The notes below the pieces were generated by a model. The model did not search any database. It worked only from the letters and a program-made list of their open reading frames with translations, and was not told the DNA's origin. Of a stretch of 64,000 nt of DNA, positions 1 through 64,000 are shown piece after piece (the stretch's first letter is position 1; each line of letters opens with the position of its first letter). Origin of the DNA: Luteimonas huabeiensis HB2 (GTDB lineage Bacteria; Pseudomonadota; Gammaproteobacteria; Xanthomonadales; Xanthomonadaceae); NCBI RefSeq assembly GCF_000559025.1, contig NZ_JAAN01000026.1, positions 124,001-188,000 of the forward strand. Reading direction: 5' to 3'. The translations under genes were made by a program, and so were the position numbers.

Positions 1-667
1 TGGGTGGAGCCGACGCCGTCGTTGATGTTGAGGCCGTTGGGCTCGATGCCGATGGCGTCCACCCGCGCGCCGAGCTCGCGCAGCACCAGCGGGCCGATCT
101 GGTAGGTCGCGCCGTTGGCGCAGTCCATGGCGATGCGCAGGCCCTGGAGGTCGAAGCCGCGCGGCAGCGAATTCTTGCAGGCCTCCAGGTAGCGGCCCAC
201 CGCGTCGCGCGTGCGCACCGCCCTGCCCAGCTTGTCGGAGGCGACGGTGCGGAACGGCGCGTCCAGCGCGGCCTCGATCGCCAGCTCGGTGGCGTCGTCG
301 AGCTTCTCGCCGTCGGCGGAGAAGAACTTGATGCCGTTGTCGTGGTGGGGGTTGTGCGAGGCGGAGATGACGATGCCGCCGTCGGCGCGCAGCGAGCGGG
401 TCAGGTGCGCCACCGCCGGGGTCGGCATCGGCCCCATCAGCTCCACGTCCACGCCGGCCGCGACCAGCCCGGCCTCCAGCGCGGCCTCGAACATGTAGTT
501 GGAGATGCGCGTGTCCTTGCCGATCACCACGAAGGGCTTGCGCCAGGCGGCCTCGCCGGCATGCAGGACGTGGCCGTAGGCGTTGCCCAGGCGCAGCACG
601 AAGTCGGCCGAGATCGGCCCTTCGCCGACGCGGCCGCGGATGCCGTCGGTGCCGAAGTAGCGCCGGC

Positions 668-671
<4 letters not shown>
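1..671 (-). CDS. glmM: Phosphoglucosamine mutase, N-terminal part (cut by window edge)
   Basis: This enzyme converts glucosamine-6-phosphate to glucosamine-1-phosphate in the cytoplasm, on the way to UDP-GlcNAc for peptidoglycan and LPS. Only the first 223 residues are present; the gene runs off the left edge (family length is about 445). It opens with the GlmM hallmark GTDGIRG (residues 7-13). The phospho-serine loop SASHNP follows, with the catalytic serine near residue 105, then DNGIKFF. These residues favour GlmM over a generic phosphomannomutase. The ATG at 671 overlaps the accD stop in an ATGA junction, so the two genes are probably translationally coupled. Linking accD to glmM joins fatty-acid and cell-wall precursor synthesis. 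Confidence 0.93.
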
Positions 672-1549
<878 letters not shown>

Positions 1550-1619
1550 ATCGTTCTCACTCTGTCGGCGGCGCGCGGCGCCGGCGGAAAGCCGAGCCGC
1601 GGCCAGGGGCAAGAGCGCA

Positions 1620-1625
1620 AGTCTA
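1620..1625 (-). promoter_or_regulatory. Putative -10 box for accD-glmM
   Basis: TAGACT on the minus strand in the sequence CCTGCTAGACTTG, about 70 bases before the accD start. The same CCTGCTAGA(C/G)T string occurs before fimV. No good -35 is seen. This is an inference from the TAnnnT pattern seen before many genes in this window. Confidence 0.4.
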
Positions 1626-1734
1626 GCAGGACGCCGGACCCGGCCGGTCGCCGGCGGCGGCCGCGCAAGCCACTGATTCGATTGAAGAAGGCCGCCCGGA
1701 ATGCGGCGACCGGCGGCGCCGGACGGCCGCGCCG

Positions 1735-2577
1735 TCAGTCGTAGCGCCGCTCGCGCAGCCATTTGGTGGCGATCCACTTCTCCCCGGCCAGCACCGGCGC
1801 GCCGCCGTGCAGGGTCCGCGTCATCGGGTGCGGCCGGTCGTAGCTGAAGAACACCGCGTTGCCGCGTACCGCGGCGACCTCGAAATGCGCATCGGGGAAC
1901 ACCGTCGCGCCGCCGCGCGCCGGGGTGTTGAGGTACATCACCAGCGACGCCACGCGCTGGCCGCCGCGCGCCAGCACGCGCTGGCTGCCGGGCTGCTGCG
2001 GGTCGAAGTAGTCGTAGTGCGGCTTGTACTCGGCGCCCGCGCCGTAGCGCAGCACCTGCAGGCCCTCGCCGTTCTCCAGCGGCCAGTCGAGCAGCCGCGC
2101 GATGCGCGCCTCCACGCGCGCGACCGTCTCGTCCTCGCCGCGGCGGAAGAACATGCCCTCGCTGCTGCGGTCCGGGTGCGGCCGGTCGCCGCCGGTGCGC
2201 ATGTCCACGGTGCGCGAACGCTGCAGACGCGCGCGGGCGCGCTCGATCAGCGCATCGCATTCGTCGCCGGAGAGCAGGCCGCCGAACACCACGACCTGCG
2301 GAAGGACCAGGTGCGCCAGGACCTGGACCTCGCGATCGCCGGCATCGATGGCGGCGGTGTCGTTCCAGGCCACCGGCGCCGGCACCCGCACCGGCGGCGG
2401 CACGCCGGCTTCGCGGGCGTGCCGGTCCAGATGGCGCCGGATCGCGGCCTCCACCGCGTCGATCGCGTCCTGCTCCGCCCAGCCCCGCTCGAGCAGCGGC
2501 GCGACCACGCGCTCGGGCGATTCCCCGGCGCGGATGCGCGCCAGGATCCAGTCGTCGATGTCCGCCGTGGTGGTCAT
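1735..2577 (-). CDS. 2-oxoglutarate/Fe(II) oxygenase, prolyl 4-hydroxylase family
   Basis: A cytoplasmic 280-residue protein of the prolyl 4-hydroxylase alpha-like (P4Hc) oxygenases. These use Fe(II), O2 and 2-oxoglutarate to hydroxylate a protein or small-molecule substrate, which cannot be named from sequence. The facial triad is visible: H187-x-D189 in PHYDYF, and distal H257. K267 in GEKWIATKW would bind the 2-oxoglutarate carboxylate. Residues 1-55 look like a helical ubiquitin-associated-like leader seen in related bacterial P4Hc proteins. The ATG at 2577 is chosen because a GAGG site lies directly upstream; a longer reading to 2652 adds only basic low-complexity sequence. It is divergent from the lipoprotein gene and may be part of the insertion separating accD from trpA. 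Confidence 0.85.
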
Positions 2578-2721
2578 TGCCTCGCCCGCTTCCGGCGCCG
2601 CGCCGCGACGCCGCCCGGCGCGCAGGGTAGCGCGTCGCGAAGGCGCCGGCACCGTCCGCCGGGTGGCGCGCGCCCGTCGACGGCGTCGCGCGATCGCAAG
2701 AATCCGGTCACATGCGCCCCC

Positions 2722-2727
2722 TATAAC
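2722..2727 (+). promoter_or_regulatory. Putative -10 box upstream of lipoprotein gene
   Basis: TATAAC, unusually AT-rich for this DNA, lies about 118 bases before the lipoprotein ATG at 2845 in the gap between divergent genes. I see no convincing -35 at 16-18 bases. It could drive the lipoprotein, receptor and perhaps the secretion operon. Confidence 0.3.
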
Positions 2728-2844
2728 GGCAGCCGAACTTCACTCCAGGGGCCAGCGAACTCCATGCCGGTGCGCCGACGCGCCCCGGCCTCGCTTGACC
2801 TGCGTGCGTCGACCCCCCCGAAACCTCGATCGGAGAGATCCCAG

Positions 2845-4311
2845 ATGGCTGCCAACAACTACCGGACCCTGCTGATGAGCTTCGGCGCGGTCCTCGCCCT
2901 CAGCGGCTGCGGCAACGGCGCCGACCGCGTCGCCAGCCCCGGCGAGGGCGCGTTCCCGCCGGCCCCGGCGCCGGCGCCGACGCCCGCCCCGGCCCCCTCG
3001 CCCACCCCGGCCCCGCCGCCGTCTGGCGGCCCGGCCGAGGGCTGCCCCAGCGGCTTCACCGACATCGGCACCGTCGCCGACGGCGGCCTGCGCGCCTGCC
3101 GCCTGCCGCAGCTGATCACCGGCAACCTCACCGTGCCCAGGCGCGACGGCACGGTCTACGCGATCTCCGGCAGCGTCAACGTCGGCCAGGACCAGGGCGG
3201 CGACGCCGGCAACCCGCACGCGGTGCCGCGCGGCGTGCTCACCGTCGAGCCGGGCGTGACCGTGTTCGCCTCGTCCGGCAACGACTACCTGATCGTCAAC
3301 CGCGGCTCCGAGATCCATGCCGAGGGCACCGCCGAGGCGCCGATCGTGTTCACCGCCCGCCAGGACATCGAGGGCGAGACCGGCCCCGACACCATCGGCC
3401 TGTGGGGCGGCCTGATCCTCGCCGGCCGAGCGCCGATCAACGCCTGCCCCGGCGAGACCCAGTCCGGCACCCCGCAGTGCCAGAGCCAGGTCGAGGGCAC
3501 CAACGCGTTCTACGGCGGCAACGCCCCCAGCGACAGCAGCGGCGTGATCCGTTACGTGCAGGTGAAGTACTCCGGCTTCGAGATCTCGCCCAACAACGAG
3601 CTGCAGGGCATCACCGCCGCCGGCGCCGGCAGCGGCACCACCCTGGAGTACTTCCAGATCCACAACAGCTCCGACGACGGCATCGAGATCTTCGGCGGCA
3701 CGCTCAACGCCCGCTACCTCGTGGTGACCGGCGCCGACGACGACTCCATCGATACCGACACCGGCTGGAACGGCGGCATCCAGTTCGGCATCGTGATCCA
3801 GCGCGCCGGCGGCGGCGACCGCATGAACGAGTGGAGCAGCATCAACCGCCAGCCCTACTCGCAGCCGAGGGTGGCCAACATCACCTACGTCGGCCGCCCC
3901 GGCGGCGGTGCGGCGATCCACCTCAACCAGGGCACCCAGGCCTCGTTCTACAACAGCGTGGTCACCCGCGCGGCCGGCGGCACCGGCTCCGGGGAGCGCT
4001 GCCTGGAGATCCGCGACGCGAATACCACCGGCACCTTCCACTCGGTGCACTTCTCCTGCCCGGTGGCGTTCGAGGACGCCCGCGCCCAGGAAGCCTTCGA
4101 GAGCGGGACCAACAACGTGGTCGGCACCTCGAGCCTGGTCAACGGCTTCGTCAACGGCCCGCAGGAGCGCGCGGTGCCGGCGTACCAGGGCCTGGAGGCC
4201 GCGCACCCGTTCTTCCGCCAGGTGGACTACATCGGCGGCGTGCGCGACGCCAGCGACACCTGGTGGCAGGGCTGGACCTGCGGTCTGACGCAAGACGCCC
4301 CGGCCTGCTGA
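2845..4311 (+). CDS. Beta-helix-like lipoprotein of the receptor/T2SS locus
   Basis: A 488-residue predicted lipoprotein. The signal peptide ends in lipobox LSGC with the lipidated cysteine at residue 22. A proline/alanine-rich linker (about residues 34-60) precedes a domain of about 425 residues rich in short Gly/Asn/Ser/Val strands. Repeated turn motifs such as SDDGIEIFGGTL and DDDSIDTDTGW suggest a right-handed parallel beta-helix. I see no catalytic signature and do not name a function. The ATG at 2845 has a GGAGAG ribosome site. It lies directly before a TonB-dependent receptor and then a type II secretion operon, separated from the receptor by a strong hairpin. I infer that it is either a secreted surface lipoprotein substrate or a receptor partner. 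Confidence 0.8.
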   Translation: MAANNYRTLLMSFGAVLALSGCGNGADRVASPGEGAFPPAPAPAPTPAPAPSPTPAPPPSGGPAEGCPSGFTDIGTVADGGLRACRLPQLITGNLTVPRRDGTVYAISGSVNVGQDQGGDAGNPHAVPRGVLTVEPGVTVFASSGNDYLIVNRGSEIHAEGTAEAPIVFTARQDIEGETGPDTIGLWGGLILAGRAPINACPGETQSGTPQCQSQVEGTNAFYGGNAPSDSSGVIRYVQVKYSGFEISPNNELQGITAAGAGSGTTLEYFQIHNSSDDGIEIFGGTLNARYLVVTGADDDSIDTDTGWNGGIQFGIVIQRAGGGDRMNEWSSINRQPYSQPRVANITYVGRPGGGAAIHLNQGTQASFYNSVVTRAAGGTGSGERCLEIRDANTTGTFHSVHFSCPVAFEDARAQEAFESGTNNVVGTSSLVNGFVNGPQERAVPAYQGLEAAHPFFRQVDYIGGVRDASDTWWQGWTCGLTQDAPAC

Positions 4312-4327
4312 CGGATCGACCGAAGCA

Positions 4328-4357
4328 CGGCGGGGCGGCGGCGACGCCGCCCCGCCG
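4328..4357 (+). terminator. Perfect 13-bp hairpin between lipoprotein and receptor genes
   Basis: CGGCGGGGCGGCG pairs perfectly with CGCCGCCCCGCCG around a GCGA (GNRA-type) tetraloop, 17 bases after the lipoprotein stop. There is no T-run, so it may attenuate rather than stop transcription, or protect the upstream mRNA end. Confidence 0.55.
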
Positions 4358-4402
4358 CGATGGCAACCCGGGACTCCTCCGTCCGCAGTCAAGGCCCTCC
4401 CC

Positions 4403-7030
4403 ATGAAGACGACCCCGACCCGAAACCGCCCGGTCCGGCGGCACCTGCCGTTGGCCATTTCCGCGCTGCTGGCGCCCTGCCCCGCGCTGGCCCAGGACGC
4501 CCCGCCGAGCCCGGCCGCGCAGACCGCGACCCAGCTCGATACGCTGGAGGTGCGCGGCCGCTACATCCCCGAGCCGATGCTGCAGACCTCGGAAGTGGCC
4601 TCGTTCATCACCCGCGAGGATTTCCGCCGCACCGGCGACGCCGACGCGGCCGCCGCGCTGACCCGCGTCACCGGCCTGAGCCTGGTGCGCGACAAGTTCG
4701 TCTACGTCCGCGGGCTCGGCGAACGCTATTCCTCGGCGCTGTTCAACGGTTCGCCGCTGCCCAGCCCGGAGCCGCTGCAGCGCGTGGTGCCGCTGGACCT
4801 GTTCCCGAGCGAGGTGCTCGAGGGGGTGACCGTGCAGAAGACCTATTCGGCGCGCTACCCCGGCGAGTTCGGCGGCGGCGTGATCGACCTGCAGTCGCTG
4901 ACGGTACCCGATGCGCCGTTCCTGAACCTGTCGGTCGGCACCGGCGGCAACAGCGTCACCACGTTCGAGAAGGGCCTGACCTACTTCGGCTCGGACGACG
5001 ACTTCTGGGGCTACGACGACGGCACCCGCAAGATGCCCAGCGAACTCTCCGACGCGATCGCCACCGGCCAGCGCGTGGACCTGGGCAACTTCTCCCGCGA
5101 GGACATCCGCCGCATCGGCCGCAGCATGCAGAGCGCCAACATCCGCGTGCTGCAGGAAAAGGACAGCATCGACCCCGACGTCAGCTTCGGCGGCAGCGCC
5201 GGCTACTCGCTGGACCTGGCCGACAGCGGCAGGCTCGGCTTCATCGCCGTGGCCGGCTTCGACAACGAATGGCGCACCCGCTTCGGCGTGCAGCAGGACC
5301 CGGTGTTCGTCGGCGAGACCGTGCAGTACAACGACCGCTACGACTTCCTCTCCACCTCCAACAACGCCAAGGTCAACGTCCTGCTCGGCGCCGGCTGGGA
5401 GAGCGAGCGGCACCGCATCGCGCTGACCACGCTGTACGTGCACGACACCATCAAGGAGGCGCGCAGCCGCTCCGGCATCGACAACCTGGCCGGCTTCGAG
5501 GTGCGCGACGACTACACCGAGTGGTTCGAGCGCGAGCTGCTCAACAACCAGATCAGCGGCGAGCACCGCTTCGGCGAGTACGACGACCTGAAGATCGAGT
5601 GGCGCGGCGCCATCGCGCGCGCCACCCGCGACGCGCCGTACGAGAGCGGCATCCGCTACGAGCTGGTGGACGGCTACTGGGCCCACGACGCCTCGCGCGT
5701 GCGCAACTACTTCCGCTTCAGCGACGTCGAGGACGAGGTGGCCAGCGGCGGCATCGACGTGACCTGGCGCCTGCCGGTGGAGCGCGACGTCACCCTGATG
5801 GGCGGCGTGGCCTATTCCGACAACGACCGCAACGCCGAGAACCGGGAATTCCGCTTCACCGCCAACGGATCGCTGCCGTTCTACAACCGCTACCAGCGCG
5901 TGGACTACCTGTTCTCGGACTACAACCTCAGCCAGGACCTGCTGCGCATCCAGGAGGTCACCGGCGGCTCGGGCGACGCCGCCTACGACGCCACGCTGAA
6001 GGTCAAGGCCGGCTACCTGCAGGCCGAGGCCGAGATCACCCCGTACGTGCGCGCCACCGTCGGCGTGCGCTACGAGGACGCGGTACAGGCCGTGCATACC
6101 TACGACATCTTCAGCGGCCAGCGCCAGGGCGGCGTCGATCCGCTGCGCAACAGCTACGTGCTGCCCGCGGCCACGCTGACCTGGAACTTCCGCGACGACC
6201 AGCAGATCCGCTTCGGCGCCTCGAAGACGATCGCCCGGCCGCAGTTCCGCGAGCTGTCGCCGCTGCAGTACCTCGATCCGGACAACGACCGCATCTTCTA
6301 CGGCAACCCCTACCTCGTCGACAGCGAGCTGCTCAACCTCGACGCCCGCTACGAGTGGTTCTTCGGCTCCGGCGAGTACTTCACCGCCGGCGTGTTCTAC
6401 AAGGACATCGACAAGCCGATCGAGAGCAACGTCAGCGACGCGCCCGGCGGCGGCATCCTGCAGAGCTTCCTCAACGCCCCCTCGGCCACGCTGTACGGCG
6501 CCGAGATCGAGGCGAAGAAGTACGTCGCGCTGCCGATCGAGGCCAACTGGTGGGGCGACAAGCGCCTGTACGTCGCCGCCAACTACACCTGGTCGAACTC
6601 CGAGGTGAACGTGGACGACGGCGACACCGTGCACCCCTACGGCTTCCAGACCCCCCAGCAAGCGCGCCTGTTCGTGCGCGACGGCAGCGTGCTGCAGGGC
6701 CAGTCCGACCACATCGCCAACCTCCAGTTCGGCATCGAGAGCGAAAGCACGCGCACCCAGGCCACCCTGATCGCCAACTACGTGGGCGAGCGCATCAGCG
6801 CGCGCGGCCGCCCCGGCCAGCCCGACTACGTGGAGAATCCCGGTGCGTCGCTCGACCTGGTGCTGCGCAAGGGCTTCGACCTCGGCGGCACCGAGATGAC
6901 GCTCGGCTTCAGCGCCCGCAACCTGCTGGAGGCGGACTACCGCGAATACCAGGACGGCATCGAGCGGGTCGACGTCTACCGCTACAACCCCGGCGTGTCC
7001 TACTCGCTGAGCCTGTCGGCCTCGTTCTGA
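4403..7030 (+). CDS. TonB-dependent outer-membrane receptor
   Basis: An 875-residue outer-membrane transporter powered by TonB/ExbBD. It has a signal peptide (to about ALAQ at residue 31) and a TonB-box-like TLEVRG near residue 46. The plug domain contains VRGLGERYSSALFNG and the PGEFGGGVIDLQ segment, and a beta barrel of about 700 residues ends in the typical terminal Phe (SLSLSASF). The cargo is not evident. Similar receptors in Caulobacter and Xanthomonas import plant- or polymer-derived ligands, but no carbohydrate genes are nearby. The ATG at 4403 has only a weak ribosome site; the signal peptide supports it. The receptor lies between a lipoprotein gene and gspC, suggesting the secretion system serves this uptake locus. 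Confidence 0.93.
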   Translation: MKTTPTRNRPVRRHLPLAISALLAPCPALAQDAPPSPAAQTATQLDTLEVRGRYIPEPMLQTSEVASFITREDFRRTGDADAAAALTRVTGLSLVRDKFVYVRGLGERYSSALFNGSPLPSPEPLQRVVPLDLFPSEVLEGVTVQKTYSARYPGEFGGGVIDLQSLTVPDAPFLNLSVGTGGNSVTTFEKGLTYFGSDDDFWGYDDGTRKMPSELSDAIATGQRVDLGNFSREDIRRIGRSMQSANIRVLQEKDSIDPDVSFGGSAGYSLDLADSGRLGFIAVAGFDNEWRTRFGVQQDPVFVGETVQYNDRYDFLSTSNNAKVNVLLGAGWESERHRIALTTLYVHDTIKEARSRSGIDNLAGFEVRDDYTEWFERELLNNQISGEHRFGEYDDLKIEWRGAIARATRDAPYESGIRYELVDGYWAHDASRVRNYFRFSDVEDEVASGGIDVTWRLPVERDVTLMGGVAYSDNDRNAENREFRFTANGSLPFYNRYQRVDYLFSDYNLSQDLLRIQEVTGGSGDAAYDATLKVKAGYLQAEAEITPYVRATVGVRYEDAVQAVHTYDIFSGQRQGGVDPLRNSYVLPAATLTWNFRDDQQIRFGASKTIARPQFRELSPLQYLDPDNDRIFYGNPYLVDSELLNLDARYEWFFGSGEYFTAGVFYKDIDKPIESNVSDAPGGGILQSFLNAPSATLYGAEIEAKKYVALPIEANWWGDKRLYVAANYTWSNSEVNVDDGDTVHPYGFQTPQQARLFVRDGSVLQGQSDHIANLQFGIESESTRTQATLIANYVGERISARGRPGQPDYVENPGASLDLVLRKGFDLGGTEMTLGFSARNLLEADYREYQDGIERVDVYRYNPGVSYSLSLSASF

Positions 7031-7043
7031 GCGCCCGAGCCGC

Positions 7044-7075
7044 GCGGCCCGTCCCCGGATGCGGGGGCGGGCCGC
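7044..7075 (+). terminator. Hairpin after receptor gene
   Basis: A 14-bp stem (GCGGCCCGTCCCCG with CGGGGGCGGGCCGC, one T-G pair) closes a GATG loop 13 bases after the receptor stop. It lacks a T-tract but is the strongest structure before gspC, so the secretion operon may have its own promoter. Confidence 0.5.
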
Positions 7076-7159
7076 CTGCGTTCGCGGGCATCGCGCCGCC
7101 CGCTCGCGCGCCGGCGGCCGAATGTGGCAGCCGCAGTCAAACCGTCACAAAAGATTCTC

Positions 7160-8011
7160 ATGCTGTTCGCACTCCAGGCCGCCCGTCGCGCCCCCGTGCC
7201 CAGAACGCCGCTCACGCCGTCGTCCATCCGCCTGCCGCGAGATCCGGCGATGCTGCGCACCGGCGTCGAACTCGCGCTGGTCGTGCTGCTCGCCGCGCAG
7301 GCGGCGCGGCTGATCTGGCTGCTGGCCGTGCCCTCCGGCCCGATCGGCGCCGCGGCCGCGGCCCCCGCGGCCGTGGATGCCGGCGCGCCCGCGCTGGCGC
7401 TGGCATCCGACCCCTTCCATCCCGGCGCCTACGCGCGCCCGGCGGCGCAGGCCGAGGTGTCCGGGTTGCGCCTGCACGGCCTGCGCGTCGCCGGCGCGCT
7501 GGGCGCTGCGATCCTCTCCGCCGGCGACGGGCCGCAGGCGGCGTTCCGGGTCGGCGACGAGGTCGCACCGGGCATCGTGCTGCAGGCGGTGGCCGCCGAT
7601 CATGCGCTGCTGCGCACGGCCGGCGGCGAGCGCCGGCTCGAGCTCGACGCCGCGCCGGCGCCGGCGAGCGCGCGTCCGGTCGCGCACCGGCCGGCGCCCG
7701 CCCCCACCGTCGCGCGCGCCGGCGCCGGCGCCGTGGATCCCGCCGCGCTTCTCGCCCAGGCCGGCCTGAGCGCACGGACCGAAGGCGGCCGGATCACCGG
7801 CTACGCGCTGATCCCGCGCGGCGACGGCGCGCTGCTGCGGCAGGCCGGGCTGGAACCGGGCGACGTGCTGCTGGCCGTCAACGGCAATCCGCTCACCCCC
7901 GAGCGCCTCGGCGAGCTGGAATCCGAACTCGCCCGCGGCGGCCAGGCCCGGCTCACCGTGGAACGCGACGGACGCGCGCGCACCCTCAGCCTGCGGACGA
8001 CATCGCCTTGA
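7160..8011 (+). CDS. gspC: Type II secretion inner-membrane protein GspC
   Basis: GspC links the inner-membrane platform to the secretin GspD and helps select substrates. The 283-residue product has a short cytoplasmic tail and one membrane segment (about residues 34-54). A periplasmic homology region follows, with sequence like DPFHPGAY and LRVAGALG, then a linker rich in Pro/Ala/Arg. A C-terminal PDZ domain spans about residues 200-283 (GYALIPRGDGALLRQAGLEPGDVLLAVNG). I take the ATG at 7160. An in-frame GTG at 7124 and an ATG at 7250 are alternatives, and none has a strong ribosome site. Its stop overlaps the gspD TTG. The C-before-D order matches the Xcs cluster type rather than the Xps type (E to N, then D). 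Confidence 0.87.
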   Translation: MLFALQAARRAPVPRTPLTPSSIRLPRDPAMLRTGVELALVVLLAAQAARLIWLLAVPSGPIGAAAAAPAAVDAGAPALALASDPFHPGAYARPAAQAEVSGLRLHGLRVAGALGAAILSAGDGPQAAFRVGDEVAPGIVLQAVAADHALLRTAGGERRLELDAAPAPASARPVAHRPAPAPTVARAGAGAVDPAALLAQAGLSARTEGGRITGYALIPRGDGALLRQAGLEPGDVLLAVNGNPLTPERLGELESELARGGQARLTVERDGRARTLSLRTTSP

Positions 8012-10128
8012 TCCCCAGACCCGTTCCGCTCGCGCTCGCCGCCGCGCTGGCGCTGGGCGCCGCCCCGCCGACGCTCGCGCAGGACCCGCCGGCCGCGTCC
8101 GCGGCGCCGGCGCTCGACGTCCGCAACGCCGACATCCGCGCCTTCATCCAGGACGTGGGACGCGCCACCGGCACCACCTTCCTGATCGACCCGGCGGTGC
8201 AGGGCACCATCACCCTGTCCAGCGAGGACGCGCTGACCGAGCCGGAACTGCTGGGCATCCTGGTCGCGACGCTGCGCGCCAACGGCCTGGTCGCGGTGCC
8301 CGCCGGCGATGGCGTGTACCGCGTGGTGCCGGACGAGCAGGCCGCGCGCCAGCCGGGCGCGCTGGCGGCCGGCGGCGCCGGCTTCGCCACCGAGGTGTTC
8401 CGGCTGCGCCACGTCGATGCCGCGGCCGCGGTGGAGACCGTGCAGCCCCTGGTCGGCCGCGGCGGCGTGGTCCTGGCCACGCCGCAGGGCAACGGCCTGC
8501 TGGTGGCCGACTACGCCGACAACCTGCGCCGCCTGCGCGGATTGATCGCGCAGATCGACCAGGATCGCGCCCGGGTCGAGGCGGTGAGCCTGCGCAACAG
8601 CTCCGCGCGCGAACTGGCCGCGGTGGTGGCGGGGCTGTACGGCCAGGGCGGCGGCGCGGCGCTGGCGGTGCTGCCGGTGGAGAGCAGCAACGCGGTCCTG
8701 CTGCGCGGCGATCCCGCGCTGGTGGAAACGGTGCGCCGGGTGATCGAGGACCTCGACCGTCGCGCCGAGAACAGCGGCGACGTGCGGGTGATCCGCCTGC
8801 AGCACGCCAACGCCGAGGAACTGCTGCCGGTGCTGCAGCAGGTGATCGGCCACCGCGGCGAGGGCGACGCCGACCCGCCGGCCGTGGCGGGCGCGGCGGC
8901 GGGCGCGGGCCGGCTGTCGATGCCGGCGCGCGACGGCGCCTCGATGTCCTCCCCCGGCCTGCCCGCGGCCGGCGCCGACGGTACCGCACCGCTGGCCGCC
9001 TCGGTGACGCTCGCGCCGGGGCGCCGCGCCACCATCGCCCGCTATCCCGGCGCCAACGCCATCATCATCAACGCCGACCCGGAGACCCAGCGCCTGCTGG
9101 TGGACGTGATCAACCAGCTCGACACCCGGCGCGAGCAGGTCCTGGTCGAGGCGCTGGTGGTGGAGATCTCCGACGAGGCCGCGCGCCGTCTCGGCGCGCA
9201 GTTGCTGATCGCCGGGCGCGACGGCCGCATCCCGTTCGGCTACACCAACTTCCCCGGCGGCGCGCCCGGCGCCGGCGCGCTCGCCGCGGCCGCGCAGCGC
9301 ATCCGCGACGGCGACACTTCCTCGTCCACGGTCAACCAGGCGCTGCGTTCGCTGCTCGACTTCAACGGCGGCCTCGGCGGCATCGCCGGCCAGACCGGCA
9401 GCGCGGTGTTCGGCCTCATCATCGACGCGGTCCGCAGCGACACCGCCTCCAACCTGCTGTCCACGCCGTCGATCCTGACCCTGGACAACGAGGAGGCGCG
9501 CATCCTCGTCGGCCAGGAGATCCCGATCACCACCGGCGAGGTGCTGGGCGATTCCAACAGCAATCCGTTCCGCACCATCCAGCGCCAGGACGTGGGCATC
9601 CAGCTGGTGGTGCGCCCGCAGATCAACGCCGGCGGCGGCATCACCCTCGCCCTGCGCCAGGAGGTCTCCGCCGTGGCCGGCCCGGTCAGCGAGGACTCCA
9701 GCGAACTGCTGGTCACCAAGCGCGAGATCGAGACCCGGGTGCTGGCCGACGACGGCGCGATCGTGGTGCTCGGCGGCCTGCTCGACCAGGCCGACCGCAA
9801 CACCGTGAACAAGATCCCGGTGCTGGGCGACATCCCCGGCCTGGGCGCGCTGTTCCGCTCCACCTCGCGCGCGCGCAACAAGACCAACCTGATGGTGTTC
9901 CTGCGCCCGACCATCGTGCGCGACGCCGCGCAGGCGCAGGCGGTCACCGCGCCGCGCTACGACTACATGCGCGCCCAGCAGCTGGGCAGCGGCGGTACCG
10001 ACGGCAGCGGCCGCGCCCTGCTCGATGCGCTGATCCAGGACTATTTCGGCACCGTCGCGCCGGTGGTGCCCCCGCCCGCGCTGCCACGCCCCGCAGCGCC
10101 GCCGGCGCCGGCCGGCCCCAGCCCGTGA
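8008..10128 (+). CDS. gspD: Type II secretion secretin GspD
   Basis: GspD forms the outer-membrane pore. The 706-residue product has a signal peptide ending near APPTLAQ and an N0 domain (about residues 30-105). N1-N3 modules follow, carrying PxxNGLLVADY and SSNAVLLRGDP repeats. A secretin domain contains SNLLSTPSILTLDNEEARILVGQEIP and the terminal PVLGDIPGLGALF...NLMVFLRPTI signature. An Ala/Gly/Ser-rich insertion of about 60 residues sits in N3. A proline-rich tail of about 20 residues closes the protein, and I see no clear pilotin-binding S-domain. Translation starts at a TTG (8008) overlapping the gspC stop (TTGA); no nearby ATG gives a signal peptide. The stop overlaps the gspE GTG. Confidence 0.95.
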   Translation: MIPRPVPLALAAALALGAAPPTLAQDPPAASAAPALDVRNADIRAFIQDVGRATGTTFLIDPAVQGTITLSSEDALTEPELLGILVATLRANGLVAVPAGDGVYRVVPDEQAARQPGALAAGGAGFATEVFRLRHVDAAAAVETVQPLVGRGGVVLATPQGNGLLVADYADNLRRLRGLIAQIDQDRARVEAVSLRNSSARELAAVVAGLYGQGGGAALAVLPVESSNAVLLRGDPALVETVRRVIEDLDRRAENSGDVRVIRLQHANAEELLPVLQQVIGHRGEGDADPPAVAGAAAGAGRLSMPARDGASMSSPGLPAAGADGTAPLAASVTLAPGRRATIARYPGANAIIINADPETQRLLVDVINQLDTRREQVLVEALVVEISDEAARRLGAQLLIAGRDGRIPFGYTNFPGGAPGAGALAAAAQRIRDGDTSSSTVNQALRSLLDFNGGLGGIAGQTGSAVFGLIIDAVRSDTASNLLSTPSILTLDNEEARILVGQEIPITTGEVLGDSNSNPFRTIQRQDVGIQLVVRPQINAGGGITLALRQEVSAVAGPVSEDSSELLVTKREIETRVLADDGAIVVLGGLLDQADRNTVNKIPVLGDIPGLGALFRSTSRARNKTNLMVFLRPTIVRDAAQAQAVTAPRYDYMRAQQLGSGGTDGSGRALLDALIQDYFGTVAPVVPPPALPRPAAPPAPAGPSP

Positions 10129-11606
10129 ACGCCGCCGCGCCCGAGGCGATGCCGCTGGCCTACGCGTTCGCGCGCCGGCACGGGCTGCTGTTGCTGGAAG
10201 CCGGCGCGCGCGCGCGCGTCGGCCTGCGCGAGGGCTCGCCGCCGGACGGGCTGGTCGAGGCGCGGCGCGCGCTCGGGGTGCCGCTGGAGGTCGAGGTCCT
10301 GCCGCGCGCGGCCTTCGACCGCCGGCTCTCGGAAACCTATGCCGGCAACGGCCTGGCCGATGCCGGCGGCCTCGAGGGCGCGACCGATCTCGACGCCCTG
10401 GCCGAGGACCTGCCGGCCGCCGCCGACCTGCTCGACGCCCAGGACGATGCGCCGGTGATCCGGCTCATCAACGGGCTGATCGCCGAGGCCGCGCGCAACG
10501 GCGCCTCCGACGTGCACATCGAGCCGTTCGAGAGCGCGCTGCGGGTGCGCCTGCGCGTCGACGGGGTGATGCGCGAGGCGCTGAGCTTAGCGCCGCGGCT
10601 GGCGCCGATGCTGGTGTCGCGGGTCAAGGTGATGGCGCGGCTGGACATCGCCGAGCGGCGGGTGCCGCAGGACGGGCGGATCTCGGTCACGATGGGCGCC
10701 AAGGCGCTGGACGTGCGCGTCTCCACCCTGCCCGCCCGGCACGGCGAGCGCGTGGTGATGCGCATCCTCGACAAGGACCAGGGCGCGCGCGCGCTCGACG
10801 CGCTGGGCATGCCGGACGCGGTGCTGGCCGCGTTCCGCGCCGCGCTCGCGCAGCCCAACGGCATCGTCCTGGTCACCGGCCCCACCGGCTCGGGCAAGAC
10901 CACCACGCTGTACGCCGGCCTGCAGGCGCTCAACGACGGCAGCCGCAACATCCTCACCGTGGAGGACCCGGTCGAGTACGCGGTCGAGGGCGTGGGCCAG
11001 ACCCAGGTCAACGCCCGCGTGGGCATGAGCTTCGCCGCCGGCCTGCGCGCGATCCTGCGCCAGGACCCGGACGTGGTGATGGTCGGCGAGATCCGCGACC
11101 CGGAGACCGCGCAGATCGCGGTGCAGGCCAGCCTCACCGGCCACCTGGTGCTGTCCACCGTGCACACCAACGACGCCCTCGGCGCGATCACCCGCCTGCG
11201 CGACATGGGCACCGAATCGTTCCTGCTCGCCAGCACCGTGCGCCTGGTGCTGGCGCAACGGCTGATCCGGCGCCTGTGCCCGCACTGCCGGCGGCCGCGC
11301 GCGGCCGATGCGCTCAGCGCGCGGCTGATGGGCGCCGCCCATGCCGGCCCGCTGTACGCCGCCGGCGGCTGCGCGCATTGCCAGCACACCGGCTTCGCCG
11401 GGCGCATCGGCGTCTACGAGGCGGTGACCGTGGACGAGCGCCTGCGCGCGCTGATCGCCGCCGGCGCCGACGAGGACGCGCTGGCGCGCGAGGCGGCGGT
11501 GTCCGGCGACTGGCTGGCCGATTCCGCGCGCGCCTGCGTGGCCGCCGGCGTCACCACGCCGGAGGAGGCGCTGCGCGTGGTGCGCCAGGACGAGCGGAGC
11601 GGCTGA
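10125..11606 (+). CDS. gspE: Type II secretion ATPase GspE
   Basis: This is the cytoplasmic AAA-like hexameric ATPase that drives pseudopilus assembly through GspL and GspF. The 493-residue product has an N1E/N2E region. The Walker A loop GPTGSGKTT lies at about residues 252-260, and the Asp-box and Walker B (VVMVGEIRDPETA) follow. A His-box (LVLSTVHTNDA) and a Cys4 zinc module (CPHC near 385 and CAHC about 25 residues later) complete the family set. The zinc module is typical of secretion rather than retraction ATPases. The GTG start overlaps the gspD stop (GTGA). A single base separates the stop from gspF. Confidence 0.96.
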   Translation: MNAAAPEAMPLAYAFARRHGLLLLEAGARARVGLREGSPPDGLVEARRALGVPLEVEVLPRAAFDRRLSETYAGNGLADAGGLEGATDLDALAEDLPAAADLLDAQDDAPVIRLINGLIAEAARNGASDVHIEPFESALRVRLRVDGVMREALSLAPRLAPMLVSRVKVMARLDIAERRVPQDGRISVTMGAKALDVRVSTLPARHGERVVMRILDKDQGARALDALGMPDAVLAAFRAALAQPNGIVLVTGPTGSGKTTTLYAGLQALNDGSRNILTVEDPVEYAVEGVGQTQVNARVGMSFAAGLRAILRQDPDVVMVGEIRDPETAQIAVQASLTGHLVLSTVHTNDALGAITRLRDMGTESFLLASTVRLVLAQRLIRRLCPHCRRPRAADALSARLMGAAHAGPLYAAGGCAHCQHTGFAGRIGVYEAVTVDERLRALIAAGADEDALAREAAVSGDWLADSARACVAAGVTTPEEALRVVRQDERSG

Positions 11607-11607
11607 C

Positions 11608-12801
11608 GTGGCCGCGTTCGACTACGCCGCCCTCGACGCTCGCGGCCGCACCCGCACCGGCACCGTGTCCGCGGCCAGCGAACGCGAGGCGCGCGCGCGC
11701 CTGGCCGGGCGCCGGCTGGTGCCGGTGCGGCTCTCGCCGGCCGCGCCGGCCGCGCGCGGCCGCGGCCGCTTCCGTGCCCGCGACCTGGCCCTGGTCACCC
11801 GCCAGCTCGCCACCCTGGCGGCGGTGGCGCCGGTGGAGGAAGCCCTGCGCACGCTCGGCCAGCAGGCCGAGCGCGCCGCGGTGCGGCGGGTGCTGCTGGC
11901 CACCCACGCGGCGGTGGTCGAAGGGTTCCGCCTGTCCGAGGCGATGGCGCGCCAGGGCCGCGCGTTCCCGCCGCTGTACCGCGCGATGGTCGCCGCCGGC
12001 GAAGGCACCGGCGCGCTGCCGGAGATCCTGGAACGCCTGGCCGACCTGCTCGAACGCCAGCAGCAGGTGCGCGGCCAGCTGGTCGCCGCGCTGGTCTACC
12101 CGGCCGCGCTGGCGGTCACCGCGCTGGCGGTCCTGGCCGCGCTGATGACCTTCGTGGTCCCGCGGGTGGTGGAACAGTTCGACTCGATGGGCCGCAGCCT
12201 GCCGTGGCTGACCCGCGCGGTCATCGCGGTGTCCGAGGCATTCACCGGCTGGGGCCCGCTGCTGCTGGCCCTGGCCGTCGCCGCCGCGCTCGCCGCGGGC
12301 GCGGCGCTGCGGCGGCCGGGCCCGCGCCTGCGCTTCGATGCGGCGATGCTGGCCGCGCCGCTCGTCGGGCGGCTGCTGCGCGACCTGCACGCCGCGCGCA
12401 TGGCCCGCACCCTGGCGATCATGCTCGCCGGCGGCCTGCCGCTGATGGAGGGCCTGCGGATCACCGCCGGCACCGTCGGCAACCGCGTGCTGCGCCAGGC
12501 CACCACCCGCATGGCCGACGACATCCGCGAGGGCGCCAGCCTCGCCAGCGCCATGCGCCGGGCCGGCGCGTTCCCGCCCACCCTGCTCTACATGGCCGCC
12601 AGCGGCGAGGACAGCGGGCGCCTGGCGCCGATGCTCGAGCGCGCGGCCGACTATCTCGAACGCGAGTTCAACACCTACACCGCCACCGCGATGAACCTGC
12701 TCGAGCCGGCCATCATCGTCGCCATGGGCGCGCTGGTGGCGCTGATCGTGCTCGCGATCCTGCTGCCGATCCTGCAGTTCAACACGATGGTGCTGGGCTG
12801 A
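11608..12801 (+). CDS. gspF: Type II secretion inner-membrane platform protein GspF
   Basis: GspF is the polytopic inner-membrane platform protein on which pseudopilins assemble. The 397-residue product has a short N-terminal domain (FDYAALDARGRTRTGTV). Two T2SSF repeats follow, each with a cytoplasmic helical bundle, and three hydrophobic segments near residues 165-190, 210-235 and 370-395. The second repeat carries the conserved GLPLMEGLRITAGTVGNRVLR and FPPTLLYMAASGEDSGRL. The GTG at 11608 has a GGAG site. The short spacer downstream ends in the gspG ribosome site at 12815-12818. Confidence 0.95.
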   Translation: MAAFDYAALDARGRTRTGTVSAASEREARARLAGRRLVPVRLSPAAPAARGRGRFRARDLALVTRQLATLAAVAPVEEALRTLGQQAERAAVRRVLLATHAAVVEGFRLSEAMARQGRAFPPLYRAMVAAGEGTGALPEILERLADLLERQQQVRGQLVAALVYPAALAVTALAVLAALMTFVVPRVVEQFDSMGRSLPWLTRAVIAVSEAFTGWGPLLLALAVAAALAAGAALRRPGPRLRFDAAMLAAPLVGRLLRDLHAARMARTLAIMLAGGLPLMEGLRITAGTVGNRVLRQATTRMADDIREGASLASAMRRAGAFPPTLLYMAASGEDSGRLAPMLERAADYLEREFNTYTATAMNLLEPAIIVAMGALVALIVLAILLPILQFNTMVLG

Positions 12802-12825
12802 TCCCATTTTTCCCGGAGCGATTTC

Positions 12826-13725
12826 ATGTCGTACGGTAATCCCGCGTTCCTTGTGCTGGCGATGCGGCTTTTCCCTTCTCCCGCGAGCGGAAGTCCATAC
12901 CGGTTTTCCCCTTCTCCCGCGAGCGGGAGAAGGTGCCCCGAAGGGGCGGATGAGGGTGCTTTTCGATCCACTGCCGCGCCGCAGGTAGCCCCACCCGCTA
13001 CCGCGAGGCGGGAACGGGGCATCGGTGGGATCCGCGGCGCGTCCGCCCTCACCCTACCGTCCGCTCCGCGGACGGTCCCCCCTTCTCCCGCTGGGCGGGA
13101 GAGGGGCATCGGTGGGGTCCGCGACGCGTCCGCCCTCACCCCACCGTCCGCTCCGCGGACGGTCCCCCCCTCTCCCGCGAGGCGGGAGAGGGGCATCGGT
13201 GGGATCCGCGGCGCGCCCGCCCTCACCCCACCGTCCGCTCCGCGGACGGTCCCCCCCTCTCCCGCTGGGCGGGAGAGGGACGTCGGCGGGCGGCCTGCGG
13301 CCGCCGTTTTACAGGGGGGGTTCACCCTGGTCGAGCTGATGGTGGTCATCGTCATCATCGGCCTGCTCGCCACCGTGGTGATGATCAACGTCATGCCCAG
13401 CCAGGACCGCGCGATGGCCGAGAAGGCGCGCGCGGACATCGCCGTGCTGGAGCAGGCGATCGAGACCTACCGGCTGGAGAACCTCAGCTACCCGGGCAAC
13501 CAGGACGGCCTGCAGGCGCTGCTGCGGCCGCCGGCCGGGCTCGCCCGCCCGGAGCGCTACCGGCCCGGCGGCTACATCCGCCGGCTGCCCGAGGATCCGT
13601 GGGGCCACCCGTACCAGTACCGCCAGCCGGGCCGCCACGGCGGCGCGTTCGACGTGTATTCGTTCGGCGCCGACGGCCGCGAGGGCGGCGAAGGCGACGC
13701 CGCCGACATCGGCAACTGGCACTGA
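12826..13725 (+). CDS. gspG: Major pseudopilin GspG with repeat-derived long leader
   Basis: GspG is the main subunit of the pseudopilus. The mature part is normal: after the prepilin peptidase site G165|F166 comes FTLVELMVVIVIIGLL with the required Glu at +5. The mature 134 residues include the DPWGHPYQY calcium-site region. The leader is abnormal. From the ATG at 12826, with GGAG at 12815-12818, the frame runs 165 codons through repeat DNA, including three 29-residue repeats of the RERGIGGIRGASALTLPSAP type, before the cleavage site. After the in-frame ATG at 12862 I find no ATG, GTG or TTG in this frame until codons inside the mature sequence. Either a very long leader is made and clipped, or expression is impaired. 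The mature sequence has no visible damage. Confidence 0.85.
   Translation: MSYGNPAFLVLAMRLFPSPASGSPYRFSPSPASGRRCPEGADEGAFRSTAAPQVAPPATARRERGIGGIRGASALTLPSAPRTVPPSPAGRERGIGGVRDASALTPPSAPRTVPPSPARRERGIGGIRGAPALTPPSAPRTVPPSPAGRERDVGGRPAAAVLQGGFTLVELMVVIVIIGLLATVVMINVMPSQDRAMAEKARADIAVLEQAIETYRLENLSYPGNQDGLQALLRPPAGLARPERYRPGGYIRRLPEDPWGHPYQYRQPGRHGGAFDVYSFGADGREGGEGDAADIGNWH
12871..13292 (+). repeat. Intergenic-type palindromic repeat array inside gspG 5' end
   Basis: Three tandem 87-bp units start at 13019, 13106 and 13193, with a degenerate partial copy from 13280. Each unit holds two hairpins: CCGTCCGC-tcc-GCGGACGG, and a CTCCCGC...GCGGGAGAGGGG stem. Shorter related CTTCTCCCGCGAGCGG elements occupy 12873-12960. 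Similar stems occur at 30306-30513 and 41961-42110, so this is a genome-wide intergenic family that has landed in a coding leader. The 87-bp period is a multiple of three and keeps frame. Confidence 0.9.
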
Positions 13726-13728
13726 GCC

Positions 13729-14217
13729 ATGCCCGCGCACGGCACGCGACGGCCCGGCGCGATCCCGCCCGCAGCGGCGGCCGGCTTCACCCTGGTCGAG
13801 CTGATGGCGACCCTGGCCGTGATCGGCCTGCTCGCGGCCGCGGTCGCCCTCACCGCGCCGGCCCCGGTGCCTGCGCTGCGCCGCGACGCCGAAGCGCTGG
13901 CCGGCACGCTCGCGCGCGCGCGCGAGGAGGCGATCCTCGGCGGCCGCCGGGTGCGGGTGGAGGCCGATCCGCTCGGCTACCGCGTCGCCGTGGCGCGCAG
14001 CGGCGGCTGGCAGCCGCTGTCGGCCCCGCCGTTCGCGCCGGTGCGCTGGCGCGATGGCGTGACGCCCGCGCTGGCCGACGACCCGGCGCTCCGCGGGTTC
14101 GCGTTCGATCCGCTCGGCGGCGCCGAGCCGGCGGCGCTCGAACTGGCCCAGGGCGGACGCCGCGCGCGCGTGGAGGTGGCCATCGACGGCAGCGTCCACC
14201 TGTCGGAGGCGCGTTGA
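13729..14217 (+). CDS. gspH: Minor pseudopilin GspH
   Basis: A minor pseudopilin near the pseudopilus tip or shaft. The 162-residue product has an 18-19-residue leader ending AAG, then FTLVELMATLAVIGLLAAAVAL with Glu at +5. A GspH-type globular domain follows (ARAREEAILGGRRVRVEADPLGYRV). The ATG at 13729 lies three bases after the gspG stop, and the gspI start follows one base after its own stop. The cleavage-site sequence is close to that of gspG, which shows what a normal leader in this operon looks like. Confidence 0.9.
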   Translation: MPAHGTRRPGAIPPAAAAGFTLVELMATLAVIGLLAAAVALTAPAPVPALRRDAEALAGTLARAREEAILGGRRVRVEADPLGYRVAVARSGGWQPLSAPPFAPVRWRDGVTPALADDPALRGFAFDPLGGAEPAALELAQGGRRARVEVAIDGSVHLSEAR

Positions 14218-14218
14218 C

Positions 14219-14593
14219 ATGGGCCGCGCCCGCCGCCGCGCGCGCGGCTTCACCCTGCTGGAACTGCTGGTCGCGCTGGCGGTGTTCGCGCTGGCGGTGC
14301 TGGCGCTGCTGAACCTCGCCGGGGAAACCACCCGCACCGCGGCGCTGGTGGAGGAACGCGTGCTGGCGGGCATCGTCGCCGGCAACCGCGCGGTCGAAGC
14401 CAGCGTGGAACCGTTGCCCGCGCTCGCCGCCCGGGCCGAGGGCGAGGAACGCCAGGGCGACCGCGACTGGCGCTGGTCGCGCACGCTCGAACCCACCGAC
14501 GACGCCGCGCTCGTGCGCATCGAGATCCTGGTGCGGCCGGCCGGCAGCACGCACGTCGCCGCCCAGGCGGTGCTGCTGCGCGGGGCGCGCTGA
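14219..14593 (+). CDS. gspI: Minor pseudopilin GspI
   Basis: A minor pseudopilin of the tip complex (with GspJ and GspK). The 124-residue product has a ten-residue basic leader (MGRARRRARG), then FTLLELLVALAVFALAVLALLNLAGE with Glu at +5. A short globular domain contains W-rich RDWRWSRTLEPTDD. The length is normal for GspI. Its TGA shares a base with the gspJ ATG (TGATG). Confidence 0.9.
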   Translation: MGRARRRARGFTLLELLVALAVFALAVLALLNLAGETTRTAALVEERVLAGIVAGNRAVEASVEPLPALAARAEGEERQGDRDWRWSRTLEPTDDAALVRIEILVRPAGSTHVAAQAVLLRGAR

Positions 14594-15183
14594 TGCGCGC
14601 GCGCGGCTTCACCCTGCTGGAAATGCTGGTCGCGCTGGCGGCGTTCGCGCTGCTGGCCGCGGCCGGGGTCGGGGTGATGGGCTACGCGGCCGGTCACCAG
14701 GGCGTGGCCCAGGCGCGCATGGCGCGGGTGGGCGAGCTGCAGCGCGCGCGCGCGCTGCTCGGCGCCGACCTGGCCCAGGCCGCGCCGCGGCGCACCCGCG
14801 ACGCCGCCGGCCAGGCTGCGGTGCAGGCGTTCGCCGGCACCGCGCGGCCCGGCGACGGGGTGCTGTTCGCGCTGGTCAGGCGCGGCTGGGAGAACCCCGC
14901 GCAGGCGCCCCGCGCCTCGCTGCAATACGTGGAATACCGGCTGCGCGACGGCCGCCTGGAACGCGCCGCGCGGCCGATGCTCGACGGCGCGCGGCTGCAG
15001 CCGCCGCAGGTGGTGATCGCGGGGGTGCGCGGCGTCGAGGTCGCCTACCGCTTCCAGGGCGAGTGGATGGACGGCTGGCCCGGCGGCGCCGACCGCGTCC
15101 CCGAGGCGCTGCGGCTGGCGCTGGACCTCGAGGGACTGGGCCGGGTCGAGCAGGCGTTCGCGATGCCGGGGAGCTGGCCGTGA
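14593..15183 (+). CDS. gspJ: Minor pseudopilin GspJ
   Basis: A minor pseudopilin of the tip complex. The 196-residue product has a five-residue leader (MRARG), then FTLLEMLVALAAFALLAAAGVGVM with Glu at +5. The family features LQRARALLGADLAQAAPR, VQYVEYRL-like strands and ending EQAFAMPGSWP are present. The start overlaps the gspI stop (TGATG) and the stop overlaps the gspK GTG (GTGA). It belongs to a run of six overlapping junctions from gspI to gspN. Confidence 0.9.
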   Translation: MRARGFTLLEMLVALAAFALLAAAGVGVMGYAAGHQGVAQARMARVGELQRARALLGADLAQAAPRRTRDAAGQAAVQAFAGTARPGDGVLFALVRRGWENPAQAPRASLQYVEYRLRDGRLERAARPMLDGARLQPPQVVIAGVRGVEVAYRFQGEWMDGWPGGADRVPEALRLALDLEGLGRVEQAFAMPGSWP

Positions 15184-16172
15184 GCGCGGGCGGGCGCCAG
15201 CGCGGGGTGGCGCTGCTCACCGTGCTGCTGCTGGTGGCCACGATGTCGGTGCTGGTGGTGGCCATGCTCGACGACGTGCGCTTCGCGCTGCGGCGTACCG
15301 CCAACGCCGAGGCGCTGGCGCAGGCGCAGTGGTACGCGCTGGGCGCCGAGGCGCTGGCCGCCGCGCAGGTCGAGCGCCTGGTCCGCCGCGACCCGGTCGC
15401 GACCACGCTGGACGGGGACTGGAACGGCCGCGCGTTCGTGTTCCCGGTCGAGCACGGCGCCATCCGCGCCCGGCTGCGCGACGCCACCGCCTGCTTCAAT
15501 CTCAACAGCGTGGTCCAGGGCGCCGGCGACCTGCTGTCGCGGCGCCCGGAGGGCGTGCGCCAGTACATCGCCCTGCTGTGCGCGCTGGAATTTCCCGACG
15601 CGCAGGCGCAGGCGCTCGCCGACGCGCTGGCGGACTGGGTGGACAGCGACCAGCAGCGCGAGGGCCTCGGCCACGAGGACGCCGGCTATGCCCGCGGCCG
15701 CGGCGGCTACCGCACCGGCGACACCCTGCTCGCCGAGCCCAGCGAACTGCGCGCGATCCGCGGCTACACCCCGGAGGTCTACGCGCGCCTGCGCCCGCAC
15801 GTGTGCGCGCTGCCGACGACCGCGCCGTCGCCGGTCAACGTCAACACCCTGCAGGCGGCCGACGCGCCGGTGCTGGCGATGCTCGCCGGCGGCGAGCTGG
15901 ACGTGGCGCGCGCGCAGCGCGTCATCGCCGCGCGCCCCGCCGGCGGCTGGCGCAGCGTCGCCGCGTTCTGGGACGCGCCCGGCCTGCGCGGCGCGGTCCC
16001 CGCCGACGCGGCGCTGTCGCAGGTGCGCCTGACCACGCGCTACTTCCGGCTGCGCGCCGAGGTCGATCACGGGCCGGCGCAGGCCCAGCTGAGCGCGCTG
16101 ATCGAATACGACCCCGACCTGCCCGATGCGCGGCCGCGCATCCGGGTGCGACGCTGGAGCCACGAGGAATGA
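15180..16172 (+). CDS. gspK: Tip pseudopilin GspK
   Basis: GspK caps the pseudopilus and is the largest minor pseudopilin. The 330-residue product has a short leader ending GRQRG, then VALLTVLLLVATMSVLVVAML. It lacks the Glu at +5, as is normal for GspK. The large domain contains CFNLNSVV and LADALADWVDSDQ. It also contains the INVNT-like motif VNVNTLQAADAPVL, typical of the helix-hairpin-helix insert. I start it at the GTG at 15180, which overlaps the gspJ stop (GTGA) and gives the correct leader. A longer reading from 15063 runs inside gspJ. The end overlaps gspL by an ATGA. Confidence 0.92.
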   Translation: MSAGGRQRGVALLTVLLLVATMSVLVVAMLDDVRFALRRTANAEALAQAQWYALGAEALAAAQVERLVRRDPVATTLDGDWNGRAFVFPVEHGAIRARLRDATACFNLNSVVQGAGDLLSRRPEGVRQYIALLCALEFPDAQAQALADALADWVDSDQQREGLGHEDAGYARGRGGYRTGDTLLAEPSELRAIRGYTPEVYARLRPHVCALPTTAPSPVNVNTLQAADAPVLAMLAGGELDVARAQRVIAARPAGGWRSVAAFWDAPGLRGAVPADAALSQVRLTTRYFRLRAEVDHGPAQAQLSALIEYDPDLPDARPRIRVRRWSHEE

Positions 16173-17353
16173 CCCCGACCGATCCGATCCCGGCCGCCGC
16201 GCCGCCCGCCGGCACCGCGCTGCAGGTGCTGCTGCTGGCCGCGCCCGGCGGCGCGCCGGTGCGGCTGAGCGTGGCCGGCGACGGCCGCGTGCTCGCCCGC
16301 GAAACGCTGGCCGCCCCGGCGCCCGCCGCCGCGCCGCCGCGCCGCCGCCCGCGGCTGGTGGTGGTGGTGCCCGGCACCGAGGCGCCGGCGCGCTGGCTGG
16401 CGCTGCCCACGCGCTCGCTCGCGCAGGCGCGGGCGGCCGCGCGCGAGCTGCTGCGCGACGAGCTCGCCAGCGACGCCGGCGAGGCCCTGCACATCGCCGT
16501 CGGCGAAACGGATCGACTCGCCGAGCCGCGGCCGGTGGTGGCGGTGGCGGACGCGCGCATGCGCGCCTGGCGCGAGGCCGTCGAGTCGCTCGGCCTGAGC
16601 GCGGACGCGATGGTCCCCGACCACCTGCTGCTGCCGCACCCGGCCGAGGGCGAGCCCGCTCGCGTGCTCGCCGCCGGCGGCGACTGGCTGGTCCGCGGCG
16701 CCGCGCAGGCGTTCCGGGTCGAACGCGCACTGGCCCGGCGGCTGCTCGGTGCCGAGGCACCGGCGCAGGACCCGGCGGACGCGGCCGAGGCGTTCGAGGC
16801 AGCGATGGCGCTCGGCGCGCTGGCGCCGCCGCTGGACCTGCTGCAGGGCGCGCACGCCAGCGTGCGCCCCGGCGGCGCCCGCGGCGGCGCGGCGTGGCGG
16901 CGCAGCGCCGTGCTCGCCGGCCTGCTGGCCGCATCGGTGCCGTTGTCCTGGGGCGTGGAAGCCTTGCGCCACCGGCTGGCGGCACGGGCGCTGGAGACGC
17001 GCCTGGCGCAGCGCGTCGCCGAGGCGCTGCCCACCGCGCTCGCCGGAACGCCTGCCGAGGCCGTGGCCGCCGCCGACGAAGCGCTGGCGCGCGCGCGCGC
17101 CGGCGACACCTTCCCGCGCGCCGCCGCGGCCCTGTTCTCCGCCCTGGGGTCGGTCGCGGGCGCCGCCGTGGAGCGCATCGAATGGCGCGCCGGCGGCGCC
17201 CTGCGCGCGCGCATCGAGCACGGCGCGCGCGAGGACCTCGACGCGCTCGGCGCCGCCGTCGCCGCGCACGGCCTGCGGCTGGCGCCCGCCGGCAGCCGCC
17301 AGGCCGATGGCCGCCTGCACTCGGACCTCGACCTCGAGGCGCCCGCGCCGTGA
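16169..17353 (+). CDS. gspL: Type II secretion platform protein GspL
   Basis: GspL anchors the ATPase GspE to the inner membrane and pairs with GspM. The 394-residue product has a cytoplasmic actin-like domain (about residues 15-240, with SLGLSADAMVPDHLLLP). One membrane helix lies near residues 247-267 (SAVLAGLLAASVPLSWGVEAL). A periplasmic ferredoxin-like domain ends HSDLDLEAPAP. The ATG at 16169 overlaps the gspK stop (ATGA), and its stop overlaps gspM (GTGA). Sequence conservation in this family is low, so the call rests strongly on operon position and topology. Confidence 0.88.
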   Translation: MTPTDPIPAAAPPAGTALQVLLLAAPGGAPVRLSVAGDGRVLARETLAAPAPAAAPPRRRPRLVVVVPGTEAPARWLALPTRSLAQARAAARELLRDELASDAGEALHIAVGETDRLAEPRPVVAVADARMRAWREAVESLGLSADAMVPDHLLLPHPAEGEPARVLAAGGDWLVRGAAQAFRVERALARRLLGAEAPAQDPADAAEAFEAAMALGALAPPLDLLQGAHASVRPGGARGGAAWRRSAVLAGLLAASVPLSWGVEALRHRLAARALETRLAQRVAEALPTALAGTPAEAVAAADEALARARAGDTFPRAAAALFSALGSVAGAAVERIEWRAGGALRARIEHGAREDLDALGAAVAAHGLRLAPAGSRQADGRLHSDLDLEAPAP

Positions 17354-17823
17354 GCCGCATCGCCGCCTGGTGGCAGGGGCTCAGCCCGCGCGAGCGCGCG
17401 ATGGTCGCGGCGATGTGCGCGGCGATCGCCGCGTTCGTCGCCTGGTTCGGGGCGCTGGCGCCGCTGCGCGCCGCGCGCGACGAGGCCCGCCAGCGCCACG
17501 CCGAGGCCGTGCGCGCCGCCGCGCACGTGGACGCCGCGCTCGCGCGCATCGCCGCGATCCGCGCCCAGCGCCCGCCGCCGCCGGCTGCGGATGCCTGGCA
17601 GGCGATCGTGATCGACAGCGCCGGCGCGGCCGGGCTGGGCCTGGAGCGGCAGGACGTCCTGCCCGACGGCGCCCTGGCCATCGGCATCGGCGGCGCCGCG
17701 GCGCCGGCGCTGTTCGGCTGGCTGGACGCGCTGCGCCTGGAACATGCCATCGCACCCGACGTGGTGGACATCGAGCGCCGCGACGGCCGGTTGCGCGCGA
17801 GCCTGCGGTTCCCGCCGCCATGA
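17350..17823 (+). CDS. gspM: Type II secretion platform protein GspM
   Basis: A small bitopic partner of GspL. The 157-residue product starts SRIAAWWQGLSPRERAMV, the usual GspM opening with the conserved 'W..LSPRER' pattern. One membrane helix follows (about residues 17-37), then a periplasmic ferredoxin-like domain. The GTG at 17350 overlaps the gspL stop and its own stop overlaps the gspN ATG. A much longer reading in this frame from 16126 overlaps gspL and is not real. Confidence 0.88.
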   Translation: MSRIAAWWQGLSPRERAMVAAMCAAIAAFVAWFGALAPLRAARDEARQRHAEAVRAAAHVDAALARIAAIRAQRPPPPAADAWQAIVIDSAGAAGLGLERQDVLPDGALAIGIGGAAAPALFGWLDALRLEHAIAPDVVDIERRDGRLRASLRFPPP

Positions 17824-18539
17824 GCGCGCGCAGGCTCGGGCTGGTCTTCGTGCTGGCGCTGGCGGCGATGCTGGCCGCCTTCCTGCCGCTGCGCCTCGCG
17901 CTCGACCTGGCCGGCGCGACGCGGGCCGGGCTGGCCGCCGCGAACGTCTCCGGCAGCGTCTGGCGCGGCCGGATCGCGGGCGCCACGCTGCACGGGATCG
18001 CGCTGGGCGATCTCGACGTCGGCCTGGCGCCGCTGCCGCTGCTGATCGGGCGCCGCGAACTGCGGCTGGGCGACGAGGAGGTACGGCTGCGGCTGCGCGC
18101 CGGCGAGGTGCGCGGCCTGCAGCAGGCGGACGGCCGGCTGCGGATGCCCGCCGGCGCGCACGGAATCGGGCTGGAACTGCGCGCGCAGGCGCTGCGGCTG
18201 CTGTTCGACCGCGACGCCTGCCGCGCCGCCGCCGGCACCCTGGCGCTGGCGCTGCACCGGCCCGGCAGCGACGACGCCTTCGCCACCCTCGCCGGCAGCC
18301 CGGCCTGCGACGGGCGCGACGCGCGCATCCCGCTGCAGGGCGGCGACGGGCCGATCCCAGGACTGCAGGGCGAGCTGCGGCTGCATGCGGACGGCCAGTG
18401 GGAACTCGACGCCCGCGTGCCCGGCGCGATCGAGCCCGGCATGCGCCTGGTCCTGGAAGCGGCCGGGTTCCGGCCCGGCCCCGGCGGCTGGAGCACGACG
18501 CTGCGCGGTGCGCTGGCGCCGCTGCCGCCGCCGTCCTGA
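17820..18539 (+). CDS. gspN: Type II secretion protein GspN
   Basis: GspN is an optional inner-membrane/periplasmic component found in a subset of systems. The 239-residue product has an N-terminal signal anchor (GLVFVLALAAMLAAFLPLRLAL). The family opening NVSGSVWRGRIAGATLHGIALGDLDVGLAPLPLL follows, with a beta-rich domain containing two cysteines. The ATG at 17820 overlaps the gspM stop. It ends the operon, and 65 bases separate it from the convergent trpA with no clear terminator. No gspO (prepilin peptidase) is in the cluster, so the type IV pilus peptidase encoded elsewhere must process the pseudopilins. Confidence 0.88.
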   Translation: MSARRLGLVFVLALAAMLAAFLPLRLALDLAGATRAGLAAANVSGSVWRGRIAGATLHGIALGDLDVGLAPLPLLIGRRELRLGDEEVRLRLRAGEVRGLQQADGRLRMPAGAHGIGLELRAQALRLLFDRDACRAAAGTLALALHRPGSDDAFATLAGSPACDGRDARIPLQGGDGPIPGLQGELRLHADGQWELDARVPGAIEPGMRLVLEAAGFRPGPGGWSTTLRGALAPLPPPS

Positions 18540-18604
18540 AGACGATCCGAGGCCGGAAGCGCTGCGCGGCCGCGACCGACGCGCGCTGGCGCCCGCGCCC
18601 GGCT

Positions 18605-19429
18605 TCAGCCCGCGGCCGGCGCCGTGGCGCGGTCCAGTCCTTCGCGCAGCGGCGCGAGGAACGCCCGCGCGCGCGCGGCGGCCTCGTCCGCGCTGGCGGC
18701 GCCCTCGAGCGCCGCGACCAGCGCGCTGCCGACCACGACGCCGTCGGCGGCCTGCGCCATCGCCACCGCGCCGGCGGCGTCGCGGATGCCGAAGCCCGCC
18801 ACCACGGGCACCTTCGCGCGCTCGCGCAGCGCGCCCAGGCGCTCGCCCGCGGCCTGCGCGTCCAGGCGCTCGGAGGCCCCGGTCACGCCGGCGAAGCTGA
18901 CGTAGTACAGATAGCCCTGCGCCTGCTCGCACAGCAGGGCCGCGCGATCGGCGACGGTGGTCGGCGAGGCCAGCAGGATCAGGGCGATGCCGGCGCGCTC
19001 GAACGCGGCGCGGAAATCGGCCGCCTCCTCCGGCGGCAGATCGACCAGCAGCACGCCGTCCACCCCGGCCGCGGCGGCGGCGGCGGCGAACGCGTCGGCG
19101 CCGCGGATCTCGACCGGGTTGAGGTAGCCCATCAACACCACCGGAGTCGCGGCATCGCGCTCGCGGAAGGCGCGCACCGCGCCGAACACGTGGTCCAGGC
19201 CGCCGCCGCGCGCGATCGCGCGCTCGGAGCTGCGCTGGATGGTCGGACCGTCGGCCATCGGGTCGGAGAACGGTACCCCCAGCTCGATCACGTCCGCGCC
19301 GGCGGCGACCAGCGCATGCATCACCGGCAGCGTCGCCTCCAGCGAGGGATCGCCGGCGGTGACGAACGGGATCAGGGCCTTGCGGCCTTCGGCGGCAAGG
19401 CGGGCGAAGCGAGCATCGAGGCGGTTCAT
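18605..19429 (-). CDS. trpA: Tryptophan synthase alpha subunit
   Basis: TrpA cleaves indole-3-glycerol phosphate to indole, which tunnels to TrpB. The 274-residue product has the catalytic Glu in IELGVPFSDPMADGPTIQ and the Asp in VLLVDLPPEE. A flexible loop follows, and the GFGIRDAAGA phosphate-binding region completes the barrel. The ATG at 19429 fits the family N-terminus (MNRLDARFARL). It is separated from trpB by 169 bases holding a five-unit heptamer repeat, unlike the overlapping trpB/trpF/truA junctions upstream. It therefore may be expressed at a different level from trpB. Confidence 0.97.
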   Translation of the reverse strand: MNRLDARFARLAAEGRKALIPFVTAGDPSLEATLPVMHALVAAGADVIELGVPFSDPMADGPTIQRSSERAIARGGGLDHVFGAVRAFRERDAATPVVLMGYLNPVEIRGADAFAAAAAAAGVDGVLLVDLPPEEAADFRAAFERAGIALILLASPTTVADRAALLCEQAQGYLYYVSFAGVTGASERLDAQAAGERLGALRERAKVPVVAGFGIRDAAGAVAMAQAADGVVVGSALVAALEGAASADEAAARARAFLAPLREGLDRATAPAAG

Positions 19430-19554
19430 GGGGCCGGAACTCCGGAAGCCGTGACGCGGGAAAGGCAGGAAGCGGCTCGCGGAGCGTTTGAGAGGTTCGC
19501 GTTCGCTCCAAGACCGGCCCAACGTGTCCCCTCCAGACGACGCCCGGCGCTTTT

Positions 19555-19589
19555 CCCGGGTCCCGGGTCCCGGGTCCCGAGTCCCGACT
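19555..19589 (+). repeat. Five-unit 7-bp tandem repeat between trpB and trpA
   Basis: CCCGGGT three times, then CCCGAGT and CCCGACT, directly downstream of the trpB stop and before the trpA start. The unit is nearly self-complementary. GCGCTTTTCCC flanks it at 19547-19557, and the same 11-mer flanks the related repeat at 34923-34957. A close sequence also follows the rng stop at 40353-40387. Confidence 0.9.
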
Positions 19590-19598
19590 TTCCGCCCC

Positions 19599-20827
<1,229 letters not shown>

Positions 20828-20831
<4 letters not shown>

Positions 20832-21508
20832 GCGCAACCGCCCTCGCACAGTTCCTCGCAGTCGGCGCGGCGCACCTCCTCCACGAACCGGCGCATCAGG
20901 TTGCCGTCCTTCAGCCCGGGCTCGCTCTCGATGCCGCTGCTCACGTCCACGCCCCAGGGCAGCACCGCCAGCGCGGCGTCGTAGACGTTGTCCGGGGTCA
21001 GTCCGCCGGAGACGAAGTACGGGACGTCGACGCCAGGCTTGAGCCGCTTCCAGTCGAACGCGCGGCCCTCGCCCGGGGCCTCGCCCTTGCCGTGGCTGTC
21101 GAACAGGAAGCCGGACGCGCCGGCATAGCGCACCCGCAACGCGATCATGTCGACCACGCCGGTGCCGCTGCCGGCGCCCATGCCGACGGCCTTGATGTAG
21201 GGCACGCCGAAGCTGCGGCAGAAGGCGTCTTCCTCGCCGCCGTGGAACTGCAGCAGCGTGGGCCGCACGCGGCGGATCACGTCGCGCACCTCGTCGCTGC
21301 CGTTGTCGCGGAACACCGCGACCGTATCGACCAGCGGCGCCAGCGCGTTGCGCATGGCCCGCGCCTCCTCCGGATCGACGCGGCGGCGGCTGTCGTGCGC
21401 GAACACGAAGCCGACGGCATCGACGCCGAGCTCTCCGGCCAGGCGCACGTCGCCGGGACGGGTCATCCCGCAGAACTTGATGCGGGTACGGAACAGGGTG
21501 CGCTTCAC
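20828..21508 (-). CDS. trpF: Phosphoribosylanthranilate isomerase
   Basis: TrpF performs the Amadori rearrangement of phosphoribosylanthranilate in tryptophan synthesis. The 226-residue product begins [14 protein letters not shown] with the catalytic cysteine. It continues with [27 protein letters not shown] and ends in the phosphate-binding [15 protein letters not shown] with the catalytic Asp. The GTG at 21508 overlaps the truA stop (GTGA); longer readings lack family sequence. trpF alone (unfused to trpC) and truA upstream is the usual arrangement in pseudomonads and xanthomonads. Confidence 0.96.
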
Positions 21509-22302
21509 TCGGGGAAGTCTCGTTCGGTGACCTCCGGGGGCAGGCCCCGGCAGGCCGGATACAGCGGTCCCAAAAACAACAGACCCGCCGGAGGGGCCGT
21601 GGGCCCGGCGAGAGTGCGGTCGCGCGCGGCCAGGAGTTCGCCGATCCAGGCTTCCGGCCGCTCGCCGGCGCCGACTTCGATCAGCGAGCCGACGATGTTG
21701 CGCACCATATGATGCAGGAAAGCGTTGGCCTGCACATCGACCGCGATCTCCGCGCCCTCGCGGCCGACCGCGATGCGCTGCAGGTTGCGGCGCGCGTGCG
21801 GGGCCTGGCAATGCACGGTGCGGAAGCTGGAAAAGTCGTGCTCGCCCAAGAGCGCCTGCGCGGCGCGGTGCATCGCCGCCGCGTCCAGCGCGCGCCGCGA
21901 CCAGGACAGGTACTGCCGCCCCAGCGCCGGGCGCACCGGGCGGTCCAGCAGGCGGTAGCGGTAGCGGCGCGCGCGCGCCGAGAAGCGCGCGTGGAAGTCC
22001 TCGGCCACCGGCACGCACCAGCGCACCGCCACCGCTGGCGGCAGGCGCCCGGTGGCGCCCAGCACCCAGCCGCGCGGCTCGCGCAGCGCCTGGGTGTCGA
22101 AGTGCACCACCTGGCACTGCGCATGCACTCCGGCATCGGTGCGGCCGGCGCAGACGGTCTCCACCGGCGCGTCGGCGACCGCCGACAGCGCCGCCTCGAG
22201 CGCGCCCTGCACGGTCGGCGGGCCGGCCTCGCCGGGCTGGCTGAGCCGCTGCCAGCCGAGGAAATCGGTGCCGTCGTACTCGACGCCGAGGGCGAAACGC
22301 AT
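21505..22302 (-). CDS. truA: tRNA pseudouridine(38-40) synthase TruA
   Basis: TruA isomerises uridines 38-40 in the tRNA anticodon arm. The 265-residue product opens [18 protein letters not shown]. The catalytic aspartate, about D56, is in [29 protein letters not shown] and [13 protein letters not shown] are also conserved. The ATG at 22302 is preferred over a longer reading because a TAAGAT -10 box lies 28 bases upstream. It heads a truA-trpF-trpB unit with overlapping stops and starts. Confidence 0.96.
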
Positions 22303-22330
22303 GGGCGGACCATCGATAAGGAAGGCGAGC

Positions 22331-22336
22331 ATCTTA
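22331..22336 (-). promoter_or_regulatory. Putative -10 box for truA-trpF-trpB
   Basis: TAAGAT on the minus strand in CCCTAAGATGCTCG, 28 bases before the truA ATG. The same CTAAGATG string stands before the FecR gene at 57947. No recognisable -35. Confidence 0.45.
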
Positions 22337-22345
22337 GGGCCTGTC

Positions 22346-22364
22346 GCGCGTGCGGAGCACGCGC
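22346..22364 (-). terminator. Hairpin between fimV and truA
   Basis: GCGCGTGC and GCACGCGC form a perfect 8-bp stem over a three-base loop, about 110 bases after the fimV stop and just upstream of the truA -10. No T-run follows. It may end fimV transcripts. Confidence 0.3.
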
Positions 22365-22476
22365 GCGCCGCGGACGTGGCGCAGGCTGAACCGTTCAGAG
22401 CGATCGCCCGCCGGCATCGCTGCTCGGGCCCGCGCGCGATGGACATCGCGGCGCAGGCCGCTCGCGCGACGCGCGC

Positions 22477-24291
22477 CTACCTCGGGGGCGCGGCGTCCAG
22501 CCGGCGCAACAGCGCTTCGGCCTCGGCGCGCTCGGGCGCGGATCCGCCGTCGATCGCCTCGCGCAGCAGCGAGCGCGCGGTCTCCGGGTCTCCCAGTTCG
22601 ACGTAGGCGCGCGCCAGTTCGATCCGCTCGCCGGCGGCGGCGGCGGCATCGCTCGCGTCGGCCGGCGCCTCGTCGACGGCGGCGACCGGGGCCGGCGACG
22701 GCGCGAGCCCGGCTTGTGCCGGGGGCGCGGCGGCGGCGGCGCCGTGGGTGATCGGGTCCGCCGCGGCGCGGCCGGAGGCGGCATGCCAGGTCGGCGATGC
22801 GGACGGCGACGGCGCGGCCGGTGCCGGCGGATCGGCGACCGGTGCCGAGGACGGGGGCGGCGCGCGGAACGCCGGCGCGCGGTCGGCGCGCCGGCGCAGC
22901 AGCCAGGCCACCGCGAGGGCGAGCAGCAACCCGGCGATCCCGCCGCCGATCCACGGCATCGCGCCGCCGCCACCGGCGGGCGCCGCCTCGCGGTTGGAGG
23001 TCTCCAGGCGCTGCTGCGCGGCCGCCAGCTCGCCGTCCTTGAGCGCGATCAGTGCCTGCTGCTGGCGCTGCAGCCGCTCCAGCTCGTCGAGCCGCGCCTT
23101 CAGCTCCTCGACCTCGGCATCGCGCGCGGCCAGGGTTTCCTGCACCTGTTGAAGTTCCTGTCGAAGCATGTCGCCCTCGCCGCCGGCCGCGATGCCGGAC
23201 CGTGTCCCTGCCTGCTGCGCGCCGCCGGCCGTCGGCGGCACGATCTCGAGCCGCGCGTCGCGCGCGGCGGTGGCCGTCGGCGCCGCCGCGTCCGGCGCGC
23301 CGGCGGCGCCTTCCAGCGGGATCGCGGCCGGCTCCGGTTGCGGCGCCGGCTGCGACAGCTCGCGCCAGCGCGCGACCTGCGCCGCGATCTCGGCGGTCGC
23401 CTCGCGCGCGCCCAGCGCGACCGCCTCGTCCCGGCTCGGGATGCGCAGCACGGCGCCTTCGCGCAGCAGGTTGACGTTGCCGCCGATGAAGGCTTCCGGG
23501 TTGCTGCGCAGAAGCGCCAGCATCATCTGGTTGACGGTCACGTCGTCGTCCGGTGCGATCCGCTGCACGATCTGGCTCAGCGTGTCGCCGGCCTGCACCG
23601 GCCCGTAGAGCCCCGGCGTCGAACGACCGGAGGTCGCCGCCACCGGCACCGGCAGCACCGGCGGTACCGGCGCGGTGGCGGCCGGCGCGGCATCGGCGTC
23701 GACGGATGCCGGCCCGGGCGCAGCGGCGTCCACCGCCGCCGGATCGGGCGCGGCACCGGCCGCCGCCTCGCGGACGATGGCGCCGGCGCCCGGCGCCGCC
23801 GCGGGTCGCGGCGCCTGGATCGGCGGCTGCGCCGGCGCGGCGACGGTGGCCGGGGCGTCCAGCAGCGCGGAGTACTCGCGCACCAGCCGGCCCTGTCCCC
23901 AGTCGACCTCGAGCAGGAAGGTCAGCAGCGGATCGCGCACCGGCGCCAGGGTGGTGACGCGGATGACCGGGCTGCCGCTCGCGTCCAGCGCGACGTTGAA
24001 CTGCAGGTCCGACACCGCGCCCTGCGGCGGCTCCAGGCCGATGCGGGCGAAGGTCTCGGGCGAGGCCAGGCGCGCGCGCAGCTCGCGCAGTTCGGCCGGG
24101 TCGGTGGAGACCACCGGGATCTCCGCCAGCAGCGGCTCGCCGGCCTGCGAACGCACCTGGATCTGGCCCAGGCCGAGCGCGGCCGCCGGACCGGCGGCGA
24201 GGCTCAGCGCCAGCAGCAGAAGCGCCGCCGCGGGGCGCACCGCGCGCCCGCGCTCGACGACCGCTCCCAGTCTCCGCCAGACTCCCGGCAT
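22477..24291 (-). CDS. fimV: FimV-type peptidoglycan-binding pilus assembly protein
   Basis: FimV supports type IV pilus assembly, polar localisation and cyclic-AMP signalling in pseudomonads. The product has a signal peptide and the FimV N-terminal domain (LGLGQIQVRSQAGEPLLAEIPV). A Pro/Ala linker and a LysM domain (YGPVQAGDTLSQIV...LRIPS) follow. Next come a coiled coil of about 60 residues rich in Glu/Gln/Leu and one membrane helix (IGGGIAGLLLALAVAWLL). A short cytoplasmic tail ends in a TPR-like FimV C-terminal motif (ELARAYVELGDPETARSLLREAI). I start at 24291 (604 residues), because GGGGAG stands just before it and a -10 box lies 9 bases before the alternative ATG at 24306. It is shorter than the roughly 900-residue Pseudomonas protein. 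Confidence 0.88.
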   Translation of the reverse strand: MPGVWRRLGAVVERGRAVRPAAALLLLALSLAAGPAAALGLGQIQVRSQAGEPLLAEIPVVSTDPAELRELRARLASPETFARIGLEPPQGAVSDLQFNVALDASGSPVIRVTTLAPVRDPLLTFLLEVDWGQGRLVREYSALLDAPATVAAPAQPPIQAPRPAAAPGAGAIVREAAAGAAPDPAAVDAAAPGPASVDADAAPAATAPVPPVLPVPVAATSGRSTPGLYGPVQAGDTLSQIVQRIAPDDDVTVNQMMLALLRSNPEAFIGGNVNLLREGAVLRIPSRDEAVALGAREATAEIAAQVARWRELSQPAPQPEPAAIPLEGAAGAPDAAAPTATAARDARLEIVPPTAGGAQQAGTRSGIAAGGEGDMLRQELQQVQETLAARDAEVEELKARLDELERLQRQQQALIALKDGELAAAQQRLETSNREAAPAGGGGAMPWIGGGIAGLLLALAVAWLLRRRADRAPAFRAPPPSSAPVADPPAPAAPSPSASPTWHAASGRAAADPITHGAAAAAPPAQAGLAPSPAPVAAVDEAPADASDAAAAAGERIELARAYVELGDPETARSLLREAIDGGSAPERAEAEALLRRLDAAPPR

Positions 24292-24315
24292 GCCACTCCC
24301 CTTCATCGGGCCCAG

Positions 24316-24321
24316 ACTCTA
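24316..24321 (-). promoter_or_regulatory. Putative -10 box for fimV
   Basis: TAGAGT on the minus strand in CCTGCTAGAGTCTGG. It lies 24 bases before the ATG at 24291, which has a Shine-Dalgarno site, and too close to the ATG at 24306 for a normal leader. It helps decide the start. The accD promoter region shares the CCTGCTAGA string. Confidence 0.4.
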
Positions 24322-24367
24322 GCAGGGTGCCCGGGAACGTACATCCCGCGCCACCGCCGCCGCCCGC

Positions 24368-25402
24368 TCAGCCGCCGGCGCGCTCGGCCGCGACCAGCTC
24401 GGCCAGCTGCACCGCGTTGAGCGCGGCGCCCTTGCGGATGTTGTCGGAGACGATCCACAGGTTCAGACCGCGCGGGTGCGAGATGTCCTCGCGGATGCGG
24501 CCCACGTACACCGCGTCGCTGCCGGAGGCGTGGGTGACCGGGGTGGGATAGCCGCCGGCGCGGCGCTCGTCCACCACCACCACGCCCGGCGCGGCCTCCA
24601 GCAGCGCGCGCGCGGCCGCGGCGTTGAGCTTGTCGCGGGTCTCGATCGCCACCGCCTCGGCGTGGCCATAGAACACCGGCACCCGCACCGCGGTCGGGTT
24701 CACCAGGATCGACGCGTCGCCGAGGATCTTGCGGGTCTCCCAGACCAGCTTCATCTCCTCCTTGGTGAAGCCGTTGTCCTGGAAGTCGTCGATGTGCGGG
24801 ATCAGGTTGAAGGCGATCTGCACCGGGAAACGCTGCGGATCGGCGCCCTGGAAGTTCAGCAGCGCGCCGGTCTGGCGGCCGAGTTCCTCCAGCGCCGAGC
24901 GCCCGGCGCCCGAGACCGACTGGTAGGTGGCCACGTTGATGCGCTCGATGCCGGCCGCGCGATGCAGCGGCGCCAGCGCCACCAGCATCTGCATGGTCGA
25001 GCAGTTGGGGTTGGCGACGATGCCGCGCGGGCGCCGGGCCAGCGCCTCCGGATTGACCTCGGACACCACCAGCGGCACGTCGTCGTCGTAGCGGAAGGCC
25101 GAGGAGTTGTCGATCACCACCGCGCCGGCGGCGGCGAACTTCGGCGCGTAGGCCTTGGAGACGTCGCCGCCGGCCGAGAACAGGGCGATGTCGATGCCGG
25201 CGGGGTCGAAGCTCGCCAGGTCCTGGACCAGGATCTCGTCGTCGCCGAAGGCGACGTGGCCGCCGGCGGAGCGCTCGGAGGCGAGCGCGACGAGTCGGCC
25301 GACCGGGAACCTGCGCTCGGCCAGGATGGACAGCATGGTCTCGCCGACGGCGCCAGTGGCGCCGACGACCGCGACGTTGAAGCGACGGGAATCGAGGGAC
25401 AT
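24368..25402 (-). CDS. asd: Aspartate-semialdehyde dehydrogenase
   Basis: Asd reduces aspartyl phosphate to aspartate semialdehyde, the branch point to lysine, diaminopimelate, threonine and methionine. The 344-residue product has an NADP fold (VAVVGATGAVGETML). The catalytic cysteine, about C134, is in NPNCSTM, and VSGAGRSALEELGRQ and the substrate residues in VRVPVFYGHAEAV are present. A histidine general base lies in the HASGSDAVYVGRIR region. The short form with ERINVATYQSVSG matches the gram-negative/gram-positive Asd2-like subclass. It precedes fimV, as in pseudomonads. Confidence 0.95.
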   Translation of the reverse strand: MSLDSRRFNVAVVGATGAVGETMLSILAERRFPVGRLVALASERSAGGHVAFGDDEILVQDLASFDPAGIDIALFSAGGDVSKAYAPKFAAAGAVVIDNSSAFRYDDDVPLVVSEVNPEALARRPRGIVANPNCSTMQMLVALAPLHRAAGIERINVATYQSVSGAGRSALEELGRQTGALLNFQGADPQRFPVQIAFNLIPHIDDFQDNGFTKEEMKLVWETRKILGDASILVNPTAVRVPVFYGHAEAVAIETRDKLNAAAARALLEAAPGVVVVDERRAGGYPTPVTHASGSDAVYVGRIREDISHPRGLNLWIVSDNIRKGAALNAVQLAELVAAERAGG

Positions 25403-25495
25403 GGAGGGGTCTCGTGGAAGGGGATGGGAACGGATTCGCGGCGGGACCGTGTTCGGGGAACCTCCCCGCGCCCTGGATCGCGCGTACGAGGCTCC

Positions 25496-26524
25496 CTACC
25501 GTTTCCGGTCGCGGGTTCCGAGGGTCTCGGCGACGGCGTCGGCATTGACCGGGCTCGGCGGCCGCCCGGCGTGCGGGCCCGCGCCCAGGGCCGCGATCAG
25601 GTTGTCCACCGCCAGCGCCACCATCGCCCGGCGCGTGGCGAGGCTGGCGCTGCCGATGTGCGGGGTCAGCACCACGTTGTCGAGCGCGAGCAGTTCCGGC
25701 CGCACCGCGGGCTCGCCCTCGAATACGTCCAGCCCCGCTGCGGCCAGCCGCCCGGCGGCCAGCGCCTCGGCCAGGGCCAGCTCGTCGACGATGCCGCCGC
25801 GGGCGATGTTGACTAGGGTCGCGGTGGGCTTCATCCGCGCCAGCGCGGCGGCATCGACGATGTGGTGGGTGGCCGCCGAGTACGGCAGCACCAGGACCAG
25901 GTGATCGGCCTCGGCCAGCAGGCGCTCGAACTCGAGCCAGGTGGCGCCGAGCGCGGCCTCCGCCTCGCCGGGCAGCGGCCTGCGGTTGTGGTAGACCACG
26001 CGCATGCCGAAACCATGCGCGCCGCGGCGGGCGATGGCCTGGCCGATCCGGCCCATGCCGAGGATGCCGAGCGTGCTGCCGTGGATGTCGGCGCCGAGCA
26101 GGGTCGAGAACGACCATTGCCTCCAGCGGCCGGCGCGCAGCCAGCGCTCGGACTCGCCGATCCGGCGCGCGGCGGCCATCAGCAGCGCGAAACCGAGGTC
26201 GGCGGTGGTCTCGGTCAGCACGTCGGGGGTATTGGTCGCCAGCACGCCGGCGGCCGAGAGCGCGTCGATGTCGAGGTTGTTGTAGCCCACGCCGACGTTG
26301 GCGATCGCGCGCAGGCGGCTGGCGCCGGCGATCTCGTCGGCGCCGATGCGCTCGTTGAGGGTCACCAGCGCGCCGTCCGCGTCGGCCAGCGCGCGGGCGA
26401 TGTCGGCCGGGGCGTAGGCGGCGACCGCGCTCGCCGCGCGCACCTCGAAGTGCGCCGCCAGCCGCGCGACGATGTCGTCGAACAGCGGCTGGCTCACCCA
26501 GACCCGCGGCCGCGGCTCAGCCAT
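25496..26524 (-). CDS. ghrB: D-2-hydroxyacid dehydrogenase, glyoxylate/hydroxypyruvate reductase type
   Basis: An NAD(P)H-dependent reductase of 2-oxoacids, most like glyoxylate/hydroxypyruvate (2-ketogluconate) reductase. The 342-residue product has the nucleotide fold [15 protein letters not shown] near residue 150. The catalytic Arg is in [10 protein letters not shown], the Glu in [10 protein letters not shown] and the His in [21 protein letters not shown] near residue 80 is also family-typical. The ATG at 26524 lies 8 bases inside the aroC end, so it is read after aroC. The gene symbol is a best-fit choice; substrate preference cannot be read from sequence. Confidence 0.85.
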
Positions 26525-27617
26525 CGGCCTGCCCGGGGATGCGCGGCGCCACCGCGCCGACGTCGCCGCACTGCGCGCGATGGCGCAGCGCCTGGTCCAT
26601 CAGCACCAGCGCCAGCATCGCCTCGCAGATCGGCGTGGCGCGGATGCCGACGCAGGGGTCGTGGCGGCCGGTGGTGACGATCTCGACCTCGTTGCCGTCG
26701 GCGTCCAGGCCCTCGACCGGCAGGCGCAGGCTGGAGGTCGGCTTGAACGCCACCGACACCACCACCTGCTGGCCGGTGCTGATGCCGCCCAGCACGCCGC
26801 CGGCGTGGTTGCTGAGGAAGCCCTGCGGCGCCATCGCGTCGCGGTGCTGGCTGCCCTTCTGCGCCACGCTGGCGAAGCCGTCGCCGATGGCCACGCCCTT
26901 GACCGCGTTGATCGACATCATCGCCGCGGCCAGCTCGGCGTCGAGCTTGCCGTAGACCGGCTCGCCCCAGCCCGGCGGCACGCCGTCGGCGACCGCGGTC
27001 ACCTCGGCGCCGACCGAATCGCCGGACTTGCGCAGCGCGTCCATGTAGGCCTCGAGCTGCGGCACCTGCGCCGGGTCGGGCCAGAAGAACGGGTTGTCCT
27101 CGACCGCGCTCCAGTCGTGCGCGGCCGGCGCCAGCTCGCCCAGGCGCGAGAGGTGCGCGCGCACCGTCACCCCGTGGCGCTCGCGCAGCCATTTCTTGGC
27201 GATCACCGCCGCGGCCACGCGCATGGTGGTCTCGCGCGCCGAGGCGCGCCCGCCGCCGCGCGGATCGCGCACGCCGTACTTCTGCCAGTAGGCGTAGTCG
27301 GCGTGGCCCGGGCGGAACTGGCGGGCGATGTTCGCGTAGTCCTTGCTGCGCGCATCGGTGTTGCGGATCAGCAGCGCCACGGGGGTGCCGGTGGTGACGC
27401 CCTCGTAGACCCCGGAGAGGATCTCCACCGCGTCGGCCTCGCGGCGCGCGGAGGTGTGGCGGCTCTTGCCGGTGGCGCGGCGCGCCAGGTCGTGGGCGAA
27501 ATCCTCCGGCGCGATCGCGATGCCGGGCGGGCAGCCGTCGATCACGCAGCCGATCGCCGGCCCGTGCGACTCGCCGAAGGTGGTGACGCGCAGCAGCCGG
27601 CCGGTGGTGTTGCTCAT
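26517..27617 (-). CDS. aroC: Chorismate synthase
   Basis: AroC converts 5-enolpyruvylshikimate-3-phosphate to chorismate with reduced FMN, the last common step to tryptophan, tyrosine, phenylalanine and folate. The 366-residue product has the three family signatures: [18 protein letters not shown] (start), [11 protein letters not shown] (middle) and [23 protein letters not shown] (end). The ATG at 27617 is standard. It sits seven bases after prmB and overlaps the downstream reductase by eight bases. Confidence 0.97.
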
Positions 27618-27624
27618 GGCCGCC

Positions 27625-28572
27625 CTAGAACAGCCCGGCCGACGGCGCCGCGCCGGCCTCGCGCTCGGCGGCCAGCCGGGCGATGCGCGCGTTGTGCGCG
27701 ACCAGGTCGCGGCGCTCGGCCACGAACACGCCCATCTGCCCGACCTTGAACTCCACCCAGGCCAGCGGCAGCTCCGGCAGCAGCCGGTGCACGGCGCGCT
27801 CGGCCTCGCCGACCTCGCAGACCAGCAGGCCGTGGTCGGTCAGGTGCAGCGGCGCGTCGCGCAGGATCCGCAGCACCAGGTCCAGCCCGTCGGCGCCGGC
27901 GCGCAGGCCGAGCTCCGGCTCGTGGCCGTACTCCGGCGGCAGCGCGTCGGTCTCGTCGTCGGTCACGTAGGGCGGATTGGTCACGATGAGGTCGTAGCGC
28001 TCGCCCTGCAGGCCGGAGAACAGGTCCGAGCGCAGCAGGCGCACGTGTCCGGCGCCCAGCCGCTCGCGGTTCTCGGCCGCCAGCGACAGCGCCTCCTCGC
28101 TGAGGTCGACCGCGTCCACCCGCCAGTCCGGCCGGTAGTGCGCCATCGCGATCGCGATGCAGCCCGAGCCGGTGCACAGGTCCAGCGCGCGCGTCACCTC
28201 GCGCCCGCCCAGCCACGGCTCGAAGCCCGACAGGATCAGCTCGGCGATCGGCGAACGCGGCACCAGCGCGCGGCGGTCGGACTTGAAGCTCAACCCCGCG
28301 AACCAGGCCTCGCCGGTGAGATAGGCGGCCGGCACGCGCTCCTCGATGCGGCGCAGGAACAGCCCCAGCACCTCCTCCTTCTCCGCCAGCGTGACCCGCG
28401 CCTGGCCGTAGACCGGGCTGAGGTCGTGCGGCAGGTGCAGCGCGTGCAGCGCCAGCTGCGTGGCCTCGTCCAGCGCGTTGTCGTAGCTGTGGCCGAAGGT
28501 CAGCCCGGCCGCGTTGAAGCGGCTGGCGCCGTAGCGGATCAGGTCGATGATCGTGTGCAGTTCGTCGGCCAT
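27625..28572 (-). CDS. prmB: Ribosomal protein L3 glutamine methyltransferase
   Basis: PrmB methylates a glutamine of ribosomal protein L3 with S-adenosylmethionine. The 315-residue product has a helical N-terminal domain with [28 protein letters not shown]. The AdoMet site is [16 protein letters not shown], and the NPPY catalytic tetrad lies near residue 198 ([12 protein letters not shown]). The [16 protein letters not shown] stretch is typical of PrmB, and together with the longer N-terminal domain favours PrmB over the release-factor enzyme PrmC. A TATACT -10 lies 45 bases upstream. It heads a prmB-aroC-reductase unit. Confidence 0.93.
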
Positions 28573-28617
28573 GGAAACGCGCCCGCGGGCGCGGACGGTG
28601 CGTAAGGGTGACCGCGA

Positions 28618-28623
28618 AGTATA
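28618..28623 (-). promoter_or_regulatory. Putative -10 box for prmB
   Basis: TATACT on the minus strand, 45 bases before the prmB ATG in the divergent gap with the SCO gene. It is the most AT-rich string in the gap. No matching -35 was found. Confidence 0.4.
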
Positions 28624-28678
28624 AAGCGTGCGGCGGGCTTGCGGCCGCTTCCGGCCGGCGCGCGCACCAAGCGCCGGG

Positions 28679-28684
28679 TATCAT
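28679..28684 (+). promoter_or_regulatory. Putative -10 box for SCO gene
   Basis: TATCAT, 32 bases before the TTG start at 28717, in the gap divergent from prmB. It supports the internal TTG over a longer reading from 28639, which would begin upstream of the box. Confidence 0.35.
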
Positions 28685-28716
28685 GGCGCCGCCCTCCCCT
28701 TCGCGGACGCAGCCCC

Positions 28717-29355
28717 TTGTTCAACCGCCCCACCCTCGTGATCCTCGTGCTGGCGCTGGCCGGCGGCCTCGGCCTGCTGGCCGCGCAGAAGCTGCTCTCC
28801 GACCCGGTACCGGCGGCGCCGCAGACCCGCGCAGTGACCCTGTTCCCGCAGCCGCGCGCGCTGCCGCCGTTCCAGCTGCAGCAGTCCGACGGCACCCAGC
28901 TGGTGCCCGGCGAGCTGCACGGCCACTGGACGGTGGTCTTCATCGGCTTCACCCACTGCCCGGACGTGTGCCCGACCACCCTGGCCGAGCTGGCGCGCGC
29001 GCAGGCGCAGTGGGAGGACCTGCCCGATGCGGTGCGCCCGCGCGTGCTGTTCGTCTCGGTGGACCCCGAGCGCGACACGCCCGACCGCATCGGCGAGTAC
29101 GCCGCCGCCTTCCACCGCGACAGCCTCGCCGCCACCGCCGACATCCCCGCGCTGGAAGCCTTCGCGCGCTCGCTGTCGCTGGTGTTCATGAAGGTGCCGC
29201 CGCCCGAGGGCTATCCCGAGCACCAGTACAGCATCGACCATTCCGCCGCGCTGGCGGTGCTCGATCCGCAGGCGCGCATGGCCGGGGTGATCCAGCCGCC
29301 GTTCGACCCCGACGCGATCGCCGCCGACCTGCGCATGCTGACCGAGGCCCGCTGA
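28717..29355 (+). CDS. SCO1/SenC-family copper chaperone (thioredoxin fold)
   Basis: A membrane-anchored periplasmic protein that delivers copper to, or keeps thiols reduced in, the CuA site of cytochrome c oxidase. The 212-residue product has a signal anchor ([18 protein letters not shown]). The SCO copper motif HCPDVCPT is present, as are [16 protein letters not shown] and the distal copper-ligand histidine in [11 protein letters not shown]. The start is a TTG at 28717, chosen for the family N-terminus FNRPT and the -10 box; a longer reading from 28639 adds basic sequence. psd follows after five bases, so the two are probably co-transcribed. No oxidase genes are nearby. Confidence 0.9.
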
Positions 29356-29360
29356 GGCCC

Positions 29361-30239
29361 ATGGACCCGATCACCCGCCTCAGCTACGTGCTGCCGCACC
29401 GCTGGCTGTCCGCGCTCGCGCGGCGGCTGGCCTATTCGGAAAACCCGCGGGTCCGGCGCTGGCTGATCGACACCGTGGTGCGGCGCTTCGGCGTGGATCT
29501 GACCGAGGCCGCGGAACCGGACGCCGGCGCCTACGCCAGCTTCAACGCCTTCTTCACCCGCGCCCTGCGCGCGGACGTGCGCGTGGCCGATCCCGATCCG
29601 CGCGCGCTGCTGGTGCCGGCCGACGGCCGCGTCAGCCAGTGCGGGACGATCGGCCACCCCGACGAGCGCGGGCGCATCTTCCAGGCCAAGGGCCGCTCGT
29701 TCACCGCCGCCGAGCTGCTGGGCGACGCCGCCGACGCCGAGGCCTTCGACGGTGGCGCCTTCGCCACCATCTACCTCTCCCCGCGCGACTACCACCGCGT
29801 GCACATGCCCTGGACCGGCCGCCTGCGCGAAACCGTGCACGTGCCGGGCCGGCTGTTCAGCGTGGGTCCGTCGGCGGTATCGGCGGTGCCGCGGCTGTTC
29901 GCGCGCAACGAGCGCCTGGTCTGCCATTTCGACACCGACTTCGGCCCGATGGCGGTGGTGATGGTCGGGGCGATGCTGGTCTCCGGCGTGGAGACGGTGT
30001 GGAGCGGCGTGGAGATCCCGAAGTACGCGCGCCGCGTGACCCGCCGCGACTGGCGCGCGCGCGGCATCGTGCTGGAGCGCTTCGCCGAGATGGCGCGCTT
30101 CAACTACGGCTCCACGGTGATCGTGCTGCTGCCGCCGGGCGTGGCCGAGCTGTCGCCCGCGCTGGGCCCGGAATCGCCGGTGCGGGTCGGCCAGGCGCTG
30201 GCGCGGCTGCGCGCCCCGGCCGCGCGGCCGGCGTCCTGA
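29361..30239 (+). CDS. psd: Phosphatidylserine decarboxylase proenzyme
   Basis: Psd makes phosphatidylethanolamine at the inner membrane. The 292-residue proenzyme has [10 protein letters not shown], the Asp of PADGRVSQ and the His of [12 protein letters not shown]. The self-cleavage motif GST lies at residues 250-252, where Ser251 becomes the pyruvoyl group. The proteobacterial form has LGST; here the residue before is tyrosine (NYGSTVIVL), a mild variant. The ATG at 29361 follows the SCO stop by five bases. A palindromic repeat array follows the gene. Confidence 0.93.
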
Positions 30240-30305
30240 CGCGCTAGGCTGCATCGACATTCAGCGCGCGAAAGGCCCGCTGTTGGAGGCGCGCTGTCTC
30301 TGGCC

Positions 30306-30513
30306 TGCCCCCGCAAGCGGGGAGCATCCTGTTTTTCCCTTCCCCCGCAAGCGGGGAGCATCCTGATTTCCCTTCCCCCGCAAGCGGGGGAAGGTGCCGA
30401 AGGCGGATGGGGGGCACGCCGCAGGCGTGCAAAATGAGCCCGCTCGCGGGAGAAGGGACGGCATGGGCCCGCTTGCGGGAGAAGGGACGGCATGGGCCCG
30501 CTTGCGAGAGAGG
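30306..30513 (+). repeat. Composite palindromic repeat array after psd
   Basis: The 288-base psd to DUF4870 gap holds two sub-arrays. First come three CCCCCGCAAGCGGGG hairpins at 30308, 30342 and 30375, spaced 34 and 33 bases. Then come three head-to-tail 29-bp units of ATGGGCCCGCTTGCGGGAGA-type sequence, starting at 30434, 30463 and 30492. The stem sequences belong to the same family as those in gspG and between rng and maf. No gene or clear promoter is seen elsewhere in the gap. Confidence 0.88.
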
Positions 30514-30527
30514 GAACGCGATACGCG

Positions 30528-30968
30528 CTAGCCGATCAGGCGGATGCTCAGCGGGTAGCGGTACGGCTCGCCGTTGAAGGCCTTGACCGCGGCGATCACG
30601 CTGAACACCAGCCACAGCAGCGCGATGATGCCGGCCGCCGCCAGCAGCGCCAGGCCCGCGGGCAGGGTCAGGATCGCGCCCAGGCCCAGGGTCAGCACCG
30701 TGGCCCCGACCAGGGCGACGCCGATCGCGCAGGCGACCAGCGCGTAGATCAGCATGCTGAGGTTGAAGTTGAGCGCCTCGCGGGCGTGCTCGGCGACGAA
30801 GGGCGAGTCGTCGCGCTTGAGCAGCCAGACGATGCCCGCACCGACCACTCCGGCGACGCCGGCCAGCCAGCTCGTGAGCAGGGCCAGCACCAGCGCGGCC
30901 AGGTGCGCCGCGGCGGCCCAGCTGCGCTCGCCGGACGTCGGGGCGTTGAAGGCTTCGGTACTCGACAT
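30528..30968 (-). CDS. DUF4870 (Tic20-like) membrane protein
   Basis: A 146-residue inner-membrane protein with four hydrophobic segments. It matches the DUF4870 pattern: AHLAALVLALLTSW..., then IVWLLKRDDSPFVAEHAREALNFNLS, then a Gly/Ala/Leu-rich hairpin, then VKAFNGEPYRYPLSIRLIG. Function is unknown. The ATG at 30968 has a GGAGAT site. It is the third gene of a small cluster after a second DUF4870 gene (32376-32801) and a secreted duplicated-domain protein. The two DUF4870 proteins share the KR..PFV..A.EALNFN core and the C-terminal YRYP.(S/A)IRL but differ elsewhere. Confidence 0.85.
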   Translation of the reverse strand: MSSTEAFNAPTSGERSWAAAAHLAALVLALLTSWLAGVAGVVGAGIVWLLKRDDSPFVAEHAREALNFNLSMLIYALVACAIGVALVGATVLTLGLGAILTLPAGLALLAAAGIIALLWLVFSVIAAVKAFNGEPYRYPLSIRLIG

Positions 30969-31062
30969 GGTCGTATCTCCGGCGGCGCGGACATCGCGCC
31001 TTGTCCGCATCATGGGTCCGCACGCAGCGCGGGCCAACCCAACCGATGGCACCCCGGCCGGG

Positions 31063-32376
31063 TCAGTCAGCGGCCTGCGCACCCCAGGGACGGGCGGCCG
31101 CGTCGCTGCCCGGCCAGCGGATCTGGTCGAGCTTCCAGCGCCCGGACGGAAGCGCCACCAGGGCCAGCGTCAGCTCGGGGGCGCCGGGCGTGCGCAGCAC
31201 GGCGGTGGCGTGGCGGCCGTCGATGCGGGCGGGTTCGGCGCGGGTGGCCGGCGACAGGGCGAAGGGCAGCGCGCCCAGCGCCGCGGCGCGCAGGAGCAAC
31301 GCGTCGAAGCGGAGGCCGAGGTCGGTGCCGTACTCGTTGAAGGGCGTGACGTCCGCTGCGACCTCGCCGTCGCTGCGCGGCGCCGCCAGCCACGGCAGCG
31401 TCCCGTCCAGTTCGCGCAGCCCCAGTCCGGGCGTCAGCGCCTCGAAGCGCAACCCCTCGATCGCGCCCGTCGCGCCCCACTCCGCATCCGGCGACAGCAG
31501 GTGGTGGACGCTCAGGTAGTCGCGCCGCGTCCAGGCCCGGACGAAGGCGCGCACGGTGGCGTCCGGCGACGACATGTCCAGCGCTTCGTAGAACGTCCGC
31601 AGCCGGCCGGCGTCCTCCGGCGGCGCGGGCGCCGCCTCCGCGCCGCGCGCCGGTCCGGCCGCGCCGTCCCAGGGGCGGGCGGTGTCGCCGCTGCCCGGCC
31701 AGCGGACCCGGTCCACCTTCCAGCGCCCGGAAGGCTGGCGCAGGATCGACAGCGTCAGCGTGTCCGCACCGGGCGTGTGCAGCGCGACGAGCGCCTGCGC
31801 GCCATCGGCCTGCCCTGCCTCGACCTGCGTCTGCGCGGTGATCGCGAAGGGCAGCTTGCCGCGCGCGGCCGCCTGCCGCAGCAGCGCGTCGAAGCGCCGG
31901 GTGGGATCGCCATCGAACTCGCCGTTGGGCGAAGCGCCGGCCAGCACCTCCTCGACGGTCTTGCCGGAGGTCCGGTAGAGCGGCGAGTCGCGCGCATCGG
32001 CCTCGTCGAAGCCGGGCACCAGCCGGTTCGGCTCGTAGCCTTCGATGGCGCGTGCGACGTCGTGCTCGCTCTGCGGCGACAGCAGCAGGTAGACCGTCAT
32101 GAAGTCCTGCGCCGCCCAGGCCTGCGCGAAGCGCCGCGCGCTCGCCTCCGCCGAGGACATGTCGAGCGACTCGTAGTAGGTCCGCGCCGCCGGTGCGGAC
32201 TCCTCGGCGGACGCGGGCGCGGCCAGGGCCGCGGCGACGAGAACGCAGGCCGCGGCGAACCGCGCCACGCCCGCAAGCGCGAAGACGCGGCGAGGCGGCA
32301 GGCGCCCGGGCGGGCGCCGCGGCCCCCCGTCGCGCCCCGGCATCGCGAGACGCGACGGCCTGCGGGCCCGGCGCAT
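31063..32376 (-). CDS. Secreted protein with two copies of an unrecognised domain
   Basis: I do not recognise this 437-residue protein. A basic N-terminus (about 35-45 residues) leads to a signal peptide ending LAAPASA. Two copies of a domain of about 170 residues follow. Each begins RT(Y/F)YE(S/L/A)LDMSS, has AW..(Q/R)D(F/Y)...V..LLSP and AIEG, then RFDALL.(Q/R)AA..G.LPFA(I/L). Each ends LPSGRWK(V/L)D..RWPGS..(T/A)ARPW. This is an internal duplication with a charged Pro/Ala linker. The opening resembles SnoaL/NTF2-like ligand-binding folds, a weak inference. The ATG at 32376 overlaps the upstream DUF4870 stop (TGATG); an ATG at 32343 is a reasonable alternative closer to the signal peptide. 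Confidence 0.75.
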   Translation of the reverse strand: MRRARRPSRLAMPGRDGGPRRPPGRLPPRRVFALAGVARFAAACVLVAAALAAPASAEESAPAARTYYESLDMSSAEASARRFAQAWAAQDFMTVYLLLSPQSEHDVARAIEGYEPNRLVPGFDEADARDSPLYRTSGKTVEEVLAGASPNGEFDGDPTRRFDALLRQAAARGKLPFAITAQTQVEAGQADGAQALVALHTPGADTLTLSILRQPSGRWKVDRVRWPGSGDTARPWDGAAGPARGAEAAPAPPEDAGRLRTFYEALDMSSPDATVRAFVRAWTRRDYLSVHHLLSPDAEWGATGAIEGLRFEALTPGLGLRELDGTLPWLAAPRSDGEVAADVTPFNEYGTDLGLRFDALLLRAAALGALPFALSPATRAEPARIDGRHATAVLRTPGAPELTLALVALPSGRWKLDQIRWPGSDAAARPWGAQAAD

Positions 32377-32801
32377 CACTTCACCAGGCGGATCGCGAAC
32401 GGATAGCGGTAGGCGATGCCGTCGTTGGCCTTGACCGCGGCGACGATGATGAACACCAGGGCCACCAGGCCGAGGATCGCCATCAGCGGGCCGACGAGCA
32501 GGAAGCCGATGCCCAGGGTCAGCACGCCGATCAGGAACAGCACGACCATGATCGCGGCGACGGTGATGTTGAAGTTCAGCGCTTCCTTCGCCTGGTCGTC
32601 GACGAACGGCATGGTCTCGCGCTTGAGCAACCAGATCAGCAGCGGGCCGAGCACGCAGCCGACGCTGGCGCCCCAGCCGGCGGTGAGCAGGCCGCCCAGC
32701 AGCGCCGACAGGTGGGCGAACATCGCCCACTGCCGCTGCTCGGCGCTGACGCCGTTCCTGTCGGCGGACACGGGGGGGGCGGGTTCGTAGGGCTCGGTCA
32801 T
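32376..32801 (-). CDS. DUF4870 (Tic20-like) membrane protein
   Basis: A 141-residue membrane protein with three to four hydrophobic helices. It carries MFAHLSALLGGLLT, IWLLKRETMPFVDDQAKEALNFNITV and the ending VKANDGIAYRYPFAIRLVK. This is a more canonical DUF4870 protein than its downstream relative. The ATG at 32801 has a GGAG site. Its stop shares a base with the next start (TGATG), tying it to the secreted duplicated-domain gene. Function is unknown; the conserved cluster suggests the three act together at the envelope. Confidence 0.88.
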   Translation of the reverse strand: MTEPYEPAPPVSADRNGVSAEQRQWAMFAHLSALLGGLLTAGWGASVGCVLGPLLIWLLKRETMPFVDDQAKEALNFNITVAAIMVVLFLIGVLTLGIGFLLVGPLMAILGLVALVFIIVAAVKANDGIAYRYPFAIRLVK

Positions 32802-32849
32802 CGCGCGTCTCCTGGGGTCGGCGCCGGACGGCGCCCGCGCCATCCTACG

Positions 32850-34229
32850 TCAACCGGTACCGGCCACGGTCATCCGCTCGACCAGGATCGGGCCGGTGCG
32901 GATGTGCGAGCGCGGATCGACCTCGCTTCCCACCGCGCGGATGCCGGCGAACATGTCGCGCAGGCGCCCGGCGATGGTGATGCCGTCCACCGGGTAGGCG
33001 ACCTCGCCGTTCTCCACCCAGAAGCCGGATGCGCCGCGCGAGTAGTCGCCGGTGACCGCGTTGACGCCCTGCCCCATCAGCTCGGTCACCAGCAGGCCGC
33101 GGCCCATGTCGCGCGCCATCGAGGCCAGGTCGCCCGCGTTGGCCGGGATCTCGAGGTTGTGCACGCCGCCGGCGTTGCCGGTGGTCTGCAGCCCGAGCTT
33201 GCGCGCCGAATAGCTGCCCAGCACGTAGCGCTGCAGCACGCCCCCTTCCACCAGCGCCGACTCCCGCGTGGCCACGCCCTCGTCGTCGAAGGCCGCCGAG
33301 CGCAGGCCGCGCATCAGGAACGGCCGCTCGTGGATCGAGAACCAGTCCGGGAACAGGCGCTCGCCGACGCTGTCGAGCAGGAAGCTGGCCCGCCGGTACT
33401 GCGCGCTGCCGGAGACCGCGCCCAGCAGGTGCCCGATCAGCGAGCGCGCGGTCTCGACGGAAAACAGCACCGGCCACTCGCCGGTCGGCACGGTACGCGG
33501 GTCCAGCCGCGCCAGCGCGCGCTCGGCCGCCTTGCGCCCCACGGCCTCGGGCGACTCCAGGTCCTCGCGCGCGAGCGCCAGCGTGTACCAGCCGTCGCGC
33601 TGCATCGCCTCGCCCTCGCCGGCGATCAGCGCGCAGCCGAGGCTGTGATGGGTATCGCGGCTGGCGCCGAGGAAGCCGTGCGAGTTGGCGTACACGCCCA
33701 GCGACTGCCCGCTGCCGAGCGAGGCGCCGTCGGAATTGGCGATGCGCGCGTCGGCGTCGCGGCCGGCGGCCTCGCAGGCCAGCGCCAGTTCGACCGCGGT
33801 GTCCGCGTCCAGCGCCCAGGGGTGCCAGCTGTCGAACTCGCGCAGGTCGGTGGCCATCAGCGCCGCGTCGGCCAGGCCGGCGGCCGGGTCCTCCTCGGTG
33901 TAGCGGGCGATCGCGCAGGCCTGCTCGACGGTGGCCTCCAGGCTGCCGGCGCGCAGGTCGGCGGTGCTGGCGCTGCCCTTGCGGCGGCCGAAGTAGACCG
34001 TGACCGCGACGCCGCGGTCGTGCGAGGCCTCCACCGTCTCCACCTCGCCCAGGCGCACGCCGACATTGAGTCCGCGCTCCTCGGAACAGGCCACCTCGGC
34101 ATGGTCGGCGCCGCGCGCGCGGCACAGGGCGAGCGCGCGCCGCGCCACCTCGGCGAGCTGGTCCAGGCGCGCGGCGGCGTCGGCATCGGAAGCGGAAACC
34201 GGATCGGCAACGGCGGGGTTCGGGGTCAA
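32850..34229 (-). CDS. pmbA: Metalloprotease PmbA/TldE subunit
   Basis: PmbA (TldE) pairs with TldD in a protease that matures peptides such as microcin B17 and clears unfolded polypeptides. The 459-residue product has the family blocks [31 protein letters not shown] and [28 protein letters not shown]-terminal [21 protein letters not shown] is also present. Like other PmbA proteins it lacks the HExxxH zinc site, which TldD supplies. I start at the TTG at 34229, seven bases after AGGA; a GTG at 34244 is possible. The partner gene tldD lies nearby, separated by the oppositely oriented darP. Confidence 0.93.
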
Positions 34230-34336
34230 TGGCTTATCCTGCACGAATGGGGTCCGGGGCGGCCGGCGGCATGCGCCGCGGCGCGCGCGGACCGTGGACA
34301 ATGCGCCGGCGCCAGGCCGGCCGAGGAAGGCAACGC

Positions 34337-34873
34337 ATGCGCGGCATCGACGAAGACACCGGCGAATATCTCTCGCCCAGCCGCAGCCAGCAGCGGCGCG
34401 AGGCGCTGGAGGTGCTGGCGCTGGGCGAACGGCTGGCGGGGCTGAGCCCGGCGCAGCTCGGGCGGCTGCCGGTGCCCGAGCGGCTGCTGCCGCACATCGC
34501 CGAGGCGCGCCGCATCACCTCGCACATCGCGCGCAAGCGCCAGCTGGCCTACCTGGCCAAGCAGATGCGCCGCGAGGACGACCAGACCCTGGAGGCGATC
34601 CGCGACGCGCTCGACGCCGGCGGCGAGGCCGCGCGCCAGGAGACCGCGCTGCTGCACCGCGCCGAGCAGTGGCGCGAGCGGCTGATCGCCGAGGGCGACG
34701 CCGCGCTGTCGGCGCTGCTCGACGCGCACCCGGGCGCAGACCGCCAGCACCTGCGCCAGCTGGCGCGCAACGCCGCGCAGGAACGCGCGCGCGACAAGCC
34801 GCCGCATGCGCAGCGGGAACTGTTCCGCGCGCTGCGCGAGACGCTGGTTCAGGGGCCAGAGGCCGCAGAGTAA
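34337..34873 (+). CDS. darP: Dual-action ribosomal maturation protein DarP (YjgA)
   Basis: DarP helps late assembly of the 50S subunit. The 178-residue, highly charged helical product has the DUF615 opening ([19 protein letters not shown]). [35 protein letters not shown] and the closing RELFRALRE are also family features. The ATG at 34337 has AGGAAGG just upstream; a longer reading from 34229 runs across the divergent promoter region. It is divergent from pmbA and convergent with tldD, a layout common in gammaproteobacteria. Confidence 0.92.
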
Positions 34874-34922
34874 AAGCGGAGACCGCCCTCCAAGCGGGAT
34901 CGCCACGTGCGCTTTTCCCTGA

Positions 34923-34957
34923 CCTCCGGCCCCTGGCCTCCGGCCTCTGGCTCCCGC
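34923..34957 (+). repeat. Seven-bp periodic repeat after tldD stop
   Basis: Four heptamers (CCTCCGG, CCCCTGG, CCTCCGG, CCTCTGG) and a degenerate fifth abut the tldD stop at 34960. The 11-mer GCGCTTTTCCC at 34909-34919 is identical to the flank of the trpB repeat, in the same orientation and place relative to the gene. The unit itself has diverged from CCCGGGT. Confidence 0.75.
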
Positions 34958-34959
34958 CC

Positions 34960-36411
34960 TCACGCCTTCGTCCCGCCCACCGTCAGCCCGTCGATCAGCA
35001 GCGAGGGCTGGCCGACGCCCACCGGCACGCTCTGCCCGTCCTTGCCGCAGATGCCCACGCCCTCGTCGAGGGCGAGATCGTGGCCGATCCGGGTCACCTT
35101 GCGCATGGTCTCGGGGCCGTTGCCGATCAGGGTGGCGCCCTTGACCGGCGCGGTGATGCGGCCGTCCTCGATCAGGTAGGCCTCGGTGGCCGAGAACACG
35201 TACTTGCCGCTGGTGATGTCGACCTGCCCGCCGCCGAAGTTGACCGCGTACAGGCCGCGCTTGACCGAGCGGATCATGTCCTCGGGATCGTCCTGGCCGG
35301 CGAGCATGTAGGTGTTGGTCATGCGCGGCATGACCAGGTGCGAGAACGATTCGCGGCGGCCGTTGCCGGTGGGCGCCACGCCCATCAGGCGGGCGTTGTG
35401 GGTGTCCTGCATGTAGCCGGCGAGCACGCCGTCCTCGATCAGGGTGGTGCAGCGGGTAGGCGTGCCCTCGTCGTCGACGTCGAGCGAGCCGCGCCGGCCC
35501 GGCAGGGTGCCGTCGTCGACGATGGTGACGCCCCGCGCCGCGACCCGCTCGCCGATGCGGCCGGCGTAGGTACTGGTGCCCTTGCGGTTGAAATCGCCCT
35601 CCAGGCCGTGGCCCACCGCCTCGTGCAGCAGCACCCCGGGCCAGCCGGGGCCGAGCACCACCGGCATCACCCCGGCCGGCGCGTCCACCGCCTCCAGGTT
35701 CACCAGCGCCTGCCGCAGCGCCTCGCGGGCGAAGCGCTCGGGCTTGCCGTCGGCCAGCAGCGCGTCGTAGCCGTAGCGGCCGCCGTAGCCGGCGTAGCCG
35801 GACTCGCGGCGGCCGTCCTGCTCCACGATCACCTGCACGTTGAACCGCACCAGCGGCCGCACGTCGCCGGCCATCACCCCGTCGGAACGCACGACCAGCA
35901 CGGTATCGACGTTGCCCGACAGGCTCACCATCACCTGCTTCACCCGCGGATCGGCCTCGCGCAGCAGGCGGTCCACGCGCCGCAGCGCCTCGACCTTGGC
36001 CGCGCTGTCCAGGCCCTCGACGGGATCGATCGCCGGGTACAGGCGCGCGCGCGCCGGCCGGCCGGCATCGGCGCGCTGCGGCGCCAGCGCGCGGCCGTCG
36101 CGCGAGATCGCGCGCGCCGAGGCCGAGGCCGCCAGCAGCGCCTCGGGATCCAGGTCGTCGGAATAGGCGAAGCCGGTCTTCTCGCCGGCGATCGCGCGCA
36201 CGCCCACGCCCTGCTCGATCGAATGGGTGCCGTCCTTGACGATGCCGTCCTCCATGCTCCAGCCCTCGCGGCGCGAATGCTGGAAGTAGAGATCGCCGAA
36301 ATCGATGCCGGGCCCGAGCAGGGCGGAGAACGCGCGGTCGAGCTGGCGGTCGTCGAGGCCGGCGGGCGACAGCAGCCGGGATTGGGCGATAACGAGCGGG
36401 GAATCGGTCAT
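34960..36411 (-). CDS. tldD: Metalloprotease TldD
   Basis: TldD is the zinc-bearing subunit of the TldD/PmbA protease. The 483-residue product carries the catalytic motif HEAVGHGLEGD (about residues 262-272). SRREGWSMEDGIVKDG, GFAYSDDLD, TRCTTLIEDGVLAGYMQD and the C-terminal VGICGKDGQSVPVGVGQPSL complete the family. The ATG at 36411 is preferred over a 16-codon longer reading of Arg-rich sequence. It follows yhdP in the same direction with a 64-base gap. Confidence 0.95.
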   Translation of the reverse strand: MTDSPLVIAQSRLLSPAGLDDRQLDRAFSALLGPGIDFGDLYFQHSRREGWSMEDGIVKDGTHSIEQGVGVRAIAGEKTGFAYSDDLDPEALLAASASARAISRDGRALAPQRADAGRPARARLYPAIDPVEGLDSAAKVEALRRVDRLLREADPRVKQVMVSLSGNVDTVLVVRSDGVMAGDVRPLVRFNVQVIVEQDGRRESGYAGYGGRYGYDALLADGKPERFAREALRQALVNLEAVDAPAGVMPVVLGPGWPGVLLHEAVGHGLEGDFNRKGTSTYAGRIGERVAARGVTIVDDGTLPGRRGSLDVDDEGTPTRCTTLIEDGVLAGYMQDTHNARLMGVAPTGNGRRESFSHLVMPRMTNTYMLAGQDDPEDMIRSVKRGLYAVNFGGGQVDITSGKYVFSATEAYLIEDGRITAPVKGATLIGNGPETMRKVTRIGHDLALDEGVGICGKDGQSVPVGVGQPSLLIDGLTVGGTKA

Positions 36412-36475
36412 CCGCGCAGGATGGGGGCGCGTCGCGGAGCGCGCAAGGCGAACGCGCATGCGCGCCGGCGCGCGG

Positions 36476-39400
36476 TTATCGCTGCGGCGGCTGCGCCGGC
36501 GCCGCGCTGCGCGACTGTTCGGCGCGGATCACCTCCACCTTCGGATCCGCCCACGGCCCGGTCACCCGGTAGGTGCTGGCGCCGAGTTCGCCCAGCGGCC
36601 GGCGCAGCACCGCGTTGGCCGCCGCGCCCACTGCCGCGCCGAGCGGACCGCCGGCGATCGCGCCGACCGCGGTCAGCAGGTTGCCCGATTTCGGATGCAC
36701 CTCGATGGTCTGGTCGTAGACCTGCGCGCGCAGGTCGGCGCTGCCGGCGATCCGGATCTCCGCGGCCGGGCCGTCGATCGCCAGGTCCTCGGCGCGCGCC
36801 AGCCCGCCGCCGAAGCGGACTTCGCCGCCGATGCGGTTGAAGGCGAAGCCCTTGTCGAAGAAGTCGCGGAAATCCAGGGTCAACCGGCGCGGCAGCTCGG
36901 CCACGCTGAGCAGGCCGAGCACGCGCCCGGCGCCGGGCTCCACGTCCACCAGTTGCCCTTCCTTCACCAGCAGCGACAGGCGCCCGTCCAGCGCATCGAC
37001 GCGGAAGCCGGTGGGGCCGCCCGGCCACGCGGCCTCCAGCCGGAGCTCGCCCTCGCCGCCGCGCAGCCGCTCGCCCTGGCCCAGGCCGGCCAGCAGCGCG
37101 CCGTAGTCCTCGCTGCGCACCTGGGCGTCGATGCGGGTGCGCTGGGCGGCGCCGCGCCCGGCCCACTCGCCGCTCACGTCGATGCGCTGGCCGGCGCCGC
37201 GCGCCTGCAGCGCCTCGATCCGCAGGCCGTGGGCCATGGGCCGGGTATGCAACCGCGCCTCGCCGAGCCGCGCGGTGCCCACGCGCAGGTCGGCGACGTC
37301 GATGCGCAGCTCCGGCAGCCGTGCCGGATCGACCGCCCCGTCCGCCGGGGCTTGCGCCGCGGCGGGCGCTGGCGCGGTGCCGGCCTCGCGCTGCCAGTGC
37401 ACCCGCTCCAGGCGCGCCACCACCGGTCCCGCGCCATCGGGCAGGTGCACCGAGCCGGCCAGCGCGGCGCCCTCCAGGCCCAGCGAGGTGCCGCCGGCCA
37501 CCGGCGCGGCGCGGATGCGCACGCCCGGAAAGCTGCCGCCCAGCAGCGCCAGCCGGTCCACCTGCAGATCGATGCGGCGCAAGGGCAGGCCGCCGCCCTC
37601 CTCGCCGGACGCCAGCAAGCCGACCCAGTCGGCCGCGGCCAGCGCGTCGGTGCGGCCGGCCAGGACCAGGCCGGCGGCCGGCGGCGCCGGCGCCGCGGCA
37701 CCGCCCAGTGCGATCCCCAGACCGGTGGCGGCGCCGGCGCGCGCGCGCAGCGCGAGCCGGTCGCCCAGGCGCACCGCCACCTCGTGGCCGGGGGTCTCGA
37801 CCGGCAACGGCACCGCCACCTCGGCGGCCAGCGCCTGCGCCGCCGGCTTGCTCAACGGATCCGGCAACGCCAGCGCGGTGCCGCGCAGGTCGGAGCGCAG
37901 GCGCAGCAGCGGCGGCGCGTCGCGCCCCGCCTGCGCCTGCGGCACCTCCACCGCGACCGACCACGCCGAGCGGCCGCTGGCGTGGGGGCGCAGCCAGGCC
38001 AGCGCGTCCACGCGATCGACCAGCGCGCGCACCGGCAGCTCGGCGCGCAGTTCGCCCTCGAAGACGTGCCCGGGATCGCGCACGTGGCCCGGCCCCGCGG
38101 CCAGGCGCAGGCGGCCCGGGCCGCCCTCCGCCCGCACCGCCAGGTCGGCGGCGGACAGGCCCCGGGCGTCGTAGCGCAGCGTGCCGCGCACCTGGTCCAG
38201 GTGCAGCGTCCAGTCCGGCTCGCTGACCCGCACGCCGTCCAGCGCGACCTCGCCGTCGATCGCCGGCCGGCCGCCCTCGCGCAGTCCGAGCGTCATCGCG
38301 AAGCGGCCGCGCGCCGGGCCTTCCGCGCGCAGCCCGTCCAGCGCCTCCAGCCCCTCGTACAACGGCGTCTGCCGCAGCATCGCGAACATCGCGGCGACGT
38401 CGGCGCTGGCGTCGGCGCCGACCCGCAGCTCGGCATCGCGGAAGGCGGCGATGCCGCCCTCCAGCCGCGGCAGCTCGACGCCGGCCAGCGTGGCGCTGCC
38501 GCGCAGCACCTCGAAACCGTCGCCGACGAAGCGCACGCGGCCGTCGAGGCGCTCCAGCGGCGGCCAATCCGGCTGGAACCGCAAGGTCAGGCCGGCCAGA
38601 TCGGCCTCGGCGTGGAACACGCCGGACGCGGCACGGCCCGGGGCGGCCCGGAACGGCCAGTCGTCGAGATCGCCGTGGACCACCGCGCGGCCGTTGCGCA
38701 CGCGGCCGGCGCGCAGCGCCTCGTCCAGCCAGCCGATCGCCGCCTCCGACATCGCGTGGTGCAGCCAGAAGCGCGAGGCGGTGGTCACTTCGGCCTCGTC
38801 CACCTCGGCGGCGAGGTCGATCCACGGGCGGCTGCCGTCGCCCTGGAAACGCAGCCCGCCGCGCACGTCCGCGCCATAGCCGTCGCCGTCGATGCGCAGC
38901 GCGGGCGAGGCCACCTCCCAGCCGTCGTCGCCGCGCCAGGCGACCAGGCGCCCGCGCACGCCGAACAGATGCGGCGCGGAGAACCCGCCCGGCCAGTCCA
39001 GCCGCCAGCGGGCCGCGGGGTCGGGCTCGAACACCAGGCCGCCGGCATCGCCCGCGAGGCGGCCCGAGATCCCGGACAGCCCCGGCCGCTCGCCCACCGC
39101 GGCGAACGCGGCGGCCTCGATCCGCGCGCGCAGGCGCAGGTCGCCGCCGGGCCCGCGCACGTACTCGACGTCGTGCAGCACCGCGCCGGGCCGGGCCTCG
39201 CGCAGCCACGCGCGCAGGCCCTCGCCGAGCCGGTCCGACAGCGGCAGCAGCGCCAGCAGCGGACCGGCATCGATGCGCTGCGCGACGAAGGCCTGGCGCG
39301 CGCCCCCGGCCAACGCCGCGCCATCGAGCGATTGCTCGGCGCCGCCGCTGCGCAGCCGCAGCCGCCGCGCGTCCAGCCGCCAGCCGCCGTCGTCCAGCCG

Positions 39401-40297
39401 CCAGTCCAGGTCCGCGTCCAGCCGCTCGAAGCGCACCGCATCGGCGGCCGGCTCGGCGGCCAGCGTCTGCAGCGCCACGTCCTCCAACCCGGCGCGCGCG
39501 CGCACCGCCACGACCCGGCGCGCGCGCAGCGACACCCAGGCGCCGGCATCGCCATGCCCGTCCACCACCGCAACGCCGGCCAGCCGCAGCAGCGGCGACC
39601 AACCCGCGAGGCCGGCGCGCTCGATGCCGGCCCAGGCGCGGCCGTCGCCGCTGCCGCGCGACAGCGTCAGCGCCATGCGCACCGGCGCGCCCGACTCGAC
39701 CCGCCACGCGCGGGCGGCGGCGCGCACGCGGTCGCCGTCCACGCGCAGGCGCAGGTCGATGCGCGGCACATGGGTCCGCAGCCCGATCCCCGGCGCATCG
39801 ATGTCCAGGCGACCGCCCAGCACCTGCACCTCGCCCAGGCGCTCGAGCCCGGCGAAGGGGTCGTCGCCGTCGGCCTGCTCGCCCGGCAGCCCGCGCACGT
39901 GCCAGCTGCCGTCGTCGCGTCGCTGCAGGTGCAGGTGCAGGTTGCGCAGGCGCAGCTCGGTCAGCGAACGCCCCGGCAGCAGGCCGGCGTACTGCGAGAC
40001 CAGGATCTCCGCCGCGCCCACCGAGACCGGCTGCGCGCCCTCGCCGATGCGCAGTCCGTCCACGCGCAGCAGCGGCCCGCGCCGGGTCCACTCGGTCTCC
40101 AGCGCGTCGAAGCGCACCGGCCGGCCGCTGCGCTCGCTCAGCCACTGCGCCACCCGCTCGGGGTGGCGCTCGGCCAGCGGCAGCAGCCACAGCGACGCGA
40201 CGCCGTAGGCCAGCGCCATGACCGCCAGCAGCATCGCCAGGGCGTACCACAGCCAACGACCGACGAAGCGAGCGCCGCGGCGCGCGCGCGTGGTCAT
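36476..40297 (-). CDS. yhdP: YhdP family AsmA-like lipid-transport protein
   Basis: YhdP is a very large inner-membrane protein bridging the periplasm. With TamB and YdbH it moves phospholipid to the outer membrane. The 1273-residue product (E. coli about 1266) has an N-terminal anchor (WLWYALAMLLAVMALAYGVASLWL), then the opening PLAERHPERVAQWLSERSGRPVRFD. A long beta-rich DUF3971 region follows. A C-terminal AsmA-2 segment contains GRLSLLVKEGQLVDVEPGAGRVLGLLS and LDFRDFFDKGFAFNRIGG. The final residues are DPKVEVIRAEQSRSAAP. It follows rng with a 90-base gap that holds a heptamer repeat, an arrangement (rng-yhdP-tldD) widespread in gammaproteobacteria. Confidence 0.93.
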   Translation of the reverse strand: MTTRARRGARFVGRWLWYALAMLLAVMALAYGVASLWLLPLAERHPERVAQWLSERSGRPVRFDALETEWTRRGPLLRVDGLRIGEGAQPVSVGAAEILVSQYAGLLPGRSLTELRLRNLHLHLQRRDDGSWHVRGLPGEQADGDDPFAGLERLGEVQVLGGRLDIDAPGIGLRTHVPRIDLRLRVDGDRVRAAARAWRVESGAPVRMALTLSRGSGDGRAWAGIERAGLAGWSPLLRLAGVAVVDGHGDAGAWVSLRARRVVAVRARAGLEDVALQTLAAEPAADAVRFERLDADLDWRLDDGGWRLDARRLRLRSGGAEQSLDGAALAGGARQAFVAQRIDAGPLLALLPLSDRLGEGLRAWLREARPGAVLHDVEYVRGPGGDLRLRARIEAAAFAAVGERPGLSGISGRLAGDAGGLVFEPDPAARWRLDWPGGFSAPHLFGVRGRLVAWRGDDGWEVASPALRIDGDGYGADVRGGLRFQGDGSRPWIDLAAEVDEAEVTTASRFWLHHAMSEAAIGWLDEALRAGRVRNGRAVVHGDLDDWPFRAAPGRAASGVFHAEADLAGLTLRFQPDWPPLERLDGRVRFVGDGFEVLRGSATLAGVELPRLEGGIAAFRDAELRVGADASADVAAMFAMLRQTPLYEGLEALDGLRAEGPARGRFAMTLGLREGGRPAIDGEVALDGVRVSEPDWTLHLDQVRGTLRYDARGLSAADLAVRAEGGPGRLRLAAGPGHVRDPGHVFEGELRAELPVRALVDRVDALAWLRPHASGRSAWSVAVEVPQAQAGRDAPPLLRLRSDLRGTALALPDPLSKPAAQALAAEVAVPLPVETPGHEVAVRLGDRLALRARAGAATGLGIALGGAAAPAPPAAGLVLAGRTDALAAADWVGLLASGEEGGGLPLRRIDLQVDRLALLGGSFPGVRIRAAPVAGGTSLGLEGAALAGSVHLPDGAGPVVARLERVHWQREAGTAPAPAAAQAPADGAVDPARLPELRIDVADLRVGTARLGEARLHTRPMAHGLRIEALQARGAGQRIDVSGEWAGRGAAQRTRIDAQVRSEDYGALLAGLGQGERLRGGEGELRLEAAWPGGPTGFRVDALDGRLSLLVKEGQLVDVEPGAGRVLGLLSVAELPRRLTLDFRDFFDKGFAFNRIGGEVRFGGGLARAEDLAIDGPAAEIRIAGSADLRAQVYDQTIEVHPKSGNLLTAVGAIAGGPLGAAVGAAANAVLRRPLGELGASTYRVTGPWADPKVEVIRAEQSRSAAPAQPPQR

Positions 40298-40352
40298 CGG
40301 CGCCCCGCTCCGAACGATCGCGGACGCCCACCGCGCACGCGGCGCAGGCCTG

Positions 40353-40387
40353 CCCGGGTCCCGAGTCCCGGGTCCCGGGCCCCGGCT
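40353..40387 (+). repeat. Five-unit 7-bp tandem repeat after rng stop
   Basis: CCCGGGT, CCCGAGT, CCCGGGT, CCCGGGC and CCCGGCT directly adjoin the rng stop codon at 40388. The units match those after trpB almost exactly, placed in the same orientation relative to the upstream gene. This copy lacks the GCGCTTTTCCC flank. Confidence 0.88.
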
Positions 40388-41896
40388 TCAAAGCAGCACG
40401 ACATCGAACTGTTCCTGCAGGTACTGCTCGTCGGCCTGGAAGCGGATGGTCTTGCCGAGGAACTCCTCCAGCTCGGCGACCGCGGTCGATTCCTCGTCGG
40501 TGATCCGCGCGACCACCTTCGGCGAGGCGATCACCAGCAGCCGCGCCGACTCGAACTGGCGCACCGCGCGCACGATCTCGCGGAAGATCTCGTAGGTCAC
40601 CGTCTCCGCGGTCTTGAGCATGCCGCGGCCGCCGCAGGTGTGGCAGGTCTCCGACAGCTGCCGCGCCAGGCTTTCCACCGTGCGCTTGCGGGTCATCTCC
40701 ACCAGCCCCAGCGGCGAGAAGTCGTACACCGTGGTCTTGGCGTGATCCTTGGCCAGCGACTTCTCCAGCGTGCGCAGCACCTGGCGGCGGTGCTCGGGAT
40801 CGATCATGTCGATGAAGTCGATGATGATGATCCCGCCCAGGTTGCGCAGGCGCAGTTGCCGCGCCACCGCCTGCGCCGCCTCCAGGTTGGTGCGGTAGAC
40901 CGTCTCCTCGAGGTTGCGCTGGCCCAGGAACGAGCCGGTGTTGACGTCCACGGTGGTCATCGCCTCGGTCTGGTCGATGACCAGGTAGCCGCCGGACTTC
41001 AGCGGCACCTGCTTGTCGAGCGCGCGCTGGATCTCGTCCTCGACGCCGTACAGGTCGAAGATCGGCCGCGCGCCGCCGTAGTGCTCGATGCGCTCGGCCA
41101 GCGGACCGCCCTCGCCGTCGGCCAGCGCCGGCATGTAGCGCGCCGCGAAGGCGCGCAGGCGCTCGAAGGTCTCGCGCGAATCGACCTTGACCTTCTCCAC
41201 GTCGCGGCGCATCAGGTCGCGCACCGCGCGCATCGGCAGGGTCAGGTCCTCGTACACGCAGGCGCCCACGCGCGCGGCCGCCGAGGCCTCGCCGACCAGC
41301 GCCCAGACCCGCGCCAGGTAGGCGATGTCCTCGGCCAGCGCCTCGGCCGGCTGCCCTTCGGCATTGGTGCGCACGATGTAGCCGTGGCCGCCGGCCCGCT
41401 GGGCGAGGTCGGAGACCAGGGTCTTCAGCCGCCGCCGCTCGGATTCGTCCTCGATGCGCGCCGACACCCCGACCACGCTCGACTGCGGCAGCAGGACCAG
41501 GTAGCGCGAGGGGATGCTGATCTGCGTGGTCAGGCGCGCACCCTTGGTGCCGATCGGCTCCTTGACCACCTGCACCACCACGTCCTGGCCCTCGCGCAGC
41601 AGCTCCGCGATCGGCGGCACCGGCACCGGCAGCGCGCCGGCCTCGGCGTCCATCTCGGGCGCGGGCAGCGCGCGCATCACGTCGTTGGCGTGCAGGAAGG
41701 CCGCGCGTTCCAGGCCGATGTCCACGAACGCGGCCTGCATGCCCGGCATCACCCGCTGCACCCGGCCCTTGTAGATGTTGCCCACCACGCCGCGGCTGCC
41801 GCCGCGCTCGATGTGCAGCTCCTGCAGCATGCCGTTCTCGACCACCGCCACGCGGGTCTCGCGCGGGGTGACGTTGATCAGGATCTCCTCCGACAT
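40388..41896 (-). CDS. rng: Ribonuclease G
   Basis: RNase G matures the 16S rRNA 5' end and degrades some mRNAs. The 502-residue product has an S1-like start (SEEILINVTPRETRVAVVENG...VGNIYKGRVQRVMPGMQAAFVDIGLERAAFLH). The DNase I-like catalytic region contains TVDVNTGSF and IIIIDFIDM. A zinc-link follows (CHTCGGRG). The length and missing long acidic C-terminus separate it from RNase E. The ATG at 41896 has an AGGACAAGG site. Upstream lie two palindromic repeats, then maf. Confidence 0.95.
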   Translation of the reverse strand: MSEEILINVTPRETRVAVVENGMLQELHIERGGSRGVVGNIYKGRVQRVMPGMQAAFVDIGLERAAFLHANDVMRALPAPEMDAEAGALPVPVPPIAELLREGQDVVVQVVKEPIGTKGARLTTQISIPSRYLVLLPQSSVVGVSARIEDESERRRLKTLVSDLAQRAGGHGYIVRTNAEGQPAEALAEDIAYLARVWALVGEASAAARVGACVYEDLTLPMRAVRDLMRRDVEKVKVDSRETFERLRAFAARYMPALADGEGGPLAERIEHYGGARPIFDLYGVEDEIQRALDKQVPLKSGGYLVIDQTEAMTTVDVNTGSFLGQRNLEETVYRTNLEAAQAVARQLRLRNLGGIIIIDFIDMIDPEHRRQVLRTLEKSLAKDHAKTTVYDFSPLGLVEMTRKRTVESLARQLSETCHTCGGRGMLKTAETVTYEIFREIVRAVRQFESARLLVIASPKVVARITDEESTAVAELEEFLGKTIRFQADEQYLQEQFDVVLL

Positions 41897-41960
41897 ACCT
41901 TGTCCTACTTCAAGCTAGTGCCGCGGCCGCGGCAGATCACGATCATCGCCGTTCCCGCAC

Positions 41961-42110
41961 GGCCCCACCTCTCCCTCTCCCGCATGCGGGAGAGGGATGG
42001 GGTGAGGGAAGGCGAGGCCGCAACCCGCTGACGCCGCGGCCGGCGCCCATCATCGCCGCTCCCGCCCGGCCCCGACTCCCCCTCTCCCGCCCGCGGGAGC
42101 GGGACGGGGA
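41961..42110 (+). repeat. Two palindromic repeats between maf and rng
   Basis: Two similar elements of about 100 bp occupy the 235-base gap. The first contains the perfect 24-bp palindrome CCCTCTCCCGCATGCGGGAG (extending to 41996, starting at 41973). The second has a CCCTCTCCCGC...GCGGGAGCGGG stem near 42079-42106. Both begin with a CATCGCCG(T/C)TCCCGC(A/C)CGGCCCC box. They belong to the same family as the gspG array. No promoter is obvious. Confidence 0.85.
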
Positions 42111-42131
42111 AGGCCAGCGACGCCGCCGCAC

Positions 42132-42695
42132 TCACAGCAGCCCCGCCGCGCGCAGCAGCTTCGCGGTGGCGTGCAGCGGCAGGCCCATGACCCCGGAGTA
42201 GCTGCCCGACAGCCGCGACACGAAGCGCTCGGCGCCGCCCTGGATGGCGTAGCCGCCGGCCTTGCCCAGCGGCTCGCCGGTGGCGACGTAGGCGGCGAGA
42301 TCGGCCTCGTCGATGCGGTCGAAGACGACTTCGGTCTCCACCAGCGTCTGCTCCAGCCCCGCCGCGGTGCGCAGCGCCACCGCCGAGAGCACGCGGTGCG
42401 CCCGGCCGGACAGGCTGCGCAGCATCCGCGCCGCGTCCGCGCCGTCGGCCGGCTTGCCGTAGACGCGGTCGCCCAGCACCACCTCGGTGTCGCTGGCCAG
42501 CACCGCCGCGGCCCGATCCGCCGCCGCGCACCAGCCGGCCTCGGCCTTCTCGCCGGCGACGCGGCGCACGTACGCCTCCGGGCTCTCGTCGGGCCGGCGC
42601 ACTTCGGCGACGTCGATGTCCAGGGCCGCGAACGGCACGCCCAGACGCCCCAGCAGCTCGCGGCGCCGGGGCGATTTCGAGGCAAGCAACAGCAT
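42132..42695 (-). CDS. maf: Maf family nucleotide pyrophosphatase
   Basis: Maf proteins hydrolyse non-canonical or selected NTPs (dTTP/UTP in the YhdE class). The 187-residue product opens [37 protein letters not shown] carries the catalytic Asp, and [27 protein letters not shown] is the conserved C-terminal block. The AIQG rather than DKAG wording places it in the YhdE-like dTTP/UTP group (family knowledge). The ATG at 42695 is chosen over longer readings into the divergent promoter region. It is followed by rng in most relatives, as here. Confidence 0.94.
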
Positions 42696-42819
42696 GCCGC
42701 AAGGATACCCGCTGAGGCGCCGCGAACCGCGGGCGCGCGGCGGCTCGACCCCATTCAGGCTCACGGGCCGTTCACTGCGGCGCAACGACCCTTTCCCCCT
42801 CCAAGGAGACACATTCATC

Positions 42820-43569
42820 ATGACCCTGCGCCCTCTCGCCGCGGCCCTGGCCGCCGCCGGCCTCGCCCTCGGAACCTTCGCCGCGCCCATGTCCGCCAAC
42901 GCCCAGTCCCCCTCGCCGGTCCAGGCCGCGCCCGTTCCCGCCGACGGCACCCTGCTGTCGGTCAGCGCCCAGGCCGAGGCCAGCCGCGTGCCGGACGTGG
43001 CCACCCTGTCGGCCGGAGTGGTCACCCAGGCCGCCGACGCCAACGCCGCGCTGCGCGCCAACGCCGAGCAGATGACGCGGCTGATGCGCGCGGTGCGCGC
43101 GGCCGGCATCGCCGAACGCGACGTGCAGACCTCCGGCCTCAACGTGCACCCGCAGTACCGCCACAGCGACAACGAGGCGCCCACCATCACCGGCTACCAG
43201 GCCAGCAACACCGTCAGTCTCAAGGTGCGCGACGTCGCCAAGCTCGGCGATGTGCTCGACGCCCTGGTCGCCAGCGGCGCCAACCAGGTCAACGGCCCCA
43301 GCTTCGAGATCGACCAGCCCGAGGCGGTCTACGACGAGGCGCGCCGCAAGGCGCTGGACCTGGCGCAGAAGCGCGCGGCCATGTACGCCGAATCGCTCGG
43401 CCTGCGCGTGCGGCGGATCGTCAGCATCAGCGAGGGCGGCGGTTTCGTGCGTCCGATGCCGCAGATGAGGATGGTGGCGATGGCCGCCGATGCCGTCGCC
43501 AGCCCGGTCTCGCCCGGCGAGAGCACGCTCAGCGCTTCGCTGGACGTGGTCTTCGAGCTCGGCCGCTGA
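42820..43569 (+). CDS. Periplasmic SIMPL-domain (DUF541) protein
   Basis: A 249-residue exported protein with a signal peptide ending SANAQS and a SIMPL/DUF541 domain. That family (BP26 and E. coli YggE relatives) forms ring oligomers in the periplasm and is linked to oxidative-stress tolerance. Features include [45 protein letters not shown] and [28 protein letters not shown]. The ATG at 42820 has a strong AAGGAGA site at 42803-42809. It is divergent from maf and ends at a rho-independent-like hairpin at 43788. Confidence 0.92.
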
Positions 43570-43580
43570 GGGCGTACGCG

Positions 43581-43766
43581 ATGGCGCCCTCCCGCAAGGA
43601 CACCCCGGCCGGCGACGACGCCGACAAGTCGGGCTACGCCGAACGCCAGCCGCGCGACCGCGACGACGCCCGCAACCTCGGCAAGCGCCGGCGCCCCGAG
43701 CCCGACCAGGGCGGTCTCGACCGTAAGCCCGGCGACGATCCCGATCCCGCCGGCGACGCCGGCTGA
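43581..43766 (+). CDS. Small charged hypothetical protein
   Basis: A 61-residue ORF 11 bases after the SIMPL gene stop and before a terminator hairpin. The product is extremely polar (Asp, Arg, Lys, Pro and Gly rich; for example PAGDDADKSGYAERQPRDRDD) and has no hydrophobic core, so it is probably disordered. A weak purine-rich stretch (GAGGGCG) lies upstream of the ATG. Its position inside the transcription unit, ahead of the terminator, argues it is real. I do not recognise a family. Confidence 0.5.
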   Translation: MAPSRKDTPAGDDADKSGYAERQPRDRDDARNLGKRRRPEPDQGGLDRKPGDDPDPAGDAG

Positions 43767-44127
43767 GCGGCCGCGCACCGCACCTTCCGGGCCCGCCTCG
43801 TGCGGGCCCGTTCCGTTTCGGGGCGGCGCTTCGACTCGTGCGCGGCCGGTCGCGGCGCGCCAGCAGCGATGGGCGCGCGCGACCCACCCCCGCGGGCGGG
43901 AGCAGGGACGGCATCGGCGCCCAGGCCGAATGTCGAAGCCCCCAGCCCACGGCCCCTGTCGCGGGCGGCTTTTTTGCGCTGCAGCATCTTGCGCCGGCGG
44001 CCCGATGGGCGCGATGCTGGCCGTGCCGGCGTCCGCGGGCGGCCGGCGGGGCACGGCCGCGGGCCGCGAACCCCGACGCGATCGCTCGCGCGTTGTCGGC
44101 GTCACCCCAACGCACAGGAGGTGGTCC
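43767..44127 (+). other. 361-base intergenic region before tonB-family gene
   Basis: It holds a strong terminator hairpin (43788-43810) and a single degenerate copy of the palindromic repeat at 43888-43914 (CCCGCGGGCGGGAGCAGGGA and following). It also holds a T6 run at 43970-43975 and the Shine-Dalgarno site for the next gene at 44116-44123. The T6 run has only a weak bulged stem before it. Nothing else is recognised. Confidence 0.6.
43788..43818 (+). terminator. Terminator after SIMPL gene/small ORF
   Basis: CGGGCCCGC pairs perfectly with GCGGGCCCG over a five-base loop, followed by TTCCGTTT. It is about 22 bases after the small ORF stop. Confidence 0.65.
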
Positions 44128-44814
44128 ATGGTCCTGCAGCCGTCGCAACACGCGTCCCGCCCCGATCCCGTCCGCATCGCCGGCATCACCGGCACCCTGC
44201 TGCTCAACGCCGGTGCGCTCGCGCTGCTGCTGGTGCCGCTCAGTCGCCCGCAACCGGCCAGCCTGGCCGAGGCCACCCCGGACCTGACCGTGGACTGGAT
44301 CGTGCCGCGGCCGAAACCGCCGGCGCCCCCGCCACCGCAGCCCATCGACGTGGACCTGGTGCGGCCGCGCCCCGCCACGCCGGTCGCGCCGCCGCAGCAG
44401 GTGGCGGTCGCGCCCCCGGCGGTCGCGCCCATCGCCTCCGATCCGCCGCTGCCGATGCCCGCGCTGGCCGAGGTCGCCGACACCGCGCCCGAGGCGCCCG
44501 CCGCGCCGGTGGCCGCCGAGAGCGGGCCGGCCACCGGCATGCAACTGGCCTACGCGCAGGCCACGCCGCCGCCCTACCCCGGCGCCGCGCTGCGCGGCCA
44601 GCTGCAGGGCACCGTGCTGCTGCAGGTGCTGGTCGATGTGGACGGCCGGCCGATCGAGGTCCGCGTGCATCGCAGCAGCGGGCACCGCTTGCTCGACGAT
44701 GCCGCGCGCCGGCACGTGCTGCGGCAGTGGCGGTTCCAGCCGGCGGTGCGCAACGGCCAGCCGGTGCAGGCGCTGGGGCTGGTGCCGGTGGACTTCCGCC
44801 TCGACCGCCAGTAG
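44128..44814 (+). CDS. TonB family energy transducer
   Basis: A 228-residue TonB-like protein. One N-terminal membrane helix (about residues 17-38, GITGTLLLNAGALALLLVPL) is followed by a Pro-rich periplasmic spacer with PPAPPPPQP-type repeats. The TonB C-terminal domain follows (TPPPYPGAALRGQLQGTVLLQVLVDVDGRP...SSGHRLLDDAARRHVLRQWRFQPA). The ATG at 44128 is fixed by a near-perfect AGGAGGTG site four bases upstream. No exbB/exbD genes are adjacent, so it must use partners encoded elsewhere. It could energise the receptor at 4403-7030, but that is not shown by position. Confidence 0.9.
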   Translation: MVLQPSQHASRPDPVRIAGITGTLLLNAGALALLLVPLSRPQPASLAEATPDLTVDWIVPRPKPPAPPPPQPIDVDLVRPRPATPVAPPQQVAVAPPAVAPIASDPPLPMPALAEVADTAPEAPAAPVAAESGPATGMQLAYAQATPPPYPGAALRGQLQGTVLLQVLVDVDGRPIEVRVHRSSGHRLLDDAARRHVLRQWRFQPAVRNGQPVQALGLVPVDFRLDRQ

Positions 44815-44825
44815 CGCAAGGCGAC

Positions 44826-44855
44826 GCGCCCCGCCCGCGCCGGCGCGCGGGGCGC
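44826..44855. terminator. Bidirectional hairpin between tonB-family gene and rlmH
   Basis: GCGCCCCGC pairs with GCGGGGCGC over twelve bases that can fold further (GCGCCGGCGC). It fills the 46-base gap between two convergent genes. No T-run. Confidence 0.45.
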
Positions 44856-44860
44856 CACCC

Positions 44861-45331
44861 TCAGGCGCGGTGGTAGGGGTGGTTGGCCAGCAGCGCGGCG
44901 GCGCGGTAGAGCTGCTCGGCCACGACCAGCCGCACCAGCATGTGCGGCAGCGTCAGCGGTCCGAGCGACCATCGTTCGTCGGCGCGCGCGACGACCTCGG
45001 GCGCGTGACCCTCGGGGCCGCCGATCAGCAGCGCGAGGTCGCGGCCCTGGCCGCGCCAGTGTTCCAGGCGGCGGGCGAGCTCCTCCGAGGTATGCGCGCG
45101 GCCGCTGCCGTCCAGCGCCACCACGCAGGCGTTCTTGGGCAGCGCGGCCAGCACCCGCGCGCCCTCGTCCTGGCGCGCGCGAACGGGGTCCCGGCCCTTG
45201 CCGCGCAGGCCCGGCTCGATCTCGACCAGCTCCAGCGGCAGCCAGTGCGACAGCCGCTTGCGGTACTCGGCGTAACCTTCGGCCACCCAGCCGGGCGCGC
45301 GCTCGCCCACGGCGATCAGCCGCGCCTTCAT
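44861..45331 (-). CDS. rlmH: 23S rRNA (pseudouridine1915-N3)-methyltransferase
   Basis: RlmH methylates pseudouridine 1915 in 23S rRNA helix 69. The 156-residue SPOUT methyltransferase has ALDGSGRAHTSEELA and the knotted AdoMet loop LALLIGGPEGHAPEV. The C-terminal LPHMLVRLVVAEQLYRAAALLANHPYHR is diagnostic. Start and length are standard. It is the last gene of a leuS-lptE-holA-nadD-rsfS-rlmH series conserved across gammaproteobacteria. Confidence 0.96.
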   Translation of the reverse strand: MKARLIAVGERAPGWVAEGYAEYRKRLSHWLPLELVEIEPGLRGKGRDPVRARQDEGARVLAALPKNACVVALDGSGRAHTSEELARRLEHWRGQGRDLALLIGGPEGHAPEVVARADERWSLGPLTLPHMLVRLVVAEQLYRAAALLANHPYHRA

Positions 45332-45344
45332 CGCGCACCCGACG

Positions 45345-45743
45345 CTATGCGGACACGGCGTCCGGCGGCTGGTCGCCCACCGTCCACAGGCGCTCGAGCG
45401 CGTAGAACTCGCGCACCCGCGGCAGCATCACGTGCACCACCACGTCGCCCAGGTCCACCAGCACCCATTCGGCCTCGCGCTCGCCTTCCACGCCCAGCGG
45501 CTGCACGTCGAGCCGCTTGGCGTACTTGACCACCTCGTCGGCGATCGACTTCACGTGGCGGCTCGAGGTGCCGGAGGCGACGACCATGTAGTCGCAGACG
45601 CTGGTCTTGCCGCGCACGTCGATCTCGACGGTATCGCGCGCCTTCAGTTCCTCGGTGGCCGCGCGGATCTGTTCCAGCAGGGCGTCGGCGGAAGGCGGCG
45701 GGACGGGCAGGCGGGTCTTGATGACTTGGGCGGGACTGGTCAA
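45345..45743 (-). CDS. rsfS: Ribosome silencing factor RsfS
   Basis: RsfS binds uL14 and blocks subunit joining during starvation. The 132-residue product has [66 protein letters not shown] is also diagnostic. The start is a TTG at 45743; a perfect TATAAT -10 lies 27 bases upstream. It sits between rlmH and nadD as usual. Confidence 0.95.
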
Positions 45744-45769
45744 TGCGCTGGACTCTGGGATTTGGCGCG

Positions 45770-45775
45770 ATTATA
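45770..45775 (-). promoter_or_regulatory. Perfect TATAAT -10 box for rsfS, overlapping nadD stop
   Basis: TATAAT on the minus strand overlaps the nadD TAA stop codon (45773-45771) and lies 27 bases before the rsfS TTG. In DNA this GC-rich it is striking. No -35 match was found at 16-18 bases. It suggests rsfS-rlmH can be transcribed separately from the upstream leuS-nadD genes. Confidence 0.55.
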
Positions 45776-46445
45776 GCGGCCGGCCGGTGTCGCCGCGGCG
45801 TGCATACCAGCCGGCGGCCTCGATCCGCGCCGCCACCGCCGGCGGCACCAGGTCCCGCCAGGGCTCGCCGGCGGCGATGCGGCGCCGGATTTCGGTGGCC
45901 GAGCCGGGGTGCAGCGGCTGGCGCAGGCGCAGCACGCGCCCGGCCGGGGCGGCGGCCAGGTCGGCCGGATCCTCGGTCCAGCGCCCGGCGACCTCGGCCG
46001 CCAGCGGCGCCGGCAGGTCGCGGTCCAGCGGGTCGCCGGCGCGCTCGGCGACCACGAAGTGGGCCAGCCCGAACAGCGCCCGCCAGTCCTTCCAGCCCGG
46101 CAGCCCGCGGAAACCGTCGGCGCCGACCAGCAGCGCGACCGGGCGCGCCGGCGCCTCGGCGCGCAGCGCGCGCAGGGTCTCGACGGTGTAGCTGCGGCCC
46201 GCGCGCCGCAGTTCGCGGGTGTCCACCCGCAACCCGGGTTCGCCGGCGACCGCGCGCTGCAGCAGGTCGACGCGCGCGGCGGCGTCGGCCCCGGGCGCGG
46301 GCCGGTGCGGCGGGTCGGCGGCGGGCATCAGGTGGACCGGCACGCCGAGCCGGTCGCGCGCGGCGCGGGCGATGGCCAGGTGCCCGGTGTGGATCGGGTC
46401 GAAGGTGCCGCCGTAGAGCACTAGCAGCGGCGAGGCCGCGTCCAT
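45771..46445 (-). CDS. nadD: Nicotinate-nucleotide adenylyltransferase
   Basis: NadD adenylates nicotinate mononucleotide in NAD synthesis. The 224-residue product opens LLVLYGGTFDPIHTGHLAIAR with the nucleotidyltransferase (T/H)xGH motif. ADPPHRP and LVGADGFRGLPGWKDW follow, and the C-terminal (S/I)SxTxIR motif appears as GSATEIRRRI. The ATG at 46445 follows holA by eight bases. A longer reading from 47141 in this frame overlaps holA and is not real. Confidence 0.95.
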   Translation of the reverse strand: MDAASPLLVLYGGTFDPIHTGHLAIARAARDRLGVPVHLMPAADPPHRPAPGADAAARVDLLQRAVAGEPGLRVDTRELRRAGRSYTVETLRALRAEAPARPVALLVGADGFRGLPGWKDWRALFGLAHFVVAERAGDPLDRDLPAPLAAEVAGRWTEDPADLAAAPAGRVLRLRQPLHPGSATEIRRRIAAGEPWRDLVPPAVAARIEAAGWYARRGDTGRPL

Positions 46446-46453
46446 GCCCGCGG

Positions 46454-47491
46454 TCAGCGCGGCGGCGCCGCCAGCACGGCGGCGCGCGGCTCGGCCACCG
46501 CCACCAGCAGGCGCTCCAGCACCTGCCAGGCGTCGCCCGCGGCGCGGCCCTTGGCGATGCGGTCGATCCGCCCCGCCTGCGCGAGGAAGCGTTCCCAGCG
46601 CTCGGCCGGATGGCGCTGCAGCGCGCGACGGTAGACCGCCTGCTTGGAATCCCAGACCCGCTGCGCGCGGAACTCGCCGGCGAGGTCGCCGCCGCGCGCC
46701 TGCACCCGCGCCAGCGCCGCGGCGCGCTGCAGTTCCATCACCACCATGCCCATCAGCGCCGGCACCGCCTCGCCCTCGGCGCGCAGGCCGGCGAGCATGC
46801 GCACCGCCTGCGCGGCCTGGCCCGACAGCGCGGTATCGAGCAGGCGGAACACGTCGAAGCGCGCGGCATCGGCGACCAGCGCCTCCATTCGCGCCGCGTC
46901 CAGCGGCTGGCCGTCGGCCAGCAGGGCCAGCTTGTCGATCTCCTGCGCGGCGGCGAGCAGGTTGCCCTCGACGCGATCGGCCAGCCGCTGCACCGCCTCG
47001 CGGTCGGCGACCAGCCCGCGCGCGCGCAGCCGTCGCTCGATCCATTCCGGCATCTCGTGCGGCTTGATCGCCCAGGCGATCGCGATGCGGCCGACCCGGC
47101 CCAGCGCCTCGCTCCACTTGCCACCGTGCTGGCGGCTCCACTCGCCGCCGGTGACCAGCAGCAGGACGTCGGCGGGCGGCGCCTCGCAGAAACCGGCGAT
47201 GACCGCGGCGCCGTCCTTGCCGGGCTTGGCGGTCGGCAGGCGGATCTCGATCACCCGGCGCGCGGCGAACAGGCTGGGCGCGCGCAGGCTGGCCTCGAGC
47301 GCGGCCCAGTCGATGTCGCGGCCGTCCGGCTCGAACACCTCCCGCTCCGCGTAGCCCTGCTCGCGGGCGCGGGCGCGCACCGCGTCGGCGGCCTCCAGCA
47401 CCCGCAGCGCCTCGGGGCCGGCGATCAGGTAGGCCGGCGCCAGCGGTCCGCCGGCGAGCTGGGCGACCAGGCGTTCGGGGGTCAGTTCCAT
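46454..47491 (-). CDS. holA: DNA polymerase III subunit delta
   Basis: HolA is the wrench of the clamp loader that opens the beta clamp. The 345-residue product has LAPAYLIAGPEALRVLEAADAVR at the start, and FEPDGRDIDWAALEASLRAPSLFAARRVIEIRLP. NLLAAAQEIDKLALL and the C-terminal collar helices (VYRRALQRHPAERWERFLAQAGRIDRIAKG) complete the family. The ATG at 47491 is standard. It lies between lptE and nadD as in most gammaproteobacteria. Confidence 0.95.
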   Translation of the reverse strand: MELTPERLVAQLAGGPLAPAYLIAGPEALRVLEAADAVRARAREQGYAEREVFEPDGRDIDWAALEASLRAPSLFAARRVIEIRLPTAKPGKDGAAVIAGFCEAPPADVLLLVTGGEWSRQHGGKWSEALGRVGRIAIAWAIKPHEMPEWIERRLRARGLVADREAVQRLADRVEGNLLAAAQEIDKLALLADGQPLDAARMEALVADAARFDVFRLLDTALSGQAAQAVRMLAGLRAEGEAVPALMGMVVMELQRAAALARVQARGGDLAGEFRAQRVWDSKQAVYRRALQRHPAERWERFLAQAGRIDRIAKGRAAGDAWQVLERLLVAVAEPRAAVLAAPPR

Positions 47492-47522
47492 GCCGCGGGA
47501 AGCGTCGCGCGCCGCCGCCGGC

Positions 47523-48020
47523 TCAGGGCTGCCGCGAGGCGCCGTCGATCCGGCGCAGGATCGAGGCGACCATCTCGCGTCGCATCTCGCGGGCCAGCAG
47601 TTCGCGCTCGCTGTCGGTGCCGACCAAGCCGTCGGACTCCTGCACGAAATCGCGCGAGAGCTCGATCGCCTGCTGCGGCACCAGGTCGCTGCCGTCGGCC
47701 CGGCGCAGGCGGAACACCACCGCGTAGCGCAGCGAGTACTCCTGCGCGCGGCCGACCTCGTCGATGGCGATCGGGGTGCTCGCCCAGCGCTCGGACATCA
47801 GTTCCAGCGTGGCCGCGTCGGCGGTCGTGGCGGGCACCACCTCGCCGCCGGCGCGGGCCAGCGCCATCGCCACCGGATCGACCAGCGGGCTGTAGGGATC
47901 GGCGGCGACCACGCGCACCGGCCCCAGGTCGGGCGGCAGCGCCAGCGCGTTGCGGAGGTGGAACCCGCAGGCGCCCAGCAACAGGGTCGACAGCAGGACG
48001 AGGGGGAGGAGTCTGCGCAT
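47523..48020 (-). CDS. lptE: LPS-assembly lipoprotein LptE
   Basis: LptE plugs the outer-membrane LPS translocon LptD. The 165-residue lipoprotein has lipobox LGAC with the lipidated cysteine at residue 18. The family opening CGFHLRNALALPPDLGPVRV and a C-terminal helix pair (ELLAREMRREMVASILRRIDG) are present. It sits between leuS and holA, which supports the call despite low conservation. Confidence 0.93.
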   Translation of the reverse strand: MRRLLPLVLLSTLLLGACGFHLRNALALPPDLGPVRVVAADPYSPLVDPVAMALARAGGEVVPATTADAATLELMSERWASTPIAIDEVGRAQEYSLRYAVVFRLRRADGSDLVPQQAIELSRDFVQESDGLVGTDSERELLAREMRREMVASILRRIDGASRQP

Positions 48021-48068
48021 GGCGGGAGTCTGGACGAGGGCGCGGGGCCGGGCAAGCCGGCGCGCGCC

Positions 48069-51699
<3,631 letters not shown>

Positions 51700-51831
51700 C
51701 CGCCCGCCCGATGGTGGGCCGAGGCGAACGCCGGCCGGCCGGGCGGCCCAGCGAGCGCGATCCCGGCATCGCGGGCGTCGGAACGGATCGGCAAGGCGCG
51801 CACGTCGGCATCCGCGGGCAACGAGGACGCC

Positions 51832-51861
51832 ATCGTGGAATCGCGCGCGCGGCGATGTCAA
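51832..51861 (-). promoter_or_regulatory. Putative promoter for HTH gene
   Basis: Minus-strand TTGACA (51861-51856) and CACGAT (51837-51832) are spaced by 18 bases. The -35 is a perfect consensus match; the -10 is weak. It lies in the gap divergent from the thioredoxin-fold gene, whose own candidate -10 is TATCCT at 51881-51886. Confidence 0.4.
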
Positions 51862-51956
51862 GAATTCTTTACACGCCTTGTATCCTGCGCGACCATCGCC
51901 ACCTCCATGGACGATGCGCCGCAGGCGCCCCCTCTCGTCCGCAACCGGGATCTTCC

Positions 51957-52856
51957 ATGCTGTTCAACGGCCAACCCTCGCAAGCTGCCCCGTCCGCCGC
52001 GTCGCCCCACGTGATCGACGCCACCGCCGCCAACTTCGAGACCGAGATCCTGCAGAAATCGCTGCAGACGCCGGTCCTGATCGATTTCTGGGCGGAATGG
52101 TGCGGCCCGTGCAAGACCCTCGGCCCGATCCTGGAGAAGCTCGCGGCCGAGTACGGCGGCGCGTTCGTGCTGGCCAAGGTCGACGTGGACCGCGAGCCGC
52201 AGCTGGCGGCCGCCTTCCAGATCCGCTCGGTGCCGACCGTGTTCCTGCTGGTCGAGGGGCAGCCGGTGGACGGTTTCCCCGGCGCGCTGCCGGAAGGCCA
52301 GGTGCGCGAGTTCCTCGCCCGCCACGGCATCGTGCCCGGCGACGCCGCGGGCGAGGCCGATGCCGGCGCCGAGGCGCCGCCGCCGGACCCGGCGGCGGAG
52401 GTGGCCCGGCTGCGCGAGGCGTTGGCCGCCGATCCGGCGCGCGACGAACTCAAGCTCGACCTGGCCCTGGCGCTGCTGCGCACCGGCGAGTCCGACGAGG
52501 CCGCGCGCCTGCTCGACGCCCTGCCCGCCAACCTCGCCACCGACGACCGCAGCGTGCAGGCGCGCGCGCGGCTGGGCTTCGCCGCGCTGCTGAAGGACGC
52601 GCCGCCGCGCGCCGCGCTGGAGCAGGCGATCGCCGCCGATCCCGCCGACCTGCGCGCGCGCCATCTGCTCGGCGCGCGCGAGATCGTCGAGGGCAACGCC
52701 GAGGCCGGGCTGGAACAGTTCCTGGCGATGCTGCAGCACGACCGCGACTTCGAGGACGGCCTGCCGCGTCGCGCCCTGATCGACGCGTTCCGCGTCGTCG
52801 AGGACGCCGAACTGGTCGGACGCTATCGCCGTCGCATGGCCTCGCTGCTGTTCTGA
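51957..52856 (+). CDS. cnoX: Thioredoxin-TPR co-chaperone (CnoX/YbbN type)
   Basis: CnoX holds chlorine-damaged or unfolded proteins and passes them to GroEL. The 299-residue product has a thioredoxin domain (about residues 20-125). The active site is WCGPC at residues 48-52 ([22 protein letters not shown]-like). A TPR region with four helical pairs follows ([26 protein letters not shown] and similar). Some homologues have a non-redox SxxC site; this one keeps both cysteines, so it may also be redox-active. The ATG at 51957 is preferred over a longer reading from 51711. Confidence 0.88.
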   Translation: [299 protein letters not shown]

Positions 52857-52891
52857 CCCGCGCACGGCGGCGCCCGTACCTGAGCGTATGG

Positions 52892-52897
52892 TAGGCT
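52892..52897 (+). promoter_or_regulatory. Putative -10 box for DUF4442 gene
   Basis: TAGGCT, 28 bases before the ATG at 52926, in the GTATGGTAGGCTGCGCC context. It fits the TAnnnT pattern seen repeatedly in this window. Confidence 0.35.
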
Positions 52898-52925
52898 GCG
52901 CCTCCGCTTTCCGCCGCCGTGCCGC

Positions 52926-53375
52926 ATGACGCCCCGCCGCCTGCGCCTGATCATGAACCTGTGGCCGCCGTTCCTGGCGGCCGGCATCCGCGTGCGCCAC
53001 CTGGCCGACGACTGGCGCAGCGCGCGCGTCGAGCTGCGCCTGCGGCCGTGGAACCGCAACTACGTCGGCACCCACTTCGGCGGCAGCCTGTTCGCCATGA
53101 CCGACCCGTTCTGGATGATCCTGGTCAAGGAAGCGATGGGCCCCGGCTACTACGTCTGGGACCGCGCCGCCGAGATCGAATTCGTCAAGCCCGGCCGCGG
53201 CACCGTGCACGCCGAGTTCCGGCTGGACGACGACGCGCTGGCGCGCATCCGCGAGGCGACCGCCGGCGGCGACAAGCACCTGCACTGGTTCGACACCCAG
53301 ATCGCCGATGCGCAGGGCGAGGTCGTGGCGCGGGTGCGCAAGCAGGTCTACGTGCGCCGCAAGAAGGGCCGCTGA
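52926..53375 (+). CDS. DUF4442 hotdog-fold protein
   Basis: A 149-residue cytoplasmic protein with the hotdog (thioesterase-like) fold of the DUF4442/PaaI-like group. NRNYVGTHFGGSLFAMTDPFWMILVKEAMG has the central helix with an N...H..G.L pattern. EIEFVKPGRGTVHAEFRL and HWFDTQIADAQGEVVARVRKQVYVRR are the typical strands. Acyl-CoA thioesterase activity is possible but not proven for this group. The ATG at 52926 is family-like. It is co-oriented with, but has its own -10 separate from, the neighbours. Confidence 0.85.
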   Translation: MTPRRLRLIMNLWPPFLAAGIRVRHLADDWRSARVELRLRPWNRNYVGTHFGGSLFAMTDPFWMILVKEAMGPGYYVWDRAAEIEFVKPGRGTVHAEFRLDDDALARIREATAGGDKHLHWFDTQIADAQGEVVARVRKQVYVRRKKGR

Positions 53376-53420
53376 GCGGCGCCGCGCGGCGAAGTTCACC
53401 ACCCAGCCACCGCGCGCGGC

Positions 53421-53426
53421 TATGCT
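53421..53426 (+). promoter_or_regulatory. Putative -10 box for kinase gene
   Basis: TATGCT, 20 bases before the kinase ATG at 53447; the transcript would have a very short leader. No -35 match. Confidence 0.35.
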
Positions 53427-53446
53427 CGACGCCGACAGGGGCCGCC

Positions 53447-55474
53447 ATGCACGATCCTCACCGCCACCGCGACGCGCAGCCGTTGCCGGACATCCCCGGC
53501 TATCGCTTGCTGCGCGCGATCGCCGAGGGCGGCATGTCCACGGTCTACCTGGCGCGCGAGGAAGCGCTCGGGCGCGAGGTGGCGATCAAGGTGATGCGCC
53601 CTGAAGCGCTGGTGGACGAGGTCGGCAGGCGGCGCTTCGAGAACGAGGCGCGCACCATCGGCCGGCTCGAGCACCCGCACATCGTCGGCATCCACCAGAT
53701 CGGGCGCACCGCCGACGGCCGGCCCTTCTTCGCCATGCCCTACATGCCGCGCGGCCACCTCGGCCAGCGCGATCTCGCCGGCGACGAGGCGCGGGTGCGC
53801 GAGATCCTGCGCGCGCTGCTGTCGGCGCTGGCCTACGCGCATGCGCGCGGCGTCGTGCACCGCGACGTCAAGGCCGAGAACGTGCTCTTCGACGCGTCCG
53901 ACCGGCCGCTGCTGGCCGACTTCGGCATCGCCCTGCGCCGCGGCTACGGCAGCCGCGTGACCAGCGCCGGGCTCGCCCTGGGCAGTACCGCGTACATGGC
54001 GCCCGAGCAGGCGCGCGGCGACGAGGTCGACCACCGCGCCGACCTGTATGCGGTGGGCGTGCTGACCTGGGAGATGCTGACCGGCCGGCTGCCGTTCGAG
54101 GCCCAGGACGCGCTGTCGATGGCGGTGATGCACGCGCAGGACCCGATTCCGCGCCTGCCGCCGGCGCTGCGCCACTGGCAGCGCTTCATCGACCGCGCGA
54201 TGGCCAAGTACCCGCTCAAGCGCTTCCACGACGCCCACGACATGCGGCTGGCGCTGGAGCGGGTGCCCAGGCGCGCGCCGCGCCACTTCGCTCCCCGCGA
54301 CGCCGCCGCCGCGGCGCTGACGCGCCTGCGCGCGCTGCCGCGCGCGGCGTGGATCGCCTCCGCGCTGGCCCTGGCGGCCGTCGGGCTCGCGCTGGCGCTG
54401 CGGCCCGGCGATCCGGGCCCCGGCTTCTTCCGCGCCGCGCCGGCGCCGACCGCCGCAGCCGCCGCGCCAGCGTCCGCCACCGCGCTGGCGCAGGCCGACG
54501 CCGCGCTGCTGCGCGCCGCGCCGGAGTCGCGCGCAGGGACCTTGCTCGAAGACGCCAAGCGGCAGTTGCGCCAGGGCCGGCTGACCGCGCCCGAGGGCGA
54601 CAACGCCTACGCCAGCGTGATCGCGGCCGCATCCGCCGACGCCGGCCACCTGGAGCTGCCGGCGCTGGCCGGCCGCGTGGTCGAGGCGCTGTCGGCGCAG
54701 GCGTCGAACGCGATCGCCGAAGGCGACGACGCCCTCGCCCACCGCCAGCTCGCGCGGGTGTCCGAGCTCGCCGCGCGTACCGGGCTGCAGGACGCCCCGG
54801 CGCTGCCGGCGATGCGGCGCGCGATCGCGGCGGCCCTGGACGCCCGCATCGAGGCCGCCGCCGCGCGTTTCGATCGCGACGCCGCGCACGCTGCGCTGGC
54901 GCTGGCCGAGGCCGCCGCGCTGGACGCGTCCGTGCGTGCCGAGCTGCGCCGGCGCGCGCAGGCGGTCCCGGCGGTGGGCGACGTGCTGCCCGGCGATCCG
55001 GGGCAGATGACGGTGATGCGCGCCGGCGACGGCGCCTACGCGCTGACCCGGCGCGCGATCGGCGTGGACGACTACCGCCGCTTCGCCGAGGCCACCGGGC
55101 GGGCGCCGGCGCTGTGCCGCGAGCGCGCCTCGGTGCTGCGGGTGCTGGCCCGGCGCGACTGGACCGCGCCCGGCTTCGAGCAATCCGGCGGCGACCCCGT
55201 GGTCTGCGTGTCCTGGGACGACGCCGACGCCTACGCGCGCTGGCTCGGCCAGCGCAACGGCCACCGCTACCGCCTGCCGACCGCGGTGGAAGCGGCCGCG
55301 AGCGCGCCTGCCGCCGGTGCGCGCGCGATCGCGGAGTGGCTGCTGGACTGCGACAACGGCTGCGCCCGGCGCGCGGTGCGCGGGGCCAGCTGGCGCCGCG
55401 ACGAAGGCGGCCGGCCGCGCGCGGCAGACCGCGGCTACGACGACGTCGGCTTCCGCCTGGTCCGCGAGCCCTGA
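53447..55474 (+). CDS. Membrane Ser/Thr protein kinase with C-terminal FGE-sulfatase-like domain
   Basis: A 675-residue Hanks-type kinase. The kinase domain (about residues 18-275) has the glycine loop AEGGMSTVYLA, VAIKVMRPEA, the catalytic HRDVKAENVLF, DFGIAL and APEQARG, so it looks active. One membrane helix (about 301-320) places the rest outside the cytoplasm. A helical Ala-rich region (about 330-510) follows. The tail (about 515-675) resembles a trimmed formylglycine-generating-enzyme/SUMF1 domain: VSWDDADAYARWLGQRNGHRYRLPTAVEA and VRGASWRRDEGG...DDVGFRLVREP. The middle of the usual domain is shortened, so it is more likely a ligand-sensing fold than an enzyme. The ATG at 53447 is chosen; a reading from 52919 overlaps DUF4442. 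Confidence 0.9.
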   Translation: MHDPHRHRDAQPLPDIPGYRLLRAIAEGGMSTVYLAREEALGREVAIKVMRPEALVDEVGRRRFENEARTIGRLEHPHIVGIHQIGRTADGRPFFAMPYMPRGHLGQRDLAGDEARVREILRALLSALAYAHARGVVHRDVKAENVLFDASDRPLLADFGIALRRGYGSRVTSAGLALGSTAYMAPEQARGDEVDHRADLYAVGVLTWEMLTGRLPFEAQDALSMAVMHAQDPIPRLPPALRHWQRFIDRAMAKYPLKRFHDAHDMRLALERVPRRAPRHFAPRDAAAAALTRLRALPRAAWIASALALAAVGLALALRPGDPGPGFFRAAPAPTAAAAAPASATALAQADAALLRAAPESRAGTLLEDAKRQLRQGRLTAPEGDNAYASVIAAASADAGHLELPALAGRVVEALSAQASNAIAEGDDALAHRQLARVSELAARTGLQDAPALPAMRRAIAAALDARIEAAAARFDRDAAHAALALAEAAALDASVRAELRRRAQAVPAVGDVLPGDPGQMTVMRAGDGAYALTRRAIGVDDYRRFAEATGRAPALCRERASVLRVLARRDWTAPGFEQSGGDPVVCVSWDDADAYARWLGQRNGHRYRLPTAVEAAASAPAAGARAIAEWLLDCDNGCARRAVRGASWRRDEGGRPRAADRGYDDVGFRLVREP

Positions 55475-55518
55475 GCGCGCGGGTGCGGCCGCTGCGGCAC
55501 GCACCGCGGCCGACCGCA

Positions 55519-55524
55519 TACGAT
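55519..55524 (+). promoter_or_regulatory. Putative -10 box for DUF502 gene
   Basis: TACGAT, 28 bases before the ATG at 55553. It favours this ATG over the in-frame ATG at 55523, which overlaps the box. Confidence 0.35.
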
Positions 55525-55552
55525 GCCCGCCCCTGCTCCCCGGAATCCCCGC

Positions 55553-56233
55553 ATGTCCGAACCGCTCCCGTTCGCCCGCCGCCTGCAGCGGCTGTTCCTG
55601 GCCGGCCTGCTGACCCTGCTGCCGATCTGGCTGACCTGGGTCGTGGTCAAGTTCGTCTTCGTCCTGCTCAGCGACATCAGCCTGCCCTGGGTGGCGCCGG
55701 TGGCCGAGTGGGTGGCGACGTGGTTCCCCGAGGAGGCTGGCTGGGCGACCGCGCTGTGGGTGCAGAACGCGATCGCGCTGCTGGCCACGCTGGCGGCGAT
55801 CCTCGGCGTGGGCTGGCTGACCCGGCGCGTGGTCGGGCAGAGCCTGCTGCGCGGCTTCGAGCGCCTGGTGGCGCGGGTGCCGCTGGCCAGCACCATCTAT
55901 TCCAGCGCGCGCAAGCTGCTGGACATCCTGCAGACCAAGCCGGGCACCACCCAGCGGGTGGTGCTGATCGACTTCCCGCACGACCAGATGAAGTCGATCG
56001 GCCTGGTCACGCGGGTGATGCGCGAGGCCGGCACCGGCCGCGAGCTGGCCGCCGTGTACGTGCCCACCACCCCCAACCCGACCTCGGGCTACCTGGAGGT
56101 GGTGCCGGTGGAAAAGCTCACGCCGACCGACTGGACCGTCGACCAGGCGATGAGCTTCATCATCTCCGGCGGCGCCTCGGCACCCGACACCATTCCGTTC
56201 GCGGCACCGGCTGCGAAGCCGGCCGCGGACTGA
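55553..56233 (+). CDS. DUF502 family membrane protein
   Basis: A 226-residue inner-membrane protein of the DUF502 family. Two membrane helices are visible (about residues 14-39, LFLAGLLTLLPIWLTWVVVKFVFVLL, and 72-90, IALLATLAAILGVGWL). A conserved soluble domain contains PLASTIYSSARKLLDIL, VVLIDFPHDQMKSIGLVT and VYVPTTPNPTSGYLEVVP. Function is unknown; relatives are often near DEAD-box helicases or aspS. It converges on rhlE across a hairpin. The ATG at 55553 is preferred over 55523 on promoter grounds. Confidence 0.9.
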   Translation: MSEPLPFARRLQRLFLAGLLTLLPIWLTWVVVKFVFVLLSDISLPWVAPVAEWVATWFPEEAGWATALWVQNAIALLATLAAILGVGWLTRRVVGQSLLRGFERLVARVPLASTIYSSARKLLDILQTKPGTTQRVVLIDFPHDQMKSIGLVTRVMREAGTGRELAAVYVPTTPNPTSGYLEVVPVEKLTPTDWTVDQAMSFIISGGASAPDTIPFAAPAAKPAAD

Positions 56234-56255
56234 CCGCGGCGCGACTTGCGCGGAT

Positions 56256-56277
56256 GCCCGCGGCGGACGCCGCGGGC
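56256..56277. terminator. Bidirectional hairpin between DUF502 gene and rhlE
   Basis: GCCCGCGGC pairs with GCCGCGGGC over GGAC (stem extendable by one base pair) in the 51-base gap between convergent genes. No T-run. Confidence 0.5.
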
Positions 56278-56284
56278 GCCTCGC

Positions 56285-57631
<1,347 letters not shown>

Positions 57632-57865
57632 GGAAATCTCCTGACGCATCGCCTGCGGGGCCGTCGGGCGGCACCACCGGGCGATTCCGTCCCCGCGCTA
57701 TCCGATACCGCGCTGCGGGCGACGTGATGACGGCGCGGACGTTTCCGGGCCGTGTCTGCGAGACGAAGGACGTGCGGGATAAGAAGCCGGGCGCAAGCGC
57801 GCCGGGCCGGCATACCTGGATCGTCGCCGCTGGTGAGCGGGGCAGCCGCGTTGCAGAACCCGTGC

Positions 57866-57888
57866 AGTGTACCTGAATCGGGCCACCG
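57866..57888 (-). promoter_or_regulatory. Weak promoter candidate for rhlE
   Basis: Minus-strand TACACT with TGCCCG 17 bases upstream. The -35 is poor. It would place the start of transcription about 230 bases before the rhlE ATG. Confidence 0.22.
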
Positions 57889-57946
57889 CGGGCACCGCAT
57901 CGCGACAGCCGCGCCTGCGCGGCCTCCCCGGGCACGGCGCACCCTC

Positions 57947-57952
57947 TAAGAT
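57947..57952 (+). promoter_or_regulatory. Putative -10 box for FecR-CHASE2 operon
   Basis: TAAGAT in CTCTAAGATGGCC, 24 bases before the GTG at 57977. It shares CTAAGATG with the truA promoter. Confidence 0.4.
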
Positions 57953-57976
57953 GGCCGCCATTTCCCCCCCACCCGG

Positions 57977-59659
57977 GTGACCGTCTTGCCGCGTCCCACG
58001 CTCCCCTCCGCCCGTCAGGCCCCGTCGCGCGCGCGCCGCGCGCTGCTGTGCGCGCTGGCGCTGCTGGCCCTGCTCGCCTGTGGCCTCGCGCAGGCGCAGG
58101 AATGGCGCTACCGGGTGCGGCCGGGCGACACCCTGTGGGACCTCGGCCGTGCGCACCTGCGCGCGGACGTGCCCTGGCAGCGGCTGCAGGCGCACAACGG
58201 CATCGACGATCCCCTCGCCCTGCCGCCGGGCACGGTGCTGCGCTTCCCCGTGGGCTGGCTGCGCATCCGGCCGGCGCCGGCGACGGTGCTGGCGCTGCAG
58301 GGCGAGGCCAGCGTGCATCCGGCCGATGCGGCGCATCGCGCCGTGCCGCTGCAGGCCGGCGCCCGCGTGCAGGCCGGCTCGGTGGTGCGCACCGCCGCCG
58401 GCGCCAGCCTGACCCTGGGCTTCGCCGACGGCTCGCGGGTACTGCTGCACGGCGACGGCGAACTCAGGCTCGACCGGCTGCGCGCCTACGGCGCCACCGG
58501 CATGGTGGATACGCGCCTGCACCTGGTCCGCGGCCGTACCGCCAACTCCGCGCGTCCCGCGCGCGGGCCGGCCTCGCGCTTCGTGGTCGATACGCCGGGC
58601 GCGATGGCGACCGTGCGCGGTACCGAGTTCCGGGTCGCCCACCGCGACGCGCGCACCCATGCCGAAGTGCTGGAGGGGCGCGTGCAGGTGGGCGGCGGCG
58701 GCCGCGCGGTGCTGGTGCCCGCGGGCCACGGCAGCGTCAGCGGCGCCGACGGCCGCCCGCAGCCGCCGACCCCGCTGCTGCCGGCGCCCGACCTGTCGCA
58801 GTGGCCGCAGCGGCTGGCGCGCATCCCGGCCACCGTGTCCTGGCCGGCCGTCGCCGGCGCCCAGCGCTACCGGGTGCAGATCGCCCCCGACGCCGAGTTC
58901 GCGGCCCTGCTGGTGGACGTGCATACCGACACGCCCTCGCTGCAGTTCGCGGTCCCGGGCGACGGCCGCTTCCATGCGCGCGTGCGCGGCGTGGACGCCG
59001 ACGGGCTGGAGGGCCACGATGCCACCCGCGCCTTCGAGGTCGCCGCGCAGCCGGCACCGCCGTTCGCGCTCGCCCCCGCCGACGGCGCCGCCGCCGGGCC
59101 GCGCCCGCGGATGCGCTGGGCCGCTACCGGCGAGGCGATGCGCTATCGCCTGCAGCTGGCGCGCGAGGCGGACTTCCGGGCGCCGCTGCTGGATCTGGCC
59201 GACCTGCGCCGCACCGAACTGCGCACGCCCACGGACCTGCCGCCCGGCGACTACCACTGGCGCGTGGCCGCCACCGACGCCGACGGCCGCGACGGGCCGT
59301 TCGGCGATCCGCAGCGCTTCGTCGCCGGCCCGGCGGCGCCCGGCCCGGCGATCGGCGAGGACGGCGTGACCCGCGGGCGCGACGGCCTGCAGGTGAGGTG
59401 GCCGGCCGGGGAGCCCGGGCAGCGCTACCGCTTCCAGCTCTCGCGCGATGCCGACTTCGCGCGGCTGGAGCTGGACACCGAGCTCGACGAGCCTCGCATC
59501 GACCTGCCGAAGCTGCGCGCGGGCACCTGGTACATGCGCACTGCCGTGATCGACGACGACGGCTACGCGCAGCCGTTCGGTCCGGCCCAGAGCCTGCGCA
59601 CCGGCTGCCTGGCGTGCCGCATCGCGCTCGGCGCCGGACTCCTGCTGCTGGCGCTGTGA
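57977..59659 (+). CDS. Periplasmic LysM-FecR domain protein
   Basis: A 560-residue exported protein. A signal peptide ending LAQAQ is followed by a LysM peptidoglycan-binding motif (YRVRPGDTLWDLGRAHL...PPGTVLRFP, residues 44-95). A FecR domain (about 110-250, QAGSVVRTAAGASLTLGFADGSRVLL...TPGAMATVRGTEFRVAH) follows. Two or three fibronectin-like repeats with the (Y/R)RFQLSRDADF pattern complete the protein. FecR domains normally pass envelope signals. The GTG at 57977 is chosen for the signal peptide; a TTG at 57986 is also possible. Its stop overlaps the next gene (GTGA). Such LysM-FecR proteins commonly pair with CHASE2 receptors, as here. Confidence 0.87.
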   Translation: MTVLPRPTLPSARQAPSRARRALLCALALLALLACGLAQAQEWRYRVRPGDTLWDLGRAHLRADVPWQRLQAHNGIDDPLALPPGTVLRFPVGWLRIRPAPATVLALQGEASVHPADAAHRAVPLQAGARVQAGSVVRTAAGASLTLGFADGSRVLLHGDGELRLDRLRAYGATGMVDTRLHLVRGRTANSARPARGPASRFVVDTPGAMATVRGTEFRVAHRDARTHAEVLEGRVQVGGGGRAVLVPAGHGSVSGADGRPQPPTPLLPAPDLSQWPQRLARIPATVSWPAVAGAQRYRVQIAPDAEFAALLVDVHTDTPSLQFAVPGDGRFHARVRGVDADGLEGHDATRAFEVAAQPAPPFALAPADGAAAGPRPRMRWAATGEAMRYRLQLAREADFRAPLLDLADLRRTELRTPTDLPPGDYHWRVAATDADGRDGPFGDPQRFVAGPAAPGPAIGEDGVTRGRDGLQVRWPAGEPGQRYRFQLSRDADFARLELDTELDEPRIDLPKLRAGTWYMRTAVIDDDGYAQPFGPAQSLRTGCLACRIALGAGLLLLAL

Positions 59660-61341
59660 CGGTGCCCGCCCGGCGCCTGCGGAATCTGCTGGCTCGCGCC
59701 GTGGCGGTCGCGCTGTCGGCGGCGTGCGTGATCGGGCTGCTGGCCAGCGAGGCCACCTGGCGCGTCGATACCTGGATCTACGATGCCCTGGTCTCGCATC
59801 GCGACCAGCCGGTGGACGAGCGCATCGTCATCGTCGCCATCGACGAGCGCAGCCTGTCCGCGCTGGGCCGCTGGCCGTGGTCGCGCGGGCTGCATGCCGA
59901 TCTGCTGGCGCGGCTGCGCGAGGCCGGCGCGCGCGGGGTGATCCTCAACGCGGTGTTCGCCGAGCCCGCGCGCGACGACGCCGCCGGCGACGCGCGCCTG
60001 GCCGCCGCGCTGGCGGCCGCCGGCAACGTGGTGCTGCCGGTGATCGCCGAGCCCGCCGAACCCGGCGGGCTGCCGATCGAGGTGCTGCCGATGCCGGCGC
60101 TGGTCGCCGCGGCCGCCGGCCTGGGCCACGTGGAAGCCGACATCGACCGCGACGGCATCGTCCGCCAGACCGGCCTGCTGGCCGGCCTGGGCGATCCGCA
60201 CTGGCCGGCGCTGGCGCTGGCGCTGCTGCGCACTTCGGCCGGCGCGGGAACCCCGCTGCACGGCGATGCGCCGCTGCCCGGCCTCCCGGCGCCGGCCGAT
60301 GCCGAGGCCTCGCCCTACCAATGGACGCGCGACCACCGGGTGCGGATTCCCTACGCGGCGCCCGGCGCGTTCCCGCGGCTGTCCTATGCCGACGTGCTCG
60401 CCGGCGACGTCGATCCCGCCGCGCTGCGCGGGCGCTGGGTGCTGGTGGGCACCACCGCCGCCGGCATCGACCACGGGCTGCTGACCCCGCGCTCCCACGA
60501 CGGCCACGCCCTGCCCTCCATCGAATACCACGCCAACCTGCTCAACGCGCTGGCGCGCGGGGAGACCATCTCCGCGCTGTCGATCCCGCGGCAGTGGGCG
60601 CTGTCGATCCTGCTGGCGCTGCTGCCGCTGTGCGCGCCGCGCGAACTGCCGCCGCGCCGGCGCGGCGCGCTGATCGCGGCGACCGCCGCGGCGACGCTGC
60701 TGACCACCGCGCTGCTGCTGCACTTCGCCCGCCTCTGGTTCCCGCCGACCGCGACGCTGGCGGTGCTGGCGGCCGGCGCGCTGGCCTGGACCCTGTGGCG
60801 CCTGCGGCAATCCCAGCACCTGGCGCACTCGGATGCGCTGACCCTGCTGGCCAACCGCCGCCTGTTCGACCTCGCCCTGGAACGCGAGGTGCGCGCCGCG
60901 CACCGCTCGCAGCAGCCGCTGTCGCTGCTGATCATCGACGTGGACAACTTCAAGCACTACAACGACCGCTACGGCCACCGCGCCGGCGACAGCGTGCTGC
61001 GCCGGGTGGCGATCGCCATCGGCGCGCAGGCGCGGCGGCCGCGCGACCTGGCCGCGCGCTACGGCGGCGACGAGATGACCGTGATCCTGCCCGATACCGA
61101 CGCCGCCGCCGCGCTGGAGATCGCCGAGGCGATGGTGCGCGACGTGCGCGCGCTGCGGATCCCGCACGAGGAATCGGGAATCGCGCCCTGGGTGACGCTG
61201 ACCATCGGCGTGGCCACCTTCGTGCCCGGCGGCGACCGCGACGACACCGACCTGCTCGAACGCGCCGACGCCGCGCTCTACCAGGCCAAGCGCGAGGGCC
61301 GCGACCGCGCCCGCGGCGCCTCCCCGGGCGCCGCCGGCTGA
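59656..61341 (+). CDS. CHASE2 receptor diguanylate cyclase
   Basis: A membrane sensor that probably makes cyclic di-GMP. The 561-residue product has an N-terminal membrane helix. A periplasmic CHASE2 domain (about 35-300) contains RIVIVAIDERSLSALGRWPWSR, GHVEADIDRDGIVR and VLVGTTAAGIDHGLLTP. Three helices precede a C-terminal GGDEF domain. The signature is GGDEM at 470-474, with Met replacing Phe. The Asp of LLIIDVDNFKHYNDRYGHRAGD is present, so catalysis should be kept. An inhibitory RxxD site (RPRD, 461-464) lies five residues before GGDEM. The GTG at 59656 overlaps the FecR stop, coupling sensor and partner. Confidence 0.9.
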   Translation: MTVPARRLRNLLARAVAVALSAACVIGLLASEATWRVDTWIYDALVSHRDQPVDERIVIVAIDERSLSALGRWPWSRGLHADLLARLREAGARGVILNAVFAEPARDDAAGDARLAAALAAAGNVVLPVIAEPAEPGGLPIEVLPMPALVAAAAGLGHVEADIDRDGIVRQTGLLAGLGDPHWPALALALLRTSAGAGTPLHGDAPLPGLPAPADAEASPYQWTRDHRVRIPYAAPGAFPRLSYADVLAGDVDPAALRGRWVLVGTTAAGIDHGLLTPRSHDGHALPSIEYHANLLNALARGETISALSIPRQWALSILLALLPLCAPRELPPRRRGALIAATAAATLLTTALLLHFARLWFPPTATLAVLAAGALAWTLWRLRQSQHLAHSDALTLLANRRLFDLALEREVRAAHRSQQPLSLLIIDVDNFKHYNDRYGHRAGDSVLRRVAIAIGAQARRPRDLAARYGGDEMTVILPDTDAAAALEIAEAMVRDVRALRIPHEESGIAPWVTLTIGVATFVPGGDRDDTDLLERADAALYQAKREGRDRARGASPGAAG

Positions 61342-61432
61342 CCGTGCCGGCGCCTCGGCGCCGCGATGGCGTGAAAGAAGCGTTATCCAACGCCCGTGAC
61401 CTTCGACACCCATGCGCGCCCGCCGGCAGGCG

Positions 61433-61438
61433 TACATT
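61433..61438 (+). promoter_or_regulatory. Weak -10 candidate for M13 peptidase gene
   Basis: TACATT in GGCGTACATTGCGC, 60 bases before the GTG at 61499. It lies inside a longer in-frame reading that starts at 61412 and so disfavours that start. Confidence 0.28.
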
Positions 61439-61498
61439 GCGCGCACGCCCGCACTGCGGGCCTCCTTTTTCCCATTGCCCGCCAGGGCGGAGTACACC

Positions 61499-63586
61499 GT
61501 GACCCCCAACGCTCCGAAGATCCTTCTCCTGCCGCTGGCGCTCGCGCTGGCGCTGTCGGCCTGCAGCCGCGAATCCTCCGCGCCCGCGGCCGGCGCCGAA
61601 GCGGCCAAGCCCACGCTCGACGAGAGCGCGCTGCCCCCGGTCAACCGCTTCCAGCTGGCCGACCTCGGCGAGCCCGCCGACGCCTGCCGCGACCTCAACG
61701 CCTACGCCAACGGCAAGTGGCTGGCCGCCCACCCGATCCCCGGCGACCGCACCTCCTGGGGCTCGTTCGAGATGCTGGCCGAGCGCTCGCTGGCCGCGCA
61801 GCGCCAGCTCGCCGAACAGGCGGCGGCGGATGCGGACGCCACCGGCGTGGAGAAGATCGTCGGCGACTTCTGGGCCACCGGCATGGACGAGGCGGCCATC
61901 GAACGCCAGGGCATCGAGCCGCTGCGCGACCGTCTGGCCGCCATCGATGCGCTGACCGACACCGCCTCGATCGCCGAGCACCTGCGCGCGACCGCCGCGC
62001 GCGGCGAGAACGTGCTGTTCGGCTTCGGCGCCAACGCCGACTTCCGCGATTCCGAGGTCAACATCGCCTACGCCGTGCAGGGCGGCCTGGGCCTGCCCGA
62101 CCGCAGCTACTACTTCGACGAGGCGCACCGCGACAAGCTGGCCGCCTACCAGCGCCACGTCGCGCGCGTGCTGGAACTGTCGGGCGTGCCGGCCGAGGCG
62201 GCCGCGCAGCAGGCCGAGGCGGTGGTCGCCTTCGAGACCCGGCTGGCCGGCAATTCGCGCTCGCGCGAGGAACTCTCGCGCGACGCCTCGCTGATGTACA
62301 ACCCGGTGAGCCTGGCCGAGGCCGACGCGCTGACCCCGAACTTCCCCTGGACCCGCTTCTTCGAGTCGCAGGGCGTCCAGCCGCCGCAGACCTTCTCGCT
62401 GGCGATCCCCGCCTTCCACCAGGAAGTGGACGCCATGCTCGCCGAGGTGCCGGTCGAGGACTGGAAGGCCTACCTGCGCTTCCACACCGTCGACAGCGCC
62501 TCGCCCTACCTGTCCGACGCCTTCGTGCAGGCCAACTACGCGTTCTACGGCAAGACCCTGCGCGGCCAGCAGGAGATCGAGCCGCGCTGGAAGCGCGCGC
62601 TGGGCACCCTCAACGCAAGCGTGGGCGAGACCCTGGGCCAGCTCTACGTCGAGGCCGCGTTCCCCGCCGAGTCGAAGGCGCGCATGGAGGAACTGGTCGG
62701 CAACCTGCGCGAGGCGCTGAAGCTGCGGCTGGAGAAGCTCACCTGGATGGGCGAGGAGACCAAGCGCAAGGCCATGGCCAAGTGGGAGACCTTCACGCCC
62801 AAGATCGGCTACCCCGACACCTGGCGCGACTGGAGCGGCCTGGAGACCGGCCGCGACAGCTACATCGCCAACGTGCTCGCCGCCAACGAGTTCAACTACA
62901 AGTACGACCTGGCCAAGATCGGCAAGCCGGTGGACCGCGGCGAGTGGTTCATGTCGCCGCAGACGGTCAACGCCTACTACAACCCGCAGGCCAACGAGAT
63001 CGTGTTCCCGGCCGGCATCCTGCAGCCGCCGTTCTTCGACCCCGACGCCGACGACGCGCTCAACTACGGCGGCATCGGCGCGGTGATCGGCCACGAGATG
63101 ATCCACGGCTACGACGACCAGGGCAGCCGCTTCGGCCCGACCGGCAACTTCGAGAACTGGTGGACCGAATCCGACGCCGCCGGCTTCAAGCGCCTCACCG
63201 ACCGCCTGGTGGCGCAGTTCGACGCCTACGAGGCCGCGCCCGGCCTGCACGTCAACGGCAACCTGACCCTGGGCGAGAACATCGCCGACCTCGGCGGCCT
63301 GGCGGTGGCCTACGACGCCCTGCAGCGCGCCCGCGAGGGCCAGGAAGACCCGAAGGTCGACGGGCTGACCCAGGACCAGCGCTTCTTCCTCAACTGGGCC
63401 ACGGTCTGGCGCCGCAACTTCACCCCGGAGGAACTGAAGGTGCGCCTGACCACCGACCCGCACGCCCCGGCGAACTTCCGCGCCATCGGCGCGCCCTCCA
63501 ACCTGCCCGCCTACGCCGCCGCGTTCTCCTGCGAGGCCGGCAGCCCGATGGTGCGCGAGGGCGGAGAGCGCATCGTCATCTGGTGA
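61499..63586 (+). CDS. M13 family zinc metallopeptidase, lipoprotein
   Basis: A 695-residue neprilysin-like (M13, PepO-type) endopeptidase that cuts short peptides outside the cytoplasm. The lipobox LSAC has its lipidated cysteine at residue 22. The zinc site HEMIH is at 532-536 and the third ligand Glu593 is in the ENIADLGG motif. NAYYNPQANEIVFPAGILQPPFF and GGIGAVIGHEMIHGYDDQGSRF are typical. C-terminal family cysteine-containing FSCEAGSPM is present. I start at the GTG at 61499 (GGAG upstream) because it gives a clean lipoprotein signal. The longer reading from 61412 adds sequence before the signal peptide. A strong terminator follows. Confidence 0.94.
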   Translation: MTPNAPKILLLPLALALALSACSRESSAPAAGAEAAKPTLDESALPPVNRFQLADLGEPADACRDLNAYANGKWLAAHPIPGDRTSWGSFEMLAERSLAAQRQLAEQAAADADATGVEKIVGDFWATGMDEAAIERQGIEPLRDRLAAIDALTDTASIAEHLRATAARGENVLFGFGANADFRDSEVNIAYAVQGGLGLPDRSYYFDEAHRDKLAAYQRHVARVLELSGVPAEAAAQQAEAVVAFETRLAGNSRSREELSRDASLMYNPVSLAEADALTPNFPWTRFFESQGVQPPQTFSLAIPAFHQEVDAMLAEVPVEDWKAYLRFHTVDSASPYLSDAFVQANYAFYGKTLRGQQEIEPRWKRALGTLNASVGETLGQLYVEAAFPAESKARMEELVGNLREALKLRLEKLTWMGEETKRKAMAKWETFTPKIGYPDTWRDWSGLETGRDSYIANVLAANEFNYKYDLAKIGKPVDRGEWFMSPQTVNAYYNPQANEIVFPAGILQPPFFDPDADDALNYGGIGAVIGHEMIHGYDDQGSRFGPTGNFENWWTESDAAGFKRLTDRLVAQFDAYEAAPGLHVNGNLTLGENIADLGGLAVAYDALQRAREGQEDPKVDGLTQDQRFFLNWATVWRRNFTPEELKVRLTTDPHAPANFRAIGAPSNLPAYAAAFSCEAGSPMVREGGERIVIW

Positions 63587-63653
63587 CCGCCACCGGCGGC
63601 GCGGGGCCGGCCCGGGTGCCGGGCGAGTCCCGCGCCGACCGGCCAGGAAGACG

Positions 63654-63683
63654 AAAGGCCCGGGCGATCCGCCCGGGCCTTTT
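63654..63683. terminator. Rho-independent terminator after M13 peptidase gene
   Basis: AAAGGCCCGGGCG pairs perfectly with CGCCCGGGCCTTT over three bases (ATC), followed by a T. With A-rich and T-rich ends it should work in both directions between convergent genes. It is the best canonical terminator in the window. Confidence 0.85.
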
Positions 63684-63703
63684 CCGTTGCGCCGCGCGAG
63701 GCC

Positions 63704-64000
63704 CTAATCGCCCGTGGTGACGAACTCGACGGCCGCGTCGCGGCGGAACTCCGCCTGGCTCTCGGAGATCACGCCGCCGACTTCCTCGCGCCCGAGGATC
63801 TCGTGCATCAGGCGGTCCGCCGCGTCGGCGATCTCCTGCTCGGTCGCGTCCGGGTTGGCGGCCACGTAGGCCTGCAGGCCGATCTCGATCTCCTGCTGGA
63901 CCGCGTCGCCGGCCTGGGTGGTGAGATGGCTGATCGTGGCCTCCTTCTCGTGCTGCAGCCCCGGCGGCACGTCCATATTGCGCGCGTTCTGCAGGTCCTC
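63704..64000 (-). CDS. Hypothetical protein, C-terminal part (runs off window)
   Basis: An open frame of 98 codons up to the window end plus a stop at 63704. The product is acidic and helical (NPDATEQEIADAADRLMHEILGREE), with no recognised motif. An internal Met at 63976 could be a start (90 residues), but no Shine-Dalgarno lies at proper spacing before it and the frame stays open upstream. I therefore treat the gene as partial. It converges on the M13 peptidase gene across the terminator. I do not recognise a family. Confidence 0.55.
   Translation of the reverse strand, partial: EDLQNARNMDVPPGLQHEKEATISHLTTQAGDAVQQEIEIGLQAYVAANPDATEQEIADAADRLMHEILGREEVGGVISESQAEFRRDAAVEFVTTGD

Follow-up and report, generated by a model that had tools for sequence, protein, structure and literature searches.

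The tandem-domain gene and its neighbours

Between two DUF4870 genes of Luteimonas huabeiensis HB2 lies a minus-strand gene (31063–32376 of the window, by which we mean the whole 64-kb stretch of DNA analysed) whose translation stays open over 437 codons. It encodes a protein of 437 residues made of two copies of one domain, copy 1 at 31657–32205 (183 residues as modelled) and copy 2 at 31066–31623 (186 residues), both on the minus strand. The sequence-only reading of the window had proposed this internal duplication, and BLASTP confirms it: the two halves are identical at 77 of 172 residues (45%), with no gaps (E 1e-42). Moreover, their local alignment score is 386, against 69 for the best of 1000 shuffles, and the motifs quoted in that reading (RT[YF]YE.LDMSS, LLSP, AIEG, RFDALL and GRWK.D..RWPGS...ARPW) are all present in both halves. 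The GC content at the three codon positions of the tandem gene is 0.77/0.60/0.94, and since this resembles that of the adjoining genes, the frame is coding.

The upstream gene, DUF4870-A (32376–32843, minus strand), and the downstream gene, DUF4870-B (30528–30968, minus strand), match PF09685 with E values of 6.2e-33 and 1.3e-28, respectively, in agreement with the earlier claim of a DUF4870 gene on either side. DUF4870-B begins 94 nt downstream of the tandem gene. The TGATG overlap with the upstream gene was also correctly read: the tandem gene is annotated from an ATG whose A, at 32376, is shared with the stop codon of DUF4870-A, an overlap of one base. Alignment to the corresponding gene of genome G216 suggests that DUF4870-A itself likely starts at the ATG at 32801.

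The N-terminal region of the tandem protein (32206–32376, minus strand), inspected by eye, comprises a basic stretch and a hydrophobic, signal-like segment, FAAACVLVAAALAAPASA, with the hydrophobic stretch ending in ...LAAPASA/EE; the protein is apparently exported, and its location is probably the periplasm. When translated from the first ATG, the hydrophobic segment is preceded by RRVFALAG. Because the first 36 codons are odd in composition (second-position GC of 0.78, against 0.59), translation may instead start at the GTG at codon 37 (32268), which would leave a short signal-like segment.

Relatives of the domain and their history

The tandem gene is whole in only one of 52 genomes of the genus, its own, in a search in which every candidate was scored. 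The sole relative among the other 51 genomes, in G234, is a single truncated domain, 53–55% identical to half 1, that ends before the last strands; the missing end motif is absent from all three forward frames past the end of the domain. This copy is flanked by genes for an amylase-like protein and a short-chain dehydrogenase, and the relative (L005:1480-2133) runs into unrelated sequence opposite the dehydrogenase gene. It is likely to be a truncated remnant.

Wider searches returned little. With the whole protein as query, 198 sampled genomes of the family yielded the genome of origin and one spurious match. Nothing credible was added by a three-row profile in 395 sampled genomes of the family, by a four-row profile in 299 sampled genomes of the phylum or by a twelve-row profile in 299 sampled genomes of the order, and absence from these wide samples is limited to what was scored, in most genomes the best 8–13 first-look candidates. 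A scan of the contig collection with the whole protein gave no match, and the same scan with the three-row profile gave one distant relative, L057, from a metagenome-assembled genome (27% identity, E 3e-15). The order to which that genome belongs has matches in 10 of 138 genomes, the L057 genome included, with E < 1e-19 in nine. With the same limit on the candidates scored, 296 sampled genomes of the L057 phylum added nothing convincing, and six of 247 sampled genomes of its class match, one of them, G1264, being new. From gene content, we suspect that the group of the distant relatives is Actinomycetota. No match to the tandem family was found among viral contigs, plasmids and phages, nor did any of four members match PHROGs.

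Two candidates were dropped, G175 (E 7e-4) for its two stops and low-complexity N-terminus, and G308 (E 8e-4) for lying antisense to a gene, which we take to be prfB. Short stretches in G575, G616 and G645 (E 5e-4 to 9e-4) and a match of 114 nt at a contig edge in G1116 (E 4e-4) were left uncounted.

Among the ten distant relatives, the seven with a complete N-terminus appear to be single-domain proteins; in G411 and G1112, the N-terminal side is cut off by the contig end. All eight of the distant relatives in which the N-terminus is present show a signal-like hydrophobic segment ending near a Cys, which by eye is lipobox-like in some of them. Judged by these sequences, the domain defines a family that is rare and unnamed and that mostly takes the form of a predicted single-domain, lipoprotein-like protein in a distant bacterial order.

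G1264 (L087, minus strand) has a 379-residue stop-to-stop frame with a Cys after a hydrophobic segment. Its first half outscores the best shuffle against 11 of the 12 members, the exception being G1112 (50 versus 51). The second half does so against four of the 12 (G1067, 86 versus 47; G411, 63 versus 57; G1112, 61 versus 52; G234, 47 versus 46), and the two halves scored against each other give 35 versus a shuffle maximum of 53, which is not significant. G1264 is probably a diverged tandem of the same domain, with its second half weakly supported.

In a tree built with IQ-TREE under a fixed model, half 1 pairs with the G234 copy as its sister and half 2 falls outside the pair, with only moderate support for the pairing (aLRT 78, bootstrap 83; 64.5/81 once G1264 is added). 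The duplication thus seems to be older than the split between half 1 and the G234 copy, and the latter may be the remnant of a tandem gene. Full support (100/100) unites both halves with the G234 copy to the exclusion of the distant relatives. G1264 groups with the distant relatives (99.7/100), so that its tandem arrangement would be a separate event.

Such a distribution, with a whole copy in a single genome of the genus and a truncated one in another, would also be expected of a recently arrived gene that has no settled role and is heading for loss. We regard this as unlikely, since the frame of 437 codons is intact and both halves keep the conserved columns described below. Also, half 1 and the G234 copy differ mostly at third codon positions (70 changes, versus 36 and 39 at first and second positions, over 146 codons); the contrast is weak between the two halves themselves (71 versus 52 and 68 over 172 codons).

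The DUF4870 pair

DUF4870 proteins are also named HOTT and are related to Tic20; MamF-like members help to target membrane proteins in magnetosomes, and the family is described as otherwise uncharacterised (PMC11628618). DUF4870 matches occur in all 52 genomes of the genus, with two on one contig in 38. In 35 of these 38 the two Pfam matches are separated by 51–530 nt, the exceptions being the tandem-gene genome (1452 nt), G144 (2977 nt) and G070 (3026 nt). The order DUF4870–tandem gene–DUF4870 is found in one of the 38. In G144 (L037:1861-4490) and G070 (L038:2104-4759), a DUF1800 gene and, after it, a DUF1501 gene occupy the slot within the DUF4870 pair, and both DUF1501 proteins begin with the twin-arginine-like LSRRRFV.

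Judged by its two DUF4870 genes (87.5% and 92% identity), the G216 locus comes nearest among 16 loci compared; it lacks a tandem gene between the two. BLASTN places the difference precisely: a segment of the window (31060–32375, minus strand), flanked by DNA of 91% and 90% identity on its two sides, replaces a 63-nt spacer of G216. DNA homology extends through the whole DUF4870-A stop codon, breaks off there and returns at 31059, four nucleotides beyond the stop codon of the tandem gene. The G216 spacer is predicted to fold into two hairpins.

These comparisons bear on the earlier suggestion that the three genes specify an envelope complex, in which the tandem protein would be a dedicated periplasmic partner or client of both DUF4870 membrane proteins in this lineage. 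The one-base stop/start overlap and the position of the gene between the pair are in keeping with such a role, as are the activity of MamF-type HOTT proteins in membrane-protein targeting in magnetosomes (PMC11628618) and the other genes that fill the same slot in two other genomes of the genus. However, the pair occurs without the tandem gene in 35 of the 38 genomes in which it is close, G216 included, and the tandem gene is whole in a single genome. Nor did relatives of the domain prove to adjoin DUF4870 genes: none was found in 11 loci of 3.6–19 kb that hold such relatives, with a genus-only profile that could miss a remote or distant DUF4870, and no conserved neighbourhood emerged, an outcome that the sequence-only reading had itself named as refuting its suggestion. 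The profile was made from 74 DUF4870 stretches of the genus and recovered both genes of the tandem-gene genome. The three-gene complex is thus unsupported, and we consider a dedicated partnership decidedly improbable; stop/start coupling in one genome alone is not evidence of a complex. On this evidence, the DUF4870 pair is the conserved element, and the tandem gene lodges within it in one lineage.

Several other features of these loci were recorded. TCGGTTGGG, mostly within CCATCGGTTGGGT, occurs at 31046 (minus strand), just upstream of DUF4870-B. Of 17 sources (the window and L037–L052), 10 have it upstream of their B-type DUF4870 gene; it is nearly repeated in L039, L041 and L049, and the window has one exact copy. 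Downstream of DUF4870-B, at 30300–30520, units of CCCGCAAGCGGGG / CCCGCTTGCGGG are repeated, as seen by eye. Among nine loci of the distant relatives, four (G411, G1054, G1045 and G1112) have a Sigma70_r4_2 match no more than about 2.6 kb from the domain, against a background of 243 matches in 26.2 Mb; the loci with a nearby ECF sigma factor gene (L073, L079, L080 and L081) differ in arrangement. A link to ECF sigma factors was set aside, because the arrangement varies and because, among the matches listed, none is near the G1058 and G1050 copies, which are 85% and 83% identical to that of G1054.

The probable fold and a proposed function

The sequence-only reading could not place the domain and suggested an NTF2/SnoaL-like fold. 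Profile searches gave matches to NTF2-like families below the curated cut-offs and no Pfam or NCBIfam match above them, for either the tandem protein or its family. The closest Pfam match is MecA_N (E 3e-4 for the whole protein, over 32 residues); SnoaL_2 matches with E 0.023 and, for copy 2, with E 0.065. Unrelated families also match weakly (secreted_MTB12, E 0.0032; LuxT_C, E 0.0096; TiaS_FLD, E 0.054–0.17). A search of solved structures with the tandem protein found no relative, the single match (E 0.031) being judged due to chance, and a 12-member profile found nothing significant among PDB sequences (best E 0.47).

The AlphaFold model of half 1, built from only four sequences, has a pLDDT of 79.8 and a pTM of 0.81 and shows helices followed by four strands. 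Its structural neighbours according to VIA-align are YbjP (best row; Z 8.6, 120 residues, rmsd 3.4), Tai3 (second-best row; Z 8.3, 102 residues, rmsd 2.6), the S1C-NTF2 bi-domain of RsgI9 (Z 8.1, 95 residues, rmsd 3.3), a ketosteroid isomerase (KSI)-like protein (Z 7.8) and PBP2a (Z 7.7, 100 residues, rmsd 3.2), where best Z values of 7–8 are common without relationship. A Z of 8 is reached by five of 999 chains. Penicillin-binding proteins take up 37 of the best 50 rows, one domain family many times over, and these rows therefore amount to few independent witnesses. Foldseek returned nothing at E ≤ 0.001 for the same model in the PDB or BFVD; its top PDB row (E 0.027), a kinase/phosphatase, is unrelated. 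The full-length model (pLDDT 52, pTM 0.36) is too poor to judge domain packing, and half 2 appears in it as helices followed by strands; we assign the NTF2-like fold to half 2 by its homology to half 1. Taken together, the sub-threshold profile matches, the half 1 model and its neighbours support an NTF2-like fold as the best fit. We are quite confident of this prediction, and the domain can be placed in that fold moderately securely.

A 12-row alignment shows conservation in 11 or more rows at ten columns. Nine of these are invariant wherever the residue is present (E12, L14, D15, A29, D34, V38, F105, W162 and W179), and A112 has one exception. The start of the domain approximates to RT[FY]YESLD[LM].SP across the family, with the variants VN, RN, YFETLD and FYEALD. 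Because the acidic residues E12, D15 (11 of the 11 members having the position) and D34 (12 of 12) are never substituted, an exported enzyme of the SnoaL/ketosteroid isomerase kind is conceivable, and the weak SnoaL_2 match and the KSI-like rows among the structural neighbours would agree with it. Yet hydrophobic or aromatic residues fill seven of the ten conserved columns, and secreted NTF2-like domains such as DUF3828 are taken to be non-catalytic (PMC3924330), so that we hold a catalytic role to be highly doubtful. An immunity protein like Tai3, protecting against a peptidoglycan-attacking toxin delivered by neighbours, would suit the rank of Tai3 among the structural neighbours, as well as the patchy distribution and the spacer replacement, both of which fit a transferred gene; but it seems very improbable, given that the Z of Tai3 is close to those of other NTF2-like rows, that YbjP, ranked above Tai3, shares the Pfam domain of Tai3 yet plays a different role (PMC13082787), that no effector gene was seen by eye beside the tandem gene, and that DUF3828 is missing from the profile matches listed for both halves, G234 and G411 (E ≤ 10) and for the 12 members (E ≤ 1).

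Comparison with known systems places the tandem protein near several of them. Like the DUF3828 proteins YbjP, Tai3 and YqhG, the first two of which are the best structural neighbours of half 1, it would be an exported or lipid-anchored NTF2-like protein; unlike them, it has two full copies and conserved columns of its own, and identity is 11–15%. MecA_N, the NTF2-like N-terminal domain of penicillin-binding proteins, is closest by profile, although the tandem protein is duplicated and lacks a transpeptidase domain. DUF4878 and DUF3887 share a solo secreted or lipid-anchored architecture and a proposed role in ligand binding (PMC3924330), yet neither is among the Pfam matches listed for the tandem family. 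The MlaC/Ttg2D phospholipid carriers are periplasmic and have an NTF2-like domain, whereas MlaC carries an extra helical domain (PMC8035174), and the matches to them are not significant (PF05494, E 0.26 in one of the 12 members; 4fcz, E 0.68).

On balance, we lean slightly towards an exported, probably periplasmic, tandem NTF2-like protein that acts as a non-catalytic binder of a ligand or partner, with its two copies packed as a built-in dimer. Duplication of one domain would have given a protein with two NTF2-like domains, each with helices followed by a four-stranded sheet of the kind that usually forms a pocket in the NTF2-like superfamily. Separate NTF2-like chains often pack as dimers, and the fused copies may mimic such a dimer. 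In one crystal dimer of secreted NTF2-like domains, the cavities are joined into a groove (PMC3924330). The same source describes DUF3828, DUF3887 and DUF4878 as secreted or lipid-anchored NTF2-like domains that are probably non-catalytic ligand binders, and it is by analogy with these that we propose binding of a small ligand, a lipid or a partner protein in the envelope, a step that we hold, taken alone, with less confidence than the statement as a whole. The gene would probably be expressed by way of its coupling to DUF4870-A, to which it would have no dedicated link.

A far more speculative idea, to which we give very little weight, is that the gap in the DUF4870 pair serves as an insertion slot for genes whose exported products are handled by the pair. 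Examples would be the tandem protein, with the RRVFALAG of its first-ATG reading, and the DUF1800/DUF1501 pairs of two other species of the genus, with the twin-arginine-like start of their DUF1501 proteins. The HOTT proteins would then act as a device for export or membrane targeting whose clients can be exchanged, the tandem NTF2 protein being a covalent-dimer client. If true, this would open a way to learn what the little-studied HOTT family does.

In any event, a fold can now be proposed for a domain so far unplaced; most likely, the domain represents an unnamed and rare branch of a kind already known. Its relatives outline a family of exported NTF2-like proteins that is rare, crosses bacterial groups and can be recognised by its conserved columns, and whose tandem form is clear in Luteimonas huabeiensis HB2 and suspected once in the distant group.
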